Positions 1-64,000 of a stretch of 64,000 bases of DNA are shown here, in pieces (position 1 is the first letter of the stretch; each line of letters begins with the position of its first letter). The notes below the pieces were generated by a model. It searched no databases, was not told where the DNA came from, and saw only the letters and a list, made by a program, of their open reading frames with translations. Origin of the DNA: Thermoplasmata archaeon (GTDB lineage: Archaea; Thermoplasmatota; Thermoplasmata; Lutacidiplasmatales; UBA184); the NCBI GenBank assembly GCA_021817605.1, contig JAKAUN010000013.1:62001-126000 (forward strand), written 5' to 3'. The translations under genes and the position numbers were made by a program.

Positions 1-1
1 C

Positions 2-319
2 TCCGGTCCAGACCCCGAGCGCAGCGAGGAGATCCGCGAACCCCGGGGCGATGGCGGCGGGGTCGCCTATCGGGCGGAGGGAGCCGACAACGCGTCGCCC
101 GCGCAGGAGGAGATACCGTGCCTCGACATCGGCCCGGATCGACCGCAGGGCGACCTGCAGGGCAGGGTCGCCGGGGGCGAAGCCCCCGAGCAGCTGGCGG
201 ACGAGCGGTCCGTCCGGAGGGCCAAGGACGCCGGAGGGCGGCGGCAGGGACCGCTCGGCCCATCTCCGCCGCCCCTCGGCCTCGGCCTCCGAGGTCTCCC
301 GAGGTGGAAGGGGGCTCAT
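2..319 (-). CDS. Hypothetical protein, C-terminus beyond window edge
   Basis: An open frame of 106 codons reads leftward from an ATG at 319 to the window edge without a stop, so only the N-terminal part is visible. It is Pro/Arg/Leu-rich, and its second half (ARYLLLRGRRVVGSLRPIGD) reads like folded protein. An AT-rich TATA-like stretch lies on the same strand at 364-373, in an otherwise GC-rich divergent intergenic region shared with eIF5A. I recognise no family. Chance open frames are common at this GC content, so the call rests on the promoter position and the divergent layout. Confidence 0.4.
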   Translation of the reverse strand, partial: MSPLPPRETSEAEAEGRRRWAERSLPPPSGVLGPPDGPLVRQLLGGFAPGDPALQVALRSIRADVEARYLLLRGRRVVGSLRPIGDPAAIAPGFADLLAALGVWTG

Positions 320-530
320 CCGGAGTTCGACCCACCCCTTGGCCCGAGAATAGCCTCGGGCCCATGAATAAACCCTCCTTGGGCCGGGAACCTCCCCCGG
401 CCATCTCCCGGCAGACCGAGTGCGCGAGCTTCCCCCGGTCCCCCTCGCTCCGGTGAAGGGCAGGGGCAGATCCTCTCCGAGTTCAGGAGCGACGGATCGT
501 TGGGCTCCCGATCGAGCGCTTCGAGGCAGC

Positions 531-540
531 AACGTTTATG
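531..540 (+). promoter_or_regulatory. TATA-like box of eIF5A
   Basis: The AT-rich stretch AACGTTTATG ends 33 nt before the ATG at 574. It supports a very short leader and argues against the in-frame ATG at 538, which lies inside the box. Confidence 0.5.
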
Positions 541-573
541 CGACCGAGTCCGTCCCGCCGGCGAGGGCGCACG

Positions 574-960
574 ATGGCCTGGACGCAGCAGGAGGTCCGC
601 GAGCTCAAGGAGGGCCGCTACATGCTCATCGACGAGGAGCCGTGCCGGATCCTCAGCATCCAGACCTCCAAACCGGGGAAACACGGCGAAGCGAAGGCGA
701 GGATCGACGCGGTGGGCCTCTTCGACGGCTCGAAGCGGAGCGTTGTGTTCCCGGTGAAGCACAAGGTGCAGGTCCCCATCATCGGCAAGCGCCAGGCACA
801 GATCCTCTCCCTCGGCGCCGCCGAGGTCCAGCTCATGGACCTCGAGAGCTACGAGACGTTCACCCTGCCGGTCGACGCCGAGACGAAGGAGACGCTCACC
901 CCGGGCGGCGAGGTCCAGTACCTCGACGCGATGGGCAAGCGGCGGATCACCCGCAGCTGA
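574..960 (+). CDS. eif5A: Translation initiation factor 5A (eIF5A/aIF5A)
   Basis: This small factor binds the ribosomal E site, stimulates peptide-bond formation at difficult sequences and carries the hypusine modification. The 128-residue length is normal for archaeal aIF5A. The hypusine loop is visible as [10 protein letters not shown], with K36 the expected modified lysine, followed by the SH3-like and OB domains. The in-frame ATG at 538 would add twelve Arg/Pro residues and overlaps the TATA-like box, so the start at 574 is preferred. The gene stands alone; the next gene on the same strand has its own AT-rich promoter after about 50 nt. Confidence 0.95.
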
Positions 961-1012
961 GCGCGGGGGCTCCGTTCGGGGGCATGGCTCCTACCTCGTC
1001 GCGCCGCGACTC

Positions 1013-1024
1013 ATTATTAATAAA
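1013..1024 (+). promoter_or_regulatory. Strong TATA-like element upstream of the repeat protein
   Basis: ATTATTAATAAA is the most AT-rich dodecamer of this region. It lies 80-90 nt before the GTG at 1103, so the transcript would have a leader of roughly 60 nt carrying Shine-Dalgarno-like AGGTGG (1088-1093). Confidence 0.55.
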
Positions 1025-1102
1025 GGGGCCGACGCATCGAATCCGTACCCGCTCCTCCCGTGGGCCGCCCTCGGGCACGCGGGCCTAGGTGGGATCGAGA
1101 TC

Positions 1103-4100
1103 GTGTCGGGTCCGGGAGGCGCGGGGGCCATGCCCTCGTCACGGCTCGGTCGCATCCTCCAGGAGAAGGCCGAGGCCCTGCGCAAGCGCCGCGGAGGCGC
1201 CGAGGCCGCTCTCAAGGAGGTCGAGTCCCGTGCCGCCATGCTCGCCACTCTCGGCGTCGCCCCGCCGGAGCTCACCGAGGGGCTCGCCCAACTGCGCGAG
1301 CTCGCGCATCGCTCGGACTGGGAGCAGCTCGAGACCCACGCCCGCTCGGTGCTCGTCTCGCTCGCCTCGACCGTCCCGACAGCGATCGAGAGCCGGCGCC
1401 AGCGCACCGAGGAGGAGGCCGCGCGCCTCCGCAGCGCCGGCATCCCGGTCCCGCCGACGCTCTTCGAGCAGCTCCGCGAGCTCTCCGGGCCGGTGAGCGA
1501 GGCGTCCTGGACAGAGACGGTCGGCCGTCTCGCCCGCGTCGAGGAGGAGCTTCGCGCGACCCCGTCCACCTATCTCACGGCCTTCCGTGCCAAGGCCCTC
1601 GAGCTCGCGGGCTGGGCCGGCCTTACCGGCGCTCGCCTCGCGGAGTTCGAGAAAGGGCTTCCCAAGGTGCCGGCGGTCCTCGAGAACGCCCGCGTCGCCG
1701 AGGCGCTCGGGCAGATCCGCCGCCAGGTCGAGGAAGGGCTTCCCGAGGCGTCCCGGCGGCGCCAGGCTGCGCGCGAGGTCGCGGAGGCCGCGCGTGCGAC
1801 CGCCCTGGAGCTCTCGCTCCCGACGGCAGACCTGGACGCCGCCTTGGCCGAGGACGGCCAGGCTCCCTTCGAGAGCTGGCCGACGAGCGTCGCGCGCGTC
1901 GAGGAGACGTCGCAGGCGCTCGGCGAGCAGCTGCGCGCGCGCGCGACCCAGGCGATCGCCAGCCTCCAGGGGGCCCTCCAAGGGCTCGGAGAGTTCGGGG
2001 TCGATTCCGGCCCGGCGAGCCGATCGGTCGAGGAGGCATCGGCCCGTCTTCCGGCCGCGGGGCCGGCGGAGGTCGGCCCGGCGCTCGCCGCGGCGCGGGC
2101 CGCGGCCGAAGAGCCGATCGTCGCGGTGGTCGCCGGCCTCATGGACGAGGTGCGACCCCGCATCGCGAGCGCCCGACGGCTCGGCCGCGACCCGAGCGAG
2201 GTCTTCGCGGCGATGAACCGCGCCCGCGAGGCGCTGCGTCTCAAGATCTACTCCGAAGCGTTCGCCGCCAGCCGCGAGGCCCTCGAGAAGGTCCGACGCC
2301 TCACCCAGGACGTCGACGGCGTGCGCGACGAGCTCTCGCAGCTCGAGGAGATGCTCGAGCGCTTCGGTCGCGTCGGCTTTGACACGAGCCCGTTCGAGGC
2401 GGTCCTCTCGGGGGTACGGGACCGGCTCGACCGGGGCCAGGTCGGCCCCGCCCGCGACGCCATCAAGCAGGCGATACGCTCCCTCGGGAGCGATGCCGTG
2501 GCCTATTTCCTCGACCGCTGGCGTGCCCTCGACCGCGCCCGCGAGTTCGCCCACGAGCGGGGTTTCCTGCCCGAGGACGCCGCCCGGGCCCTCGGTGACG
2601 CTCGGGCCGAGCTCGACCGCGGGGACCTGGTCGGGGCCGTCGAGCACCTCGCCGCCGCCGATGTCCAGCTGCGTGCGGCGGCGGGCCCGTACGTGGCCCG
2701 CCGCGTGGAGGAGATGGAGTCGGCGTTCCACGACATCTCCGACGAGCGGCTGACCTCGGGGACCCGACGCGACCTCGCCGACGCCGACGTGAACCTCCGC
2801 GTGAAGGAGGACATCGTCGCCACCGTCGAGAGCCTCAAGCGAGCCGAGCGCGAGTTCACGAACGTCTTCGCCGAGCGCGCCTCCGGCCTGGTCGACGGCC
2901 TCGAGGAGGAGGTGCGCACGCTCGAGGCGATGGGCGGCGCGGCCGAGGAGCTCCACCGGCAGATCGACGAGGTCCAGCAGATCTTCAACATGGGCGACTT
3001 CGTGAGCGCCTCGCGGACCTCGCAGGAGATCCGCTCGCGAGCGCGCTCGCAGCAGCTCGTGCGCTCGGACGAGGCGCTCTCCCACGCCAAGCTCGCCTTG
3101 GTCGAGCTCGAGGCGATGGGGCTCGACCTCACATCGCTGCGCGCGCAGCTCGAGGAGGCGCAGCGCTCCGCCCGCGACGGGCGCACCCTGGCCTCCTACC
3201 GCGCCGCCTCCCGGCTCGAGGAGCTCGCCGGCCGCCATCGCGCTTCGGCGCAGGCGGCGCTCTCCCGCTTCGCCCGCCTGGACGAGATCTTCGCCCGACT
3301 TCGCTCGGAAGGGCTGGACGCCAGCCGGACCGCCCCGAAGGTCGCCGAGGCGAGGAGCGCCTTCCAGCGCCTCGCCTTCGACAGCTCGCGTGCGCTCCTG
3401 GACGAGGTCGAGGCGGCGCTCGCGCTCGAGGAGTCCCAGCGGGAGGCGGACCGACGGCTTTCCGAGATCGGCCTCCTGCTCGAGGAGGGCAACCGCCTCG
3501 CGCTCCCGATGGAGCCGTTCGCCGCACGGAGGGAGAAGCTCCTCACCGAGAGGCCGGCGGCCCCTCCCGCCGCGACGAGCGAGGGGGCCCGGCTGCTCGA
3601 GGCCGAGCTCGTCGCCCTCGTGCGCCCCGCGCTCGAGGAGAACCTCCGCGCGCTCGAGCGCGATCTCGACGTCGCGCGCGCCGCGGGGGTCCAGCTCAAG
3701 AACGTCCCCCCGACGGTCGCCGAGGCGCGGCGACGCATCGCGCTGCCCGTGCCGACCGGCGCCGCCGCCCTCCTGGACGACGCGCGCGGCCAGCTCGTGT
3801 CGACCCGGGGGTTCGTCGAGCAGGCCGAGCGGACCGGCCGCCGGGTCCGTGAGGCGCTCGCCCAGTCGGAGCTTCTGCACGTGAGCGTGGGGCCCCTCAA
3901 GGGCCGCGCCGAGGAGGTCGAGCGACGCCTCGAGGCACGGGAGTACCCGCGGGTCATCGACCTCGGCACGGTCGTCGAGCGCGACCTCCTCGAGGCGATC
4001 CACCAGCACGTCTCCAAGACGCTCGCCGGCTTCCAGGCGAGCGTCGCCCAGCTCCGCAGGGGCGGAGGCGAGACCTCCATCGCCGAGAACCTTCTCCACC

Positions 4101-5599
4101 AGGCGCGCGCCGCCCTCGAGGAGGGCAAGGCGGTCGAGGCGCTCAAGCTCGCCGGCCAGAGCGAGCGCGAGATCGAGCGAGTCGAGCTGCAGCGTCGGCT
4201 CGCCCAGGGCGCCCTCGAGGCCGCGACCGGGTCAATGCGCCGCTCGGGCGAGGAGGGGATCATGAGCCCGGTCGCCCGCGAGGCGCTGGACGCCGCGGAG
4301 GCGGCGTTCGGACGCGCCGACTACCCCTCCGTCCTCGAGCAGGCGCTCGCCGTCTACGAAACGCTCTCTGTCGCGAGGGAGGGATTTAGGCACGCCCGCG
4401 AGGCGCTCGCCGTCGCCGAGCGCCAGCTCTCCGAAGCGACGGCGCTGGGCGCCGACGCCAAGGAGGCGAGTGCTCAGTTCGACGAGGCCAAGGAGGAGCT
4501 CTCCCACGGCCGCTACGCGGTCGCGGTGCGTCTTGCCCGGGAAGCCGCCGAGATGGGTCGGTGGGCGATCGAGCGGATGTTCTCCGCTCCTGTCGGGGAG
4601 CTGAGGGGCATCGTGGCCGCCGGCCAGCGCGAGGGGGTCGGCGAGGAGCTCGCTCCCCTGGAGGCTAGCGTCGACGAGGCCGAGGCCGCGCTGCGCTCCT
4701 CCTCCTGGCCGAAGGTCCGCTCGCTGCTCGCCAAGGCCGACGCGCAGAGCCGCAAGCTCATCGGGACGCTGATCGACCGTCGCTGGTCCGAGTACGAGGC
4801 CGAGGCGCGTCGGTTCGGTCCGGTCTCCGCCGGGGAGACCGCCCGTCGCTCCGCGCTGCGCTCGGAGCTCGACCGCCTCAAGGAGGCGCGGGATATCGGC
4901 GAGGCCGCGCGGCGGCTTCGGACCGAGTTCGAGACGCTCACCTCCCGTCGCCAGGAGGAGACCGCGCGGAGCCTCGCCGAGTTCCGCGACCGTCTCTGGG
5001 TCGGCGAGAGGCTCGGTGTCGACACGACGCCCATGATGAAGGCGTTCGGAGACGCCCGCGTCGCCCTCGAGGCCGGCAACCCCTCCGAGGCCGCGAAGTT
5101 GCTGGACGGGGCCTCGGACGCCCTCGCCGAGGCGATCCGCTCCCCGCTCACCCGCCGGAAGAAGGACGTCCAGTCGGAGGTCGCCTTCGCCGAGGGCGGG
5201 CTGCACGTCGCGGTCGAGCCGGTGAAGACCCGCCTGCGCGACGCCGAGGCGGAAGGGACGGCCGGCCGTCTGGTCGACGCCGCCCGCCTCGTCTTGCAGG
5301 CCGAAGAGGAGCTCAACCTCCGCAAGTCGCTCCACCGCGAGCTCACCAACCTCCACTACCTGCTCGAGACGGCGCTCGCGCGGGCCGAGGAGCAGGGCGT
5401 CGACGCGACCCGCTCCCGAGCTCTCCTCGCCGAATCGCTCCAGCTCGCCCCGAGCGATTACGTCCAGGCGCTCGAGCGGGCCCGGGAGGCGCTCCGCCTT
5501 CTTCGGGAGGAAGGCGTTGCCGAGGGAGACGCCGCTCCGGGAGCCTCGCGGACCGTATGGCCGTTCGTGCGACCCCCCCGGGGCGAGGGCGAGCGCTAG
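1103..5599 (+). CDS. Giant tandem helical-repeat protein, function unknown
   Basis: The protein has 1498 residues, is rich in Ala/Glu/Leu/Arg, lacks a signal peptide or membrane segment, and is predicted almost wholly helical. By eye I count about sixteen degenerate repeats of roughly 85-95 residues. Each tends to have a 'GVD/GLD' turn, then a helix ending 'A..AL..G.Y', then 'A..LA..A...L'. Examples are ALEEGKAVEALKLAGQSE, ELSHGRYAVAVRLAREAAE and ALEAGNPSEAAKLLDGASD. The pattern resembles TPR-type hairpins but is not a standard TPR. GTG at 1103 has AGGTGG ahead of it; ATG at 1130 with GGGAGG upstream is an alternative start. The last codon overlaps the convergent gene's stop through a shared CTAG. 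It could be a scaffold, cytoskeletal or coiled-coil solenoid; no function can be assigned. Confidence 0.8.
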   Translation: MSGPGGAGAMPSSRLGRILQEKAEALRKRRGGAEAALKEVESRAAMLATLGVAPPELTEGLAQLRELAHRSDWEQLETHARSVLVSLASTVPTAIESRRQRTEEEAARLRSAGIPVPPTLFEQLRELSGPVSEASWTETVGRLARVEEELRATPSTYLTAFRAKALELAGWAGLTGARLAEFEKGLPKVPAVLENARVAEALGQIRRQVEEGLPEASRRRQAAREVAEAARATALELSLPTADLDAALAEDGQAPFESWPTSVARVEETSQALGEQLRARATQAIASLQGALQGLGEFGVDSGPASRSVEEASARLPAAGPAEVGPALAAARAAAEEPIVAVVAGLMDEVRPRIASARRLGRDPSEVFAAMNRAREALRLKIYSEAFAASREALEKVRRLTQDVDGVRDELSQLEEMLERFGRVGFDTSPFEAVLSGVRDRLDRGQVGPARDAIKQAIRSLGSDAVAYFLDRWRALDRAREFAHERGFLPEDAARALGDARAELDRGDLVGAVEHLAAADVQLRAAAGPYVARRVEEMESAFHDISDERLTSGTRRDLADADVNLRVKEDIVATVESLKRAEREFTNVFAERASGLVDGLEEEVRTLEAMGGAAEELHRQIDEVQQIFNMGDFVSASRTSQEIRSRARSQQLVRSDEALSHAKLALVELEAMGLDLTSLRAQLEEAQRSARDGRTLASYRAASRLEELAGRHRASAQAALSRFARLDEIFARLRSEGLDASRTAPKVAEARSAFQRLAFDSSRALLDEVEAALALEESQREADRRLSEIGLLLEEGNRLALPMEPFAARREKLLTERPAAPPAATSEGARLLEAELVALVRPALEENLRALERDLDVARAAGVQLKNVPPTVAEARRRIALPVPTGAAALLDDARGQLVSTRGFVEQAERTGRRVREALAQSELLHVSVGPLKGRAEEVERRLEAREYPRVIDLGTVVERDLLEAIHQHVSKTLAGFQASVAQLRRGGGETSIAENLLHQARAALEEGKAVEALKLAGQSEREIERVELQRRLAQGALEAATGSMRRSGEEGIMSPVAREALDAAEAAFGRADYPSVLEQALAVYETLSVAREGFRHAREALAVAERQLSEATALGADAKEASAQFDEAKEELSHGRYAVAVRLAREAAEMGRWAIERMFSAPVGELRGIVAAGQREGVGEELAPLEASVDEAEAALRSSSWPKVRSLLAKADAQSRKLIGTLIDRRWSEYEAEARRFGPVSAGETARRSALRSELDRLKEARDIGEAARRLRTEFETLTSRRQEETARSLAEFRDRLWVGERLGVDTTPMMKAFGDARVALEAGNPSEAAKLLDGASDALAEAIRSPLTRRKKDVQSEVAFAEGGLHVAVEPVKTRLRDAEAEGTAGRLVDAARLVLQAEEELNLRKSLHRELTNLHYLLETALARAEEQGVDATRSRALLAESLQLAPSDYVQALERAREALRLLREEGVAEGDAAPGASRTVWPFVRPPRGEGER

Positions 5600-6054
5600 G
5601 TCGACCGGGGATAGCCTATCGTCACTCCCGGGGGCACGGTTCCCGGGGGAAAACGCGGGGGCCCGAGGGGCAGGCGGTCGTACTCCACGGTATGGCGGAT
5701 CCCGCGTCGCCGGAGCAACGCGGAGACCTGCTCGGTGATCTGCACGACCTCCTGGGCCCGCGTCGGCTTCGAGAAGTAGAACTCGACGCGTCGCTCGTCG
5801 GCGATCGGGAAGATGAGCCGGAGGCCGAAGGCGTCCTGCCGGTTGTAGCCGACCGGCTTGCGGTCCCCCTTGAGGTCGCGCAGGTTCTCGTCGAGCAGGA
5901 CCTCCGGGAGCAGCGGGTCGGCCTCGCGGACGAACGGCCGGTTCATCTCCACGACGCGACGGTGGATCTCGGGATAGACCCGGACCAAATCGCGGTAGGA
6001 GCGCTTGGGCTCGAGCAGGATGTGTCCGCTGCGTGCCTTTACCGGTGGGGTCAC
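5596..6054 (-). CDS. Conserved-looking hypothetical protein, leaderless GTG start
   Basis: The 152-residue soluble protein contains no motif I recognise. Readable features are KARSGHILLEPKRSYRDL near the N-terminus and a C-terminal alpha/beta-like stretch (QITEQVSALLRRRGIRHTVE) ending in Pro/Gly-rich sequence. The frame stays open upstream to 6213, but a TATA-like box at 6078-6086 places transcription onset at about the GTG at 6054, so that start is chosen. The gene is convergent with the repeat protein and their stop codons overlap. Confidence 0.65.
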   Translation of the reverse strand: MTPPVKARSGHILLEPKRSYRDLVRVYPEIHRRVVEMNRPFVREADPLLPEVLLDENLRDLKGDRKPVGYNRQDAFGLRLIFPIADERRVEFYFSKPTRAQEVVQITEQVSALLRRRGIRHTVEYDRLPLGPPRFPPGTVPPGVTIGYPRST

Positions 6055-6077
6055 GGCTCCCTCAGCGGAAGCCGGGT

Positions 6078-6086
6078 CATAAGGTT
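6078..6086 (-). promoter_or_regulatory. TATA-like box, leaderless transcript
   Basis: AACCTTATG on the minus strand is centred about 28 nt upstream of the GTG at 6054, the usual archaeal spacing from TATA box to transcription start. Confidence 0.5.
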
Positions 6087-6307
6087 CCTCCGCCACCGCG
6101 AGGCGCCTCGGAGCCCTCGGTCCGTCCGCCTTCCGTTCCCCGAGCGGAACGGAAACGGAGAGAGGGTGGGCTCGGGACTCTCTCTCCCGCCCTCCCCCGG
6201 CGCGCCTCGCCATCGGAGAATCCGCCGTGGCCGACCGCCGACGAACCCCGCGCTCGCACCCTGCCGAGGAGCAAGGCTCAAAGAGGGAGCTCGGTACGGA
6301 CCTTCGG

Positions 6308-6408
6308 GCTCCCGTAGTCTAGTGGTCAAGGATAGAGGCCTCTCGAGCCTCTGACGCGGGTTCAAAGCCGGGGGGACCGACCCCCCGGGGAAACTCCCGC
6401 CGGGAGCA
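6308..6408 (+). tRNA. tRNA-Glu (CUC) with a ~28-nt intron in the T-loop
   Basis: The acceptor strands GCTCCCG (6308-6314) and CGGGAGC (6401-6407) pair perfectly, with discriminator A6408 and no encoded CCA. The D-stem is GTCT/GGAT. The anticodon stem GAGGC/GCCTC encloses CTCTCGA, giving anticodon CTC at 6342-6344. T-stem halves GCGGG (6356-6360) and CCCGC (6396-6400) are separated by 35 nt instead of 7. Removing about 28 nt (6366-6393 or 6367-6394) restores a normal loop, TTCAACT or TTCAAAT, and a 73-nt tRNA. The exact junction is ambiguous because AAA flanks both ends. The intron holds a perfect 8-bp hairpin CCGGGGGG/CCCCCCGG (6368-6388). A textbook bulge-helix-bulge is not obvious by eye. 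Confidence 0.9.
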
Positions 6409-6560
6409 CCTGTTTCTGTGGGCACTCCTCGATTTTTTGGGCCACCGAAAAGCTCCCGCCGTTCCTAGGACCTACGCGTGATTCGAAGAGAACGGAGGGA
6501 CGACGGGCCCGGTTCGCGGGCTCGATGACCACAAGACTACCCCAACCGCGTGCTACAGAA

Positions 6561-7151
6561 CTACCGGATGCACTTGCGCACCAGGAGGTTGCTCTGCCCG
6601 AAGGGTCGAACGACTTTGAAACCCTCCCGCTCGAACATCCCGACGGAGCCGAACCACGTTGCCACGGCCCGTCCGTGAGTGGCCGGATAAGCTTCCACAA
6701 GCCCTCCGCCCTGGCGCTCTATGGCGGCCAACGCGGCGTGGAGGGCAAACCGCGCGATTCCCGTTCGGCGGGCCGGTCGATCGACAAAGAAGCACGTGAT
6801 GCGCCAGGTCGGGAGCTCGCCCAGGCTGCCAGCCAAGGCCATGTACTTGCGCCCCCGCTCGACCCTCGGCAGGTCCGCTCGACGGCCGAACTGGCACCAG
6901 CCCACCGGCTGGCCGTCGCGGTACACCAGGATCCCCGACGCGTGACCCCGTAAGAGAAGAGCGTGATGGTCGCGTCGGTTCGCTTCCTGACGCTTCTCGC
7001 TTCCGAGGGAACCCGTTGGACCCTCTCGGTGATAGTACATGCACCAACACCCGGCTTGGACTCCGTCGTACCTTTGGAAGAAGCTCTAGAAATCGCTCCA
7101 GCGCGAGGGCGAGAGCTCGTGCGCCTCCAACCCCGAAGGTCGCAGAATCTC
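6561..7151 (-). pseudogene. GNAT-family N-acetyltransferase interrupted by an in-frame TAG
   Basis: The C-terminal 159 residues (from Met at 7040) read as a GNAT acetyltransferase of the type whose N-terminus has a GCWCMYYHR motif, then VGWCQFG, WRITCFFV and ARRTGIARFALHAAL, the acetyl-CoA-binding region. Family resemblance continues upstream in the same frame through SFFQRYDGVQAGCWC, then a TAG at 7086-7088, then RPSGLEAHELSPSRWSDF, which matches the usual N-terminus. So one frame is split by a single amber codon, and no clear start is visible upstream. The upper boundary is approximate. The disrupted neighbours on one side favour decay over recoding. Confidence 0.65.
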
Positions 7152-7277
7152 TGGGTTCGAGCGGTGATCCGTTGCCTCCGGCCGATCTCGACGCCGACCC
7201 GGTAGCGTTCCAGGTAGTCTCCCTTTCCCCAATCTGGTTCCCTCGGACCTGGACCCGGGGTAGACCGGGGGCAATAG

Positions 7278-7828
7278 ATGAGTGAGCTTGAGGCGTTGCG
7301 GACCTTCTAGCGTGACAACGCTCGAGCTCGGCGCAACTACCTCGAAGGGACTGTCGCCCTCTCCCCCGAAGAACGGCCGAAGGATCGAGACGCGTCCTCC
7401 CCGTCCGTCCAAGAGATCTTCGTCCCCGTCCTCGATGGCCTCCGCTGGTGGCTAAAGTACTCCTCCGAGGACCCAGCGGGCGCCGCGACGACGCTTCCCG
7501 CGCGAGAGCTGACGGTCGAACTGCTGAGGATGGGGGTCGAGCGAACGGGCCGTCTCGTGACCGCGTTCTTCGGCCCGCTCGACGAGGCGTCCCTCTCCCG
7601 AGAGATGGTGCGCCCCTTTACGGAAGGGGGGCAGAGTTCGGAGAGGCGCCTCCCGATCCGCGACGTGCTCTGGCCCATTGCGGGATAGGGACCCGCACCG
7701 GGGAGAGCTCAACGCGCGGTTTTCGCTGATGGGTGTCGATCCTCCCGTCGCACCGGTCGACGATTGGAAATCGGCAAAGACCGGAACCGAGCGACGCCGA
7801 CGTCGCACGAGGCGACGGGCGGCGGCAT
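7278..7828 (+). pseudogene. DinB-like (YfiT/metal-dependent hydrolase fold) pseudogene
   Basis: ATG at 7278 begins MSELEALRTF, then a TAG at 7308-7310, then RDNARARRNYLEG. It continues as a DinB-superfamily protein with VQEIFVPVLDGLRWWLKY. The frame ends at a TAG (7686-7688), but the family C-terminus HRGELNARFSLMGVDPPV follows in the next frame from about 7696. One in-frame stop plus one frameshift indicate a decayed gene. Members of this fold are small four-helix enzymes with a metal-binding His triad; the central His region is the part lost at the frameshift. Confidence 0.6.
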
Positions 7829-7837
7829 GAACCGGTC

Positions 7838-8145
7838 GCCGTGCCGAGCGCGAAGGAGCTGCGGAAGCGTCTAGGAGGCTGCTCACCTTGGACGTCACGC
7901 AGGGAGCTCCGTGGCAGAACAACGAGGCGATGAGCCAGAGGCGGCACGGCGCGGGGTGCTGGAAAGTCAGCGGGGGCCATAGATCGTGGCTCGGCGCGTA
8001 AATTTTGGAACGGTCGCCCTCGGTCTACCGAGCCGGCAGGAAGGGCGGGTGGGACTTTCTTTGCGCGATTTCGGACGCGCTGAAGGGGAAAGGCTTCCCA
8101 GGATTCCGTGAGCGGTCCGGGGCTCCACCCGCCTGACCAGCTACG
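7838..8145 (+). pseudogene. IS66-type transposase C-terminal remnant
   Basis: After a short piece reading AKELRKRL in one frame, the sequence shifts frame and gives APWQNNEAMSQRRHG, then KVSGGHRSWLGA, then a TAA (7999-8001), then ILERSPSVYRAGRKGGWDF. This follows the conserved IS66 C-terminal layout: the NN.AER region, K.SGG..S..GA and a following YR..RK helix. The Glu of the NN.AER-type motif region is poorly kept, and at least one frameshift and one stop are present. No terminal repeats were found. Confidence 0.55.
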
Positions 8146-8333
8146 GCTTCTAAGAGGAGCCGGGACTCGAGCGAGAGGTGACTCGTACCCACGCTCCCCA
8201 CGATTCAAGGCGTCGGGGAGTGGTGTTACGCGCCCCCCCGTGACCACGATCCCAGCCGTTCGCGGAGTGGCTCGGTCGGCTCCTCGTATCAACCCGATGG
8301 TTATGAATCTTGGAACGTTGGAAGGCGAGCGGC

Positions 8334-8954
8334 ATGGCAACCGCGACGGGTGGGGTCGCGCATCCCGCGGCCCCGGTGGGTTTTCCGCCGGCTCCGGCGG
8401 CGCGGGTGCCGATCCTTACGTGGCGGGCCTATCCTCTGGTGCTCGTTCCCGTGGGTTCCCTCGTCATCGCCTTGCTGCTCCACCGGTTCGTCCTTCTCGA
8501 CTACGTCCATGTGATGAACGGCGCCCTCTGGACGGGTATCGACATCTTCATGGGCATCGTCATCGGCCCGATCCTCGGGCGCATGTCGGGCCCCGCCCGG
8601 GCCGACTTCGTGCAGCGCCTCGTACCGACCATGCTCTTCCTCATGCCCGCGCTCGCCTCGGCGACGATCACGGCGGGCATCTACCTCGCCATGATGAGCG
8701 GCATCTTCGATCTCAGCTACCTCGCCATCCAGCTCGCGGGCATCTTCGTGCTGGTTCTGGCGGGTCAAGGGTTCGGCCTCTTCCTCCCCAACGCACTCCG
8801 CATCGTGCTGGAGCTGAGGAAGCCGCACCCTGACATCGCGAAGATCGGTCGGCTGGGGCTCCTCAACGCCCGGCTCGCCGGGGTCCAGGCCGCCTTCCAA
8901 GTCGCCCTCATCTTCGTAATGGCAAGCCTCGCCGCGGGGCTCGTGAACCTCTGA
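8334..8954 (+). CDS. Integral membrane protein with four helices
   Basis: The 206-residue protein has an Ala/Pro-rich N-terminus and about four hydrophobic helices, beginning YPLVLVPVGSLVIALLLHRF. A histidine-containing helix (YVHVMNGALWTGIDIFMG) resembles CopD/DUF2269-type small membrane proteins, but that is only a resemblance. ATG at 8334 is preferred to the in-frame ATG at 8310, because a TATA-like stretch (GGTTATGAAT, about 8297-8306) lies about 30 nt before 8334. It stands alone between decayed genes and a long non-coding stretch. Function unknown; a metal or haem role is possible because of the conserved-looking His. Confidence 0.7.
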   Translation: MATATGGVAHPAAPVGFPPAPAARVPILTWRAYPLVLVPVGSLVIALLLHRFVLLDYVHVMNGALWTGIDIFMGIVIGPILGRMSGPARADFVQRLVPTMLFLMPALASATITAGIYLAMMSGIFDLSYLAIQLAGIFVLVLAGQGFGLFLPNALRIVLELRKPHPDIAKIGRLGLLNARLAGVQAAFQVALIFVMASLAAGLVNL

Positions 8955-9896
8955 GCGGCGCCCGGGACAAACCGTTCCTCGGCGCTCGGGCCGGCTCTCG
9001 GTACTTCCGACCGGCTTTGTCCTTCCTTGGCGACGACGGCCTCTGTCGTTGGTCCGCGATCCATCGAAAGAACGAGAGAACCGTCCTGGCCCGTCCTCGT
9101 AGTGTGCAGAACCTCGGCCAAGCTGTCGTCTTCGAAGAGGGGCCAGGAGTCCGTCGGTTCTACACGTCGCGGAAGCACTCCGGCGCCCTCCGGATGCCGG
9201 GTCCGGGGCCGGAGACAAGGGTGCGGACGAACCCCCCCGGGCCGAACTTGCGAGACCCTCCGGCGAAGACGGTCTCGCCCGCGATCCGTTCGATGCCCAT
9301 TGGGGGGCAGAGGGAGGCGAAAGTTTCGTGGTGGGTGGGCGAGTCGCGTCTCGCGACGGGAGGGTGGGGCGGGTCGTGTCCTCGCTTGCTTCAGGTCTTC
9401 CCCGAGGGGCGAGCCATCCCATCGAAGTGGGCTTCCGTCCATCAGTCTGCACCGGGCCGGTAGAGCAGACCGTTGACCGGAATCACCTGCACGCCGGCCA
9501 AGGTCGGGCACGTGCCCGGCGCGGCCGGCCGCGGGCTCTAAGACACGAAGGCCCCGGTCATGGCGACGGGCTACCTCAAGCTCGGCAACATGCCGTTGCC
9601 ACTTCAGGGAGCGCCGCCCCAGCGCAGCGAGACGGTCCGGCACCCGGACGCAGGGACGAGCGATTCCGAAGCCCCGACGGCGGCCCTACCGGAATGTCTC
9701 GCAACGGGCTTCCTGAAGGGAGCCTCGACCGACCGTTCTGCCCCGTCGCCCCCCTTCGAACCTAAGGCCGCGTCCTCGAGCGAGGGAACGCCTCCGCCCC
9801 GGTTCCCTAACGGGAACGTGCTAACCTCTCCTGGGACCGTCTCCGAGACAAAAAACCGCTCAAGGTTCATATACGGGTGCCCGCTCTGGCGTCTCG
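8955..9896. other. Long intergenic region without a convincing gene
   Basis: All six frames were read. The open frames here lack recognisable motifs and look like chance frames of GC-rich DNA. One minus-strand stretch near 9015-9170 (reading SLAEVLHTTRTGQDGSL) looks protein-like but has no start, promoter or family resemblance. The 3' end holds the promoter of the binding-protein gene. Confidence 0.5.
9866..9875 (+). promoter_or_regulatory. TATA-like box of the ABC binding-protein gene
   Basis: TTCATATACG is centred about 27 nt before the GTG at 9897, supporting a leaderless transcript that starts at that GTG. Confidence 0.6.
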
Positions 9897-12800
9897 GTGA
9901 CCCAAGTGGTGGGAGGGTCGAAATTGTCAGCAAATAAGCTGATGGGAAAGCGAAGCCTAGTGCTCGCCGCCACCTTGGTCCTCGTCGTGAGCCTGGGGTT
10001 GCCCTTGGTCGCGCACGGGGCGGCAATTGCCGCCCCGAGCACGGCCTCGGGTACCCCGGCGAGCGCGGCAGGATCGGGGAACGCGGCGAGTGTGTCGAAT
10101 GCGGCTGCCGTAACGCCGGCGTTGCAGAACAACCACAACTATCTCGTGGTCCACGAGATTGCTCCTGGTGGTGCAACGACGGAAGATCCTTCGACGGCGT
10201 ATGATACGGTAAGCTTCGAGCCGATTTTGAACGTATACCAGACGCTGGTCTCCTACAACGGAACGACCACGGCGACGTTCGTGCCCACACTCTCTACGTG
10301 TGTTCCCGGCACGCACGGCTGCGCGGTCGACTACAACCTCAACGGCGTCGCCGGAACGAACCTGATTGCGCCGGGAGCGGTGAACACCAAGACCGCGGGC
10401 CAGGCGACGTTCTACACGTTCCCGATCGACCCGAACGCGAGGTTCTACGATGCCTCGACGGGAGCGAGCTTCCCGGTTTACCCGTCGGACGTGATGTTCT
10501 CGGTGGCGCGCACGCTCAACTACGCGAACCTGCCGTTCGTCGCGTCCCAGAACGGGTGGATCATGGCTCAGTCTCTCCTCCAGATCGGGAACCCGGCGTT
10601 TGACGTCAACGCGACCGCAGGCGCCCCGATGCACTTCCCGTTCAACAACACGCCCTACAACATCATGTCCTCGATGTTGATCAACGACAGCACCTACTGC
10701 CCGGCGCAAGCCTTGGCGCAGAACGGGTGTATCACCTTCGTTGCGAACGGCTCGGGCCAGGACTGGCCTGAGTTCCTGCAGTTCGTTGCGGATGGTCTGG
10801 GTGCGAGCGTCGAGCCGTGCGCTATCTTTACCCTGCACGGCGCGAACGTCCCGGGATTCGCCTCGGCGGCCCTCAACGGGGACGGCTCCTGCCTGCTCCC
10901 CGGTGGCGCGAAGAGCACCTCGGACGCCTCGTTCCAGGCGTGGCTGCACAACGCTACGACCGGTGGCAACCCGAAGTACTGGGACTCTGTCCAGCTCCGT
11001 GCGCTTAACGCGCCGGCGGTGGACACCTGGCCGATGGAGAACCTTACCGGCTCGGGCCCGTACTACACGGTTTCCCCGTCCCGGACGGGCGGCTACACCC
11101 TGATCGCGAACCCGGCCTACGTGCAGCCCTCGGGCTGCAGCGGGAAGATGACCTACATCTACAAGGGCTACTGTGAGCCTGCCCCGGGAAGCTACATCCC
11201 TCAGGTCAACGTGACCTACGACCCGAACGACAACGGGTCGTACGACGGGTTCAGCTCCGGGACGATCGACGTGGGTGGAATTGAGTCGACGGACACGTCG
11301 ACCTACTTCTGGCCGCTGGTGAACTCGAGCAAGATGCAGTACTCGATTGCTCACTCGCTGAGCAACTTCTTCTTCGGGTTCGACATGCTCTACAACAAGA
11401 CGGGATTCTCCTCGCTCTTCCCGACGGCCACGGCGCCGAACATCCCGGCGAACTTCTTTACCAGCAACACCGCGAGGCAGTTCTTCTCGCACGACTATCC
11501 GTACACGACCGTCCAGAACTCGCTGCTCAACACGGCGGGCATCCCGTACGACTTCTACGCGTGCGGTCCGATCCCGGTGGGAATGGGCAACTACTACCCC
11601 ACTAACCTGACGGCCAACGGCAACTGTCCGCAGGGGAACCCTGACACCAACGCGGCGGATGTCGGCGGAGCCGCCTGGTGGTGGGCGCAGGCCAACAACG
11701 TGTCCTCGAACTACTACGATGCGCAGATGGCGGCATGCACGCCCGCGACGCCCTGTGTCCTCCCGATCGTCGGGGAGACCGGTGCGAACGCGCTGAACAA
11801 GGCTGCCCAGGACTGGGCTTCGTCCATCAACGCCACGACGGGCGGGGCGATCAAGCCGTACTTCCTGGAGCTGACCTTCAACCAGCTGATCGTGGATGTG
11901 CTGTTCTCGTCCGCAGGCCAGGACCCTGTGCCGATCTGGAACCTGGGATGGGCGCCTGACTACCCCGACCCGACGGACTACGTCGCTCCGTACGTTACGC
12001 CCGATGGGACGTACACGGTGCCCGGTGCGATTGCGCTGCAGTTCGACAGCACGAACACGAGCCTGAACCAGACGGCATGCGGCCACGCGAGCGGGTCCCA
12101 GGCAGACATCTCCTACTGGGCCTACAAGAGCCCCGCCCTGACGACGGCGTGCGAGGGGATTGCCTACAACGCCGCGGTCGAAGCTTCGATCCAGGCCGCC
12201 CCGTTGCCCGACAACTCCCAGCGCGTGCTCCTCTACAACGAGATGAGCCAGATCATGGGCAAGCTGGGAACGTACGTGTGGTTCTCGCAGCAGAACACGA
12301 TCCCCGAGGTCGCTCCGTGGGTGAACATCCACTCGATCAACCTCAACCCGACCCTCGGCGGTGGCGGGGATCAGCCGTGGTTCCACGTGCAGTTCAAGGG
12401 GACGAACTCGGTGACCTTCAAGGAGCTCAAGCTCCCTGCGGGTGCGCACTGGGGCGTCAACTCGACGTACGGGTTCCCGAACGACACCACAGTCGCAGCG
12501 GGCAAGGGTACCGCCGGATCCGTGACCATCAGCTCCGTGCCTAACGGGCCGTTCTCGTTCCAGATCGTCCCGCCGACGGGCTACGGGGTCGCGAAGATCA
12601 TGGGACCGGGCTCCCCCAACCAGACCTCAGCGAACATCGCCGCCAGCACGACCTTCAAGGTGCTGTTCGGCCAGCTTCAGTCCTACCAGTTCGTCCAGAG
12701 CCTGACGGTAGGCAAAGGCAAGCTGCACATGTACACCGGTGCGCCCTGGTTGGTCTACATCAACACGTCACTCCCGCACGGTGGAGACCCGAACCACTAC

Positions 12801-13238
12801 GTGGTCAACGGAGCTGGGACCTACACTCCGGCGCCGCTCTTCCTCCCGAAGGGGGGGCACTACAAGTTCACGGTCGTTGGGTTCCCCAGCATCTACAAGG
12901 CGCTGCCGAGCCACGGCGGCTTCGGCGTTCCGGCCAAGGCCATGCAGAAGCTGATCAAGTTCAAGCTTCTGACAGAGGTCGTGAAGTTCAAGGAGTCTGG
13001 CCTCACGAAGGGGGCCACTTGGACGGTCACACTGACCGGAGCGGCGGGCGCCTCTGCGGCTTGGTTCGCGGCGGATTGCGGCGGCCTCGGCTGCTCGCAG
13101 ACGACGGACAAGGCAGTGCACGTGTTCCGGCTGCCCACGGGCAACTACACCTACAGCGCGACCGGGTCCACGACAGTGACCGGTTACGTCAACGTGACCG
13201 CGCCGTCCGCGGCGCAGGTCATCACGGTGACGTTCTAG
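9897..13238 (+). CDS. ABC transporter substrate-binding protein (family 5, oligopeptide type)
   Basis: This 1113-residue secreted lipid-free binding protein probably captures peptides outside the cell for the dppBCD-like permease encoded at 16-20.5 kb. An N-terminal hydrophobic segment (VLAATLVLVVSLGLPLVAHG) is followed by an SBP_bac_5-like domain: an early YDTVSFEPILNVYQTL and later DPVPIWNLGWAPDYPDPTDY, typical of DppA/OppA. From about residue 835 to the end come beta-rich modules, the last with KESGLTKGATWTVTLTG and LPTGNYTYSA, as in thermopsins. About 16 cysteines occur in close pairs, suggesting disulfides. There is no C-terminal anchor, so the N-terminal segment may be retained. GTG at 9897 is chosen from TATA spacing; ATG at 9942 is the alternative. 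Unusually large for the family, which is normally 500-600 residues. Confidence 0.85.
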   Translation: MTQVVGGSKLSANKLMGKRSLVLAATLVLVVSLGLPLVAHGAAIAAPSTASGTPASAAGSGNAASVSNAAAVTPALQNNHNYLVVHEIAPGGATTEDPSTAYDTVSFEPILNVYQTLVSYNGTTTATFVPTLSTCVPGTHGCAVDYNLNGVAGTNLIAPGAVNTKTAGQATFYTFPIDPNARFYDASTGASFPVYPSDVMFSVARTLNYANLPFVASQNGWIMAQSLLQIGNPAFDVNATAGAPMHFPFNNTPYNIMSSMLINDSTYCPAQALAQNGCITFVANGSGQDWPEFLQFVADGLGASVEPCAIFTLHGANVPGFASAALNGDGSCLLPGGAKSTSDASFQAWLHNATTGGNPKYWDSVQLRALNAPAVDTWPMENLTGSGPYYTVSPSRTGGYTLIANPAYVQPSGCSGKMTYIYKGYCEPAPGSYIPQVNVTYDPNDNGSYDGFSSGTIDVGGIESTDTSTYFWPLVNSSKMQYSIAHSLSNFFFGFDMLYNKTGFSSLFPTATAPNIPANFFTSNTARQFFSHDYPYTTVQNSLLNTAGIPYDFYACGPIPVGMGNYYPTNLTANGNCPQGNPDTNAADVGGAAWWWAQANNVSSNYYDAQMAACTPATPCVLPIVGETGANALNKAAQDWASSINATTGGAIKPYFLELTFNQLIVDVLFSSAGQDPVPIWNLGWAPDYPDPTDYVAPYVTPDGTYTVPGAIALQFDSTNTSLNQTACGHASGSQADISYWAYKSPALTTACEGIAYNAAVEASIQAAPLPDNSQRVLLYNEMSQIMGKLGTYVWFSQQNTIPEVAPWVNIHSINLNPTLGGGGDQPWFHVQFKGTNSVTFKELKLPAGAHWGVNSTYGFPNDTTVAAGKGTAGSVTISSVPNGPFSFQIVPPTGYGVAKIMGPGSPNQTSANIAASTTFKVLFGQLQSYQFVQSLTVGKGKLHMYTGAPWLVYINTSLPHGGDPNHYVVNGAGTYTPAPLFLPKGGHYKFTVVGFPSIYKALPSHGGFGVPAKAMQKLIKFKLLTEVVKFKESGLTKGATWTVTLTGAAGASAAWFAADCGGLGCSQTTDKAVHVFRLPTGNYTYSATGSTTVTGYVNVTAPSAAQVITVTF

Positions 13239-13261
13239 GCCAGGTAGGACGGACCCGCCGT

Positions 13262-13309
13262 ACCCACCCCGGCAACGGGGTGGGTCCAACCCTTTCCTTC
13301 CCTCTTATT
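13262..13309 (+). terminator. Hairpin plus pyrimidine tract after the binding-protein gene
   Basis: A perfect 10-bp stem ACCCACCCCG / CGGGGTGGGT with loop GCAA (13262-13285) begins 23 nt after the stop codon. It is followed by the pyrimidine-rich run CCAACCCTTTCCTTCCCTCT. The same arrangement and a near-identical tail follow the glycoprotein gene at 24700. Confidence 0.6.
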
Positions 13310-13477
13310 CGTAGCTCTGACAGCAGAGAGGAGGACACCGCCGGCCGGCTGGCCGCGGCGGCGGGCTCGAGACCTGACCACCCTCCCGCTCCGGGGGACT
13401 GGAGCTTCTCGGCATCGCGAAGGTTACGCTAGCCGGCCCTCACCTTTGGCGTCGGGAGTCGCCTCCGCGCAGCGCGT

Positions 13478-14617
13478 ATGGGACCGCCTCGTCCGGCGCT
13501 ATCTCGGACCGGATGGAGCGGTATCCACGGGATGGTTTGTCAGGCGTACCTTGCGGCCCGGCTGACCGCGTCTCCGTTCGTCTCGAACTGTCTCTTCGAG
13601 GAGGTCCGAGGTCAGAATTACACGGGTAGCTACGACCGGGTCGCCCGGTTCGCCCGGCCCCTGCGGTGGCGGCAGGAAGCCGCCGCCGTCGTTCGATTCG
13701 AGACCGATCCCGGCCAGCAGGCGCAGGTCGACTTCGGCTACTTCCGATACCTCGAGGAGGACGGGGTGCGCCGCCACCTATACGGCTTCTCGATGATCCT
13801 CGGCTACTCCCGCTGCCGCTACGTCGAGTTCGTCACCCGGATCACCACCCCCGTCCTGATCCGCTGCCACCTGAATGCGTTCGACTACCTCGGCGGCTAC
13901 CCCGACGACCTGTTGTATGACAATATGACCCGGGTCGTCTTCGAGCGGGCACTCCTCACCGCCGAGCACCAGTGGAACCGACAGTACGGCGAGTTCGCCG
14001 CCTACTACGGGTTCCGGCCTCGTTTGTGCTGGCCCTACCGCCCCCAGACCAAGGGCAAGATCGAGCGCACGATCCGATTCGTCAAAGAGAACTTCTTCCT
14101 CGGTCGGCCGTTCACCGGCCTCGGCGACCTCAACCGCCAAGCGCAACGGTGGTGCAACACCGTCAACGCCGAGCGGGTCCACGCCACGACGGGGCGGATC
14201 CCCCTCGACCTCCTCGAGGAAGAGCACCTCCATGCACTCGACGCACGGCCCCTCTTCCCCGTGACGGTGAGCGAGACTCGCAAGGTCTCGCGCGAGTGCT
14301 TCGTGTCGTTCGGCGGCAACCGCTACTCAGTCCCCTGGCGGTATGCGGGCCGCGAGGCCCTGTTGCGCCTGAGAGACCGCCAGCTCCTAATCGAGGTGGA
14401 CAACCAGGAGGTCTGTCGTCACGAGCTGCGCGGGGGGAGCGGTGCCGTGGTCCGGATCAAGGAACACTTCGCCGGGCTCTACTCAGCGGAACGTCAGCGG
14501 AACCTCTCGGAGTACCTCCGCACCCACGCCGCGGCGCCCATCCCCGAGGTGGAGGAGCGGCCGCTGGCGGTCTACGATGAGTTCCTCACCTCGGGAGGTG
14601 CGGGAGGTGCGCGATGA
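13478..14617 (+). CDS. istA: IS21 transposase IstA, N-terminally truncated
   Basis: IstA is the DDE-type transposase of IS21 elements. The integrase core is recognisable. It has QAQVDFGYF with the first Asp, then LLYDNMTRVVF with the second Asp, and PYRPQTKGKIERTIRFVKENF with the catalytic Glu. A C-terminal SFGGNRYSVPWRYAG region follows. The usual N-terminal helix-turn-helix region of about 60 residues is absent. ATG at 13478 is simply the first in-frame start after an upstream stop, so the product is probably inactive in DNA binding unless a frameshift is corrected. The stop overlaps the istB start (ATGA). Confidence 0.8.
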   Translation: MGPPRPALSRTGWSGIHGMVCQAYLAARLTASPFVSNCLFEEVRGQNYTGSYDRVARFARPLRWRQEAAAVVRFETDPGQQAQVDFGYFRYLEEDGVRRHLYGFSMILGYSRCRYVEFVTRITTPVLIRCHLNAFDYLGGYPDDLLYDNMTRVVFERALLTAEHQWNRQYGEFAAYYGFRPRLCWPYRPQTKGKIERTIRFVKENFFLGRPFTGLGDLNRQAQRWCNTVNAERVHATTGRIPLDLLEEEHLHALDARPLFPVTVSETRKVSRECFVSFGGNRYSVPWRYAGREALLRLRDRQLLIEVDNQEVCRHELRGGSGAVVRIKEHFAGLYSAERQRNLSEYLRTHAAAPIPEVEERPLAVYDEFLTSGGAGGAR

Positions 14618-15435
14618 AGGGCAGTCTCGCCTACGAGCGGCTGCACGCCAACCTGCCAGCGCTCAACCTTGCGACCGTCGAGCGGGGCATCGACGTGGCG
14701 CTCGAGAACGGGGCGAAGGGTGCGCATCCGCTGACGGAGGTCTTCGATGATCTGGTCGATCGGGAAGTGAAGACGCGCCAGGCGCTCTCGACGGAGACCC
14801 GGGTGCGTCTGGCGGGGTTCCCGGTCCGCAAGCGTCTCGAGGAGTTCGACTTCGAGTTCCAGCCATCGGTCGACCCGACACTCATCCAGGAGCTCGCGAC
14901 GATGCGGTTCGTGCACAACGCGGAGAACGTCATCCTGGTAGGACCGGCCGGGGTGGGGAAGACCCACCTCGCCATCGCGCTCGGAATGGAGGCAGCCAGG
15001 GCCGGGTTCTCGGTGACGTTCATGTCGGCGAGTCGGGCACTGGGGAAACTCCGGCAGGCGATGGACCGGGGCCTCCTCGAACGAACGTTGAGGAACCTCT
15101 GCCGCTCGCGGCTCCTGATCCTCGACGAGATCGGTTACCTTCCGTGGGATCGGACGATGGCGCACCTGTTCTTTCGGATCGTCGCGAATCGCTACGAACG
15201 GGCCTCGACGCTGTTCACGAGCAACAAGGCGTTCTCCGAGTGGGGCGAGGTGCTCGGGGACCCGGTGCTGGCCGCCGCGGTGCTCGATCGGATCCTCCAT
15301 CACTCCACGACGGTCAACATTCGAGGGGAGAGCTATCGCCTGCGGGTGCGGCGGAAGGCCGGCACCCCCACCCCTGTGGTGCCGATGGAATCGAAAGAAC
15401 GGGTCGACGCGTCAACGCGCGAACGACGAAGGTAG
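14614..15435 (+). CDS. istB: IS21 helper ATPase IstB
   Basis: IstB is the AAA+ ATPase that selects target DNA and activates IstA. The 273-residue length is normal. Walker A is GPAGVGKTH (about residue 110), Walker B is LLILDEIGY (about 167-175), and sensor-1 FTSNKAF is followed by the RILHHS region characteristic of IstB. The gene looks intact and is translationally coupled to istA. Confidence 0.92.
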   Translation: MKGSLAYERLHANLPALNLATVERGIDVALENGAKGAHPLTEVFDDLVDREVKTRQALSTETRVRLAGFPVRKRLEEFDFEFQPSVDPTLIQELATMRFVHNAENVILVGPAGVGKTHLAIALGMEAARAGFSVTFMSASRALGKLRQAMDRGLLERTLRNLCRSRLLILDEIGYLPWDRTMAHLFFRIVANRYERASTLFTSNKAFSEWGEVLGDPVLAAAVLDRILHHSTTVNIRGESYRLRVRRKAGTPTPVVPMESKERVDASTRERRR

Positions 15436-15500
15436 GTGTTTGAATGGAAGTGGGGAAAAATCAAAGCCCAGAAGTGGGGAAATTACCAGGCCCATCGACA

Positions 15501-16060
15501 CTGGAAGCCATAGCGCCCTCTGTCGGAGGGGAAGATCGAGTCGACCATCATGGTCGTCACGGGCCGCTCCCTCCGCGGTCGACCACTCACTGCCCTGGGG
15601 AACCTCAACCGCCGGGCCCAGAAGTGGTGCAAGGCGGCCAGCGTCGGGCGGCCCCACGCCCTCACGGGCGTGATCCCGCTCGAGCGACGGGCCGAGCAGT
15701 GGATCTGCCCTATCGATGCGCAGGTGACCTTCCCGGTGAGGATTCGTGGGGCCGTCATGCGTCTCGAGCCTGCTTCGTCTCCTTCGGAGGAAACCGCTAC
15801 GCGGTGCCGTGACGGTGGGCGGGTCGGGAGGCGCAACCTTGGGTCAGGGACCGAAAGCTGCTCAGGGAGATCGGCAACCAGGAAGCGTGTCGGCACGAGC
15901 TGGGGTTCGGGCGCGGGCGGGCGCTCGAGTAAAGGGCCACATCTCAGACCTGTGCTCGGCCACGCACCCGTGCAACCTATCGGAGGATCTGCGGACCGAC
16001 TCCAAGGCGGCGTTCCCGAGGTCGAGGAGAGGTCGCCGGCTGTCCCGGCCAACTGCTTTC
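15501..16060 (+). pseudogene. Degenerate second istA copy (C-terminal half)
   Basis: Starting immediately at the IS21 right end, the sequence aligns collinearly with the intact istA from its WPYRPQTKGKIE region (WKP-stop-RPLSEGKIEST here). It passes GRSLRGRPLTALGNLNRRAQKWC and CFVSFGGNRYAVP to VPEVEERSPAV, over about 555 nt in both copies. Several frameshifts and stops make it non-functional. It is divergent from the neighbouring copy, so it is an older element and not a recent duplication. Confidence 0.7.
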
Positions 16061-16098
16061 GGGTCTGGGACGGCCCGTAGCTCAATGCTTTCGCCCGT

Positions 16099-17979
16099 TC
16101 AGCTCCGAAGCGGGGGAGCCTCGGCGCCCCCGGGTGCGGGAGGCGCCGGCGGGGAGGCGGGCTCCGCGGCAGGCGCGGGGGTGCCAGAAGCGTCCACGGT
16201 GTTGGGCGCGTAAAGGTGGCAGGCGACCATGTGTTCCGGTCCCACCATCAAGTTCTCGGGCCGCAGCTCCTTGCAGACGGGCATCGCATAGGGGCATCGA
16301 GGGTGGAACCGACAACCTGGCGGCGGGCGCACGAGATTCGGAACGGATCCCGGGATCGTCTGAAGTTCGCGGTCCGGCTGGTCAAACCTCGGGATGGAGG
16401 AGAGGAGTCCCTGGGAGTAGGGATGCAGCGGGCGCCGGAACAACTCCTTGGCCGGTGCCGCCTCCACGACGACGCCGGCATACATCACGTTCACATGGTC
16501 GCAGACCTCGGCGACCACCCCGAGGTCGTGGGTGATGAGCAGGACCGCGGTGCCGATCCTCTCCCGAAGATCGCGCATGAGCTCGAGGATCTGTGCCTGG
16601 ATGGTGACGTCCAGCGCCGTCGTGGGCTCGTCGGCCAGGAGCACGTCCGGCTCGGTCGAGAGCGCCATGGCGATCATCACTCGCTGGAGCATCCCCCCCG
16701 AGAGCTCGTGCGGGTACATGCGGGCCACCTGCGCCGGATTGGCGATCTTGACGCCCTCCAGGAGCCGGACCGTCCGCCAGAAGACCTCGTCTTTGAGGGG
16801 CCTCCCGATCCTGTTGCGGATGCCCCACAGTCGGAAGTGGAGCGTGCGCAGGTTCTCCATCGTCAGCATGAACCGCAGCCGGCGGCGCTCGAAGCTCGCG
16901 GACTGTCCGGACTTCATCTCCTTCATGGAGAGCTGGTCGAGCTTGGTCTTCACCGCGTAGGTCCTACGAAGGTGCAGGAGGTAGGAGCGCTGCAACGAGG
17001 AGAGCGGCACGCGTCGCAGGCTGCGCAGAATCCGACGGTGACGAGAGGGATCTCCCGCGTGCGTCGTCCTCACGATGTAGAAGGCCTCCGTGCCCAGGGT
17101 CGGGACGCCCACCACCTCGCCGAAGCGCTCGCTGAAGGCGCGAAGCTGCTCGTCGTCGGTCGTGGTTGCGGCGACAAGCGCATCGATCGCGGCCCGTATC
17201 GCCTCCGCCGAGCTTCGCCCTCGGTCTCGTGCACTCCCTTCGGGGGCACCCCCGGTGCCCGCCGCCGCCGCGCCGGGTTCCGCAAGGAAGTCGAGCTCGG
17301 CCTGCTGAGGAAGCAGGGCCAGCCCGGGCCACTGCGCGTCCGCCCGAAGCATCCCCTCGACGACCTCCAACCCGCGATGCAGGAGGATCGTCTCCCCAAG
17401 CTGATTGGAGATCGAGAAGATGGGGTTCATCGCCTGCATCGGCTCCTGGAAGATCATCGCGATCCTCCGGCCACGGATCGCCGCGAGACGCTCGGCAGCC
17501 TCCCGGGTCCGCCGGAAGTTCTGCACGACCTTGATCCGCCCGTCCCGACGCCTCTTGAACTTCGCCTCGCGTTCGAGGCCCCAGAGAAGGTTCGCCCCGC
17601 GGTAGAGGATCTTCCCTGAAATGACGAGGCCGGGGTGGCTCACGAGGCGGGTCACGGAGAACGCCGTCACGCTCTTGCCACAGCCGGTTTCCCCCACGAC
17701 CCCTGTCGTCTGACCCCGCCGCGCCGTGAGGTTGATCCCCTCCAGGGCGCGGACGACCCCATCGTAGGTGAAGAAATAGGTCTTGAGATCCCTCACCTCC
17801 AGGACGGCCTCCGCAGCGGGGGACCCAGCGACGGCCGGCCGCTCCGTGGGAACGGGACCCACAGAACGCGGGATGGACCGGGTCGGTCCTGTAGTACGTC
17901 GGGTGCGAAGGACCCGGTGGGAGGTGGCCGGGCGCCACCGACGGCCATACTCGTCCCCTGTTTGCTCCGCGATAGCCAT
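16099..17979 (-). CDS. Oligopeptide ABC transporter ATP-binding protein with large insertion (DppD-like)
   Basis: This ATPase powers peptide import with the two permeases encoded upstream. Visible motifs are Walker A GETGCGKS (96-103), Q-loop [10 protein letters not shown] (177-186), signature LSGGMLQRV (426-434), Walker [10 protein letters not shown]-loop TALD, and the switch His in ITHDLGVV. The C-terminal oligo_HPY-type domain has [14 protein letters not shown] and VACH cysteines. Family members are about 330 residues; this one has 626. The main cause is an extra helical, charged block of about 190 residues between Q-loop and signature (about 205-395), plus a smaller one near 140-170 and an Ala/Pro-rich tail. 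It starts 3 nt after the dppC stop with GGAGGTG upstream. No partner DppF-type ATPase is present; IS debris lies directly downstream. Confidence 0.88.
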
Positions 17980-17982
17980 CGT

Positions 17983-19215
17983 TCACCTCCGCAGGCGGGG
18001 GTCAAGTGCGTCGCGCAGGCCGTCCGCGAGCAGGTTGACACTGATGGCATAGAGGAAGAGGGCCACGCCAGGGATGATGATCTGCCACCACGGGATGAAG
18101 CAGCCGGAGCCCAGCTGGCAGCCCCGCAGATAGTCTCCCACCCCCGTGACCCCGAGCGAAGAGAGTGCCCCCCACTCCGGGAAATAGGGGCTCTCGTTGG
18201 GAAAGATGGGGAAATGGAGATAGACCAGCCCTCCGATGATGATCGGGATCGTCCCGACATCCAGCGAGAACTGGATGAACACCGGGTAGAGGCTGTTCGG
18301 AATGATGTGCTTGAGAAGGATGCGTCCCTTCCCCGCCCCGCTAGCCCGGGCCGCTTCGACGTACTTTTGTTCGCGGACCACGAGGACCTGGCCACGGACA
18401 AGACGGGCGTAGAATGGCCACCAAATGAGGACGAAACCGAGGACGAGGAACGAGAGCTCGGTGGTCGGACCTTCGAGGGCCTGGCTCGTTTTGGCCAAGG
18501 CCAGCAGCACCGACACCATCACGATGATGAATAGGATCTGAGGGATCGACAAGAACACGTCCACGATACGCATGAGGGCCTCGTCGATGGCGCCCCCCCA
18601 GAACCCGGCCACGGCCCCCAGCAAGAGGCCAATGAGCGCGCCGGACCCCACGATCGAAACGGAGAAGATCAGCGACCAATCCGAGCCGCGAAGAAGCTCC
18701 GTGTAAAGGTTGTAGATGTCGTTCAGGGAAGTATCGCTCGCGGAGATCGAACCGAACGGCATCGTCCCCGATTGGAACGTCGAAAAGCTAATCGTCGGAG
18801 GGACCGCCCCACTGTAGTAGGTCTTCGACAACGAGCCCGAGTAGGGTTCCTTGTACCAATGCCCGCCGCAGAAGTCGGCGTAATTGGTGGGGAGGGTTGT
18901 CTGGTAGTTGCAGACATACGGGCTGCAGCTGACCGTGCTCACGTTGTAACCTCCGGAGGAAGTCATTGTGGACTTCGGCCCGAAATTGGTGGCGCAGTAG
19001 GGCGTCATCGCCGTCCAGTTGTACGGCTGTGCGGCCGCGTAGGCGGCCCCCGCCACGATCACTAGGATGATCCCTAGCCCGACCATGGCGAGCGAGTTGC
19101 GACGGAAGAAGTACCACGTGCGTTTGAACTGCGCGAGGCGGGGACTCGGTCGCCATCGCGACTTGGTCGCGGCGCCCCCCAGCGGTTCTGTCGCGCTCAT
19201 CGACTCCCGGCTCAA
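17983..19215 (-). CDS. Oligopeptide ABC transporter permease (DppC-like)
   Basis: This inner-membrane permease subunit has 410 residues, longer than the usual 280-300. The N-terminal OppC-type segment ([20 protein letters not shown]) is followed by an extracytoplasmic loop of about 110 residues with four cysteines. The BPD_transp_1 domain then has about five helices and the EAA loop [20 protein letters not shown] that contacts the ATPase. TTG at 19215 overlaps the dppB stop as TTGA; ATG at 19200, preceded by GGGAG, is an equally good start. It lies in an operon dppB-dppC-dppD read leftward. Confidence 0.88.
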
Positions 19216-20513
19216 CCCAGCCGCACTCTCGGGTCAAGGTAGGCGTAGAGCACATCCACGATGATGTTCGCGGCGACGACCAGGTACGTGAACAGGATCG
19301 TCGTGCCAAACACGGTCCCAAAGTCCATGGGTGAGATGATCGACAAGGCCAGTCCGTAGCCTACTCCGTTGAGGACAAAGACGGACTCGATGACGGGAAA
19401 ACCGCCGATGAAGTAGGCGAAGGTGAGCCCCAAGACCGTGATGGTCACGTTCATCGAGTTGCGGCCGGCGTGTCGTTTGACGACGGTCCGCTCAGGGACC
19501 CCCTTGGCTCGCGCCGTCCGGATGTAGTCGAGATTCATCACCTCGAGCATGCTGTTGCGCACGAATCGAAGGAGCGCCGCGATCGCACCGAAGGCGATCA
19601 CCAGCGCGGGCAGGACGAGCCGAAGTAGGCTGTCGAAGGCCAGCCAGTACTGGCCGTTGATGACGGCATCCACGGTGGGAAATCCCGTGGGGCACGTGGC
19701 CAGACCGGGATAGTTGTGGAGGGAGCCGCATTGCGAGATCCATACCGGGTAGTGCAGCGAGGGGAGCACTTTGCCCGTGTAGCAGCCCCACTGCTGGCCC
19801 GGCCAAGAGCCCTGCAGCTCGGTGATGATTGGATGAGGGGCGGGGCACCAAGGGGTCCTGACGGCCAAGGTATGGCCCCCGATAAGGGCCAAAGTCACGC
19901 CCATGACGATCAAGGTCCCTAAAAGATACGACGGTAAAGCGAACCCTGAGAACGACATCACGCGGGAGGCTTGGTCAACCGGGCGATTGCGGTAGACCGC
20001 GGCGAGATTCCCCAAAGGGATCGCGACGGCGAGGATGATCAGGAGAGAGACCATCGCGAGCTCGAGAGTGTAGGGCAAGAGGACCCCGAGCATCGTCGTC
20101 ACCGGTCTGTCCTTAAAGTTCCCGTACTCCGCGTCAGTGACCAACGCGCTATTGTTGGAAACCGTCCCCCACTGGAAGGTGAAAGCTCGATAAGTGTAGA
20201 AGGCCCATTGGACGGGAATCGGCCGATTGAGACCTAACTTGTCGTAATCCCTCCAGTACGCCGGGTTGGCGCAGTTGCCCGGTTGGCTGCTTCCGAACAC
20301 GGTGCAGGCGCAGTACGGCTGGATGGCCGGACACTTCTGGTTCGGCCCCACGGAGGCAAGGGTGGAGATCTTGTCGGTGACCGGCAGAAAGCTCGTGAGG
20401 GTGAAGACGATGGTCATCACTCCAACGAGGACAACGGGCGCGATGAGTATGCGACGTATCACATAGATGCTCATCCGCATGGTTGCACCCACCCCCCGGT
20501 GGCCAGACGCCAT
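19212..20513 (-). CDS. Oligopeptide ABC transporter permease (DppB-like)
   Basis: This is the first gene of the transporter operon, 433 residues. The N-terminal helix (YVIRRILIAPVVLVGVMTIV) is followed by an extracytoplasmic loop with four cysteines (QKCPAIQPYCAC...GNC). A BPD_transp_1 domain with a second four-cysteine loop follows, then the EAA-type loop TARAKGVPERTVVKRHAGRN. The C-terminus has a conserved-looking [22 protein letters not shown] at 20513 lies about 23 nt downstream of a TATA-like box, implying a leaderless message. ATG at 20480 is the alternative and would remove eleven non-hydrophobic residues. Confidence 0.88.
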   Translation of the reverse strand: MASGHRGVGATMRMSIYVIRRILIAPVVLVGVMTIVFTLTSFLPVTDKISTLASVGPNQKCPAIQPYCACTVFGSSQPGNCANPAYWRDYDKLGLNRPIPVQWAFYTYRAFTFQWGTVSNNSALVTDAEYGNFKDRPVTTMLGVLLPYTLELAMVSLLIILAVAIPLGNLAAVYRNRPVDQASRVMSFSGFALPSYLLGTLIVMGVTLALIGGHTLAVRTPWCPAPHPIITELQGSWPGQQWGCYTGKVLPSLHYPVWISQCGSLHNYPGLATCPTGFPTVDAVINGQYWLAFDSLLRLVLPALVIAFGAIAALLRFVRNSMLEVMNLDYIRTARAKGVPERTVVKRHAGRNSMNVTITVLGLTFAYFIGGFPVIESVFVLNGVGYGLALSIISPMDFGTVFGTTILFTYLVVAANIIVDVLYAYLDPRVRLG

Positions 20514-20530
20514 TAATCCGAAGCGACGGA

Positions 20531-20540
20531 CCTATTTAGA
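20531..20540 (-). promoter_or_regulatory. TATA-like box of the dppBCD operon
   Basis: TCTAAATAGG on the minus strand sits 18-27 nt upstream of the ATG at 20513. Confidence 0.55.
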
Positions 20541-21354
20541 CCCCGCAGGACTTGGGCGTCGCCGCGTCCCCGAAGATCGACTAGACTCGGAGAATCCGAG
20601 GCCGGCTCCCCGCTCCGGCGGCTCCGGCCTCGCACCGAGACGGCGAAACGCCCGGCCCTCCGACACCGCGACAGGCAACAGGGATTGCGCGAGGCCAGGC
20701 GGCGCCGTGACGGGCGCGGCCCGCCCCAGGGGGCTTCACGCCGTCGCCTGCCTTCAAGGAGCTACAAGGGCTCCTGCGTCGCGACCTCCCCGGGCTCCTC
20801 CTCGAAGCCCGTCGGGCCGGTGTCGCCGGCCATGCCCCCGTTCCCGCTAGCCCCTTGCCCTGAGGGGGCATCGGTTGTAGGTTCCTCTGGGGGCGGTTAT
20901 TGCCTCGTTCGTTGAGGGCGTTCCTCCGAGCCGAGGTCGGGGGGAGCGGGGACGCCGCCCCGGCGGCGCGTCCGAGCCGCCCTAGGGTAGCCCCCGCCGC
21001 GAGGCGCGCGAAGCGCTACAGTGCACGCCCAGCACGGATTCCCCTGCTAAGGGAGGCTCCGCGCTCCCCCAGGCGGTGATCCTGGTGGCGGGTGTGGCGT
21101 ATCCTGTCTCCTCACGGTTCGCGTGGGGATTCCGTCCCCGGCCTCGTTCCGCCGCCCTTCCGGGGACTGGGCCGGCCCGGCGCCAGAGACTCCGGGCGGT
21201 CCGGCACCGTCGCCCGTTCCCGAGGACCCTCCCAGCGCCGAGGGGACGGTCGGAAGCCCCCTCGGTTCGTCCTCGATCGGGACTTCGGTGCTCCGTCAGC
21301 TACCGATAGTGAACCTCGGATGAGCGCTGAGCCCACCTCCTGACGTGCCCGAGG
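20541..21354. other. Non-coding or degraded stretch
   Basis: No convincing gene is visible on either strand. A plus-strand reading near 20740-20840 (AFKELQGLLRRDLPGLLLEA) looks like eroded coding sequence, but it is broken by stops and I cannot name it. Confidence 0.4.
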
Positions 21355-21768
21355 TCATTTCCGACGCGGGCGCCGAGCCCGGCTAGGGGCACCAAGCTCG
21401 ACGCAGATCCCATTGGGATCGGATAGGTCGACCATCTTCCAGCCGGGAGTGAGGTACGGGTCCCCCAGGCGCTTCGCACCGGCCTTTTCGAGCGTCTTCG
21501 CCGCCCCGTCTACATCGTCGACCCGGAAGCAGAGATGGTCCATCTCCACCCCGTGCTTCCACGGGGTGTAGAAAGGGCTCTGCGAGGAGTACCAGTTCAA
21601 TTCGAGCAGCTGGTGGGTCCCCGGGCTCTCGAGCTGCGCCCACTCCCCGTGGATCGACCGGTTCTTGGCTCTCCCGCGGAGCCTCATGCCAAGGACCTCT
21701 GTGTAGAAGCGAACCGACCGATCCATGTTCCTGACGCGAATTCCTGTGTAGACCAGCTGGGCCTTCAT
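21355..21768 (-). CDS. VOC-superfamily (glyoxalase/dioxygenase-like) protein
   Basis: The 137-residue single-domain vicinal-oxygen-chelate protein has the paired beta-alpha-beta-beta-beta layout. The first module begins YTGIRVRNMDRSVRFYTEVLGMRL. The second contains HGVEMDHLCFRVDDVDGAA and ends DPNGICVELG. Candidate metal ligands are His in EMDHLCF and Glu in CVELG, with Glu in LLELNW from module one. Substrate is unknown; lyase, dioxygenase and resistance proteins share this fold. The frame is open to 21885, but family homology begins at the Met at 21768. Confidence 0.85.
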   Translation of the reverse strand: MKAQLVYTGIRVRNMDRSVRFYTEVLGMRLRGRAKNRSIHGEWAQLESPGTHQLLELNWYSSQSPFYTPWKHGVEMDHLCFRVDDVDGAAKTLEKAGAKRLGDPYLTPGWKMVDLSDPNGICVELGAPSRARRPRRK

Positions 21769-22884
21769 CGAGGCCGCAGGAGGTGATACTCGGGCAAGAC
21801 CCTTCGCGTCGGAGGGGACAGCCCCCTCCTCCCGGTGGCGATTCCACTGGGCTTCGAGGTGGAAGGCGGGGGTTCTACGACGCACGGTTGTCTACGCCAG
21901 GCGCCCCAGAGCCGGCTTACGCCCTCGGGAAGCGAGCAGGCCGAACGAAAACACCTGCGCCTGCGGGGGCATAGGCGCCAGGCGGAGGGACGGTCGGAAG
22001 GAACAGTTGCCGTTCGCGAGTCTCCTCGAGCTCTTGTGCGTCGACGCCGGCCGGGCGCTGGGGACGGTGCCCGAGGTCAACAGTTGGAAACCGCCGTCGC
22101 GACCGTTCAAATGACGGGGTGGGGTGCTCAGTTGAACTCAGGCGCTATCGCGTGGGCTTCTCGGAGTACTCGGCCCGACGAACCATCGGCGGACCGAGGA
22201 CGACTCCCGGCCCTTCCCACCGGCGCCCCGACCACCCCCATCTCTGAGAGACCCAGCCTCCTTGGTGATGAGGAGACCGGCTCCGCCGAAGAGGCCGTAC
22301 GCCTCGCCAGGGTCGTGGATTCGCCCGTGTCGGTAGCACTCAGGGCCGGGAACGCCAGGATCCGGTGGGGTTCGCCTGGTAGGGTGAGCGCTAGCCGAGC
22401 CGCTAACGGGGATGACCGATATCCTAGGTGATACCGAGGAGGGGGTGGGTGCCGCATGCGCCCGGCCCGACCCCCTGCGGAGGACATGCCCCGGTGCTCG
22501 GGAACAGGATCCGTGTTAAGGCGTCGCCATCACGGTCGCGGAAAAGGCTGCCTGCCCGGGGTCGGTGAGTCGGCGGTCTCCCAATCCAGCAGGGGGTGGG
22601 AGGCGAGCTGCAGGGCCGCAGGGACCCACGCTCCCCCGGGGTCTCTGACCGGAGCGGCGACCGATCCCCCCCTCTACCCGCCATGCGGCCCAGCCGCGCC
22701 GCCAGAGTGTGTACCCCGGTCCCAGGCGGCGGGACGCCAAGAACACGCAGGCGCCGCTACGAGGCCGCCACAGGGACCTCCGCCCTGCTCCCGAGCAACA
22801 GGTCGCCACGGCCGGGCGAAGCCCCGCCCAAGCTCGTCGCAGCGCCTATGCGGAGTGGCCATCCGTGCCGCCGAGTCCAGCGGC
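21769..22884. other. Long region without an assignable gene
   Basis: No complete gene is supported here. A plus-strand segment at about 21995-22110 reads GRKEQLPFASLLELLCVDAG and continues to a TGA. It looks protein-like but lacks a start, promoter or recognised family. The remaining open frames look like chance. Confidence 0.4.
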
Positions 22885-23280
22885 TCAGCCGAAGGTCTCG
22901 CTGCCGTGGCGAGCGGACCCGTTCTGACGGCCAGAACGACCGTTGGGGGCTCCCTCGTCGCCCTCCGCAGGCTCGGCCTCAGACTCCATCCGCTCCTGTT
23001 CGCACTGCTCTTCCGTCACCCACTCGAAGTCGACATCCTCCGGGTGGTCGTGGGCGACGAAAGCGCCTGCCTCGAAGGCGCTCGAGATGATCTCCTCGAG
23101 CTTCTCGGACTCGTGGCTGCCGAAGGAGCCGACCAGGCGCCAGAACCAGTCGGGAGCCTTGCCCGCCGCCTGGAGGAACTCGGTTACAAGGTCGTAGTAG
23201 GTTGCCCTGGGGTCCGTCAGGTGGACGTGAAGGTGACGGCCGTCCTGCTCGACCCCCGCCGTCGATGCGACCCTTGCCAT
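22885..23280 (-). CDS. Small acidic hypothetical protein
   Basis: The 131-residue soluble protein has a structured-looking N-terminal two thirds (ATYYDLVTEFLQAAGKAPDW, then LEEIISSAFEAGAFVAHDHP) and a disordered acidic, then Gly/Ser/Arg tail. There is a clear TATA-like box (AGCCTTATAG, 23311-23320) about 34 nt upstream of the ATG, which is the main reason to accept it. No family recognised; nothing nearby suggests a function. Confidence 0.6.
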   Translation of the reverse strand: MARVASTAGVEQDGRHLHVHLTDPRATYYDLVTEFLQAAGKAPDWFWRLVGSFGSHESEKLEEIISSAFEAGAFVAHDHPEDVDFEWVTEEQCEQERMESEAEPAEGDEGAPNGRSGRQNGSARHGSETFG

Positions 23281-23310
23281 AGTCAGTAAGCGGCCAAGGG
23301 GTCCCGCCCA

Positions 23311-23320
23311 CTATAAGGCT
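23311..23320 (-). promoter_or_regulatory. TATA-like box of the small acidic protein gene
   Basis: AGCCTTATAG on the minus strand, 31-40 nt upstream of the ATG at 23280. Confidence 0.5.
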
Positions 23321-23432
23321 TGAGTTTCCCTGCCCGCCCGAGGTGGGACCCCCTCGGGAGCCACCTCGGGGGACCGCCGGCGAGCCCGTCGAGACGGTAT
23401 CCAGCTCAGCAGGTAGTAACCAACAGTGGAAG

Positions 23433-23443
23433 ATTTTAATAGG
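23433..23443 (+). promoter_or_regulatory. TATA-like box of the surface glycoprotein gene
   Basis: ATTTTAATAGG lies 31-41 nt before the ATG at 23474. It overlaps the start of the longer frame (GTG at 23426), which is therefore unlikely to be translated. Confidence 0.5.
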
Positions 23444-23473
23444 GGTATGATATGGGCTCGCATAGGTGGGCTA

Positions 23474-24640
23474 ATGCGTCGAGAAGGTCATCGACGAAGG
23501 GGGGTTCGCCGTGCGAGATCGGGTGGCTGGGGCCACCGGGCAGTTTACGCGGGGGCAGTCATTGCCACAGCGTCGCTGCTCGCAGGCTTTGGCGTTGCCG
23601 GGTTCTACTTCGGCACGTTTTCGCACATCTTCCCCCAGAGCGGAGCGCAGGGGCACAACAGCGCGCCTTACGGGGTGTACTACCTGAGCGCAGGTGCGGA
23701 GTATGCCGCGTTGATCCCCCTGCTGAACTGGACGAACACGACTGGCGCGGGGCCGTGTCAGAATCTGACGGCGAACGGGACGAACACGCTGAACAACACC
23801 AGCGCGCAGCACCCGCTCAACCTGTCGGCTTCGAACCCGGTCAATTCCCGTAACTCCTCGGTGACGTTCATCTGCTTGAACGCAGTGAACAACGGGAACA
23901 TCACCTACCAGTGGGACTTCATCAACGGGACCTACGGCGCCTTCGCGAACTACACCATCTGGAACAACGAGTCCATGCCGATCAACCTCACGACGGCGAA
24001 CAACCTCTCTTCGGCAGGGTACAACATCTCCTTGGCCAATTTGACAGGGAACGGCAACCTCTCGAATTCGACCATCAACATGACGGGGTGCGACCCGGTG
24101 TTCACCAACCTGACAAACTTCACGCACTGCCGGTTCTTTGCGGCCAACCTCAACACTACCTTCTATCCGCACGCAGGCTTCTACGCCTCGAACGGAACGT
24201 GGGTGAGTCGGGCCAACGCGACGAGTCCCGACCCTGAGTACTGGCTGCCGAACCAGACCGGTTATGCGCTGAGCGACATGGTGTACCAGGCTACCGTGCT
24301 CTTTGCGAACTACACTCCGGGGAACACCACCTACCAGATCCAAGTGTCCTTCGGAGGTGCCACGCCGATCCCGCAGGTCTACTACGTCAACTCGGGCACG
24401 GCCGGGACGAACAAGACGGTGACGTTCCTGTTCGACATGTCGATGGCCTGGACAACGGAGATCTCGGGGAACCTGTCGATGGCGATGAACAACACCACCA
24501 GCAACCAAGGGTTCTTCTCGGGAATCGTGGCATCGATCAGCTCGGTCTCGATCCTGGTCTCGCAGTGTTACGTGGACGCGACCCACGCGACGGTCTGTCC
24601 GATGAACACCGCGCCGATCTACGGATCCGTGATGGGCTAG
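23474..24640 (+). CDS. Secreted, sequon-rich (N-glycosylated) surface protein
   Basis: The 388-residue protein has a basic N-terminus and one hydrophobic signal-anchor segment (VYAGAVIATASLLAGFGVAG). The ectodomain is dominated by Asn, Thr, Ser and Gly, with roughly thirty N-X-S/T sequons such as NWTNTTG, NLTANGTN and NLSNSTINMTG. Six cysteines occur in three nearby pairs. Asn-rich coding is striking in such GC-rich DNA. It is flanked by a strong promoter and a strong hairpin terminator, suggesting high monocistronic expression. It could be an S-layer, pilin-like or matrix glycoprotein; no domain family is recognised. ATG at 23474 is chosen from promoter spacing. Confidence 0.8.
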   Translation: MRREGHRRRGVRRARSGGWGHRAVYAGAVIATASLLAGFGVAGFYFGTFSHIFPQSGAQGHNSAPYGVYYLSAGAEYAALIPLLNWTNTTGAGPCQNLTANGTNTLNNTSAQHPLNLSASNPVNSRNSSVTFICLNAVNNGNITYQWDFINGTYGAFANYTIWNNESMPINLTTANNLSSAGYNISLANLTGNGNLSNSTINMTGCDPVFTNLTNFTHCRFFAANLNTTFYPHAGFYASNGTWVSRANATSPDPEYWLPNQTGYALSDMVYQATVLFANYTPGNTTYQIQVSFGGATPIPQVYYVNSGTAGTNKTVTFLFDMSMAWTTEISGNLSMAMNNTTSNQGFFSGIVASISSVSILVSQCYVDATHATVCPMNTAPIYGSVMG

Positions 24641-24699
24641 AGGTACCGCGCGGACAACCAAGACCGTCGTTCGGGGTCCCCATCAGGGGACACTGCGGA

Positions 24700-24743
24700 G
24701 AGGGGAGGCTTGCCTCCCCTCCCAACCCCTTCTTCTCTTCCTC
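24700..24743 (+). terminator. Hairpin plus pyrimidine tract after the glycoprotein gene
   Basis: A perfect 10-bp stem GAGGGGAGGC / GCCTCCCCTC with a two-base TT linker (24700-24721) is followed by CCAACCCCTTCTTCTCTTCC. It matches the layout and tail of the terminator at 13262. Confidence 0.6.
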
Positions 24744-24933
24744 AAGACGAGGTTAGGATACGAGCGTGTTACGGTGGGGACGAACTCACTCGCGGCGTCG
24801 CCCTGAGGGAGGAGGGCTTTGTGGAGGTGTACGGTTCATTCGACACGGCCCCGGGCGTGGCCAAAAGAGCCCTCGCGGGCTGCTAAGGAGTTTAAGCATC
24901 GTGACGCCCTCCTGTTCCTTTGAGGAGGGTACG

Positions 24934-25053
24934 ATGTCCGCTCGCCAGGCGACCCGACGCGCCTCGGAAGGTCGGAGCTCCGGGACTCCGGTGGGACCCT
25001 TCCCTCCGGGGCCAATGCTGCTGCCCTCAGGGCTACGACGGGAACCGTCCTAG
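24934..25053 (+). CDS. Possible 39-residue small ORF or leader peptide
   Basis: ATG at 24934 is preceded by a strong Shine-Dalgarno sequence GAGGAGGG with good spacing and by a TATA-like GAGTTTAAGC at 24888-24897. The peptide MSARQATRRASEGRSSGTP... ends 11 nt before the next gene. CCCTCCT at 24906-24912 could pair with the ribosome site AGGAGGG. The composition resembles random GC-rich sequence, so it may not encode a functional peptide; it may only be the leader of the membrane-protein message. Confidence 0.25.
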   Translation: MSARQATRRASEGRSSGTPVGPFPPGPMLLPSGLRREPS

Positions 25054-25064
25054 AAGGTCGAGCC

Positions 25065-25388
25065 ATGGCATCGGAAGAGTACCGGATTCCCTGGCGTGGC
25101 TGGCACGTCATAGCCCGGTTCATCCCGATGGTCGCCCTGGGGCTTCTCTTCATTGTTATCGGGCTCTCACCGCGGGCGCCGCGCATGGGGCCGGTGCATT
25201 ACGGCCCGCTCCTCTTCTGGCTCGGGATCGTCTTTGTCGGGGCGGCGATCCTCGGGATGCTCTTCACCAGGTGCCCCGACTGTTATCGAAGCGTGTGGGT
25301 GATGTGCTACCAGGAGCCCGACGTCCTTCGAGACCATGGGGTCGTGACCTACTACCGCGACCTCGCCCCACCCCCTGAGGAACCCTAG
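25065..25388 (+). CDS. Small two-helix membrane protein with a Cys motif
   Basis: The 107-residue protein has two transmembrane helices (about 17-36, FIPMVALGLLFIVIGLS, and 46-66, YGPLLFWLGIVFVGAAILGM). Directly after the second comes TRCPDCYRSVWVMC, a CxxC plus third Cys that could bind metal or form a disulfide, then a Pro-rich tail. It probably shares a message starting near 24918. No family recognised. Confidence 0.6.
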   Translation: MASEEYRIPWRGWHVIARFIPMVALGLLFIVIGLSPRAPRMGPVHYGPLLFWLGIVFVGAAILGMLFTRCPDCYRSVWVMCYQEPDVLRDHGVVTYYRDLAPPPEEP

Positions 25389-25536
25389 TAGTGGGCGGGG
25401 CCTCAGGGTGTCCCGCTCGCAGAAACTGCCGGCTCGCCCTCGGCCGCTGCCCATCTCCGGGGCACGGGCGAACCTGAGGCTCCGGCGGGTTTCGGGGAGA
25501 ACTGAAAAGTAGTCGCCGACGCAAACTATCGGGTAG

Positions 25537-27312
25537 ATGTCGGCAAGACAACCCCCAGGGGGACGGGCGGCCGGGGCAGCTCACGGGGCCCGCCGTGCTC
25601 CCGCACCTGAGGGAGCACTCGGCTTTCTCGGTCCCGGCGTCGCCTTGGGGCTGGTGGCCCTGCTGCTCGCTGTGGCCGTCCCACCGGGTTCGATCGCCCC
25701 TCTTCTCCCGGGCTCGGTGGCAGGATCCCAGAGCGGCGCTCGGGTGCCGCTACCAAAGCCCCTCCCCGTCCCGTCGGTTTCGGCCTCCCCGTCGTGGTCC
25801 GAGCCGAGGAGCCCAGGGTCCCCGTACGTCTCTGCCCGCTCGGCACCCCTCGGCATCGCAGACTTCGGTAGCGGGGACGGCTACACTTCGACAGGGTTCG
25901 TGGGGCAGATCGATCTCCGCGCGATTTCCACCTACAACTCGAGCCTCGGCACGGGAGCCTCCCTGGTTAGCTTCCAACTCAACGCCTTCGTCACGTTCTC
26001 GTGGAACGGGACCAGCTTCACCTACTGGGCCCAGGACGTCCTTGAGCTCGATACGAGCCTGGACACCGGTTTCTTCGAGGACAACCTCTGGAATGCCTCC
26101 TCCTCTCCCCGATCGATACTCAACAGCAGCGCGATCTCCGGCAACGGGACGGTCTTCCACTCCCCCTCGGGGGACTACTACGGCGCGACGGCGGCGAAGA
26201 GCCTGCCGGGCTCCTACCCGACACTCAAGCTCCCTGCGACGGTCGGGCTCGAGATGAACGCCTCGCTGGGTCCGGGGGGCCACCCGGCGGTCCGGTTCCT
26301 GTACGAGGACGGACCCGGATGGATCGCGTTCGACACGCTGACATTCCGTTTCGCCTCGTCGCTCAGCAGCTTCGCGGGGTTCGTCGTGAGCCCCCGGCTC
26401 CAGGGCTCGGGCTGCCCGCGCTGCTACGGGGACGCCGAGCTGGTCGCGGGGGGTCCCTACAGCGGCTACCAAACCGCCCTAGCCGGCCCCACCGACGTGC
26501 TCCTGGGCCTCTACGACTGGAACGGGCGGAACTTTGCGGCCGTTCCCGAGGCATCGAACTACGGGTACGCGACCGCCGAAGGGCTGACGAACGGGTCGGT
26601 GGCCGCCGCACTCGGCCCTGCCGGTGCCCCCGGGGCGGTGCTGACCGAGGGATCGATCGGTCTCAACGGCCTTTGGAGCCAAGGTTCGGTCGCCAGCCTG
26701 GAAGTCTCGGTGCTCTCCGTGACCGGAACCGGCGTGCTGCAGCTGGCCGGAGGCTCGGTCCCCTTCTCCGGGGGGAGCGTGCAGGTCATCGTGATGCCAA
26801 GCAACTACACCGTCGCCGTGACGAGCTCAGGGGGAACCTCCGTCCTCACCAACATCGTGCTCGTGGGCGGCCAGGCCGAGACTCTCGAGGTTGGCGGCGT
26901 CCCGGTCGTCTTCGTTCCTCAGGGGCTTTCGCCCGGCGTCCTCTGGTCGGTCACCCTGGACAACAGTACGCTCTGGGGAACCGGCCCGATCACCTTCGGT
27001 TCGACGAACGGAACGTTCAACTTCACCGTGGCACCGCTGGCCCATTACACGGCCTCTCCGACCGCCGGCTCGGTGAACGTGACCGGCTCCGAGGTGAACG
27101 TCCTCGTGGTCTGGCAGGCGAAGCCTCCGACGCTGCTCGAGGAGATCGTCTCGACCCTCGAGCTTCCTGTCGGGCCGGTCCCCTTCTACGTGGTGCTCGG
27201 GGGGCTGGCGGCGCTCGGCATCTTTTCCGGCCTGTGGGGACGACGACGACGGGCCCGACGGAGACGACGGAAGCTCGAGGAAGGCCTCTTCCTCGGCGAC
27301 TATGACCGGTAG
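25537..27312 (+). CDS. Thermopsin-family (A5) secreted acid protease, membrane-anchored
   Basis: Thermopsins are pepstatin-insensitive acid proteases acting outside archaeal cells. This 591-residue protein has an N-terminal signal segment (about 28-50). A thermopsin domain spans about 100-400, with GFVGQIDLRAISTYNSS, SFQLNAFVTFSWNGTSFTYW and FFEDNLWNASS. A beta-rich ESGL-like module follows (QGLSPGVLWSVTLDN). At the C-terminus a transmembrane helix (about 549-568) ends in an Arg-rich cytoplasmic tail, giving a surface-anchored topology. Only two cysteines (GCPRC) occur. Catalytic residues are not assigned here. It likely supplies peptides to the Dpp-type transporter. A weak TATA-like CTGAAAAGTA lies about 30 nt upstream of the ATG. 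Confidence 0.85.
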   Translation: MSARQPPGGRAAGAAHGARRAPAPEGALGFLGPGVALGLVALLLAVAVPPGSIAPLLPGSVAGSQSGARVPLPKPLPVPSVSASPSWSEPRSPGSPYVSARSAPLGIADFGSGDGYTSTGFVGQIDLRAISTYNSSLGTGASLVSFQLNAFVTFSWNGTSFTYWAQDVLELDTSLDTGFFEDNLWNASSSPRSILNSSAISGNGTVFHSPSGDYYGATAAKSLPGSYPTLKLPATVGLEMNASLGPGGHPAVRFLYEDGPGWIAFDTLTFRFASSLSSFAGFVVSPRLQGSGCPRCYGDAELVAGGPYSGYQTALAGPTDVLLGLYDWNGRNFAAVPEASNYGYATAEGLTNGSVAAALGPAGAPGAVLTEGSIGLNGLWSQGSVASLEVSVLSVTGTGVLQLAGGSVPFSGGSVQVIVMPSNYTVAVTSSGGTSVLTNIVLVGGQAETLEVGGVPVVFVPQGLSPGVLWSVTLDNSTLWGTGPITFGSTNGTFNFTVAPLAHYTASPTAGSVNVTGSEVNVLVVWQAKPPTLLEEIVSTLELPVGPVPFYVVLGGLAALGIFSGLWGRRRRARRRRRKLEEGLFLGDYDR

Positions 27313-27523
27313 CGGGCGGGGAAGGACCCTTCTTCGCCGGCGACCGGGGCGCGGCACCCCCGTGGGAACGGCGGATCGCCCACGCTCCGGGTCGTGCGGC
27401 GTCGCCTCGGCCTCGTCGAACCTTGAGCGCCCTCCCTCGTCGCCCGCCGGGGACCTGCCGAAGCTACCGTGGCCCGCCGACGCGGGCTGCCTGGGGCCCT
27501 GACGGGGGCGGGAGAGGGCGGGA

Positions 27524-28402
27524 GTGGGCAGAACGGAAGCGCCGGCCGCGGGGGCCGAGACGGCGGTTGCCGGGGAGGCTCGGCCGATACTGCTGGTCGC
27601 CTCCGAGATCGACCCGGTCGCCCGGCGGCTCGCCGAGGTCTGGGGGGCCGTCCCGCCCACGGACTGGACGGTGGACGGCGTCCGACTTCGTCGTTGGGCG
27701 AAGGGACCCTACTACCTTCGGCGCCCCACGCTCCATATCCACGACGAGCAGCTCGACACGAAGCTGCCCCCCGAACTCCTCCGCCAGCAGCCGACCCTCG
27801 TCTTCCCGTCGATCCACCGGAGCCGCCAGAACATCCGCTGCTTGACGGTCCATCCGCTCGGAAACCCCGGGGCATCCGCAGAGGTCGGGGGCCGCCCCAG
27901 GAGCCTCGTCCCCACCGACCCGGAGCTCATGACCGCCACCCTGCGCGTCGTCGCCGACGAGGCCAGGGCCCTCGGGCGCACCACGACCTACGAGGCCACC
28001 CACCATGGCCCCGAGCTTTCCCTGCCCGCCTTCTTCGTCGAGATCGGCTACGGGGATCTCCCCGGCCCTCCCGAGGAGGAGATCGCCTGCCTCGCTCGGA
28101 TCCTACCGTCCCTCTCCCGACCGGCGGGAGGGAACCGCATCGCGCTAGGGGTGGGGGGCGGTCACTACGCCCCTCACTTCACCGACCTCGCCCTGCGCCG
28201 GCGCTGGGCGTTCGGCCATATCCTCTCCCGTCACGCGCTCGAGGAGGTCGACCCGGCCACTGCTCGCGAAGCGCTGCGCCTGACGCCACGGGCCGAGGGG
28301 ATTCTCTACGCGAGGGCCAGCGACCAGCAGCTACCGGCGCTGGGCGACCTCGCGCCCCGCCTGCGCGAAGGGGACGCTCCTGGGCTCGTCCCGCCTCGTT
28401 AG
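27524..28402 (+). CDS. dtdA: D-aminoacyl-tRNA deacylase, archaeal/plant type (DtdA/GEK1)
   Basis: The enzyme hydrolyses D-amino acids mischarged on tRNA, including D-Tyr-tRNA, in the cytosol and uses zinc in characterised homologues. The 292-residue length fits the family. Diagnostic motifs are ILLVASEIDPVA at the N-terminus, YEATHHGPEL in the centre with its His pair, and VGGGHYAPHFTDL near residue 205-220, another conserved His motif. GTG at 27524 adds about twenty Ala/Gly/Glu-rich residues before the conserved start, so the true start may be further downstream, but no better codon is visible. It follows the thermopsin by 211 nt with no evident TATA box and might be co-transcribed. Confidence 0.9.
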   Translation: MGRTEAPAAGAETAVAGEARPILLVASEIDPVARRLAEVWGAVPPTDWTVDGVRLRRWAKGPYYLRRPTLHIHDEQLDTKLPPELLRQQPTLVFPSIHRSRQNIRCLTVHPLGNPGASAEVGGRPRSLVPTDPELMTATLRVVADEARALGRTTTYEATHHGPELSLPAFFVEIGYGDLPGPPEEEIACLARILPSLSRPAGGNRIALGVGGGHYAPHFTDLALRRRWAFGHILSRHALEEVDPATAREALRLTPRAEGILYARASDQQLPALGDLAPRLREGDAPGLVPPR

Positions 28403-28409
28403 GACAGGG

Positions 28410-28628
28410 TCAGTCGCGCTCCTCGGAAGGCCGGCTGAACATGATCGCCCCCGAGCGGTAGACCGCCTTGCCCAGCCGAAGGGGCTGGGCGGAGGCGGTG
28501 GACGGCGTGCGCTCGGCCATCATGAGGCTCTCGACGACCTGGCGGAAGAGGGCGCTCTGGTTGATCTCGGGATGCCGCTCGAGGAACTTCGCCTCCTGCG
28601 GAGTGATGGTGATGTTCTTGCGAAGCAT
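28410..28628 (-). CDS. Small ribbon-helix-helix-like protein
   Basis: The 72-residue protein begins MLRKNITITPQEAKFLERHP, then NQSALFRQVVESLMM. This is the pattern of a beta strand plus two helices in MetJ/Arc-type DNA-binding proteins, although the assignment is by eye only. It is convergent with dtdA, 7 nt apart. A TATA-like CTTATACG at 28687-28694 would make a GTG at 28667 a leaderless start, adding thirteen Arg-rich residues. The ATG at 28628 has GGAGGG close upstream. A transcription regulator or antitoxin-like role is possible; no toxin neighbour is seen. Confidence 0.6.
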   Translation of the reverse strand: MLRKNITITPQEAKFLERHPEINQSALFRQVVESLMMAERTPSTASAQPLRLGKAVYRSGAIMFSRPSEERD

Positions 28629-28795
28629 GCCCTCCGGCTGAGGCACCGACCGAGCTCGTGCGCGCACGATGTCCCCATCGGTTGCCCGTATAAGTGCGTA
28701 TGGGTGCGTGCCCGGAGCGCTGCCGGGCGCCTGTCCACCGTTCCCGCGGAGGGGCGGTGGCCCGGCCCGAGAGCAGACTTCCTCCGGGCGACGCG

Positions 28796-30067
28796 CTACC
28801 GCCTTCCCACAGGACCAGCCACTACCGTCACGGCGCCGTCGGCGGAGAACGCCTCCGCGGCTGCCTCGCGGAGGTCGGCGGGCCCGACCGCCCGTAGCCG
28901 GGCCGGCCAGCTTCTCCAGTGGTCCTCGGGCAGATGATAGTACGCCGCCTCGACCGCAAGCTCGTGCGCGTCCGAGGTGGATTCGAGCGAGAGGGGGATC
29001 TCCCCGATCGCGCTCTCGCGCAGGGTCCTGAGCTCTCGGGTCCCGACCGCTTCCTCGCGGAGGCGACGTAGCTCGTCCTCCAGGATGCGGACGACCCTCT
29101 CCCAACGGTCGGCGCCGGTCCCGGCCCCGGCGACCCAGTAGCCGCCGAGGCGCATCGCCTCGAGATCGCTGGAAGCGTAGTAGGCGAGCCCTTCCTTCTC
29201 CCGGACGTTCTGGAACAGGCGGGAAAGGAGCGGGCGGCCGCCCAGGATCTCGTTGGCGAGGAACGCTGCAGGATAGCTCACGTTGTCCCGCGCCACCGAC
29301 GGGCCGCCCATCCGGATCTCGACCTGGGTACGGCCCGGGAGAACGACCTTGACGAGCTGGGTCCCTGCCCTCCGAGCCGCGGGGAGCCGGAGCGACGGCG
29401 CCGCGCTCGCCGGAAAGCCCCGGAAGTGCTGGCGCACGACCCGCTCGACCGCGGAGCGCCTCGCAGGGGCCGTCACGACCAGGATGCCTCCGTCCGCCGT
29501 GTAGTGGCGGCCGTGGAAGCGCACGATGCTCTCACGGCGGAGCCGCCCCAGAGATCGTCGATCGCCGAGGCCGGTTTCGCGGTACGGGTGCCCCCGGGGA
29601 AAGACCGTGCGCAAGAGCTCGCGGTCCGCCCGGCTCGCCGGCTGAGCCGCCTCGCGAAGCTGTCGCTCGACCAACTGGCGCAGCACGCGACGGTGGTCGT
29701 CCCGCTCGAACCGGGGTCGGAGCACCACCTCGGCGAGCAGGCCGAGCAGATCGGCCCACTCCTCCGCGGGCCCCCAGATGGTGACCTCGGCGGACTCGGG
29801 GGCGCACTGTGAGGTGAGCGTGGCCCCGGCCCGGTCGAGCCTGCGGGCGAGCTCGACCCTGTCGTAGGGTCCGGCGGCGCTCGTGAGAAGCGTGCTCGCG
29901 AGCCGGGCCGTCCCCTCGGCCCCGACCGGGTCGTGCCCCCAGCCCCCCGGGCCCAGGTAGGTCGCGGCGAAGCTCTGCGCACCGGCGGGAGGGGCCTGGC
30001 GGACGAGTTCGAGGCCGTCGATCGGCTCGGACCTTTCGATACGGAGGGGGTCGCTCCGTTCAGTCAT
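28796..30067 (-). CDS. M16-family peptidase-like protein, zinc site absent
   Basis: The 423-residue protein is the non-catalytic partner type of the M16 (pitrilysin/processing-peptidase-like) family. The fold is recognisable from FPRGHPYRETGLGDRRSLGRL and HGRHYTADGGILVVTAP. The C-terminal domain has ANEILGGRPLLSRLFQNVR and EKEGLAYYASSD, which carries the substrate-binding Arg/Tyr pair. At the place of the HxxEH zinc motif it reads ARLASTLLTSAAG, so it cannot bind zinc in the normal way. ATG at 30067 overlaps the upstream active partner's stop by 8 nt, implying a 1:1 heterodimer as in bacterial and mitochondrial alpha/beta pairs. Confidence 0.88.
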   Translation of the reverse strand: MTERSDPLRIERSEPIDGLELVRQAPPAGAQSFAATYLGPGGWGHDPVGAEGTARLASTLLTSAAGPYDRVELARRLDRAGATLTSQCAPESAEVTIWGPAEEWADLLGLLAEVVLRPRFERDDHRRVLRQLVERQLREAAQPASRADRELLRTVFPRGHPYRETGLGDRRSLGRLRRESIVRFHGRHYTADGGILVVTAPARRSAVERVVRQHFRGFPASAAPSLRLPAARRAGTQLVKVVLPGRTQVEIRMGGPSVARDNVSYPAAFLANEILGGRPLLSRLFQNVREKEGLAYYASSDLEAMRLGGYWVAGAGTGADRWERVVRILEDELRRLREEAVGTRELRTLRESAIGEIPLSLESTSDAHELAVEAAYYHLPEDHWRSWPARLRAVGPADLREAAAEAFSADGAVTVVAGPVGRR

Positions 30068-31379
30068 CGGCGAGCTCCTTCGTGGGGAGGTAGCGCACGA
30101 CCGTCCGAGCCTCGGCCCGGAAGAGCTCGGAGGCCCTCGCACGCACCTGGCGTGCTGAGGTGCGCAGCAGGGCGCGGAAGATCTCCTGCTCGAAACGCGG
30201 CGAGCGGAGGACGGAGAAGTAGCCCAGCCGGAAACCCGTCCGCGACGCCCCCTCGTAGGCGAGCCGCGCGGAGCGTCGGATCTTGGTCCGGGCGTCGTCC
30301 ATCTCGCGCGCGGTGGGGCCGTCGTTCGCGAGCCGCTCGAGCAGCTTGAGGGTCGCCGACTCCACGCGGTCGAGGGTTGTCCCGCGTGCCGCCTGGACCT
30401 GCACCGTGAACAGTCCGGGGTAGAGTCGCGGGCGCCACTCGCTGGTCGCCCTCACGGCAAGTCCCGTGTCGACCAGGCCGCGGTAGAGACGGGAGCTCGG
30501 GTGCTCCCGCGAGCGGCCCCAGCCCGAGCCCACGGAGAAGAGCCGTGTCTCGCCGCCGAGCACGGTGTCGACCAGGATCGTCGCAGGGGTCTTGGGATCG
30601 TCCAAGGACGGACTGCGAAAGCCGATCTGAAGATACGGGGTCGTCCCGGGGCCGGAGAGCTCGCCGCGGCGCTCTCCGCGAGGCGCCGGCTCGATGTCGC
30701 GGACGGCGGGGTCCTCGCCACCCCCCGGAAGGGTCCCGAAGCGCCGGCGGACCTCGCGCTCGGTCGATGAAGGGTCGAAACCCCCGGCGATCACGAGGAT
30801 CGCGTTGCGGGTCCCGTAGAAGCGACGGTAGTACTCCCGCAGCTCCTCGGCGCTCATCCGCACGATGTCCTCACGTCGGCCGAGGGCATCCCATCGGTAC
30901 GGGTGGCGCCGGAAGGCGAGCTCGTAGAGCTCCTCCTCGACGCGGAACTCGGGCCAGTTCTCGTTGCCCTCGCGTTCGGAATGGATGACCACGCGCTCGC
31001 GGGCGACCTCCTGGTCGGTGAGGAGCGCGCGCGTCATCCGGTCCGCCTCGATATCGAGGGGGACGGCGAGGTGCTCCCGGGGAACGGTCGTATAGTAGGC
31101 CGTGAAGTCCGAATCGGTGAACGCGTTGAGCTCGCCTCCGACCGAGACGACCGCCCTGTCGATCTCTCCCTTGCCGTAGCGCGGGGAACCCTGGAAGAGC
31201 ATGTGCTCGACCCAGTGCGAGGCGCCGGTGATCCCCGGCCGCTCGTTCTTCGATCCGACCCGGTACCAGACCCAGACGCTCGCGGTGAGGCTCCGCGGGG
31301 CGGGAGCGAGGAGGACTCGCAGGCCGTTGCGGAGGCGGAAGGCGCGCACGGAGGGATGGGGGACCCGCGGAATGGGCAC
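30060..31379 (-). CDS. M16-family zinc peptidase, catalytic subunit
   Basis: The 439-residue active M16 peptidase has the inverted zinc motif HWVEH (H55, E58, H59), followed by GELNAFTDSDFTAYYTTV and a downstream ERVVIHSEREGNEN with the third-ligand Glu region. The C-terminal domain has LVDTVLGGETRLFS. It probably degrades peptides in the cytosol with its inactive partner. GTG at 31379 lies about 26 nt from a TATA-like box and appears leaderless. It is divergent from the lipid operon. Confidence 0.9.
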   Translation of the reverse strand: MPIPRVPHPSVRAFRLRNGLRVLLAPAPRSLTASVWVWYRVGSKNERPGITGASHWVEHMLFQGSPRYGKGEIDRAVVSVGGELNAFTDSDFTAYYTTVPREHLAVPLDIEADRMTRALLTDQEVARERVVIHSEREGNENWPEFRVEEELYELAFRRHPYRWDALGRREDIVRMSAEELREYYRRFYGTRNAILVIAGGFDPSSTEREVRRRFGTLPGGGEDPAVRDIEPAPRGERRGELSGPGTTPYLQIGFRSPSLDDPKTPATILVDTVLGGETRLFSVGSGWGRSREHPSSRLYRGLVDTGLAVRATSEWRPRLYPGLFTVQVQAARGTTLDRVESATLKLLERLANDGPTAREMDDARTKIRRSARLAYEGASRTGFRLGYFSVLRSPRFEQEIFRALLRTSARQVRARASELFRAEARTVVRYLPTKELADD

Positions 31380-31400
31380 GGGCCCGGTCGAAGCTAGCTC

Positions 31401-31410
31401 GGATATAACC
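31401..31410 (-). promoter_or_regulatory. TATA-like box of the M16 pair
   Basis: GGTTATATCC on the minus strand is centred about 26 nt before the GTG at 31379. Confidence 0.6.
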
Positions 31411-31568
31411 GAGGGGCCCCCGAACCCCCGGCGCGGGGAGGTGCGTCCCCCGGTGCCTCCCCCGTCGCGGTAGCGAGGATCCCGGCCTCACGGGCTCCCG
31501 TGGCGCGACCGCCCCGCTCCTCGGGGGCCGTCGACCCGTCACGGGGGTGCCGGGGGCGTTCGGGCACA

Positions 31569-31578
31569 ACCGTTATTG
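31569..31578 (+). promoter_or_regulatory. TATA-like box of the lipid operon
   Basis: ACCGTTATTG is centred about 28 nt before the GTG at 31602. This sets the start of the UbiA-type gene well downstream of the longest open frame (31500). Confidence 0.55.
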
Positions 31579-31601
31579 GTGGGCCGAGGGCAATCGCTGC
31601 C

Positions 31602-32450
31602 GTGCTCGGGGCCGTCCGCGTCGTGCGGGCCACGAACGTGGCGGTTTCCTTCGCCGGAACCGTCGTCGGGGGTCTCGCCGCCATCACCGTGCATGTCCCG
31701 TTCTCCGAGCTTCGCTGGACACTCTTGCTCCTCGCCGCGACCTCCGCCGCTCTCGTGACCGCCGGCGGTAACGTCCTCAACGACCTCGAGGACCTGGAGG
31801 GAGACCGGGTGAACCACCCGGACCGGCCGCTGGTCACCGGAGAGCTCGGCCTCCCTGCCGCACGGAGGCTGACCACGGGACTCTTCCTCAGCGGGGCGCT
31901 CCTCGCCGTTCCGGTTGCCCTTGCCGAGCCATGGGTCGCGGCGATCCTCGCCGTCGCGGTCGCGGGGCTGGTCGGCTACGAGCTTAGGCTCAAGGCCCGC
32001 GGGCTCGTGGGCAACTTCACCGTGGGGGGTCTCACCGCGATGGTGCTCCTCTACGGGGGTGCCTCGGTCGGAGAACCCCTCGTGGTCGTCCCGTTCGCCG
32101 CCATGGCCTTCCTCGCGACGTTGAGCCGAGAGGTCATCAAGGACATGGAGGATGTCCGCGGCGACGTGGACCGCTCCACCCTCCCCAAGACCCACGGCCT
32201 TCGCGCGGCGTCGGCGGTGGCCCGCACCGTGACGGCCGCCGCGATCGCCCTCAGCATGGTGCCTCTCCTCTGGTTCGTCCGCGTGAGCTCGTGGGGGGGC
32301 CTCGCCTATCTTCTCGTCGTGGGCGTGGCGGATGCGTTGTTCGTGGTGTCGGTCGCCCTCCTCCCGCAGCGCCTTCGCCTCGAGCAGACCGTGAGCAAAG
32401 GTGCGATGGCCGTTGCCCTGTGTGCCTTCCTGGCGGTGGCGTTCCGTTGA
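31602..32450 (+). CDS. Digeranylgeranylglyceryl phosphate synthase (UbiA prenyltransferase)
   Basis: This integral-membrane enzyme adds the second geranylgeranyl chain to GGGP, the second ether-bond step of archaeal lipid synthesis. The 282-residue length is normal. The first UbiA Asp motif is NVLNDLEDLEGDRVNHPDRP and the second is SREVIKDMEDVRGDVDR followed by LPKTHG. About eight to nine hydrophobic helices are seen. The leaderless GTG at 31602 is chosen from TATA spacing. The next gene, GGGP synthase, supplies its substrate, which supports DGGGPS over other UbiA activities. Confidence 0.9.
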   Translation: MLGAVRVVRATNVAVSFAGTVVGGLAAITVHVPFSELRWTLLLLAATSAALVTAGGNVLNDLEDLEGDRVNHPDRPLVTGELGLPAARRLTTGLFLSGALLAVPVALAEPWVAAILAVAVAGLVGYELRLKARGLVGNFTVGGLTAMVLLYGGASVGEPLVVVPFAAMAFLATLSREVIKDMEDVRGDVDRSTLPKTHGLRAASAVARTVTAAAIALSMVPLLWFVRVSSWGGLAYLLVVGVADALFVVSVALLPQRLRLEQTVSKGAMAVALCAFLAVAFR

Positions 32451-33211
32451 CCCGACCGGCGCTCGGCCGCGTCGAGGCCTACCTTGACCGGGTCCTCAGG
32501 CGCGGGCCCCTCCACTTCACCCTGATCGATCCGGATAAGTCGCCCGACGAGAAGGCCGCGGAGCTCGCCCGAGGCGCGGTCGAGCTCGGAAGCCACGCGA
32601 TCCTTCTGGGAGGATCTACGGGGATCAACCCTCGCGTCATGGCCGAGGCGCTGGTGGCGATACGACGGGTCGTCCGCGTGCCGACGATCATCTTCCCGCA
32701 GGGGACCGAGTCGATAGCCCCCGGCGCGGATGCCATCCTGTTCATGAGCCTCCTCAATTCGCGCAACCTCGAGCTCGTGATCCGAGCCCATGCCCGCGTC
32801 GCCCTCAGGGTACGGCAAAGCGGCCTCGAGACGATCCCGATGGGCTACCTCGTTGTCGCCCCGGGGATGCGCGTCGGCCAGGTCGGCAAGGTCGACGCGG
32901 TCCCCCGTACCGAGATCGACACCGCCGCCGGCTACGCGCTCGCGGCGGAGCTGTTGGGAATGCGGTTCGTCTACCTCGAGGCCGGCTCCGGCGCCCCCCG
33001 ACCGGTGCCGCTCGCCATGGTGCGTCGGGTCCGAAGGTCGCTCACCGTTCCGCTCATCGTCGGCGGAGGCATCCGCTCGGGGACCGATGCACGGAACCTT
33101 CTCTCCGCCGGGGCGGATGTGCTCGTCACCGGGACCGTGACCGAGGAAGAGGGCCTGGGTCGTGGCTTCCGCGACATCCTGCGGGAGGTCGGCCGTGCCC
33201 GCTCCTCCTGA
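32447..33211 (+). CDS. Geranylgeranylglyceryl phosphate synthase (GGGPS)
   Basis: The enzyme joins sn-glycerol-1-phosphate and geranylgeranyl diphosphate, the first committed step of ether-lipid synthesis. The 254-residue TIM barrel has FTLIDPDKS, HAILLGGSTGIN, YLEAGSGAPRPVP and a phosphate-binding VGGGIRSGTDA followed by GADVLVTGT. It starts with TTG whose last two bases overlap the upstream TGA (TTGA), so translation is coupled to the prenyltransferase. No other start codon is available in frame between the upstream domain and the conserved sequence. Confidence 0.95.
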   Translation: MTRPALGRVEAYLDRVLRRGPLHFTLIDPDKSPDEKAAELARGAVELGSHAILLGGSTGINPRVMAEALVAIRRVVRVPTIIFPQGTESIAPGADAILFMSLLNSRNLELVIRAHARVALRVRQSGLETIPMGYLVVAPGMRVGQVGKVDAVPRTEIDTAAGYALAAELLGMRFVYLEAGSGAPRPVPLAMVRRVRRSLTVPLIVGGGIRSGTDARNLLSAGADVLVTGTVTEEEGLGRGFRDILREVGRARSS

Positions 33212-35015
33212 CGTCGGTGCCTCGGAAGCTCCCCGCCCGCGGCGGCGGAGGGCGACCCGCCTTCTCGTGCGAGCCCCACGACCCCCCCTCGGCGTGGCCC
33301 TGGTCGTCCTCCTTGGGACCGTGATGGCGGCGGCGATCTGGCCTCCGTTCTCCACGCGGTTCCTCCTTGGCTGGGCGCTTGTCTGGGTAGGGCCGGCGCT
33401 TCTCGCCGCCGTCGCCACGACCCCCTTGGTCGCCGCCTTCGGAGGCCGCCTCGAGCTCCACCGCGGGTTGTTCCTTGCGCTGAGCACCCTCGTCCTGCAA
33501 CTTCCCCTCGTGCTCGCCTGGCAGGGAGCCACCGCGCTCTGGCCCGGCGCGGTTCCCCCGCTCCTTCTGCTCGGCCCCTTCGTGGCCGCTCCGGCGCTCT
33601 GGTTCCGCCACCTGACCCTCTTCGGCGTGGCCCGGCCCCGCCATGCGACGGTACTCGCGGCCTCTCTCCTCCAGCCCGTGCTCCTCCTCGCCGGGTTCTT
33701 CGCCCTCGTCCCGCCGGATCTGCCGACCCTCGCCGGGACCGTCGTGCTCTTTGCCATCGCCTTCGTCTGCGCGCTGGTCGTCCTCCACGCCGCCGACCGC
33801 CCGATCCGCCGGGAGTTCCATCGCTCGGGGGTCTCCCTCATCCGCCCGCTCCTGGACCATGTGGGGGCGCGGGACCCCTCCGCCACCGCGGCCCTCGAGT
33901 CGTTCTTCGGGGACGGGGCGGTGTTCGCCGACGTGAAGGTCCGGGTCCTCGCCTTCTTCCGAGGAGGCCGGGTCCACGCCTCCTGGATCCTCCCGACCGT
34001 CCACCCGGGCCCGTTCGCCGCCCTCGGCTCGAGCGATCTGCCACACAAGCTCTCCGAGAGCCTCGGTCCCGCGGCCGGGACGGTCTTCGTCCCGCACACC
34101 CCTTCCGATCACGACCTCGACCTGCCGACGAGCGAGGAGGTCGACCGGCTCGCCGAGGCGGCACGGGATCTCCTGAACTCCCTGCGGCCCGGTCCGCTCG
34201 AGCACGCGAGCCCCCTGGTCGAGCCCCATCCCGCGAGCATCGCTCGGGCCCAGCTCCTCGGGGACCTCGCTCTAGTCATAGCGAGCCGTGCCCCGGAACC
34301 GACGGACGACATCGCCTTCTCGGTCGCCGACCGCATCGCCCGCGAGCTCGGACGCGAGGGAGGCGTGCCTCCGCTGCTGGTGGACGCCCACAACTCCTAC
34401 GTCGAGGACCAGGGCGACATCACCTACGGCAGCCCCGAGGCCGAGAAGCTCATCGCCGATACCCGGGCGGCGGTCGCGGCGGCGCGCGCCGCGAGCCGGA
34501 CGGGACCGGTGGAGATCGGGGTCGCCCGACGCATCGGCTACTCCATCGGCGAGGACGGGATCGGCCCGGAGGGGATCCGGGCCCTCGCCGTCCGCTCCGG
34601 GACGAGCACCACGGGCTACGTTCTCATCGACGGGAACAATCTCGTCCTCGGCGCCCGCGCGCCGATCCTCGCGAAGCTGCTCGAGGTCGTGGACGTCGCC
34701 GAGGTCATGACGACCGACAACCACGTCGTCCACGAGGTCGACGGAGGGATCAACCCGGTCGGGGAACGATATCCGGCCGAGGCGCTGGCACGCGACGCGG
34801 CCAACGTGCTGCGCGCCGCGGTCGACGACCTCGGACCCGCCGAGTATGGTTTCGCTTCGGCGGACGTGCGGGGCGTGCGGGTCCTCGGACCGAACTATAC
34901 CGCTCGCCTTTTGACCTCCCTCGGCGACACGCTCGCGATGTTCACCAACATCTTCCCCGCCTCGCTCGTGTTGCTTCTCACCAGCTCGCTTGTCGTCGCC
35001 CTCCTCCTGAGGTGA
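33195..35015 (+). CDS. DUF2070 membrane protein (COG3356-type, predicted lipid hydrolase)
   Basis: This archaea-specific 606-residue protein has about seven N-terminal transmembrane helices (about 30-200). A large soluble domain follows with the conserved His/Asp motifs WILPTVHPGPFAALGSSD, HTPSDHDLDLP and LLVDAHNSYV, and a C-terminal hydrophobic pair. COG3356 is annotated as a membrane lipid hydrolase related to neutral ceramidases; the biochemical role is not established as far as I know. GTG at 33195 follows GGGAGGT and lies 17 nt inside the GGGPS gene. Its place between three ether-lipid enzymes suggests a lipid-modifying or turnover function. Confidence 0.88.
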   Translation: MPAPPDVGASEAPRPRRRRATRLLVRAPRPPLGVALVVLLGTVMAAAIWPPFSTRFLLGWALVWVGPALLAAVATTPLVAAFGGRLELHRGLFLALSTLVLQLPLVLAWQGATALWPGAVPPLLLLGPFVAAPALWFRHLTLFGVARPRHATVLAASLLQPVLLLAGFFALVPPDLPTLAGTVVLFAIAFVCALVVLHAADRPIRREFHRSGVSLIRPLLDHVGARDPSATAALESFFGDGAVFADVKVRVLAFFRGGRVHASWILPTVHPGPFAALGSSDLPHKLSESLGPAAGTVFVPHTPSDHDLDLPTSEEVDRLAEAARDLLNSLRPGPLEHASPLVEPHPASIARAQLLGDLALVIASRAPEPTDDIAFSVADRIARELGREGGVPPLLVDAHNSYVEDQGDITYGSPEAEKLIADTRAAVAAARAASRTGPVEIGVARRIGYSIGEDGIGPEGIRALAVRSGTSTTGYVLIDGNNLVLGARAPILAKLLEVVDVAEVMTTDNHVVHEVDGGINPVGERYPAEALARDAANVLRAAVDDLGPAEYGFASADVRGVRVLGPNYTARLLTSLGDTLAMFTNIFPASLVLLLTSSLVVALLLR

Positions 35016-35021
35016 ACCGAG

Positions 35022-36650
35022 ATGGTCCCCGAACCTTCCGAGCGCCTGCCGGCCGACGCCGCGCAGCTCCTCGGCGACGACGCCGCACTGAGGCTGCTCC
35101 AGGAGCTGGTCGCCATCGCCCCGACCAACCTCGAGGACGTCACGCTCGGCCGCTACGAGAAGCCGAACTACCGCCGTGCGGCGGAGGCGATCGTTCGCTG
35201 GGCCCGCGCCTTCGGCCTGTCGACCCGCGTCGTGGACGCTCTGGTCGAGGCTAAGGACCCGGCGGAGTTTCGCGGGGTCCCTCGCCCGAACGTCGTCGTC
35301 GACCTCGACCGCGGGGCGAAGGAGACGGTCCTCGTCCTCGCGCACTTCGACGTGGTTCCCGTCCCCGAGGAGCAACGTGCCCGATGGAAGAGCCCGCCCC
35401 ACTCCCTTACCTTCCGCGCCGACCGAAGGCTCTACGGGCGCGGGTCCAACGACGACCTCGGCAGCGGGATCACCTCGACCCTCCTTGCCATGCGTCGGCT
35501 CGCCGAGTCGGACGAGCTTCCGCGCAACGTTCGGCTCCTAGCCTGCTGCGACGAGGAGACCGGAGGCGAGGGCGGGATCGAGGCGCTCCGTGCGCTGGAC
35601 GCCTCGCTGCCTCCCGGGGACCCGAGACGGTTGCTGAACGCCGAGGTGGCGTTGATCCCGGACGGCAGCCCGCACACTACCGTCGGTTCGAGCGGCGTGG
35701 CGTTCCTCGAAGCCTCCTTCGCGCGAAAGGTGACACTTCCGGAAGCCCTCGACTACGGCGACGCGCTCCTCGGTCTCGAGGCCCTCGCCTCCTCTTGGAG
35801 GTCCGTTTGCACCTCCGAGGACTGGCCGGACCGCGGGGCCCCCCAGCCGGTGCTGACCGGTCGGGCGACCGTCACCCGTTTTGACGTCGACAAGGTCCCC
35901 GCCGGTCCCACCCTACGGCTCCTTCTCGCGCACGCCGAGTCGACCGCCGGCAACCAGATCCCCCGAGCCGTCACCCTTCTCTTCGGCGGTCCTCCCGAGC
36001 GTCTGGCCCTCCTGGCGTCGGAGCTCCGCGCCCTCTTGCCTCCGCCGTTCGAGCTCGTCCCGGCCGGCGCGAGCTCGCTGGCCCTCCCTCCGGGAGCGCT
36101 CGCCCTCCAGGTCCTGGGGACCGCCGGCCACGCCGGCTACCCGCACCGTGCCAAGAACCCGGTGCCGCCGACCCTGCGTCTCTTGCGCGAGGCGATTGTT
36201 CGTCGATGGCTCGACGCCACCGCGCCCGGCGCGGCGTGGTTCACCGTCGACCTGAGGCTTCCCCCCGAGATGGAGCTAGAGGACGGACTCCGGCCCGCTC
36301 TCGCTCAGGTCCGTGCCTGGGCTTCCGACCACGCGCCGGCGGCCCAGCTGGTCGCCCCGCCGTCCCGCTGCCGGCCGGGCTACATCCTCAGCCCGGAGCA
36401 TCCGGCCGCCCGCAAGCTCGAGCGGCTGGTTCGTGAGACCCTGGGCCACGGGGGGTTCCTCGGGGAGTACGGCGGGACCGATGCGAGCAGCCTGCGGGGG
36501 CTCTCGACCCCTGCGGGCGACCCCCTCCCCGCGCTCGTCTTCGGCAGCATGGACTCCCAGGCGCAGATCCACGACGTCGACGAGAGCGTCGACCCGCGGC
36601 TCCTCGCGGGGGTCGCCCGGACGATCGAGCGGTTCGTTCGCGAGCCGTGA
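35022..36650 (+). CDS. M20-family metallopeptidase/deacylase
   Basis: The 542-residue enzyme belongs to the ArgE/DapE/CPG2 group. It has VLVLAHFDVVPVP with the first metal His and catalytic Asp, GRGSNDDLGSG with the bridging Asp, and LLACCDEETGGEGG with the catalytic Glu pair. It also has the dimer-domain GTAGHAGYPHRAKNP and a C-terminal metal His in QIHDVDESVD. It probably cleaves peptides or N-acyl amino acids in the cytosol; substrate is unknown. ATG at 35022 is 6 nt after DUF2070 with GAGGTG upstream. It is longer than most M20 enzymes (350-470). Confidence 0.9.
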   Translation: MVPEPSERLPADAAQLLGDDAALRLLQELVAIAPTNLEDVTLGRYEKPNYRRAAEAIVRWARAFGLSTRVVDALVEAKDPAEFRGVPRPNVVVDLDRGAKETVLVLAHFDVVPVPEEQRARWKSPPHSLTFRADRRLYGRGSNDDLGSGITSTLLAMRRLAESDELPRNVRLLACCDEETGGEGGIEALRALDASLPPGDPRRLLNAEVALIPDGSPHTTVGSSGVAFLEASFARKVTLPEALDYGDALLGLEALASSWRSVCTSEDWPDRGAPQPVLTGRATVTRFDVDKVPAGPTLRLLLAHAESTAGNQIPRAVTLLFGGPPERLALLASELRALLPPPFELVPAGASSLALPPGALALQVLGTAGHAGYPHRAKNPVPPTLRLLREAIVRRWLDATAPGAAWFTVDLRLPPEMELEDGLRPALAQVRAWASDHAPAAQLVAPPSRCRPGYILSPEHPAARKLERLVRETLGHGGFLGEYGGTDASSLRGLSTPAGDPLPALVFGSMDSQAQIHDVDESVDPRLLAGVARTIERFVREP

Positions 36651-37243
36651 CGGGAGAGCCCGTCGTGCTGCCCCCGATCCTCGACTCCGCCCTTGAAGTC
36701 CTCTGGGTGCTGCTTCCCGCGTATCTCGCGAGCGCCTTCGCCACCCTCCCGCGCGGCCGCGGCCCCCCGATGGACTTCGGGCGAAGCCTTGCGAGCGACC
36801 AGCGAAGGGTGCTCGGCTCGTCCAAGACCTGGTCCGGCTTCCTCTGCGGCTCGCTCCTGGCGCTCCCTTTCGGCCTCCTCGAGGCCTGGCTCATCCTCCT
36901 TGCCCCTCCCCACCTCCAGCTCGTGCCCCGGTTCGCCTCCAGCGTGCTCGCCGCGGTCCCGGTGATCTCGCTCATCACCTTCGGGGCGATGAGCGGCGAC
37001 GCGCTCGGCTCGTTCCTCAAGCGTCGCGCGGGGCTCGAGAGCGGGGCCCGCGGGCTGCTCATCGACCAGCTGCCGTTCGTCCTTCTTCCTATCGCCCTTG
37101 GGCTTCTCCTGTATCCTACCTTGTTCTGGGGAACGTTCGGCTCGTGGATGGCCCTCTTATGGCTCCTGGTCTTCACCCTCGGGCTGCACCTGACGTTCAA
37201 CTGGGTCGGGTTCCACGCAGGACTGAAGAAGGTGCCCTGGTGA
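36647..37243 (+). CDS. carS: CDP-archaeol synthase CarS (DUF46)
   Basis: The enzyme transfers CMP from CTP to unsaturated archaetidic acid to give CDP-archaeol, the branch point for polar head groups. The 198-residue length, about five helices and the motifs GSSKTWSGFLCG and GDALGSFLKRRAGLESGARG fit CarS. It starts with GTG overlapping the M20 stop (GTGA). With GGGPS and DGGGPS in the same operon, three steps of core lipid synthesis are co-transcribed. Confidence 0.93.
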   Translation: MTGEPVVLPPILDSALEVLWVLLPAYLASAFATLPRGRGPPMDFGRSLASDQRRVLGSSKTWSGFLCGSLLALPFGLLEAWLILLAPPHLQLVPRFASSVLAAVPVISLITFGAMSGDALGSFLKRRAGLESGARGLLIDQLPFVLLPIALGLLLYPTLFWGTFGSWMALLWLLVFTLGLHLTFNWVGFHAGLKKVPW

Positions 37244-37794
37244 CAAAGCCCACGGCAGAGGGCCCAGCGTCGCCCGCGGAGCTGGCCGAGCTGCTGGTCG
37301 CGGCCGGCGCCGTTCGCTTCGGCCATTTCACTCTCACCTCCGGCGAGTCGAGCGACGTCTACATCGACGTGAAGAAGGCATGGACCGACCCCGGAACGCT
37401 TCGGCGGCTCGCCCGAGCCCTTGCCCAGCGCGTCGGCGGAGCCGATAGGCTGGCCGGCATGGAGCTCGGCGCTGTCCCTCTCGTGGTCGCGGTGGCGCTC
37501 GAGACCGGCCTGCCCTACGTGGTCCTTCGCAAGGAGGCCAAGCAGCACGGCACCCGGCAGGCCTACGAGGGCACCCTCGTGCGGGGGGAACGCGTAGTCC
37601 TCCTCGAGGACGTCACTACCACCGGCGGGAGCACCGCGCGTTCGGTCGGGATCGTCCGGGAGGCCGGGGCGCTTGTCGAAGAGGCCGTGACGGTCGTCGA
37701 CCGGGAAAGGGGCGCTCGCGAGCTCCTCGCCGGCCTCGGCGTCCGGCTCGAGAGCCTGGTGCGCCTTTCGGAGCTCAAGGGACCGAGGACGTGA
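37240..37794 (+). CDS. pyrE: Orotate phosphoribosyltransferase
   Basis: The enzyme makes OMP from orotate and PRPP in pyrimidine synthesis. The 184-residue protein has FTLTSGESSDVYIDVKKA, where orotate binds, YVVLRKEAKQHGT as the flexible loop, and the PRPP-binding motif RVVLLEDVTTTGGSTARS. GTG at 37240 overlaps the carS stop (GTGA). Confidence 0.93.
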   Translation: MTKPTAEGPASPAELAELLVAAGAVRFGHFTLTSGESSDVYIDVKKAWTDPGTLRRLARALAQRVGGADRLAGMELGAVPLVVAVALETGLPYVVLRKEAKQHGTRQAYEGTLVRGERVVLLEDVTTTGGSTARSVGIVREAGALVEEAVTVVDRERGARELLAGLGVRLESLVRLSELKGPRT

Positions 37795-38852
37795 CCGGAA
37801 CGCTCGGAGCGGACGGGTCGGTCCGTCTCGCGGTCCCCGAGGAGGCGAGCGCGATCTACGCACGCGGATTCTTCGGGGCTCCCCAGGGAGACGGGAGCCT
37901 CATCCTCGACCCCTACGAGGCCGTCTACCTTTCCGAGATGGCACGGGTCGAGGTCGCCGGCTCCCGGGCCGAGCCGGTCCTCTGGCCGACGGTCTTCCGG
38001 CGTGCGGTTAGGGCGGACCCCGGCTTTGCCGTGCGCTACCTCGTCTACCGCGACCTGCGCCAGCGCGGCTACGTCGTCCGGAGGGGGCCTCCGCCGGTGG
38101 TCTTCGCCGTCCTGCCTCGCGGCGGGACGCTCAACAAGACGCCGGCGAGGTTCTGGGTCGAGGCGCTCAGCGAGCGCGTTCCGTTCGACCTCGCGCGCCT
38201 CGTGCAGCTCTCCGATCGGGGGCTCGCGGCACGCAAGGCGATCTGGCTCGGCGTCGTGGACGAGGAGTCGGACCTCACCTACTACCGCGTGCGCCAGCCG
38301 ACACCCACCGGCGCGCTTGCCCCGGCGCCGCTGGCCACGCCGACCGAGGGCTGGCTGAGCGAGGACCGGGTGACGGTGCTCGTGCCGGAGGCGGTCGAGG
38401 AGCTCGGCCGCCACCTGGCCTACGGCAGCCGGGTCGGGCATCGCCTCGAGCTCAGCCTCATCGAAGCGGCTCACCTGGTCTGCTCGGGCCAGCTCGAGCT
38501 GCGCGAGTCACGCAGCGGCCGAAGGGTCCCCCTCGATCGCCTCGTCCGACGGGCCCACCGGCTCGACCCGAGGTTCTCCGAGAGGCTCGCCGCCTACGAG
38601 GAGCTGCGGGCGCGTCGCCTCGTGGTGAAGACCGGGTTCAAGTACGGCGCGCATTTCCGCGCGTATCCGCGCAACCCGGAGAGCGCGCACGCCCGCTACC
38701 TTGTCCACGCGCTTCCCGACGACCACGTCTCGACCTGGCCGGAGATCGCCGGGGCCGTGCGGGTCGCCCAAGGGGTCCGCAAGGAGTTCCTGCTCGCCAG
38801 CGTCGGCCGCGGGCGCGTGCGGTTCCTCTCGCTCGAGCGGATACGGCCCTGA
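37791..38852 (+). CDS. endA: tRNA-splicing endonuclease EndA, two-repeat (alpha2) type
   Basis: The enzyme cuts archaeal tRNA introns. At 353 residues it holds two tandem copies of the EndA unit, as in homodimeric alpha2 enzymes of Archaeoglobus and Thermoplasma. The C-terminal half has the catalytic triad Y292 (GAHFRAY), H300 (HARYLVH) and K331 (VRKEFLL). The N-terminal half contains the degenerate unit (RRGYVV-like RQRGYVVRRG and TPARFWVEAL) without the full triad. GTG overlaps the pyrE stop. Its obvious local substrate is the intron-bearing tRNA-Glu at 6308. Confidence 0.92.
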   Translation: MTGTLGADGSVRLAVPEEASAIYARGFFGAPQGDGSLILDPYEAVYLSEMARVEVAGSRAEPVLWPTVFRRAVRADPGFAVRYLVYRDLRQRGYVVRRGPPPVVFAVLPRGGTLNKTPARFWVEALSERVPFDLARLVQLSDRGLAARKAIWLGVVDEESDLTYYRVRQPTPTGALAPAPLATPTEGWLSEDRVTVLVPEAVEELGRHLAYGSRVGHRLELSLIEAAHLVCSGQLELRESRSGRRVPLDRLVRRAHRLDPRFSERLAAYEELRARRLVVKTGFKYGAHFRAYPRNPESAHARYLVHALPDDHVSTWPEIAGAVRVAQGVRKEFLLASVGRGRVRFLSLERIRP

Positions 38853-38903
38853 GCCCACCCCCCGCTCCCGTCTCCGGAGGGAGCTGCACGGCCGTGGGGA
38901 GGC

Positions 38904-39764
38904 TCACGCCGGGCAGTCGATCGACTGCGAGGTCGCGAACAGGAAGCGTGCATTGGCGAGGCTGAGCCCGACGATCCCCGCCGTGACCGGGACGGTCCCG
39001 CCGGCGAGCGGGTCGCACGGGGCGTAGAGGAACACCCACATCGGAGGCGAGGTGTACGTCCCGGAGCTCGCGCCTCCGTAGGCGGCCATGGTGAGGGTCG
39101 TGGCGTTATCGGCTTGGGCGTAGGCATTCCCGTACGGCGACCAAGCGGCCTTCGCCGCCTGCGGGCTGTCGGCGACAATGCTCGGCAACGGGTTCGCCGC
39201 GTTGCCCGAGGGGTTGCAGCCCGTGCCTGAGAGCTCCGCGGCCGGACTGGCCGAACCGAGGACCACCGGGACGACCACGAAGGGTCCGGTCGAGCTGGCC
39301 TCGAAGACGGCGACCCAGAACGGCGAGAGCCCCGAGCTGAACGTGCCCGAGAACGCGGGGATGGTCATCAACCCCGAGGGCGGATAGCCCGCGAGCTCGG
39401 TCACGGTGCAGTTGGTCGTCGTCGCATTGGCGAAGGAGGCGGCGGAGAGGGTTCCTCCCGTGGTGGAGGCGATCCCGAAGGCGACCAGGAGCCTCGACGA
39501 GCCGGCGAACGGCGCCGGAAGCGCGCTCGACGCGAGCTCCATCGCGCGCGAATAGGGGATGCCGTTGCTGCTCGGCTTGGCGGGAAAGAGCGGGAGGATG
39601 CCGGTGAGCACCAGGAGCACCACCACGGCCACAGCCGCCACGGCGATCCCGGCCGCGAGCGCCTTCCGCGGGACTTTCCGGCGCTTCGGGGGGTTCTCGG
39701 GAGGCGGGTTCGCTGCCTCCGGGGCGGAGGTGCCGGGAGCGGGCTGGGGCGTGGAGATCGTCAC
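38904..39764 (-). CDS. Membrane-anchored extracytoplasmic hypothetical protein
   Basis: The 286-residue protein has a Pro-rich cytoplasmic N-terminus ending in a KRRKVPRK stop-transfer signal. One helix (about 37-58, LAAGIAVAAVAVVVLLVLTG) follows, then an Ala/Ser/Thr/Gly-rich ectodomain with four cysteines and several sequons. No domain family is recognised. It is convergent with endA and lies just downstream of trpA, from which it is separated by about 130 nt; it may be a separate unit or the operon's tail. Confidence 0.7.
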   Translation of the reverse strand: MTISTPQPAPGTSAPEAANPPPENPPKRRKVPRKALAAGIAVAAVAVVVLLVLTGILPLFPAKPSSNGIPYSRAMELASSALPAPFAGSSRLLVAFGIASTTGGTLSAASFANATTTNCTVTELAGYPPSGLMTIPAFSGTFSSGLSPFWVAVFEASSTGPFVVVPVVLGSASPAAELSGTGCNPSGNAANPLPSIVADSPQAAKAAWSPYGNAYAQADNATTLTMAAYGGASSGTYTSPPMWVFLYAPCDPLAGGTVPVTAGIVGLSLANARFLFATSQSIDCPA

Positions 39765-39893
39765 GTGGCTTCGGGCCCCCTGCCGACGAGCATGTGCGAG
39801 GCCAAGGCGCTTGTCCCCCCGGTGCCGAGACGCGCCGGGACGAAGGCTCGCCGGGTCCGGGGGAGCCCGCAGAAGGACACGTCGCGCATCTCC

Positions 39894-40653
39894 CTAGGCG
39901 GGGGCCCGGGCGATCTGGGAGAACCAGCGGCCGACGCTTTCGACCGACGCGCCGGTCGCGAGCCGCTCCTCGAGTGCGCTGCCGACGACGACCCCGTCCG
40001 CCCCGCTCTCCCGGGCGCGTCGCGCGCTTTCGGCGTCGCGGACCCCGAAACCGAGGAGGACGGGGAGTCCGGGGGAGGCCTGGCGGGCCGCCCGGACGAG
40101 GGGGCGCAGCTCCTCCGAGGCCGTCGGGCGTGCCGCGCCGGTCGTCCCGTAGCGGGAGACCAGGTAGAGGAATCCGCTCGAGGCCCGGGCGATGCGGGCC
40201 ACCCGTTCCGGGGAGGCCGCCGGCGCGGCGAGCAGCACGAGGGCGATCCCCGCGCGGCGGCACTCCCGCGCCCAGGGCCCGGCCTCCTCGAGCGAGAGGT
40301 CCGGGACGATGAGCCCCGTCGCTCCGGCACGGGCGAGGCCAGCGATGCCCCGCTCGAGGCCGTGCCTCCAGACCGGGTTGGCGTAGGTCATCACTGCCGT
40401 GGGAAGCACCGGAGCGGCGAGGGCGATCTGCCGCAGGAGCTCGGCCCAATCGGTCCCGTGTTCGAGCGCCCGGTCCGCCGCCGCCTCCAGCACGGGGCCG
40501 TCAGCGATCGGGTCGGAGAACGGATAGCCGAGCTCTACGGCCGTCGCCCCGGAGGAGCGCAGCGCGCGCAGGAGGGCGCCGAGGCGCGCCCGCCGTCGAC
40601 GGTCGACCATGACGTAGGGGACGCTGATCGGCAGGCCGGAGGCCCGTCGGGAG

Positions 40654-40679
<26 letters not shown>
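39894..40679 (-). CDS. trpA: Tryptophan synthase alpha subunit
   Basis: The subunit cleaves indole-3-glycerol phosphate and channels indole to TrpB. The 261-residue barrel has [15 protein letters not shown] with the catalytic Asp (and Glu in VELGYP), [14 protein letters not shown], and [11 protein letters not shown] in the flexible loop six region. The start is TTG at 40679 with GAGGTGG just upstream; the gene overlaps trpB by 26 nt. Last gene of the aromatic cluster. Confidence 0.94.
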
Positions 40680-41815
<1,136 letters not shown>

Positions 41816-41823
<8 letters not shown>

Positions 41824-42463
41824 CGCCCCTCTCGAACCGTTCGACGGCGCGGACGAACGCGCGCATCTTCGCCAGGTCCTTCACTCCGGGGGCGCTCTCG
41901 ATGCCGGACGAGACGTCCACGCCCCACGGACGCACGCTCGCGAGGGCGTCGGCGACGTTCTCGGCGGCGAGTCCCCCGGCGAGAACGAACTTGCGGCCGG
42001 GGTTGAGGTCGACCAACCGCGCGCACACCTCCCAGTCGGCCCGGACCCCGCTGCCGCCGGGCAGCGGCTGGCCCGAGCTGTCGAGATGGATCCGCGGGTA
42101 CTCCTCCGAGGGCGGGAGCACCGGCGGCTCGCCGCGCGTGGCGGCGGGGGGGATCGGGATCGAAGGGACCAGGTGGTGGCGCTCGAGGTACTCGAGGCCC
42201 TCGGGGATCGGGCCGTAGACCTGGATGCGGTCCACGCCGACCTCGTCGAATATCTTCCGGACGAAGTGCGCAGAGGGGCGGACGGTGACGGCCCAGGCCT
42301 CCGCCTCGTTGGTCAGCCGCTCGAGGAGACGCGCCGCCTCCTCGGGGGCGATGTTCCGGGGGGACCCTTCGACCCCGAGAACGAAACCTGCTGCGCCGCC
42401 CGGCGGCACCTCCGCGACGGCGGCGGCGTCCTTGAGCCCGCAGAACTTCACGAACGTCTTCAC
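41816..42463 (-). CDS. trpF: Phosphoribosylanthranilate isomerase
   Basis: This 215-residue TIM barrel has the general-base Cys near the N-terminus (VKFCGLKD), then VDRIQVYG where Q is common, [16 protein letters not shown], and the phosphate-binding [16 protein letters not shown]. The Asp in VDVSS is the expected acid. GTG start overlaps the trpC... order in the operon (GTGA with the upstream trpC stop). It is slightly divergent in the [10 protein letters not shown] segment but complete. Confidence 0.93.
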
Positions 42464-43266
42464 GGGACGCCTCCCCCCCGACAGAGCGACCGAAGAAAAG
42501 CGGCAGGGTCCCGCGCAAGGGCGACGGCGGAGCCCACGAGGAGCGCGTCGCAGCCCGCCTCCCAGAACGGGCCCGCTTCGGCGGGTCCGTCGACCCCGCT
42601 GAGTCCGACGAGGGGTGCGATCCCGGCCGCGTGGGCCTTTCTCAGCGTGGCGAGGGCCCGAGCCCGCTCGAACTTGAGCGTGTCGAGGTCCCGGACATTG
42701 ACCCCTACCAGATCGGGCTTCGTCGCGCCGACCAGGTCGAGCTCCTCGGGAGCGTGCAGTTCGAGGAGGACCTCGAGGCCGAGGGCGTGGGCCTCGCCGG
42801 CGAGCGTCTCAAGCGGCTGGTCGAGCAGCCCGGCCCGCTCCAGCCGCGCGATGAGGAGCACCGCGCTCGCCCCGGTAGCCGCCGCCACACGGACCTGGGT
42901 CGAACCGAGGACGAACTCCTTGTAGAGCACCGGCCGAGGAGTGGACGCGGCGAGCTCGGCGACCTGTGCCGGCGCGCCGTCGAACCCGGGCCGCGTGGCG
43001 AGGCAGGAGTAGCCGGCGACCTCGGGAAGGTCGGTCGACCGCACGAACTCCGCGACGGTGCGACGGGGCAGCTCGGGTGGGTCGCGTCCGGGCGACGCGC
43101 GCTTGTACTCGACCAGGAGGGTGCCGCCACGACGCCCGCCTTGGACCGCGGCTCGGAGGCTGGGGCGCGGACCGGCCGGCGCGGCTCCCACGCCACGCGC
43201 GTAGCCGCCCGAGGCCAGCTCCACTCGGAGCGCTGCGGTGATCTCCTCGAGGAATCCCCGGGTCAC
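42460..43266 (-). CDS. trpC: Indole-3-glycerol phosphate synthase
   Basis: The 268-residue barrel closes the indole ring. It has LLVEYKRASPGRD with the catalytic Glu and Lys, PRPVLYKEFVLGSTQV with the second Lys, VLLELHAPEELD, VGVNVRDLDTLK, and LVGLSGVDGPAEA with the catalytic Ser region. GTG at 43266 overlaps the trpD stop (GTGA). Confidence 0.94.
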   Translation of the reverse strand: MTRGFLEEITAALRVELASGGYARGVGAAPAGPRPSLRAAVQGGRRGGTLLVEYKRASPGRDPPELPRRTVAEFVRSTDLPEVAGYSCLATRPGFDGAPAQVAELAASTPRPVLYKEFVLGSTQVRVAAATGASAVLLIARLERAGLLDQPLETLAGEAHALGLEVLLELHAPEELDLVGATKPDLVGVNVRDLDTLKFERARALATLRKAHAAGIAPLVGLSGVDGPAEAGPFWEAGCDALLVGSAVALARDPAAFLRSLCRGGGVP

Positions 43267-44294
43267 GGAGCCCCACTCTCCAGCGACCGGGCGACCGTGC
43301 GGAGCCGTTCGAGCAGATCGAGGGCCGCGCCTCCGTCGAGGGTCCGGCGCGCGAGAGCGACCCCCCCTCCGAGGTTCGGGGCTGCCCCGGCGACCCAGAG
43401 CGCCGCGCCACTCGTCAAGAGGATCGAGCCACGGCGCGCTCCCGAGCCGCCCGCCAGGAGCCGCTCGGCCTCGCGGGCGGCCGGCTCGGGCGGAAGCGGC
43501 CCCCAGGGCCCCCGCCTCTCGGAGGCTTCGAGCAGCCCTTCGGGCCGTATCGTGCGACGCTCACTGCCGCCCATTCCCCAGAGGTGGGCGCTCGTGGGCC
43601 TTCGGGGAGAGAACTCGTCGCACCCCTCTGCCGAGCTCAGGGTGATCCCCCGCCGGACCCCGAGGGCGGGAAGGGCCCGAGCGAAGAGACCGGCGAGGAA
43701 CGGGTCCTGCGAGCCGACGACCTGGAACGGGACCCTCGCCGGGTTCGAGAGCGGTCCGAGCCGATTGAAGATGGTCGGAATGCCGATCGTCGACCGGGCA
43801 ACGCGGACCGCGGCCGTCGCCGGATGGTGGAGGGGGGCGTGCAAGAAGGCGATGCGGGCCGCTCGGTAGGTCTCGGTGGGGAGCGCGAGGGAGCTCGTGA
43901 CGGGAAGCCCGAGCGCTTCGAGGAGGTCGCTCGACCCGCAGGGGCCCCGAAAGGAGCGGTTGCCGTGCTTGACGACGGGGGTACCGGCAGCGGCCACGAC
44001 AAGCGCGCTCACCGTGGAGACGTTGTAGGAGGGCCGCGGCGCACCTCCGGACCCGCAGAGGTCGACCGGCCGGTCTTCGGGAGGGACCGGGAAAGGGCGC
44101 GCACGGCGACGCATCTCCCGGGCGAAGAGCGCGAGCTCCGCGGCGGACGGGGCGCGGGCGGCGAGCGCCACGAGGAGCGCCGTGCGCTCCGGCTCGACGG
44201 TGGACGGGTCGACCAGGCGGTCGAAGAGCCCTCGTACGGTCGTGGGACCGAGCGCCGCGGGGTCGAGGAGTCGGGAGAGGAGCGGACCGATCAT
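43263..44294 (-). CDS. trpD: Anthranilate phosphoribosyltransferase
   Basis: The 343-residue enzyme transfers the phosphoribosyl group of PRPP to anthranilate. Diagnostic motifs are DLCGSGGAPRPSYNVST for PRPP, VVKHGNRSFRGPCGSSDLLE, FLHAPLHHPA and FNRLGPLSNPA. In most homologues the first motif reads GTGGD; here GSGGAPR substitutes for it, a minor departure. It overlaps trpG by ATGA. Confidence 0.94.
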   Translation of the reverse strand: MIGPLLSRLLDPAALGPTTVRGLFDRLVDPSTVEPERTALLVALAARAPSAAELALFAREMRRRARPFPVPPEDRPVDLCGSGGAPRPSYNVSTVSALVVAAAGTPVVKHGNRSFRGPCGSSDLLEALGLPVTSSLALPTETYRAARIAFLHAPLHHPATAAVRVARSTIGIPTIFNRLGPLSNPARVPFQVVGSQDPFLAGLFARALPALGVRRGITLSSAEGCDEFSPRRPTSAHLWGMGGSERRTIRPEGLLEASERRGPWGPLPPEPAAREAERLLAGGSGARRGSILLTSGAALWVAGAAPNLGGGVALARRTLDGGAALDLLERLRTVARSLESGAP

Positions 44295-44872
44295 CGTCGC
44301 GCTCCGCGGAGGAAGTTAGAGAGCACGCGGGGACCCTCCGGCGTGAGGTAGGACTCCGGATGGAACTGAACCGAGCTTACCGGTTGGCGGACGTGGCGAA
44401 GGGCCATGATGACCCCGCCCTCGCCCCGGGCCGCGACCTCGAGCGAGCTCGGCAAGCTCCTCGGGTCGACGACGAGGGAATGGTAGCGGGCCCCCGCGAA
44501 GGGGGAGCGGACCCCTTCGAAGATCCCCCGGCCGTCGTGGACCACGCGGGTGGTCTCGCCGTGGACCGGGGCGCGGGCGCGGACGACGCGGGCCCCCGCG
44601 CGCTCGGCGATGAGCTGGTGGCCGAGGCAGACCCCGAGGAAGGCCCGCTCCTCCTCCCATCGGTCGAGGAGCGCGCGGGAGAGGCGCGTGAGGCGCCGAT
44701 CGCTCGGAGGCCCGGGCCCGGGCGAGAGGACGACCGCGTCCGGATCGAACGCCACCGCCGGCGCCTCGGCAAGGGTCGAGCGCAGGCAGAGCACCTCCGC
44801 CCCTTGGCTGGCCAGCGCCTGGGCGATGTTGTGGACGAAGGAGTCCTCGTGATCGACCAGCAGCACCTTCAT
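44291..44872 (-). CDS. trpG: Anthranilate synthase glutamine amidotransferase subunit
   Basis: The 193-residue class I amidotransferase supplies ammonia to TrpE. It has LLVDHEDSFVHNI, VVLSPGPGPPSD, GVCLGHQLIAE with the nucleophilic Cys, and VQFHPESYLTPEG with the catalytic His and Glu. In this cluster it is the TrpG partner; it could also serve folate (PabA). The start at 44872 overlaps the trpE stop; longer open frames upstream lie inside trpE. Confidence 0.95.
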   Translation of the reverse strand: MKVLLVDHEDSFVHNIAQALASQGAEVLCLRSTLAEAPAVAFDPDAVVLSPGPGPPSDRRLTRLSRALLDRWEEERAFLGVCLGHQLIAERAGARVVRARAPVHGETTRVVHDGRGIFEGVRSPFAGARYHSLVVDPRSLPSSLEVAARGEGGVIMALRHVRQPVSSVQFHPESYLTPEGPRVLSNFLRGARR

Positions 44873-46053
44873 GCTGGCCTTTCTCCCACGAGCGCGCTCT
44901 CGAGCGTCGAGAGCTTCACCAGCGTCTCCTTGAACTCGCGTGCCGGCTCGCTGCGGTGGACGATGCCCGCACCCGCCGCGGTGTACATCGTCCGTCCCGA
45001 GGCGAAGGCGGAGCGGATCGCGAGAGCCCAGGTCGCCCGCCGACCCGGCAGAAGGAGGCCGACCGTCCCGGCGTAGGGCCCGCGCCAGCTCGCCTCCTCC
45101 TCGCGAAGCAGCTCGACCGCGCGTATCTTCGGCGCCCCGCTCACCGTGCCCGCGGGGAACGTCGACGCAAGGACCTCCCACGGCCCCTCCGAGACGGGAA
45201 GCCCTGCTCCCACCCGGCTGACGAGGTGGACCAGCCGGGCGTAGCGCTCGGGTCGCTCGCGGAAGACCAGCCGGACCGATCCGACGCGGGCGATCCGTCC
45301 CAAGTCGTTCCGGGCGAGGTCGACGAGCATACGGTGCTCGGCGAGCTCCTTCGGATCCGAGCGGAGAGGGAGCCGGCGCCGCCGCGGGCCGGACGGGATC
45401 GTCCCCGCGATCGGGTCGACGTAGGCCCGGCTCCCGGCGACCTCCGCCACCGACTCCGGGCTCGCGCCGACGATCTCGCGATCGCCGAACTTGAGGTAGT
45501 AGAAGAACGCGTAGCGCTCTGCCCGTCGAAGGATGGCGGCGCGCGCAAGCAGATCGTCCGGGCGCGGCCAGGAGCGACGATGCGACAGGACGACCTGGAA
45601 CGCCTCGCCCGCCCGAATCTCCTCGACGAGGCGACGCACGCTGCGCTCGAACCGCGCGCGGGGCAGGGTGTCGGAGACCGGGCGTCGTCGGGTCCGCCCC
45701 AGCGCTATCGGGCGGGGGGGCCTCACCCAGCGCGCGGACCGCACCCGTCGGGCGAGGGCGAGCTCCCCGAGGGGGAAAGGCGAACCGGCGGGAAAGCGCC
45801 GGAGGGCTGGCTCGAAGAGGCCGACCGCGTCGAAGCCGACGTAGCCTACGACCGCGCCTCCGCGGCTAAGGTGCCGATCCGAGCGGCGGCGCAGCTCGGG
45901 GAGCTGGCTCGCTCGGTCGACGACGAGCGTTTCGGCGTGGTCGTGGAACCACCACGCGGTGGAGGCGCTGCCCCTCCGTCCCCCGCCCTCGAAGTAGCCG
46001 GCGACCTCCGAGGAGGGAGCGTCGCGCGAGAATGCCTCCCACGGGTCGATCAC
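44869..46053 (-). CDS. trpE: Anthranilate synthase component I
   Basis: The 394-residue chorismate-binding enzyme makes anthranilate with TrpG. Conserved blocks are GEAFQVVLSHR, YYLKFGDREIVGASPES, DPIAGTIPSG, ELAEHRMLVDLARNDLGR, STFPAGTVSGAPKIRAVE, and YTAAGAGIVHRSEP. It is shorter than typical TrpE (450-500) because of a short N-terminal domain. The Ser-rich feedback site for tryptophan in that domain is not clear by eye. GTG start overlaps the lysC stop. Confidence 0.93.
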   Translation of the reverse strand: MIDPWEAFSRDAPSSEVAGYFEGGGRRGSASTAWWFHDHAETLVVDRASQLPELRRRSDRHLSRGGAVVGYVGFDAVGLFEPALRRFPAGSPFPLGELALARRVRSARWVRPPRPIALGRTRRRPVSDTLPRARFERSVRRLVEEIRAGEAFQVVLSHRRSWPRPDDLLARAAILRRAERYAFFYYLKFGDREIVGASPESVAEVAGSRAYVDPIAGTIPSGPRRRRLPLRSDPKELAEHRMLVDLARNDLGRIARVGSVRLVFRERPERYARLVHLVSRVGAGLPVSEGPWEVLASTFPAGTVSGAPKIRAVELLREEEASWRGPYAGTVGLLLPGRRATWALAIRSAFASGRTMYTAAGAGIVHRSEPAREFKETLVKLSTLESALVGERPA

Positions 46054-47372
46054 GCCTCCCTCCGCTCGACGAGCGCCCGGTGGAGGGCGCCGACGACCGA
46101 CCGGCCGTGCGCTTCGGGGACCGCAAGCGAGAGCGCCCGCGGGGTCGCGCTGAACCCCTGGGCTCCGCGGACCGCCTCGGAAGGAAGCCGGTCCAGGTCG
46201 TCAAGGACCCTGTCTCCGATGACCGTCACGAGCGCGACCTGGTGCGGCCCGTCGAGGACGGCGGCGTCGTCCGTCGTCATCGGGCGAAGCGCCGTGACGA
46301 GTCGCTTGGCTCCGTTCGGCTCGACGACGAGGCAGAGCAGGGCCGAGGAGGTGAACAGCTGGACGACGTTGACCTGCGAGCGCGCGAGGCGCTCGGAGAC
46401 CTCCGCGACGACCCCGGGGCGCTGGCGTCCTCCGGGGACCCTCAGGCGGAACATCCTCAACGGCCGAAGGAGCGTGATCGCCCGGTTGCGTCGCCGCGGG
46501 TCACCCGGACCGATGGTCGTGGAGACCGTCGGGTCGTCCAGCGAGCGGACCTTGAGGCGGATGCCGTGGGCCCGCGCCGGTTCGATCGTGAGCGGGTGAA
46601 GCACCCGGGCGCCGAACTGGGCGAGCTCCTCCGCCTCCTCGTACGAGAGCTCCGGAAGAGGACGGGCCGACGGGACCTCCCGCGGGTCGGCCGAGAAGAC
46701 GGCGACATTGCGCTTGACGAGCTCGACCCGACGGGCGCCGAGCAAGGCGGCGATGCCGGTCGCGGCGTAGTCCGAGCCCCCACGCCCTAAGGTCGCCACC
46801 CGTCCCTCGAGGCTGCGGCCGAAGTAGCCGGTGACGACCGGGACCTCCCCTCGAGCGAGCAGCCGGCCGAGCCCGCGGCGCACGGCGGTCCGGGAGCGGT
46901 CGAGCAGCAGGCAGGAGGCTCCGTAGGCGTTGTCGGTGATGAGGCCCAGGTGGTCCGCCTCGACAGGGGTCGCCGGGATGCCTGCCGCGGCGAGCCGCCC
47001 GGCGACCCAGTGCACGGCGAGACGCTCTCCCTGGCTCAGGAGGCGGTCGGATCGCGGTCCGTCCGGCGCGCCGTCCGACTCGAGATCGCGCAGAAGACGG
47101 CCGGTGCGCTCGAGCTGCCGCTGCCCGGCCACGGAGAGCTCGGGGTGGCGTCGGGCGAGCTCGAGGTACACCCGGCGGTGCTCGGCGGCCGATCGGGGGC
47201 GTGCCAGCGCTCCCTGAAGAAGGTCCGTGACGCCCTCTCTCGCCGAGACGACCAGGACGAGCCCGTCCCCTCCCTCGCGCAGGGCGCGCACGTAGCCTAC
47301 GACTCGCTCGGGCTCCTCGAGCGATGCCCCGCCGAACTTGGCGACGGTGGGCGGTGGGCCGGACCCCCTCAT
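46050..47372 (-). CDS. lysC: Aspartate kinase
   Basis: The 440-residue kinase phosphorylates aspartate. It has VAKFGGASLEEPERV at the N-terminus, VVTGYFGRSLEGRVATLGRGGSDYAATGIA with the kinase core, VFSADPREVP, and QFGARVLHPLTIEPA. Two C-terminal ACT-type regulatory domains follow (FRLRVPGGRQRPGVVAEV, then HQVALVTVIGD). Placed next to asd inside the aromatic operon, it provides aspartate semialdehyde, the amino donor-derived precursor used by the first step of the archaeal shikimate route, as well as Thr/Met/Lys precursors. Confidence 0.93.
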   Translation of the reverse strand: MRGSGPPPTVAKFGGASLEEPERVVGYVRALREGGDGLVLVVSAREGVTDLLQGALARPRSAAEHRRVYLELARRHPELSVAGQRQLERTGRLLRDLESDGAPDGPRSDRLLSQGERLAVHWVAGRLAAAGIPATPVEADHLGLITDNAYGASCLLLDRSRTAVRRGLGRLLARGEVPVVTGYFGRSLEGRVATLGRGGSDYAATGIAALLGARRVELVKRNVAVFSADPREVPSARPLPELSYEEAEELAQFGARVLHPLTIEPARAHGIRLKVRSLDDPTVSTTIGPGDPRRRNRAITLLRPLRMFRLRVPGGRQRPGVVAEVSERLARSQVNVVQLFTSSALLCLVVEPNGAKRLVTALRPMTTDDAAVLDGPHQVALVTVIGDRVLDDLDRLPSEAVRGAQGFSATPRALSLAVPEAHGRSVVGALHRALVERREA

Positions 47373-48442
47373 GCACCCCCGGAAGGGATCCGTCCCTCGT
47401 GGAGCGCGAGCTCGGCGTTGAGCACCGAACCGCCGGCGCCACCGCGCACGGCGTTGTGCGAGAGGACGAAGAACCTCAGATACGGGGGCGACCAGCGGAC
47501 CCTTCCGACGACCACCGCCATGCCCCGGGCCCGGGCGGGCTCCCCCGCCCAGCGGTCGCGGAGCGGCTGGGGGCGGTCCGGCTCGGCACGGAGGACGACC
47601 GGCGGATGCGGCGCCGTCGGGAGCTCGCGGCCCGCTAGCGGGTCGAAGGAGCGCCACGCCCCGAGGATCTCGGAGAGCGTCGGCCGTCGCCGGGTCTCGA
47701 CCGTCACGGCCTCGAGGTGCCCCTCCCGGGTCCCCACCCGGGCGCAGTGGACGACGGTCGGGAGGCGGAGCGGCCGGATGCGCCCGGCCACGAGCCGTCC
47801 GAGCATTCGTGAGGTCTCCTGCTCGACCTTCTCCTCCTCCTCGCGGATGAACGGCACGACGTTGTCGGTGATCGCGAGCGAGGGGACCCCGGGGTAGCCG
47901 GCTCCCGAGAGCGCCTGGTAGGTTGCCACATGCAGCGCCGTCGGCCGCAAGAGCGGGACGAGCGGGGCGAGAGCGACCACGAGCCCAGCCGCCGAGCAGT
48001 TCGGGTTGGTCACCAGGATCCCCCGACCGGGACGCGGGCGCGGAAGGAGGCCGAGATGCGCCGCGTTCACCTCGGGCACGAGGAGCGGCAGGCCCGCGTC
48101 CATTCGGTGGTCCGAGGCATTGGAGAAGACCGAGACCCCGCGTCGAACGAGCTCGCTCTCGAACGCCCCGGCCGTCCCGGAGGGGAGGGCCGAGAAGACG
48201 ACACGGACCCCCGAGCGCGCGAGTCCTGCCGGGGTCCCTCGGCGCAGCCTCTCGGAAGCGAGCGCCGCCGGCGGGGCTTCCGCAAGCTGCCAGAGCTCCT
48301 CGAGCCGACGGCCCTCGGAACGCTCCCCCCCGACGAGGAGGGGGGAGGCGAAGCGCGGGTGGTCGGCGAGCAGCCGGACGAAGTGTTGCCCGATGTAGCC
48401 TCCCGCTCCGAGGATGGCCGTCGGGATAGGGTCGCGGCTCAT
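47369..48442 (-). CDS. asd: Aspartate-semialdehyde dehydrogenase
   Basis: The 357-residue NADP-dependent enzyme reduces aspartyl phosphate. It has the nucleotide-binding ILGAGGYIGQHFVRLL, FSALPSG, TNPNCSAAG with catalytic C149, the substrate segment TYQALSGAG, and a His motif in VVHCARVGTREGH. It is of the archaeal/fungal type. It overlaps aroC and lysC by 4 nt each. Confidence 0.94.
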   Translation of the reverse strand: MSRDPIPTAILGAGGYIGQHFVRLLADHPRFASPLLVGGERSEGRRLEELWQLAEAPPAALASERLRRGTPAGLARSGVRVVFSALPSGTAGAFESELVRRGVSVFSNASDHRMDAGLPLLVPEVNAAHLGLLPRPRPGRGILVTNPNCSAAGLVVALAPLVPLLRPTALHVATYQALSGAGYPGVPSLAITDNVVPFIREEEEKVEQETSRMLGRLVAGRIRPLRLPTVVHCARVGTREGHLEAVTVETRRRPTLSEILGAWRSFDPLAGRELPTAPHPPVVLRAEPDRPQPLRDRWAGEPARARGMAVVVGRVRWSPPYLRFFVLSHNAVRGGAGGSVLNAELALHEGRIPSGGA

Positions 48443-49524
48443 GCGAGGAAACCTCCCCGCAGCGCGAGGTCGGCGAGTGCGATAGCGGTCACGGCCTCGA
48501 GGACGACCACGGCCCGGGGGACGATGCAGGGGTCGTGGCGGCCGGTCACGACGAGCTCGGTCGCCTTTCGGGTCCGGAGGTTGACGGTCCGCTGGGCCCG
48601 AGCGATCGAGGAGGTCGGTTTGACCGCCGCCCGGAAGACGATCGGCATCCCGGTGGCGAGCCCACCTAGGATCCCTCCGGCGTGGTTGGTCGTGGTCCGC
48701 AGGCTATCGCCCTCGAGGACGAACGGGTCGTTGTGCTCGCTGCCTCGCATGCGTGAGGCGCGAAAGCCGGCGCCGAACTCGATCGCCTTGACGGCCGGGA
48801 CGCTGAACACCGCGTGGGAGATCACGCTCTCTATCGAGTCGAAGAACGGCTCGCCGAGACCGACCGGCACCCCCGTCACGCGTACCTCGACGATCCCTCC
48901 CACGCTGTCGCCGTCCCGTCGGGCCGAGGCGATCTCCTCTTCCATTCGGCGCGAGGCCTCGGGATCGGGAGAACCGACCTCGTGCTCCGCCGCGTGGCGG
49001 GCGATCTCCTCGAGGGGCGCCTCCTCGGGGACGGGCGCATCGACCGGGCCGATCGCGCGCGTGAACGCCGCAAGACGGATCCCTCGCGGGGCGAGGAGGC
49101 CGCGGGCTACGGCGCCGGCGATGACGAGGCCGACCGTCATCCGTCCGGAGAAGATGCCTCCCCCGGAGAGGTCGGCCCCCTCGCCGAGGCGGACCCGAGC
49201 CGGGTAGTCCGCATGCCCCGGTCGGGGAGTGTCGCGCATCTTGTCGTAGGGGGCTCTTTGGACGTCCTCGTTGGCGACATGGGCCCGGAAGGTCCCCCCG
49301 TCCGCCCGACCCTCCACGACCCCCCGGTCGATCACGAGGCGATCGTCCTCCTGGCGCCGTGTCGCCAGCCGACGGCCCACGGGCCGCCGACGGTCGAGAT
49401 CGGCCTGGATCGCGCCGGCGTCGATGGGGGTGCCTTTCGGGAGCCCGTCGATCGTCACCCCGACCTCGGGGCCATGGCTCGAGCCGAAGATCCCGACACG
49501 GAAGCGTTGGCCGAACTCCATCAT
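48439..49524 (-). CDS. aroC: Chorismate synthase
   Basis: The 361-residue FMN-dependent enzyme makes chorismate from EPSP. Diagnostic motifs are FGSSHGPEVGVTIDGLP, MRDTPRPGHADYPARVR, SGGGIFSGRMTVGLVIAGAVA, FRASRMRGSEHND and TTTNHAGGILGGLATG. The start ATGATG at 49524 overlaps the aroA stop. Confidence 0.96.
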   Translation of the reverse strand: MMEFGQRFRVGIFGSSHGPEVGVTIDGLPKGTPIDAGAIQADLDRRRPVGRRLATRRQEDDRLVIDRGVVEGRADGGTFRAHVANEDVQRAPYDKMRDTPRPGHADYPARVRLGEGADLSGGGIFSGRMTVGLVIAGAVARGLLAPRGIRLAAFTRAIGPVDAPVPEEAPLEEIARHAAEHEVGSPDPEASRRMEEEIASARRDGDSVGGIVEVRVTGVPVGLGEPFFDSIESVISHAVFSVPAVKAIEFGAGFRASRMRGSEHNDPFVLEGDSLRTTTNHAGGILGGLATGMPIVFRAAVKPTSSIARAQRTVNLRTRKATELVVTGRHDPCIVPRAVVVLEAVTAIALADLALRGGFLA

Positions 49525-50798
49525 GCGGGGCCGATCCTGCCGCCGAGCGCCTCGAGCGCCCCGAAGAATCCGGGAAACGATTTGCCCACCGAGGCGGCCT
49601 CGCCGATCTCGCTGGGACGGTCCGACGCAAGCGCGCCGACCGCCGCGCTCATCACGAGACGGTGGTCGTGGGAGACGAACCGACGCAGCGGGCGCGGGAG
49701 GGCCGTCCCCTCGATGACGAGGCGACGCTCCGAGAGCCGCGCCCGGCCCCCCATCGCACGAACCAGCCGCGCGGTCTCCCGCCGTCGGTCCGACTCCTTT
49801 CCCGCCGCGTGGGCGGCCCCGGTGAGGACGCTGCGTCCCGCCGCCGCCGCAGCTAGGACCCCGGCGAGGGGGTAGAGGTCCGGCGCGTCGTCGAGATCGA
49901 AGGCGAACGGGCGTCGCAGCCCGGCCGCGACCCGGACGCGGTGCGAAGTGCGACGCACGGAGGCCCCGTAGCTCTCGAGGAGGTCGAGGACGGCGAGGTC
50001 GGCCTGGGGCCATCGGGCCGGGATCCCTTCCACGTCGACCGAGCCGCCAGCGAGCGCCGCGGCGGCCCAGAGGTAGGCCGCCGAGGAGGCGTCGCCGGGA
50101 ATCGTCGTCACGCCGCCGTGGTAGGTTTGCCCTCCAGGAAGGAAGAAACCGCGGAGCTCCCGGCGCACGCGAACGCCGCGGTCGGCGAGGACGGCCAGTG
50201 TCGCCTCCACGTACGGCTCCGAGACCGCCTGACCGCTCAAGGCGATGCGGGAGCTGGGCGACGCCACCGGCAACGCGAGAAGGAGGGCCGAGGTGAACTG
50301 CGAGCTCCGCGACGGGTCGAGGCGCGCGACCCCCCCGTGGATCGGCCCGCGCAGCCGAAGGGGGAGCGACGCCGCTCCTCCGGGGGACTCTACCAAGGCG
50401 CCGAGCTCGCCCAGAGCGCCGAGGAGCGGTTGCATCGGTCGGCGGGGGAGCCGACCCGAGCCGACGAACCGGTACGGGCTGCTCTGGAGGGCCGCGAGGG
50501 CGCTCGCGAACCGTAGCGTGGTCCCTGACTCGCCGCAGTCCACGGTCCGCACGCGGCGTGGGCGGCGCTCCTCGGCGGGGGTGATCGTCCAGGTCCCGCG
50601 GCGGAGGCGGAGACGCGAGCCGAGGACGCCGACGGCGCGCGCGGTGCGTAGCGTATCGTCCGAGACCAAGGGCCGCCGGATCGTGGTCGCACGATCGGCG
50701 AGATGGGCAGCGGCCAGGGCCCGGTGGGTGTAGCTCTTGGAGGGAGGGGCGAGGAGCCTGCCGCCCACCGGGCCGGGACGCACACACATCCGGCTCAT
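49521..50798 (-). CDS. aroA: 5-enolpyruvylshikimate-3-phosphate synthase
   Basis: The 425-residue enzyme adds enolpyruvate to shikimate 3-phosphate. It has LLAPPSKSYTHRALAAAHLA with the shikimate and PEP-binding Lys/Ser, DCGESGTTLRFASALAAL, FVGSGRLPRRPMQPLLGAL, SSQFTSALLLALP, IPGDASSAAYLW, and HDHRLVMSAAV. The Gly-rich DCGESGT replaces the usual GNAGT motif, as in other archaeal forms. The in-frame extension to 50966 lies inside aroK; ATG at 50798 overlaps its stop. Confidence 0.95.
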   Translation of the reverse strand: MSRMCVRPGPVGGRLLAPPSKSYTHRALAAAHLADRATTIRRPLVSDDTLRTARAVGVLGSRLRLRRGTWTITPAEERRPRRVRTVDCGESGTTLRFASALAALQSSPYRFVGSGRLPRRPMQPLLGALGELGALVESPGGAASLPLRLRGPIHGGVARLDPSRSSQFTSALLLALPVASPSSRIALSGQAVSEPYVEATLAVLADRGVRVRRELRGFFLPGGQTYHGGVTTIPGDASSAAYLWAAAALAGGSVDVEGIPARWPQADLAVLDLLESYGASVRRTSHRVRVAAGLRRPFAFDLDDAPDLYPLAGVLAAAAAGRSVLTGAAHAAGKESDRRRETARLVRAMGGRARLSERRLVIEGTALPRPLRRFVSHDHRLVMSAAVGALASDRPSEIGEAASVGKSFPGFFGALEALGGRIGPA

Positions 50799-51670
50799 CG
50801 TGCCTCCGCCTCCGGCGGCGAGGTCGACAGGGCGACAGAACGCGTCATCCCACCCGTGGCAGGGAATACGGTGGAAAACGTCGAGAGGAGGTTCTCGGGG
50901 ACCACTGCCGCGAAGGCGGGGCCCATCCCGCTCGTACCCGACGCGAGAGCGCCGCGGCGCCGGCACTCCGCCCGGAGCCCGCCGTATCGATAGCCCATGA
51001 CCCGTTCTACGAGTTCGGAGTTCTGTCCCATCGCCTCGGCCCAGTCCCCCCGGAGGAGCAGGGGGAGGATCTCCCGCGCCGCGGGAGCCTCGGCGGCGAA
51101 CCGCTCCCGGAGCGCCGGCGAGGGTGCATGTTCCCCGACGGGGATCCAGAGCACAACGCCGGCCGCCGAGGGGGCAGGGAGCTCGTGAAGCAGCCGGTCG
51201 GTCGCGTTGTCGGTCACGACGATCCCCGGGCGCACTCCGGCGAGCGCGTCGTCGAAGGCGCCGGTCGCGCTGACCCCCGACTCGCGGGAGACCTGGGCCA
51301 CGAGCCGGGCCACCTCGACCGCGGGAGGCCGGGCACCCACGGCGTCTGCGACCGCTCGTACGACGGCGCTCGCGACGGCGCTCGAGCTCTTGAGGCCGCG
51401 GCCGACGGGGATATCCGAACGGACGGAGAGCTCGGCCCGGCCGTCGGCCGCGTCGCCGAGGTACCGTGCGCGGGCGACCTCGAGAGCCTTACGGACCAGG
51501 GGGGTCGCGGCGGAGGAGGGACGGACGACCGGCTCGGAGCCGTCTCGGCCGTCGCGGTACACGAGCAGCTCGACGGTCGTCTCGAGGCCGATGCCCAGAG
51601 CCGCGCCGATCCCCGAGGGCAGGGCGTTGGCGATCGTGATCGCCGCCGTGGCCCGTCCTACGCCGCGCAT
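50795..51670 (-). CDS. aroK: Shikimate kinase, archaeal GHMP type
   Basis: The 291-residue kinase is unrelated to bacterial AroK and belongs to the GHMP superfamily. It has IANALPSGIGAALGI at the N-terminus, the phosphate loop DIPVGRGLKSSSAVASAVV, SRESGVSATGAFDDALAG, and a C-terminal GTSGMGPAFAAVVP. ATG at 51670 overlaps the aroDE stop by 13 nt. Confidence 0.95.
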   Translation of the reverse strand: MRGVGRATAAITIANALPSGIGAALGIGLETTVELLVYRDGRDGSEPVVRPSSAATPLVRKALEVARARYLGDAADGRAELSVRSDIPVGRGLKSSSAVASAVVRAVADAVGARPPAVEVARLVAQVSRESGVSATGAFDDALAGVRPGIVVTDNATDRLLHELPAPSAAGVVLWIPVGEHAPSPALRERFAAEAPAAREILPLLLRGDWAEAMGQNSELVERVMGYRYGGLRAECRRRGALASGTSGMGPAFAAVVPENLLSTFSTVFPATGGMTRSVALSTSPPEAEAR

Positions 51671-53154
51671 CCACCCTCTCGAAGCGCGGCGGAGAGCAGC
51701 TCGGTCGACGGAGCCGATCCCCACCAGAGCGCGTAGCTGGCCGCCGCCTGGTAGACGAAGAGTCGCCAGCCGTCCTCGTAGGTGGCGCCGGCGCGCTCGG
51801 CCCGTACCCGGAGCAACGGACGGTCGGGAGCGTAGACCCAGTCGAGCACGTGGGTACCCGGACCGAGCAATGGGTCGAGCCGGACGGCGAGCTCACCCGC
51901 ACCGGCACGTCCGACGGTCGTCGCGTGGACGAGCAGGCCGGCCGGCCTCCCCGGCCCTCCCTCGAGCACCCGTGCCCCGAACTCGCGGGCAAGCTCCTGC
52001 GCCGCTGCCGGCCGTCGCGCGGCGATGGTTGCGTCGATCGTGAGAAGGCGCGCGGCGGCGAGCGTCGCCCGCGCCGCTCCTCCGGCCCCAAGGACGGTGA
52101 GCGAGCGGCCGTCCCACCTACCGGACCCACGGAGCTCCTCGAGCCGCCGGAGGACCGCGGAAAGGTCGGTGTTCTCGCCGACCACGGCTCCGTCCTGGAA
52201 GCTGAGGCAGTTGGCGGCGCCGCAGGCGGAGGCGCCGGGCCGGATCTCGCCGGAGGTCTCGAGCGCCGCCCGCTTGAACGGATGGGTCACGTTGAGGCCC
52301 CTAAAGCCGGCCGCGGCCAGCGCCGGGAGGACCCGGACGAACTCCTGCTCGTCCGCGGGCTCCAACGCGACGAAGAGACCCGATCTGCCTTCGGCCCGCA
52401 TCCAGGCGGAGTGGACGGCGGGGCTTCGCGAGTGCAGCACGGGGCGTCCCGCGACGGCAAAGAGCGGGCTCCGTGGCGGTCCGTCCACGAACGGCCGAAG
52501 TCGGTCGAGAGGGACCTGGCTCGCCTCGACCGCGGCCTCTCCGCTGGCCTCGGGCAGCGAGGCGAAGACGAACGGAAAGCCGAACTCCCGCGCGAGGGCC
52601 CGGAGCAGCGGGCCGGAGGGACCGGTGGTGTGCACGACCCGCCGAGAGTCCCGTGATCGGTCGAGGAGGGGGACGAGGACCTCGAAGAGCTCGGTGAGGG
52701 TTGCGGGAACGACCAGCTTGCCGATCCCCTCGACGCCTCCCAGCTCGCGCAGGCAGCCCTCCCAGCTCCGGACCGAGCCGGGACCGGGATGGACGGAGAT
52801 GATCCGGCCCAGCCGCTCGGCCGGGGGAAGCTCGGGGAGGATCGCGAGGTCGCGTCGGAGCTCGAGGTCGACCCAGCGGAACGGCAGGCGGGCGAGCTCG
52901 AGGAGGATCTCCCGACGCAGGCCGGGGTCCTCCGCCCCGTCCCCTCCTTCGGCCCGGGAGCGGTAGGTGGCGAGGAGCGGCAGCGGGGAGGGGAACAGTC
53001 CCGCCAGCCCCGCGCGCTCGGCCGGAGGAAGGCGGTCGACACGCACCTCGGCGAGGTCCGCACCGGCGGAGACCGCGAGGCCGACCTGGCGGCCCAGCGC
53101 CTCGAGCGAGCGGGCCGGCAAGCTGGTGACGATCGACGGGGCCGCGGGACTCAT
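51658..53154 (-). CDS. aroDE: Fused 3-dehydroquinate dehydratase / shikimate dehydrogenase
   Basis: The 498-residue protein carries out two successive shikimate steps. Residues about 1-215 are a type I dehydratase (AEVRVDRLPP, WVDLELRR, RIISVHPGPG, and a Schiff-base Lys in GIGKLVVPATL). Residues about 225-498 are AroE: LFAVAGRPVLHSRSPAVHSAW for shikimate, GLNVTHPFKRAAL with the catalytic Lys, GENTDLSAVLR, and the NADP-binding LTVLGAGGAARATLAA. The C-terminus has YQAAASYALWWG. The ATG overlaps the dehydroquinate synthase stop. Open frame further upstream lies inside the neighbouring gene. Confidence 0.94.
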   Translation of the reverse strand: MSPAAPSIVTSLPARSLEALGRQVGLAVSAGADLAEVRVDRLPPAERAGLAGLFPSPLPLLATYRSRAEGGDGAEDPGLRREILLELARLPFRWVDLELRRDLAILPELPPAERLGRIISVHPGPGSVRSWEGCLRELGGVEGIGKLVVPATLTELFEVLVPLLDRSRDSRRVVHTTGPSGPLLRALAREFGFPFVFASLPEASGEAAVEASQVPLDRLRPFVDGPPRSPLFAVAGRPVLHSRSPAVHSAWMRAEGRSGLFVALEPADEQEFVRVLPALAAAGFRGLNVTHPFKRAALETSGEIRPGASACGAANCLSFQDGAVVGENTDLSAVLRRLEELRGSGRWDGRSLTVLGAGGAARATLAAARLLTIDATIAARRPAAAQELAREFGARVLEGGPGRPAGLLVHATTVGRAGAGELAVRLDPLLGPGTHVLDWVYAPDRPLLRVRAERAGATYEDGWRLFVYQAAASYALWWGSAPSTELLSAALREGGCAA

Positions 53155-54176
53155 CGCTCCTCGATAGACTCCTCGATCTCGGCACCGAGGTGGCGGGCCG
53201 GCGGCAAACGTACGCCGCGGACCGCATCGCCCGGGGCCAGGTCGGTGAGCGCCCGGCGCCCCTCCTCGGTGCTGAGCCGCACGGTCTCGGCCTCCTGGAG
53301 GAAGACCGTCCGCTCCCGCTCGCCGTCCCGCGCCAGGACGAGCGAGAGCGGACGTCGCTCGATCTTGATCCGCCCGACACGAACGGCGCGTCCCGTGCCG
53401 GAGGCGCCGACCGCGAGGACGGCGTCCCCGGCGGCGAGCTCGGAAAGGTAGCGGGTCGTTCCGTCCGCCATGAGCACGTAGGAGTGCGCCGCTCCCGCGT
53501 TGACACGGAACGGACGCGGACGGCTGAACGACGAGCCCACCGCCTCGCTCGCGACGTGGAACAGGAAGGCGGCGGCGCTGCCCACGAGGAGTCCCTCGTC
53601 CGCCCGCAAAAGGGAGGTGGTGTCGACGATCACGCGGTCGCCGAGGCCGACAGGCCGGACCGACCGGACCTCCGCCGTCGTCCAGGCAAGCGTGGCGGGC
53701 GCGGGCCGGTCGAGAAGCGCCTCGAGCCGGTCGACCTCCTCCGGTCGATGCACCTCCACGACGACGCGATCCGCCCCGTGCTCGAGCGCCCCGAGGGCTG
53801 CGGGCGCCTCCTCCGGGGAGCGCGCGAACGTCCAGAGGCGAAAGCGTCGGCCCCGACGCGCGACCGCCCACTCGAGCGGGATCACCCGGTCGCCCGTCCA
53901 GGCGACCGCGAGCAGGCTGCCGTCCGCGGCCGAAGCGAGGAGGTGCTCGAGCCCGGTGAGATCGGCGATGGGGTGGACCGGGACCGCCGCGGTCTCCCGA
54001 GGGAACCGGAGCCCCTCTCCGTCGCGCAGGACGACCTCCTCCGTCTCCGAGGGGCGGACGGAGGCGCCGGGCCGAAGCACCAAGCGCGAGAACCCCCTTC
54101 TACGGGCCCGCTCGACGATCGCCGCCTCGATAGCAGCGTCGTCCGTGGTCGGAGCGATCGCGACCCGGTCGAGCAT
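53151..54176 (-). CDS. aroB': 3-dehydroquinate synthase II (archaeal)
   Basis: The 341-residue enzyme oxidatively deaminates and cyclises ADH to 3-dehydroquinate with NAD; it is unrelated to bacterial AroB. Family signatures are GDRVIVDTTSLLRADEGLLVGS, SRPRPFRVNAGAAHSYVLM, YLSELAAGDAVLAV, GRIKIERRPLSLV and LQEAETVRL. It starts with ATG 12 nt after the ADH synthase gene. Confidence 0.95.
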   Translation of the reverse strand: MLDRVAIAPTTDDAAIEAAIVERARRRGFSRLVLRPGASVRPSETEEVVLRDGEGLRFPRETAAVPVHPIADLTGLEHLLASAADGSLLAVAWTGDRVIPLEWAVARRGRRFRLWTFARSPEEAPAALGALEHGADRVVVEVHRPEEVDRLEALLDRPAPATLAWTTAEVRSVRPVGLGDRVIVDTTSLLRADEGLLVGSAAAFLFHVASEAVGSSFSRPRPFRVNAGAAHSYVLMADGTTRYLSELAAGDAVLAVGASGTGRAVRVGRIKIERRPLSLVLARDGERERTVFLQEAETVRLSTEEGRRALTDLAPGDAVRGVRLPPARHLGAEIEESIEER

Positions 54177-54188
54177 GGCACGGGCCCC

Positions 54189-54941
54189 CTACGCGGTTCC
54201 GTGCAGCAGCTCCGCGAGGCTGCGGGCGAGCGGGAGGAGCGGTCTCCGCTGGAAGAGATTGCGTCCGATGCAGATGCCCGCCCCACCGACCGCCATCGCG
54301 CCGCGTACGATCCCGAGGAACTCGTCCTTGTCGTCCAGCCGTACCCCTCCGCCGATGAGCAGGGGGACCGGCGTGCTCGAGCAGAGCCGGGCGAACTCCT
54401 CGGGCGAGCCGGGATAGCTCGTCTTGACGATGTCGGCCCCGGTGTCCGCCGCCGCACGGGCTGCGTGACGAAGCTCCTCCGGGTTCACCGTGCCGGGCTT
54501 CTTCACGTAGGCCATGCACAGCAGCGGCAGCCCGAGCCGGTGGCACTGGTCCGCCGCCTCGCCGAGGTCGCGAAGCATCTCGGGCTCCTCGGGGACGCCG
54601 AAATTCACCTGTACGGAGAGCAGGTCGGCTCCTAGGCCGACCGCCTCTTCGGCCGACCCGACCAACACCTTGCGCTGGGAGGTCGTCCCGAGCGAGGTCG
54701 AGGCCGAGACATGCACGCCCAGCCGGACCTCCGGGCGGAGCGTCGGCGCGATTTGCCGCACGGCGCCCTTGGTCACGATGAGGAGATCGACGCCGCCGTC
54801 CTGGAGCTCGGCGGCGAGCGGCGGGAGCTGTTCCAGCCCGTCGATCGGTCCCATCGACACCGAGTGGTCGAGCGGGACGGAGAAGAGCTTGCGCTGGGTG
54901 TTCGGGAACAGGCGCCTCATTCGGATCTCGGTTCCGTGCAT
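54189..54941 (-). CDS. aroA': 2-amino-3,7-dideoxy-D-threo-hept-6-ulosonate (ADH) synthase
   Basis: The enzyme condenses L-aspartate semialdehyde with 6-deoxy-5-ketofructose-1-phosphate, the first archaeal shikimate step. The 250-residue class I aldolase-like barrel has SVPLDHSVSMGP (D25), Tyr145 in CMAYVKKPG, Schiff-base K173 in DIVKTSYPG, and the phosphate loops LIGGGVRL and GICIGRNLFQR. A plain fructose-bisphosphate aldolase is the alternative, but the adjacent dehydroquinate synthase II supports ADH synthase. It is the first gene of the operon, with GGGGAG Shine-Dalgarno and a TATA-like box near 54998. Confidence 0.93.
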   Translation of the reverse strand: MHGTEIRMRRLFPNTQRKLFSVPLDHSVSMGPIDGLEQLPPLAAELQDGGVDLLIVTKGAVRQIAPTLRPEVRLGVHVSASTSLGTTSQRKVLVGSAEEAVGLGADLLSVQVNFGVPEEPEMLRDLGEAADQCHRLGLPLLCMAYVKKPGTVNPEELRHAARAAADTGADIVKTSYPGSPEEFARLCSSTPVPLLIGGGVRLDDKDEFLGIVRGAMAVGGAGICIGRNLFQRRPLLPLARSLAELLHGTA

Positions 54942-54993
54942 GATGTTCTCCCCTCGTGGAGCTCGAGAGGCGCCCGGAAGGACCGGCCCGACG

Positions 54994-55001
54994 CGTTTAG
55001 G
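54994..55001 (-). promoter_or_regulatory. TATA-like box of the aromatic cluster
   Basis: CCTAAACG on the minus strand lies 53-60 nt before the ADH synthase ATG. The message would have a leader of about 30 nt carrying GGGGAG, unlike the leaderless genes nearby. Confidence 0.45.
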
Positions 55002-55137
55002 ACGCGCGGTTCGGGGCGGCGCCTCCCAGGCGCCTCCCGTTCACCAGAGCCAGGCCTCGGCAGTCCGCTCCGCGGGCACACTGCACCGTCCCTCGCCGGA
55101 CCCGGCTGCCATCGTGAGGCTAACCTCGTTTCGCCTC

Positions 55138-55866
55138 TTAACCCTTCGTGGGGTCAAAGCCGGTCGCCCCGAGCACCCCGTCGACCAGGAGCGCGTGGAG
55201 CGAAAAGCCCCGCAGCATCTGCTCCCACATCTGCCGACGGACCTCCGGGGTCGTGGCAAACCGGGCGACGATGCGGCCGATCCATTCCGAATGCTCGACA
55301 TCCGCCGTGACGTGGAGCCGGTAGTACTCGAGGTGGTCCTCCGCTACCTTGTAGTGTTCGCGGAACGAAGGGAGCAGCCGCGCGCACAGCTCGACGTTCG
55401 GCGGCTCGGAGGAGCCCGCCGCCGAGACGTAGAAAGGGTGGACGCGGTTGGTGTAGAGGAAGTCGTCGATGGCGACCATCGTGCTGGGGAGCACCGACGC
55501 GGCAAGGACCTTGGCCCGGGGAACACCCAAGCCCTCGCAGAACCTCAGCCAGAGCTCCGGATGCCCCGGAGCGCTTCCCTTCGGGTCGCCGGCCTCCTCT
55601 ACCAGCTGGTCGAGGATGAGGCGTCGGTACGGGTCGTTCGCCGGGTCGATCGGGCAGTTGGAGTACCGCTCGGCCATGGCGATCGGCACCGAGGCAAGCC
55701 AGGGGTAGAACTGCTGGACCCACTCCTGCACGACGGGGCGGGGGACCCGTCCGTGTTCGAGGGCCGAGAAGAACCGGTGCGTCGTGAACGGATGGTTCTC
55801 CGTCTTGAAGCGGGTCAGCTCGTCCCGGAACGCTTCCCCCTCGAACCGCTCCCACGGCGCGGCCAT
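55138..55866 (-). CDS. PqqC/TenA/CADD-like haem-oxygenase-fold protein
   Basis: The 242-residue all-helical protein resembles the PqqC/CADD group of iron-containing oxygenases. It has HPFTTHRFFSAL, WVQQFYPWLASVPIAMAERY and EEAGDPKGSAPGHPELWLRF. The last blocks are FREHYKVAEDHLEYYRLHV and ADVEHSEWIG, with the His/Glu ligands expected of a di-iron site. In bacteria such proteins make p-aminobenzoate (CADD) or act in PQQ synthesis; here the substrate is unknown. ATG at 55866 lies about 27 nt from a TATA-like box. It sits directly upstream of, and in the same direction as, the aromatic operon. Confidence 0.8.
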   Translation of the reverse strand: MAAPWERFEGEAFRDELTRFKTENHPFTTHRFFSALEHGRVPRPVVQEWVQQFYPWLASVPIAMAERYSNCPIDPANDPYRRLILDQLVEEAGDPKGSAPGHPELWLRFCEGLGVPRAKVLAASVLPSTMVAIDDFLYTNRVHPFYVSAAGSSEPPNVELCARLLPSFREHYKVAEDHLEYYRLHVTADVEHSEWIGRIVARFATTPEVRRQMWEQMLRGFSLHALLVDGVLGATGFDPTKG

Positions 55867-55887
55867 CGGCGGGCTCGGACCGGGGCG

Positions 55888-55897
55888 GCGTATTTGG
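55888..55897 (-). promoter_or_regulatory. TATA-like box of the PqqC/CADD-like gene
   Basis: CCAAATACGC on the minus strand is centred about 27 nt before the ATG at 55866. Confidence 0.55.
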
Positions 55898-55924
55898 ACC
55901 CCGGGGTTACGGGCGGAACCCCCC

Positions 55925-55932
55925 GGTTTATC
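55925..55932 (+). promoter_or_regulatory. TATA-like box of the CoA-transferase operon
   Basis: GGTTTATC is centred about 28 nt before the GTG at 55956. It forms a compact divergent promoter pair with the box at 55888. Confidence 0.55.
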
Positions 55933-55955
55933 GCGGAGGAGCCGGCTGCGCCGCC

Positions 55956-57266
55956 GTGAACCCACGTTCCTCCGGCTCGATCGTTCCGGGCTTCGGGCCC
56001 CTCGAGGGGGTCCGTGTCCTCGAGTCGGCACGTTTCGTCGCCGGGCCTTGGGCTTCGACCTACCTCGCCGAGTTCGGGGCCCGGGTCGTCCACGTCGAGG
56101 GGCCGCCGTTCGAGCCGCCCTACGCGGACCCGACCCGCACGCTCACTCCCGTCCTCGCGGGAGGCTCCCCCGAGGACCGTGTCTCCGAATCCTGGGTCCA
56201 GTATGCGCGCAACAAGCTCGCCGTCGGGCTGGACGTGCGGCGCCCGGAAGGCCGGCAGGTCTTCCTCGACCTAGCGAAGGTCTCCGACCTCTGGATCGAG
56301 TCGTCACGACCCGGGACCTACGACAAGCTCGGACTCTCGGACGCGGAGCTCTGGGAGGCGAACCCGCGTCTCACGATCGTGCACGTCTCGGGCTACGGGC
56401 GCACCGGCGACCCGCAGAGGATCGCTGCGCCGTCCTACGACCTCACGGCCCAGGCCTACAGCGGCTATCTTGCCCTCCAGGGAAAGCCGGATCCCGAGCC
56501 GCCGATGCGCTCGGGCACCGCGCTCAACGACACCGTCACCGGCCTCGCGTCGGCGGCGGCGGGGCTGATGGGCTACATCCATGCCCAACGGACCGGTCAC
56601 GGGCAGGCGGTCGACGTCGCGCAGTACGAGGTCTTCTTCGTCCTCCTCGAGAACCTGGCGCTCGACTACTTCGAGCGCGGCGTCGTGCGCGGGCGTTTTG
56701 GCACCGGCCACGCCCGCCTCCACCCCTACGACGTCCATCGCGCCCGGGACGGCTGGGTGGTCGTGGCGGCGCCGACGCCGCAGTCGTTCCGCCGGCTCCG
56801 CGAGCTCGTGGGACTTCACGAGACCGCCTACGACGAACCCGCCTACCGTCTCGAGCATCGCGAGCCGGTCGATCGGGCGATTGCGGCGTGGTGCGCGGAG
56901 CGCACGATCGACGAGCTCGAGGCGCTGGGACGGGAGCACGACGTGGCGATCACCCGGGTGGCGGACATCGCGAAGCTCGCGCAGGACCCCCACTACTCGG
57001 CGCGGGAGATGTTCCTCGAGTGGGAGGACCCCGTGGCCGGCCGCGTGAAGGGAGCCGGTATCGCGCCGAAGTTCTCTGCGACCCCGGGGAAGGTCTGGCG
57101 AGGTGCCCCTTGGCTCGGTCAGGACAACGACAGGGTGCTGCGGGAGCTCCTCGGCTATCCCCCCGAGCGGATCGGACGGCTGCGCGAGCTCGGGGTGGTC
57201 GGGGAGGACCCGCCTCGCGGGCCGCCGTCCTCGCGTGTTCCCCACTACCGCTCCGGGGGTGGCTAG
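55956..57266 (+). CDS. Family III CoA-transferase (CaiB/BaiF type)
   Basis: The 436-residue enzyme moves CoA between carboxylic acids through an aspartyl-CoA intermediate. It has VLESARFVAGPWASTYLAEFGARVVHVE, VQYARNKLAVGLDVR, HVSGYGRTGDPQRIAAPSYD with the catalytic Asp followed by LTAQAYSG, and GHGQAVDVAQYE. The substrate is unknown. The acyl-CoA dehydrogenase gene starts 5 nt downstream, so the pair probably activates and oxidises one acid. A succinyl-CoA:glutarate transferase is one candidate. GTG at 55956 appears leaderless. Confidence 0.92.
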   Translation: MNPRSSGSIVPGFGPLEGVRVLESARFVAGPWASTYLAEFGARVVHVEGPPFEPPYADPTRTLTPVLAGGSPEDRVSESWVQYARNKLAVGLDVRRPEGRQVFLDLAKVSDLWIESSRPGTYDKLGLSDAELWEANPRLTIVHVSGYGRTGDPQRIAAPSYDLTAQAYSGYLALQGKPDPEPPMRSGTALNDTVTGLASAAAGLMGYIHAQRTGHGQAVDVAQYEVFFVLLENLALDYFERGVVRGRFGTGHARLHPYDVHRARDGWVVVAAPTPQSFRRLRELVGLHETAYDEPAYRLEHREPVDRAIAAWCAERTIDELEALGREHDVAITRVADIAKLAQDPHYSAREMFLEWEDPVAGRVKGAGIAPKFSATPGKVWRGAPWLGQDNDRVLRELLGYPPERIGRLRELGVVGEDPPRGPPSSRVPHYRSGGG

Positions 57267-57271
57267 CCGCG

Positions 57272-58456
57272 ATGCCCGCCCTCTGGCCGCTCCCGGACGA
57301 CTCGCTCGTCCGGGAGGTCCGCTCCGTCGCCGACCAGCTCGCCCTTGCAGCGAGGTATCGGGCCCTCGACCGCACACCCGAGTTCCCTCGAACCGAGTTC
57401 CGTGCTCTGGGCGAGGCGCACCTTCTCGGGCTCACGATTCCTCCGAAGGCCGGGGGGAGGGGCCTCCCCCTGGAACGCGCCGCGGTCGTGCTCTTCCATC
57501 TCGCCTACGTCGGCGGGACGACCTTCGCCAAGCTCTCGCTCCAGCCGGAGTTCACCTCGGTCCTCCTCGAACGCGGCTCTCCCGACCTCGTCCGGCGCTG
57601 GTTCGACCCGCTGATCCGAGGCGAGCGGCTGGTCGGCAACCAGATCACCGAGCCGGCGGCGGGCTCGGACGCACGGGGCCTTGCCCTGCGCGCGGAGCTC
57701 CGGGGGGACGTCTACGAGCTCACGGGGGAGAAGAGCGAGGCGGCGTTCGCCGCCGACGCGGAGGCGGCCCTCGTCTACGGCAAGGTGGGCGAGGGCGGGC
57801 CAGGAGAACCGGTCACGGCCTTCCTCGTGCCCCAGGACCTCGCGGGGATCTCCCGCACCATCGAGCCGACGGACATGGGCGAGAGGTGGCAGCGTCGGGG
57901 GCGGGTGGTCTACGACCACGTCCGGCTGCCCGTAGGGTCCCGTGTCGGTGGCGAGGGGGACGGGTTCGCGCCCCTCCTGCGCGAGCTGGTCCGCGAGAGA
58001 GGACTGCTCGCGGCGATCTACCTCGGGGTCGCCCGCGCGTCGCTGGACGAGACGATCGCCTACGTCGGCGAGCGCGCTACCTTCGGTCGTCCGCTGTCGG
58101 AGTACCACTCGGTGGCGTTCCCCCTGGTCGATGCGGCGGCCGAGCTCGAGGCGGCGTGGCTCCTCACCCTCGAGGCCCTCCGCCGCCTGGAGCTGGGCGA
58201 GGAGGCCGCGGCCCCCACCGCCATGGCCAAGGTGCTCGCGAGCTCCTCGGCGCTACGCGCCGTCGACCTCGCGATCCAGTTCCACGGGGGACGCGGCTAC
58301 TCCGGCGCGCTCGCCCACGAGCAGAGGTACCGCGACCTGCGGAGCGGCCCGATCGCCCACGGGCCCAGCGAAGTGCTGCGCGGCCTCGCCGCGCGCAGCC
58401 TGTGGGCAGCCCGCTCCCGCAAGAGCTCGGGGCCCGGACCCTCCTCGCAGGAGTAG
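57272..58456 (+). CDS. Acyl-CoA dehydrogenase
   Basis: The 394-residue FAD flavoenzyme oxidises an acyl-CoA. It has LLGLTIPPKAGGRGLPLE, GNQITEPAAGSDARGLALR, and ERATFGRPLSEYHSVAFPL. The C-terminal QFHGGRGYSGALAHEQRYRDLR is followed by GPSEVLRGLAAR, in which the Glu is the expected base region. A glutaryl-CoA dehydrogenase is possible given the upstream CoA-transferase, but the decarboxylating Arg/Glu pair was not checked. ATG at 57272 is chosen from spacing; the long open frame upstream runs through the CoA-transferase in another frame. Confidence 0.92.
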   Translation: MPALWPLPDDSLVREVRSVADQLALAARYRALDRTPEFPRTEFRALGEAHLLGLTIPPKAGGRGLPLERAAVVLFHLAYVGGTTFAKLSLQPEFTSVLLERGSPDLVRRWFDPLIRGERLVGNQITEPAAGSDARGLALRAELRGDVYELTGEKSEAAFAADAEAALVYGKVGEGGPGEPVTAFLVPQDLAGISRTIEPTDMGERWQRRGRVVYDHVRLPVGSRVGGEGDGFAPLLRELVRERGLLAAIYLGVARASLDETIAYVGERATFGRPLSEYHSVAFPLVDAAAELEAAWLLTLEALRRLELGEEAAAPTAMAKVLASSSALRAVDLAIQFHGGRGYSGALAHEQRYRDLRSGPIAHGPSEVLRGLAARSLWAARSRKSSGPGPSSQE

Positions 58457-58587
58457 CCAGGGCTCCCGAGAGCTTCCGCGGCGAACCTCCGAGCCGAGGG
58501 AGGTTCCTGCCGGCACCCCGGAAACGACCGCTCGAGGCCGGCGGAGGCGCTGGGAGTCCTCCGCGAAGCGCGGCTGGCAGGCGTACA

Positions 58588-58597
58588 AGGTTTAACC
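58588..58597 (+). promoter_or_regulatory. TATA-like box of the second thermopsin
   Basis: AGGTTTAACC is centred about 31 nt upstream of the ATG at 58624. Confidence 0.5.
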
Positions 58598-58623
58598 CCA
58601 CCCCTCCGCCTCGGGCGGGGCAG

Positions 58624-61600
58624 ATGTCCACGAACCCAAGGCGGCCGGGCCGTGCGGGCCTCATGGTGGCGCTCGTCCTGGTGGGTTCGTTCGGCTCCCT
58701 CGCGACGGCCGGGGGGACACATTCCGCCCTCGTCGCGTCGGGCGCGGGGTCGTCGGTCGGGATCGTAGGTGTCGGCGCCCCGGCCGTGGCCTCCCGGTCC
58801 GGGAGTGGGCCGGTGGGTGGGTCGGTAGCGCCCGCGTTCTCTTCCCCGCCGGTTCCGTCCAACCCGGGCGCCGCCGCGGCGAGTCGGGTGCTCTCCGCGA
58901 CGAGGGCCGCCGGGGTGCCCTCGAACCTCGTCTACGTGCCTCGTCCCTCGGTCTCGGCAGCCCGGCTCGACGCGGCCAAGGCCGGCGACCTCGTGAGCCC
59001 TTCCTATAATGCGAGCCCCGCCCCGATGGGCCTTGCCTACTACGGGCTCAGCGCCGGGCCGTCCAACTCCACCGTGGCGACCGTTCTCAACACGACCCGA
59101 ATCCTCGCGACGGTGACGACGAACGCGACGGGGGTGCAACCTCTCGACCTCGTCCAGGCGAATCCCGACGGCTACGGCATCCAGCTCAACGCGGTGCTGA
59201 CCGACGTCACGCTGTTCGGCCACCACGGCTACTCGTTCTGGACCCAGAACGTCGTCGCCTACTACCCCGACACGCAGCTGATGACGATCGTGACCAACGT
59301 CTGGAACTTCTCGAGCTCCTCGGCCCTGATGACCCAGAACGCCCTCCGCTACAACGGCATCAGCGGCTCCGCCTCGGACGGGCCGAACGGGACGAACAGT
59401 GTCGGATCGCTCGGCTTCTACTACGGCGAGCGGGTGATCTCGACCCCGATCAGCTATCCTTTCACGCTCAGCCTCTACCTCAACTCGACCATCATCGACC
59501 ACCGTGACGCGGTCGACTTCGGGATCCGTCTCAGCGGAACCGGCGAGGGTTTCGCCTCCTCGGCCTGGGACTATGTCGTGTTCAATTCGATCCGAGCTTC
59601 CGGCGCGCCCGTGAGCCGGCCGGCGAACTACACGGCCAACGGCTTTGCTTACAATCCCATGGGGGTCCCGGACGATTTCGAGGTCACTGTCGGCGGACCC
59701 GGATCGGGCAGCCAGGCGACGCTCTTCGCTGCCGACGCCACCCTCGGGCTCGCCTACTACGCCGGGAGCCGCTTTGTCTCGGTGCCGTCGGCCTTCAGCT
59801 ACGGGGGGGAGACGGGCGAGACGGCCACGGGGGCGAACGTCGCCTGGAGCAACGCTCCCGGTGGGCCCTCCGGTCTGTCGACCTACGGGACGATGACCAC
59901 CGGACCCTCCGTGCTCACCGGACTGTGGAACGCGACAGGGGCCAAGGGCTCGTTTCCGCTCACGATCGCGTCGAACCCCCTCAACGCGATCAGCATCCTC
60001 ACGCCGACCGGCGCCGCTCCGACGTTCACCGTCGAACAGCCGTCCGTGGCCCCGGGGGGATTCACCCGGACCTTCTACCTCGCTCCCGGGCACTACTCGA
60101 TAGTCACCGAGCTCTCCGGCTACGCGTCGGCGACCCACGCCATCGACCTCACCGCTCCGACGACCCTCTATGTCAACCTGACCGCGGACGCGGCCCTGGG
60201 CGTCTACACGCCGCTCTGGGCGTTCTCCAACGCGGCGGTCGGAGCTCTGGCCGTATCGGGGAACGGGACCGCAGCGAACCCGTACGTGATGCCCAGCCTC
60301 CAGCCCACGGCGATCGGGTCGACCTTCGGGATCTACAACGAGTACGGCTTCCCGGCATACCCCGCGGTCCTGTTCTACCGGACGAGCGTCCCGGTCGAGT
60401 TCGCACGGCCGCCTCCCTTCACCACCACGACCGACACCGCGGCCGGCGCGGGGACCTACCTACCGGCGACCAACGACCCGCCGTACTGGTTCTGGGGCGC
60501 CTCGAACGTCTCGATCGTCAGCGCGGGCGGCATCTCGGGCTGGTTCGCCGAGAACGCCTTCATCCCGACGCTCTTCAACGCCTTCAACGTCGTCTTCTAC
60601 GAGGGCGGCCACAATCTCGTGGCGAACTCCACCTTCGATTCCGAAGCGCAGGGCCTTCTGCTCTACAGCGGCGGGACGTTCTTCGGCCCGGCGAAGGTAG
60701 GGGGCGGCAACAACACCGTCTGGGGCAACACGTTCGAGGAGCGATCCCCCCCGAGCGCGCGCTTCCCTCTCCTGTCGTCGAGCCTCGCGGTAGGCCTCAT
60801 GGTCGCCGAGTCGAACGACCTCATCTACAACAACAAGTTCCTCTCGCCGATCACGGCCTGGCAACTGCCCATCGACCTCTACACCGGCGCCCCGGAGCTC
60901 TTCACCAACTCCTGGAATGTCGCTCGGCAGCCCGCCTCCAACGTGAACCACGCTAGCGGATTCCCCTTCGAGCCGCTCACGGGAAGCATCCTGGGCACCT
61001 CCTATCAGGGGGGCAACTTCTGGTGGGACTACGGGGACGCCGCGCGAGGCAATCCCTACGGTGTTCTGCCCTACCACGAGAACCTTACGACGCTGCTGCC
61101 GAGCCTGCTCGGCGGTCCGGTCTACCATGCGAGCTATATCTACCCCGGCGGGGACTCGGTGCCGCTTCTGCCGTTCACTCTCTACCCGCTGACGGTCGAG
61201 GCGACCCCCGCCTCGCCGGGGTCGGTCTGGGGGGCGAAGATTTCCAACGCGACCGAGCTGCTCGCGAACTTCACGACCGGCGCGAGCTCCGAGGTGGTCT
61301 ACCTTCCGAACGGGAGCTACTCCTACGCGGGGCTGAGCTCTCCTGGCTACCTCTACACCGGCCCGACGCCCGGTTCGCTTACGATCGCGGGGTCGAGCGC
61401 GACCCTGGCGCTCCCGTTCTCGAGCGTGCAGACCTACCCGGTGATGTTCGTCCCCAGGGTGGTCGTCGCCGGGGCCACGTGGGGAGCCGAGATCCTCAAC
61501 AAGGCCACGTTACTCTTCTCGAACTTCACGACCGGCGCCACCTCGCGGGTCCTCAACCTCCCGAACGGGACCTACGCCTTCCGCGCGATCGGGACCGCGA

Positions 61601-62481
61601 ACCTCCTCATCCCGCCGCGCAAGGCGGGCGGGTTCAAGGTTGACGGCCACGAGCGGTTCGTCGTGCTTCCGTTCCACGGGCCCTCCGGGTTCCGCTCGCT
61701 CGTCTTCCATGCCCGGGGGCTCCCGCGGTTCACCGCTTGGTCCGTGAGGGTCAACGGGACCTCGGCGGTAGGCTATCCGTACAACCTCACCGCCGTGACC
61801 GAGCGCAAGGCGATCCTCTTCGCACTTCCCGCGGGGAGCTACGACTACCGGGTCACCGGCCTCCCGGGCTACGCGGTGAGCCCGGCCAAGGGCGTCGTCA
61901 CGCTGCCCTCCTCCTCGAACGTCGCCGTGCACCTCAAGTTCAAGGTCTACAGCTACCGCGTCACGTTCACCGAGTCGGGTCTCCCGGCAGGGACGGCATG
62001 GGCGGTCAAGGTCGGCAAGGAAGGCCGGCATGCGTCGGTCCCGTCCCTCGTGTTCTCCCTGCCGAACGGCAGCTACACCTTCAGCATCCGACCCAAGGCG
62101 GGTTGGAACACCACCTACCGGGGGAGCTTCACCGTGAACGGCACGACGGTGAGCCTCCCGGTCGTCTTCTCCCCCTACACCTACGCGCTCACGTTCGACG
62201 AGAGCGGGCTCGCCAGCGGCACGAACTGGAGCGTCACGGTGGGGAGCACGACCCACGTCGCCTCAGCTCCGAATCCGATCGTGTTCGCCGAGAAGAACGG
62301 CAGCTATGCCTATTCGGTCGGCGTCGTGACCGGCTTCGCGGCGAGCCCTTCCAGCGGCACGATCGGCGTCGCCGGCCACGGCGTGGTGCAGGCGATCGCC
62401 TTTGCCGCGGCTCCGGTGGCCGTCCCGCTTTCCCCGCTCGGTCGTTCCCCCCTCGCCTTCGCCCTGCCCCGACAGGACTAG
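58624..62481 (+). CDS. Large thermopsin-family secreted protein with ESGL-type repeats
   Basis: The 1285-residue extracellular protein has a signal segment (about 14-32, LMVALVLVGSFGSLATAG). The thermopsin domain spans about 130-430, with LAYYGLSAGPSNSTVATVLNT, YSFWTQNVVAYY, VTNVWNFSSSS and FYYGERVIS. A middle region (about 550-850) reads like right-handed beta-helix turns (HNLVANSTFDSEAQGLLLYSG, NTVWGNTFEE). From about 855 to 1265 come five or so beta-rich modules of 70-85 residues with signatures TESGLPAGTAWAVKVG and LPNGSYTFSI. There are many sequons but no cysteine that I could find, and no C-terminal anchor. Probably a surface-bound or released acid protease with glycan- or wall-binding modules. 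The frame continues far upstream through the dehydrogenase, but promoter and signal peptide fix the start at 58624. Confidence 0.85.
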   Translation: MSTNPRRPGRAGLMVALVLVGSFGSLATAGGTHSALVASGAGSSVGIVGVGAPAVASRSGSGPVGGSVAPAFSSPPVPSNPGAAAASRVLSATRAAGVPSNLVYVPRPSVSAARLDAAKAGDLVSPSYNASPAPMGLAYYGLSAGPSNSTVATVLNTTRILATVTTNATGVQPLDLVQANPDGYGIQLNAVLTDVTLFGHHGYSFWTQNVVAYYPDTQLMTIVTNVWNFSSSSALMTQNALRYNGISGSASDGPNGTNSVGSLGFYYGERVISTPISYPFTLSLYLNSTIIDHRDAVDFGIRLSGTGEGFASSAWDYVVFNSIRASGAPVSRPANYTANGFAYNPMGVPDDFEVTVGGPGSGSQATLFAADATLGLAYYAGSRFVSVPSAFSYGGETGETATGANVAWSNAPGGPSGLSTYGTMTTGPSVLTGLWNATGAKGSFPLTIASNPLNAISILTPTGAAPTFTVEQPSVAPGGFTRTFYLAPGHYSIVTELSGYASATHAIDLTAPTTLYVNLTADAALGVYTPLWAFSNAAVGALAVSGNGTAANPYVMPSLQPTAIGSTFGIYNEYGFPAYPAVLFYRTSVPVEFARPPPFTTTTDTAAGAGTYLPATNDPPYWFWGASNVSIVSAGGISGWFAENAFIPTLFNAFNVVFYEGGHNLVANSTFDSEAQGLLLYSGGTFFGPAKVGGGNNTVWGNTFEERSPPSARFPLLSSSLAVGLMVAESNDLIYNNKFLSPITAWQLPIDLYTGAPELFTNSWNVARQPASNVNHASGFPFEPLTGSILGTSYQGGNFWWDYGDAARGNPYGVLPYHENLTTLLPSLLGGPVYHASYIYPGGDSVPLLPFTLYPLTVEATPASPGSVWGAKISNATELLANFTTGASSEVVYLPNGSYSYAGLSSPGYLYTGPTPGSLTIAGSSATLALPFSSVQTYPVMFVPRVVVAGATWGAEILNKATLLFSNFTTGATSRVLNLPNGTYAFRAIGTANLLIPPRKAGGFKVDGHERFVVLPFHGPSGFRSLVFHARGLPRFTAWSVRVNGTSAVGYPYNLTAVTERKAILFALPAGSYDYRVTGLPGYAVSPAKGVVTLPSSSNVAVHLKFKVYSYRVTFTESGLPAGTAWAVKVGKEGRHASVPSLVFSLPNGSYTFSIRPKAGWNTTYRGSFTVNGTTVSLPVVFSPYTYALTFDESGLASGTNWSVTVGSTTHVASAPNPIVFAEKNGSYAYSVGVVTGFAASPSSGTIGVAGHGVVQAIAFAAAPVAVPLSPLGRSPLAFALPRQD
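61180..62430 (+). repeat. Tandem ESGL/LPNGSY protein-module repeats
   Basis: Within the second thermopsin, about five degenerate units of 210-260 nt recur. Each begins with a strand pair around G..W.V.V and ends LPNGSY.F.V...G. Clear copies centre on LPNGSYSYAG, LPNGTYAFRA, LPAGSYDYRV, LPNGSYTFSI and KNGSYAYSV. DNA identity between units was not computed. Confidence 0.6.
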
Positions 62482-63013
62482 TCGCGAGGAGCCGAGCTCA
62501 GCGCGGCGAGCACGGCGTTACTGCGCCTCACGGCGGGAAGCCGCCCGCGGGACGGGCGAGGCAGCTGCTCGACCTCCCCATCTTCTCGGAACGGGTCGAA
62601 GACGGACGAGGGGCGCTCTCGACCCTCCGGTGGCCGACGGCGCGCGTCAAGCGAGGGCTGGCGGGCCAAGCCGAGGCCGGCGAGCCAACCGATGCGCCCC
62701 GGATGACCTGGGTGATTTAGTTGGCGAGCTACCCCCCGAGCTCGTGCAAGAAGATCGGACGGTCTTCGGGCCGAACGCCCTCGGACCACGGAGGATCTGC
62801 CTCCTCGGGCCCAAAGCCTCAGGAGATGCACTAGGGATGCGACTCAGGGCCCCCCCGGACGCGACGGTGCCCCCCAGGCAACCCCGAGGGGCGTTGGCAC
62901 GCACCCTCCCACGGCTCGCCGGCGTCCCGACGCCGGCGTGAAAGGCCGGACCGGGGGGTGGGGCCCCGGCGGCCCGCGGTCGAGAGGGAGGATGCGCGGG
63001 GGATCTGCGTCTT
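62482..63013. other. Intergenic region between convergent genes
   Basis: I see no supported gene, hairpin terminator or RNA here. Open frames on both strands run into the flanking genes and lack motifs. Confidence 0.5.
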
Positions 63014-64000
63014 CTAGCTTGTGGTCCCCAGGATGATCCTCGGGTCGATTCCCGAGAGCGTGACGTTGGCGGCAACGTAGACCAGGTGGTCCGTGGGGTC
63101 GTAGACGAGCGAGGAGGGATTCGCCCCAACAAAGTAGCTGTCGACTACGAGCGTCCCCTCGAGGACCGAGAACGTTCCGTCGCCGGCGTTGCCGACCACG
63201 AGGTGTCCGTCGTAGGCGTCAAAGGCGATGCCGGTCGGCTGGTTGCCGACGCCGACGGTCGACGCCAGCGCATCGGTAGGCGTCACGAAGGCGACCTCGT
63301 TGAGCCCCGGAAGGGTCACGTAGAGGAGGCCCGAGGTCGTGTTGACCGCGAGCCCGCCGGGCGCCGCGGGCAGCGTGAGATTGGCCACGACGGCGAAGGC
63401 GTGGATCTCCCAGACGATCCCCCCGCCGGTGGCGTTCCCGATCAGGAAGATGTTGTTGTTCGCGGGGTCGTAGTCGATGGCCCGCGGGGTGCCGCTGAGC
63501 GGGATGACCTGCTTCTGGTTGGGGAACAGATTGTTCGCAAGGGAGTAGATCGTGACCGTCTGGTTGCCTGCGTTCGCGACGTAGAGCTTCTCGTTGGACG
63601 GGTTGAAGACGACCCCGACCGGCGCCGAGCCGGCCCCGGTAGGGATGCTGCCGAGCGAGGCGAACGTGGTGGCGTTGAGGAGGGTGAGGTTGTCCGAACC
63701 GCGGTTCGCGACGTAGAGCGCGTTCAGCTTGGGGTTGTAGGTGGCCGCGGACGGGTAGAGTCCCACGGTCACGTTGCGCACGAACGCGCCGCTCGTGCCG
63801 TCGAGGAGGAAGACACGGGTGGGCGCGGAGGCCCGATCGCTTCCGAGGATCTGGCGGGTCGCCGGGTCAAAGCCGAGAGGGGTGAGCGAGGAGCTGGCGA
63901 AGCCGTGCGAGGCGAGATCGATCGTCTGGGCGACCCCGAGGGGGCACGCCACGTAGGAGGCCCCCTCCAGGGTACCCGAGAGGGAGAGGAACGAGCTCGT
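63014..64000 (-). CDS. YVTN-type beta-propeller surface protein, N-terminus beyond window
   Basis: The frame is open from the window edge to the stop at 63014, giving 328 residues of a longer protein. The GTG at 63952 is not a supported start, because the coding frame continues upstream (FLSLSGTLEGASYVACPLG). Repeats of about 40-45 residues carry the YVTN/NHL pattern: LNALYVANRGSDNLTLLN, NEKLYVANAGNQTVTIYS, SGLLYVTLPGLNEVAFV and DGHLVVGNAGDGTFSVLE, so at least six blades are present. The sequons suggest an extracellular location. Proteins of this type are common on archaeal surfaces; ligand unknown. Confidence 0.85.
   Translation of the reverse strand, partial: TSSFLSLSGTLEGASYVACPLGVAQTIDLASHGFASSSLTPLGFDPATRQILGSDRASAPTRVFLLDGTSGAFVRNVTVGLYPSAATYNPKLNALYVANRGSDNLTLLNATTFASLGSIPTGAGSAPVGVVFNPSNEKLYVANAGNQTVTIYSLANNLFPNQKQVIPLSGTPRAIDYDPANNNIFLIGNATGGGIVWEIHAFAVVANLTLPAAPGGLAVNTTSGLLYVTLPGLNEVAFVTPTDALASTVGVGNQPTGIAFDAYDGHLVVGNAGDGTFSVLEGTLVVDSYFVGANPSSLVYDPTDHLVYVAANVTLSGIDPRIILGTTS

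Follow-up and report, generated by a model that had tools for sequence, protein, structure and literature searches.

The tRNA-Glu(CUC) gene at positions 6308-6408 of the window (the whole 64,000-nt stretch of DNA that was analysed) is interrupted in its T-loop by a 28-nt insert, which, judged from its sequence and predicted fold, is very probably a functional intron. We hold it highly probable that this is a functional single-copy gene, that its intron, located between tRNA positions 59 and 60 in a bulge-helix-bulge (BHB) motif of 3-4-3 geometry, is spliced by proteins, namely an alpha'2-type EndA endonuclease and the RtcB ligase, and that it belongs to a set of introns inherited throughout a family of archaea. 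Position 59/60 is a listed site of non-canonical introns in archaea (PMC4090602). The T-loop introns described here are thus a known kind of element in a known position, and it is their abundance that is unexpected for the lineage and for the enzyme type. They constitute a clade-wide variant, not a new category.

The anatomy of the gene was read directly from the sequence, and it agreed with the original prediction, a tRNA-Glu(CUC) with a 28-nt T-loop intron, in description and in exact coordinates. The gene has all four stems (acceptor, D, anticodon and T), and its anticodon is CTC. The acceptor stem (6308-6314/6401-6407) has perfect pairing throughout and is followed by the discriminator A at 6408. 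The two halves of the T-stem, GCGGG (6356-6360) and CCCGC (6396-6400), also pair perfectly, and lie 35 nt apart, as predicted. The elements of the gene are the following:
6308 to 6366, + strand: 5′ exon of tRNA-Glu(CUC), tRNA positions 1-59, with anticodon CTC and ending in TTCAAA; conserved in the Glu orthologues of the family
6361 to 6364, + strand: exon strand of the BHB central helix (T54 T55 C56 A57), pairing with 6389-6392
6365 to 6367, + strand: 5′ bulge, A58 A59 ^ G, with a predicted cut between 6366 and 6367; the bulge has 3 nt in 13 of 13 introns of the genome and in relatives
6367 to 6394, + strand: 28-nt intron at 59/60, GCCGGGGGGACCGACCCCCCGGGGAAAC; excision gives a canonical T-arm, and the BHB layout is common to 13 tRNAs of the genome
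6368 to 6388, + strand: inner intron hairpin, stem 6368-6375/6381-6388 (8 bp), loop 6376-6380; compensatory changes among orthologues
6389 to 6392, + strand: intron strand of the BHB central helix (GGAA), pairing with 6361-6364
6393 to 6395, + strand: 3′ bulge, A C ^ T60, with a cut between 6394 and 6395 predicted from the BHB register
6395 to 6408, + strand: 3′ exon, comprising T60, the 3′ strand of the T-stem, the 3′ strand of the acceptor stem and the discriminator A73 (sequence, fold)

In silico excision of 6367-6394 restored the standard seven-base T-loop TTCAAAT and a 73-nt tRNA, which ARAGORN folded into a complete cloverleaf. In the unspliced gene the 3-4-3 BHB is formed with the T-stem on the outside and the intron hairpin on the inside. 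The hairpin was correctly predicted to have eight perfect base pairs (CCGGGGGG-ACCGA-CCCCCCGG). In the RNA the central helix consists of two U-A pairs, one C-G pair and A57 facing G; the four standard central pairs that occur in part of the intron set (mainly in G57/C and A57/U introns) are thus absent from tRNA-Glu(CUC). Only one of 20,000 shuffles of the insert reached an equal number of central and inner pairs at the predicted register. An insert containing a BHB of this geometry should be an intron cut by splicing endonuclease. As had been foreseen, a plain tRNA search misplaced the gene: when presented with the unspliced locus, ARAGORN forced a defective 73-nt tRNA at 6307-6379, and Rfam reported 29.1 bits, against a cut-off of 29, with the wrong 3′ half. 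Since plain tRNA finders misplace or miss such genes, annotations of these soil archaea, and quality scores that use tRNA counts, can be wrong.

The genome (1.75 Mb in 16 contigs, listed as 100% complete) was searched for tRNA genes with RF00005, which returned 42 loci, many of them weak or truncated matches. Individual reading of the loci, combined with a custom covariance model search (gap-free, padded alignment), showed that site 59/60 is occupied by an intron in at least 13 tRNA genes: Asn, Arg-UCU, Arg-UCG, Glu-CUC, Gln-CUG, Ala-GGC, Gly-UCC, Asp, His, Lys-UUU, Ser-GCU, Ser-GGA and Ser-CGA. About 20 of the 44 tRNA genes found bear introns, mostly a single intron at a single site. The T-loop introns are 26-38 nt long and have no common sequence beyond the motif. 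The custom model gave at least 74 bits to the nine genes on which it was modelled and at most 58.9 bits to uninterrupted tRNAs; the doubly interrupted Lys gene scored 59.5 bits, and the three Ser genes, which have long variable arms, 47-52 bits. In the nine modelled class-I genes 94.3% of the structure cells were paired, compared with 62.3% in shuffles and 32-51% in slid structures. The inner helix of the 13 introns had on average 5.15 of 6 pairs at the predicted register versus 1.8-3.2 off register, a range that leaves out registers sliding along the same helix. The expectation that an intron outside the canonical position would be unusual in Thermoplasmata holds for the literature; that this intron is one of at least 13 in the genome had gone unnoticed.

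The RF00005 search is lossy at its first stage (Pro-GGG and Pro-UGG were missed and recovered by the custom model only), therefore uninterrupted copies were checked separately by BLAST of spliced sequences against the whole genome. For none of the nine tRNAs tested, Glu(CUC), Asp, Asn and His among them, did this reveal an uninterrupted copy. The interrupted genes themselves were matched, in alignments that stopped at the T-loop; all remaining matches were to other isoacceptors or were short fragments. For Glu(CUC) this was the search that the original prediction had called for, and its outcome favours the predicted intron over a pseudogene. The sole detected genes for tRNA-Asp, tRNA-Asn and tRNA-His are all interrupted at 59/60, so that, barring copies in unassembled sequence, translation requires removal of the T-loop intron. 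With essential tRNAs interrupted and uninterrupted copies not found, splicing is almost certainly functional. The models used did not detect genes for tRNA-Ile(GAU) or tRNA-Leu(UAG); as the first stage is lossy, these are possibly present, perhaps with several introns.

The distribution of the introns was determined in a sample of 391 genomes of the phylum, counting matches of the custom model at E <= 1e-11. In the family to which this genome belongs, strong matches were present in all 26 genomes, which represent seven genera, with 5-9 in each. Outside the family 28 of 365 genomes had any match; these usually had a single one, and never more than four. Those relatives that are named are metagenome-assembled genomes. 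The recurrent isotypes in a genome of a different genus (G414) are Arg-UCU, Arg-UCG, Glu, Gln, Asp, His, Asn and Ala, and this recurrence of the isotype set suggests that the set is probably old. The exons of the Glu orthologues have a mean identity of 98.9%, whereas in the inner helix both partners of a pair change, with pairing mostly retained. Compensatory changes among orthologues thus preserve the structure, as is expected of an archaeal BHB tRNA intron; the orthologues are phylogenetically related, and covariation counts overstate the number of independent events. The family ancestor probably already had the T-loop intron set, which was then inherited with fast-changing hairpins and fixed splice geometry.

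Most of the introns outside the family are in tRNA-Arg(UCU), and the central helix there mostly has full G57-C pairing. Single tRNA-Arg(UCU) T-loop introns with a full G57-C BHB were seen at loci L193, L187, L188, L200, L201, L209, L211 (family f7) and L164 (f5). The tRNA-Arg(UCU) intron of other Thermoplasmata families may be the oldest of the class. Matches outside the family, such as that in the initiator tRNA-Met of one genome (G049), were read individually, which confirmed that sporadic T-loop introns elsewhere are real. The endA gene of the genome is closest to those of Thermoplasmata metagenome-assembled genomes including AcS1-67, SubAcS and UBA184, which bears out the earlier assignment of the DNA to Thermoplasmata. 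Genomes named AcS, SubAcS and UBA184 were placed in the order Lutacidiplasmatales (PMC9287336). By its endA relatives the family appears to match Candidatus Lutacidiplasmatales (Thermoplasmatota), a lineage of acid soils. The word 'intron' is absent from the paper describing the order, in which tRNAscan-SE 2 was run in archaeal mode; that run may well have detected these genes, which then went unremarked (PMC9287336). By means of a BHB model tRNAscan-SE 2 detects non-canonical introns, and Crenarchaeota and Thaumarchaeota account for most of the gains (PMC8450103). We found no report for the lineage in the literature on Thermoplasmata with tRNA introns (subscription journals and GtRNAdb lay outside the scope of the search).

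An element of the motif that varies in a regular way is nucleotide 57 and the intron base facing it. Among 102 distinct T-loop intron examples parsed from the retrieved loci, G57 faces C in 37 of 44, whereas A57 faces G in 44 of 58 and U in 8 of 58. The dependence of the facing base on position 57 gave Fisher p values of about 1e-19 (C) and 2e-15 (G), which overstate independence, the sequences being related. In the Asp and Asn orthologues nucleotide 57 and the facing intron base change together. In this genome most introns of the G57 class have four standard central pairs. The A57-type introns, including that of tRNA-Glu(CUC), are not textbook 4-bp BHBs: their fourth pair is an A facing a G, possibly a purine-purine closing pair.

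The same window encodes the candidate enzyme, a link that the original prediction, right about the intron, had not drawn:
37791 to 38852, + strand: endA, tRNA-splicing endonuclease, 353 aa, fused alpha'2 type with two PF02778/PF01974 repeats (domain search, alignment, predicted fold)

It is the only EndA gene that the domain search detected in the genome, and there is one gene for the RtcB ligase. EndA consists of two fused N+C repeats in a single chain, and it matches the A. fulgidus EndA and the M. kandleri EndA fusion construct over the full length. The fold was predicted with high confidence (pLDDT 93.3), and its best structural matches were 5X89 (TM 0.86/0.90) and 2GJW (TM 0.78/0.89). The positions of the catalytic Tyr, His and Lys are retained in the C-terminal half. 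In the N-terminal half (residues about 105-130) a motif, PRGGxxxKTPxxxWVxxxSER, is strongly conserved across Thermoplasmata and shortened in A. fulgidus EndA. In the alignment EndA has no CSL or ASL insertion: the segment AYGSRVGHRLELSL has the length of wild-type A. fulgidus EndA, whereas the CSL chimera 3P1Y has about 10 extra residues at this loop site. By these comparisons EndA is of the alpha'2 type and lacks the crenarchaeal (CSL) and ARMAN (ASL) loops, insertions with a conserved Lys beside the active site that are tied to broad specificity.

The following mechanism would account for these features. In the transcript T54-T55-C56-R57 of the T-loop would pair with the last four intron bases preceding the 3′ bulge, and the 3-4-3 BHB would be assembled from the T-stem (outside), the central helix and the intron hairpin (inside). 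A homodimer of the alpha'2-type EndA (37791-38852) would then cut each bulge behind its second nucleotide (A59^intron, intron^T60), whereupon RtcB would join the exons to yield the normal 73-nt tRNA. Homodimer assembly, cleavage at exactly these sites and ligation are what we infer from the motif and from the presence of the two enzymes.

Could the insert be something other than an intron? Poor scores from plain tRNA finders are what a disrupted pseudogene would give, i.e. a copy of tRNA-Glu that a small insertion has disrupted while a functional gene resides elsewhere. No second Glu(CUC) gene was found in the genome, however, both exons are intact to the last pair, and the same site is interrupted in 12 further tRNAs, including the only detected Asp, Asn and His genes. 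The interruption is moreover found throughout the family with conserved exons, and we regard the pseudogene as extremely unlikely. The T-loops of tRNAs are frequent attachment sites and a common integrase target, and the insert is a hairpin; it might therefore be the scar of a mobile element integrated at the T-loop. This is scarcely credible in view of inserts that vary between 26 and 38 nt within the genome, share no sequence beyond the motif and yet all fit one BHB register. The orthologues, for their part, diverge by paired substitutions, which together with the single register points to selection on RNA structure. Other identities were rejected: at 28 nt the insert is far too short for a group I intron, a permuted or split tRNA is ruled out by halves that are adjacent and in order, and intron transposition between tRNAs, as in Thermoproteales, is unsupported, the 13 introns sharing no sequence beyond the motif.

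A real intron might also be removed by more than the alpha'2 EndA alone, for example with the help of an unrecognised second subunit of broad specificity. In favour of such a subunit, the alpha'2 enzymes of the literature are described as narrow in specificity (PMC4033280, PMC12397907), and the A57-G motifs deviate from the textbook BHB. Against it, only one EndA gene emerged from the domain search of the genome, the 3-4-3 BHB is the geometry recognised by EndA, and most introns of the G57 class have four standard pairs. We consider such removal very improbable and prefer splicing by the alpha'2 EndA and RtcB.

This preferred reading touches on the accepted picture, in which non-canonical tRNA introns go with broad-specificity endonucleases, (alpha-beta)2, epsilon2 or alpha2 with a CSL-type loop. 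The alpha4 and alpha'2 enzymes have been described as cutting canonical BHBs only (PMC4033280, PMC6379350, PMC12397907). A family in which essential tRNAs (Asp, Asn, His) are interrupted and the enzyme is of a loop-less alpha'2 type offers a natural test of the endonuclease-specificity rule. Either the position is free provided that the 3-4-3 motif is kept, or the alpha'2 enzyme of the family has widened in specificity. Tentatively, and with somewhat less than even confidence, we suggest that the loop-less alpha'2 endonuclease co-evolved in this family with dedicated T-loop BHB substrates, in which the fourth position depends on nucleotide 57, as G57-C or as an accepted non-Watson-Crick A57-G. 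If true, the family would have arrived at widespread non-canonical tRNA introns independently, with neither of the loops (CSL, ASL) that are held necessary.

The introns of Thermoproteales (Sugahara et al. 2008; PMC4090602) are similar in being short, in lying outside 37/38, including at 59/60, in having BHB-type motifs and in affecting many genes per genome. They occupy many positions, often with relaxed motifs, whereas here 59/60 is dominant and the 3-4-3 geometry uniform; similar intron sequences recur between their tRNAs, whereas the sequences described here are unrelated; and their endonucleases are (alpha-beta)2 enzymes with CSL, in contrast to the alpha'2 enzyme without it. Korarchaeum, which like the present genome combines a fused alpha2-type endonuclease with non-canonical tRNA introns, was singled out in 2014 as the one alpha2 archaeon to have such introns (PMC4033280). 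Its enzyme was described with a CSL-type loop, whereas the present EndA has no insertion there. In the wetland Asgard Atabeyarchaeia and Freyarchaeia (PMC11291895), also uncultivated soil lineages, non-canonical tRNA introns were recently found genome-wide. There they affect 92-95% of the tRNA genes, often with several introns per gene, compared with about 20 of 44 genes and mostly one intron here, and the phylum is different. The alpha'2 EndA enzymes of A. fulgidus and Thermoplasma acidophilum (2GJW, 1RLV, 2OHC) resemble the present one in chain architecture and fold, and that of A. fulgidus also in the loop length at the CSL site. Their specificity is listed as narrow (PMC6379350), whereas the presumed substrates here are many T-loop BHBs, over half of them A57-G.

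Apparent introns were also seen at other sites of the genome. The initiator-type tRNA-Met, Arg-GCG, Pro-UGG and Lys-UUU genes have apparent D-loop introns; the D-loop intron loci are G000:C11:84080-84182 (L021/L050), G000:C12:78912-79019 (L031/L048), G000:C12:102540-102646 (L162) and G000:C11:10134-10275 (L047). In tRNA-Lys-UUU the D-loop intron and a T-loop intron occur in one gene. In the tRNA-Trp gene (G000:C8:105144-105223 region, L039/L049) the anticodon loop seems to contain a long intron with C/D-box-like sequence, a feature shared with other euryarchaea.
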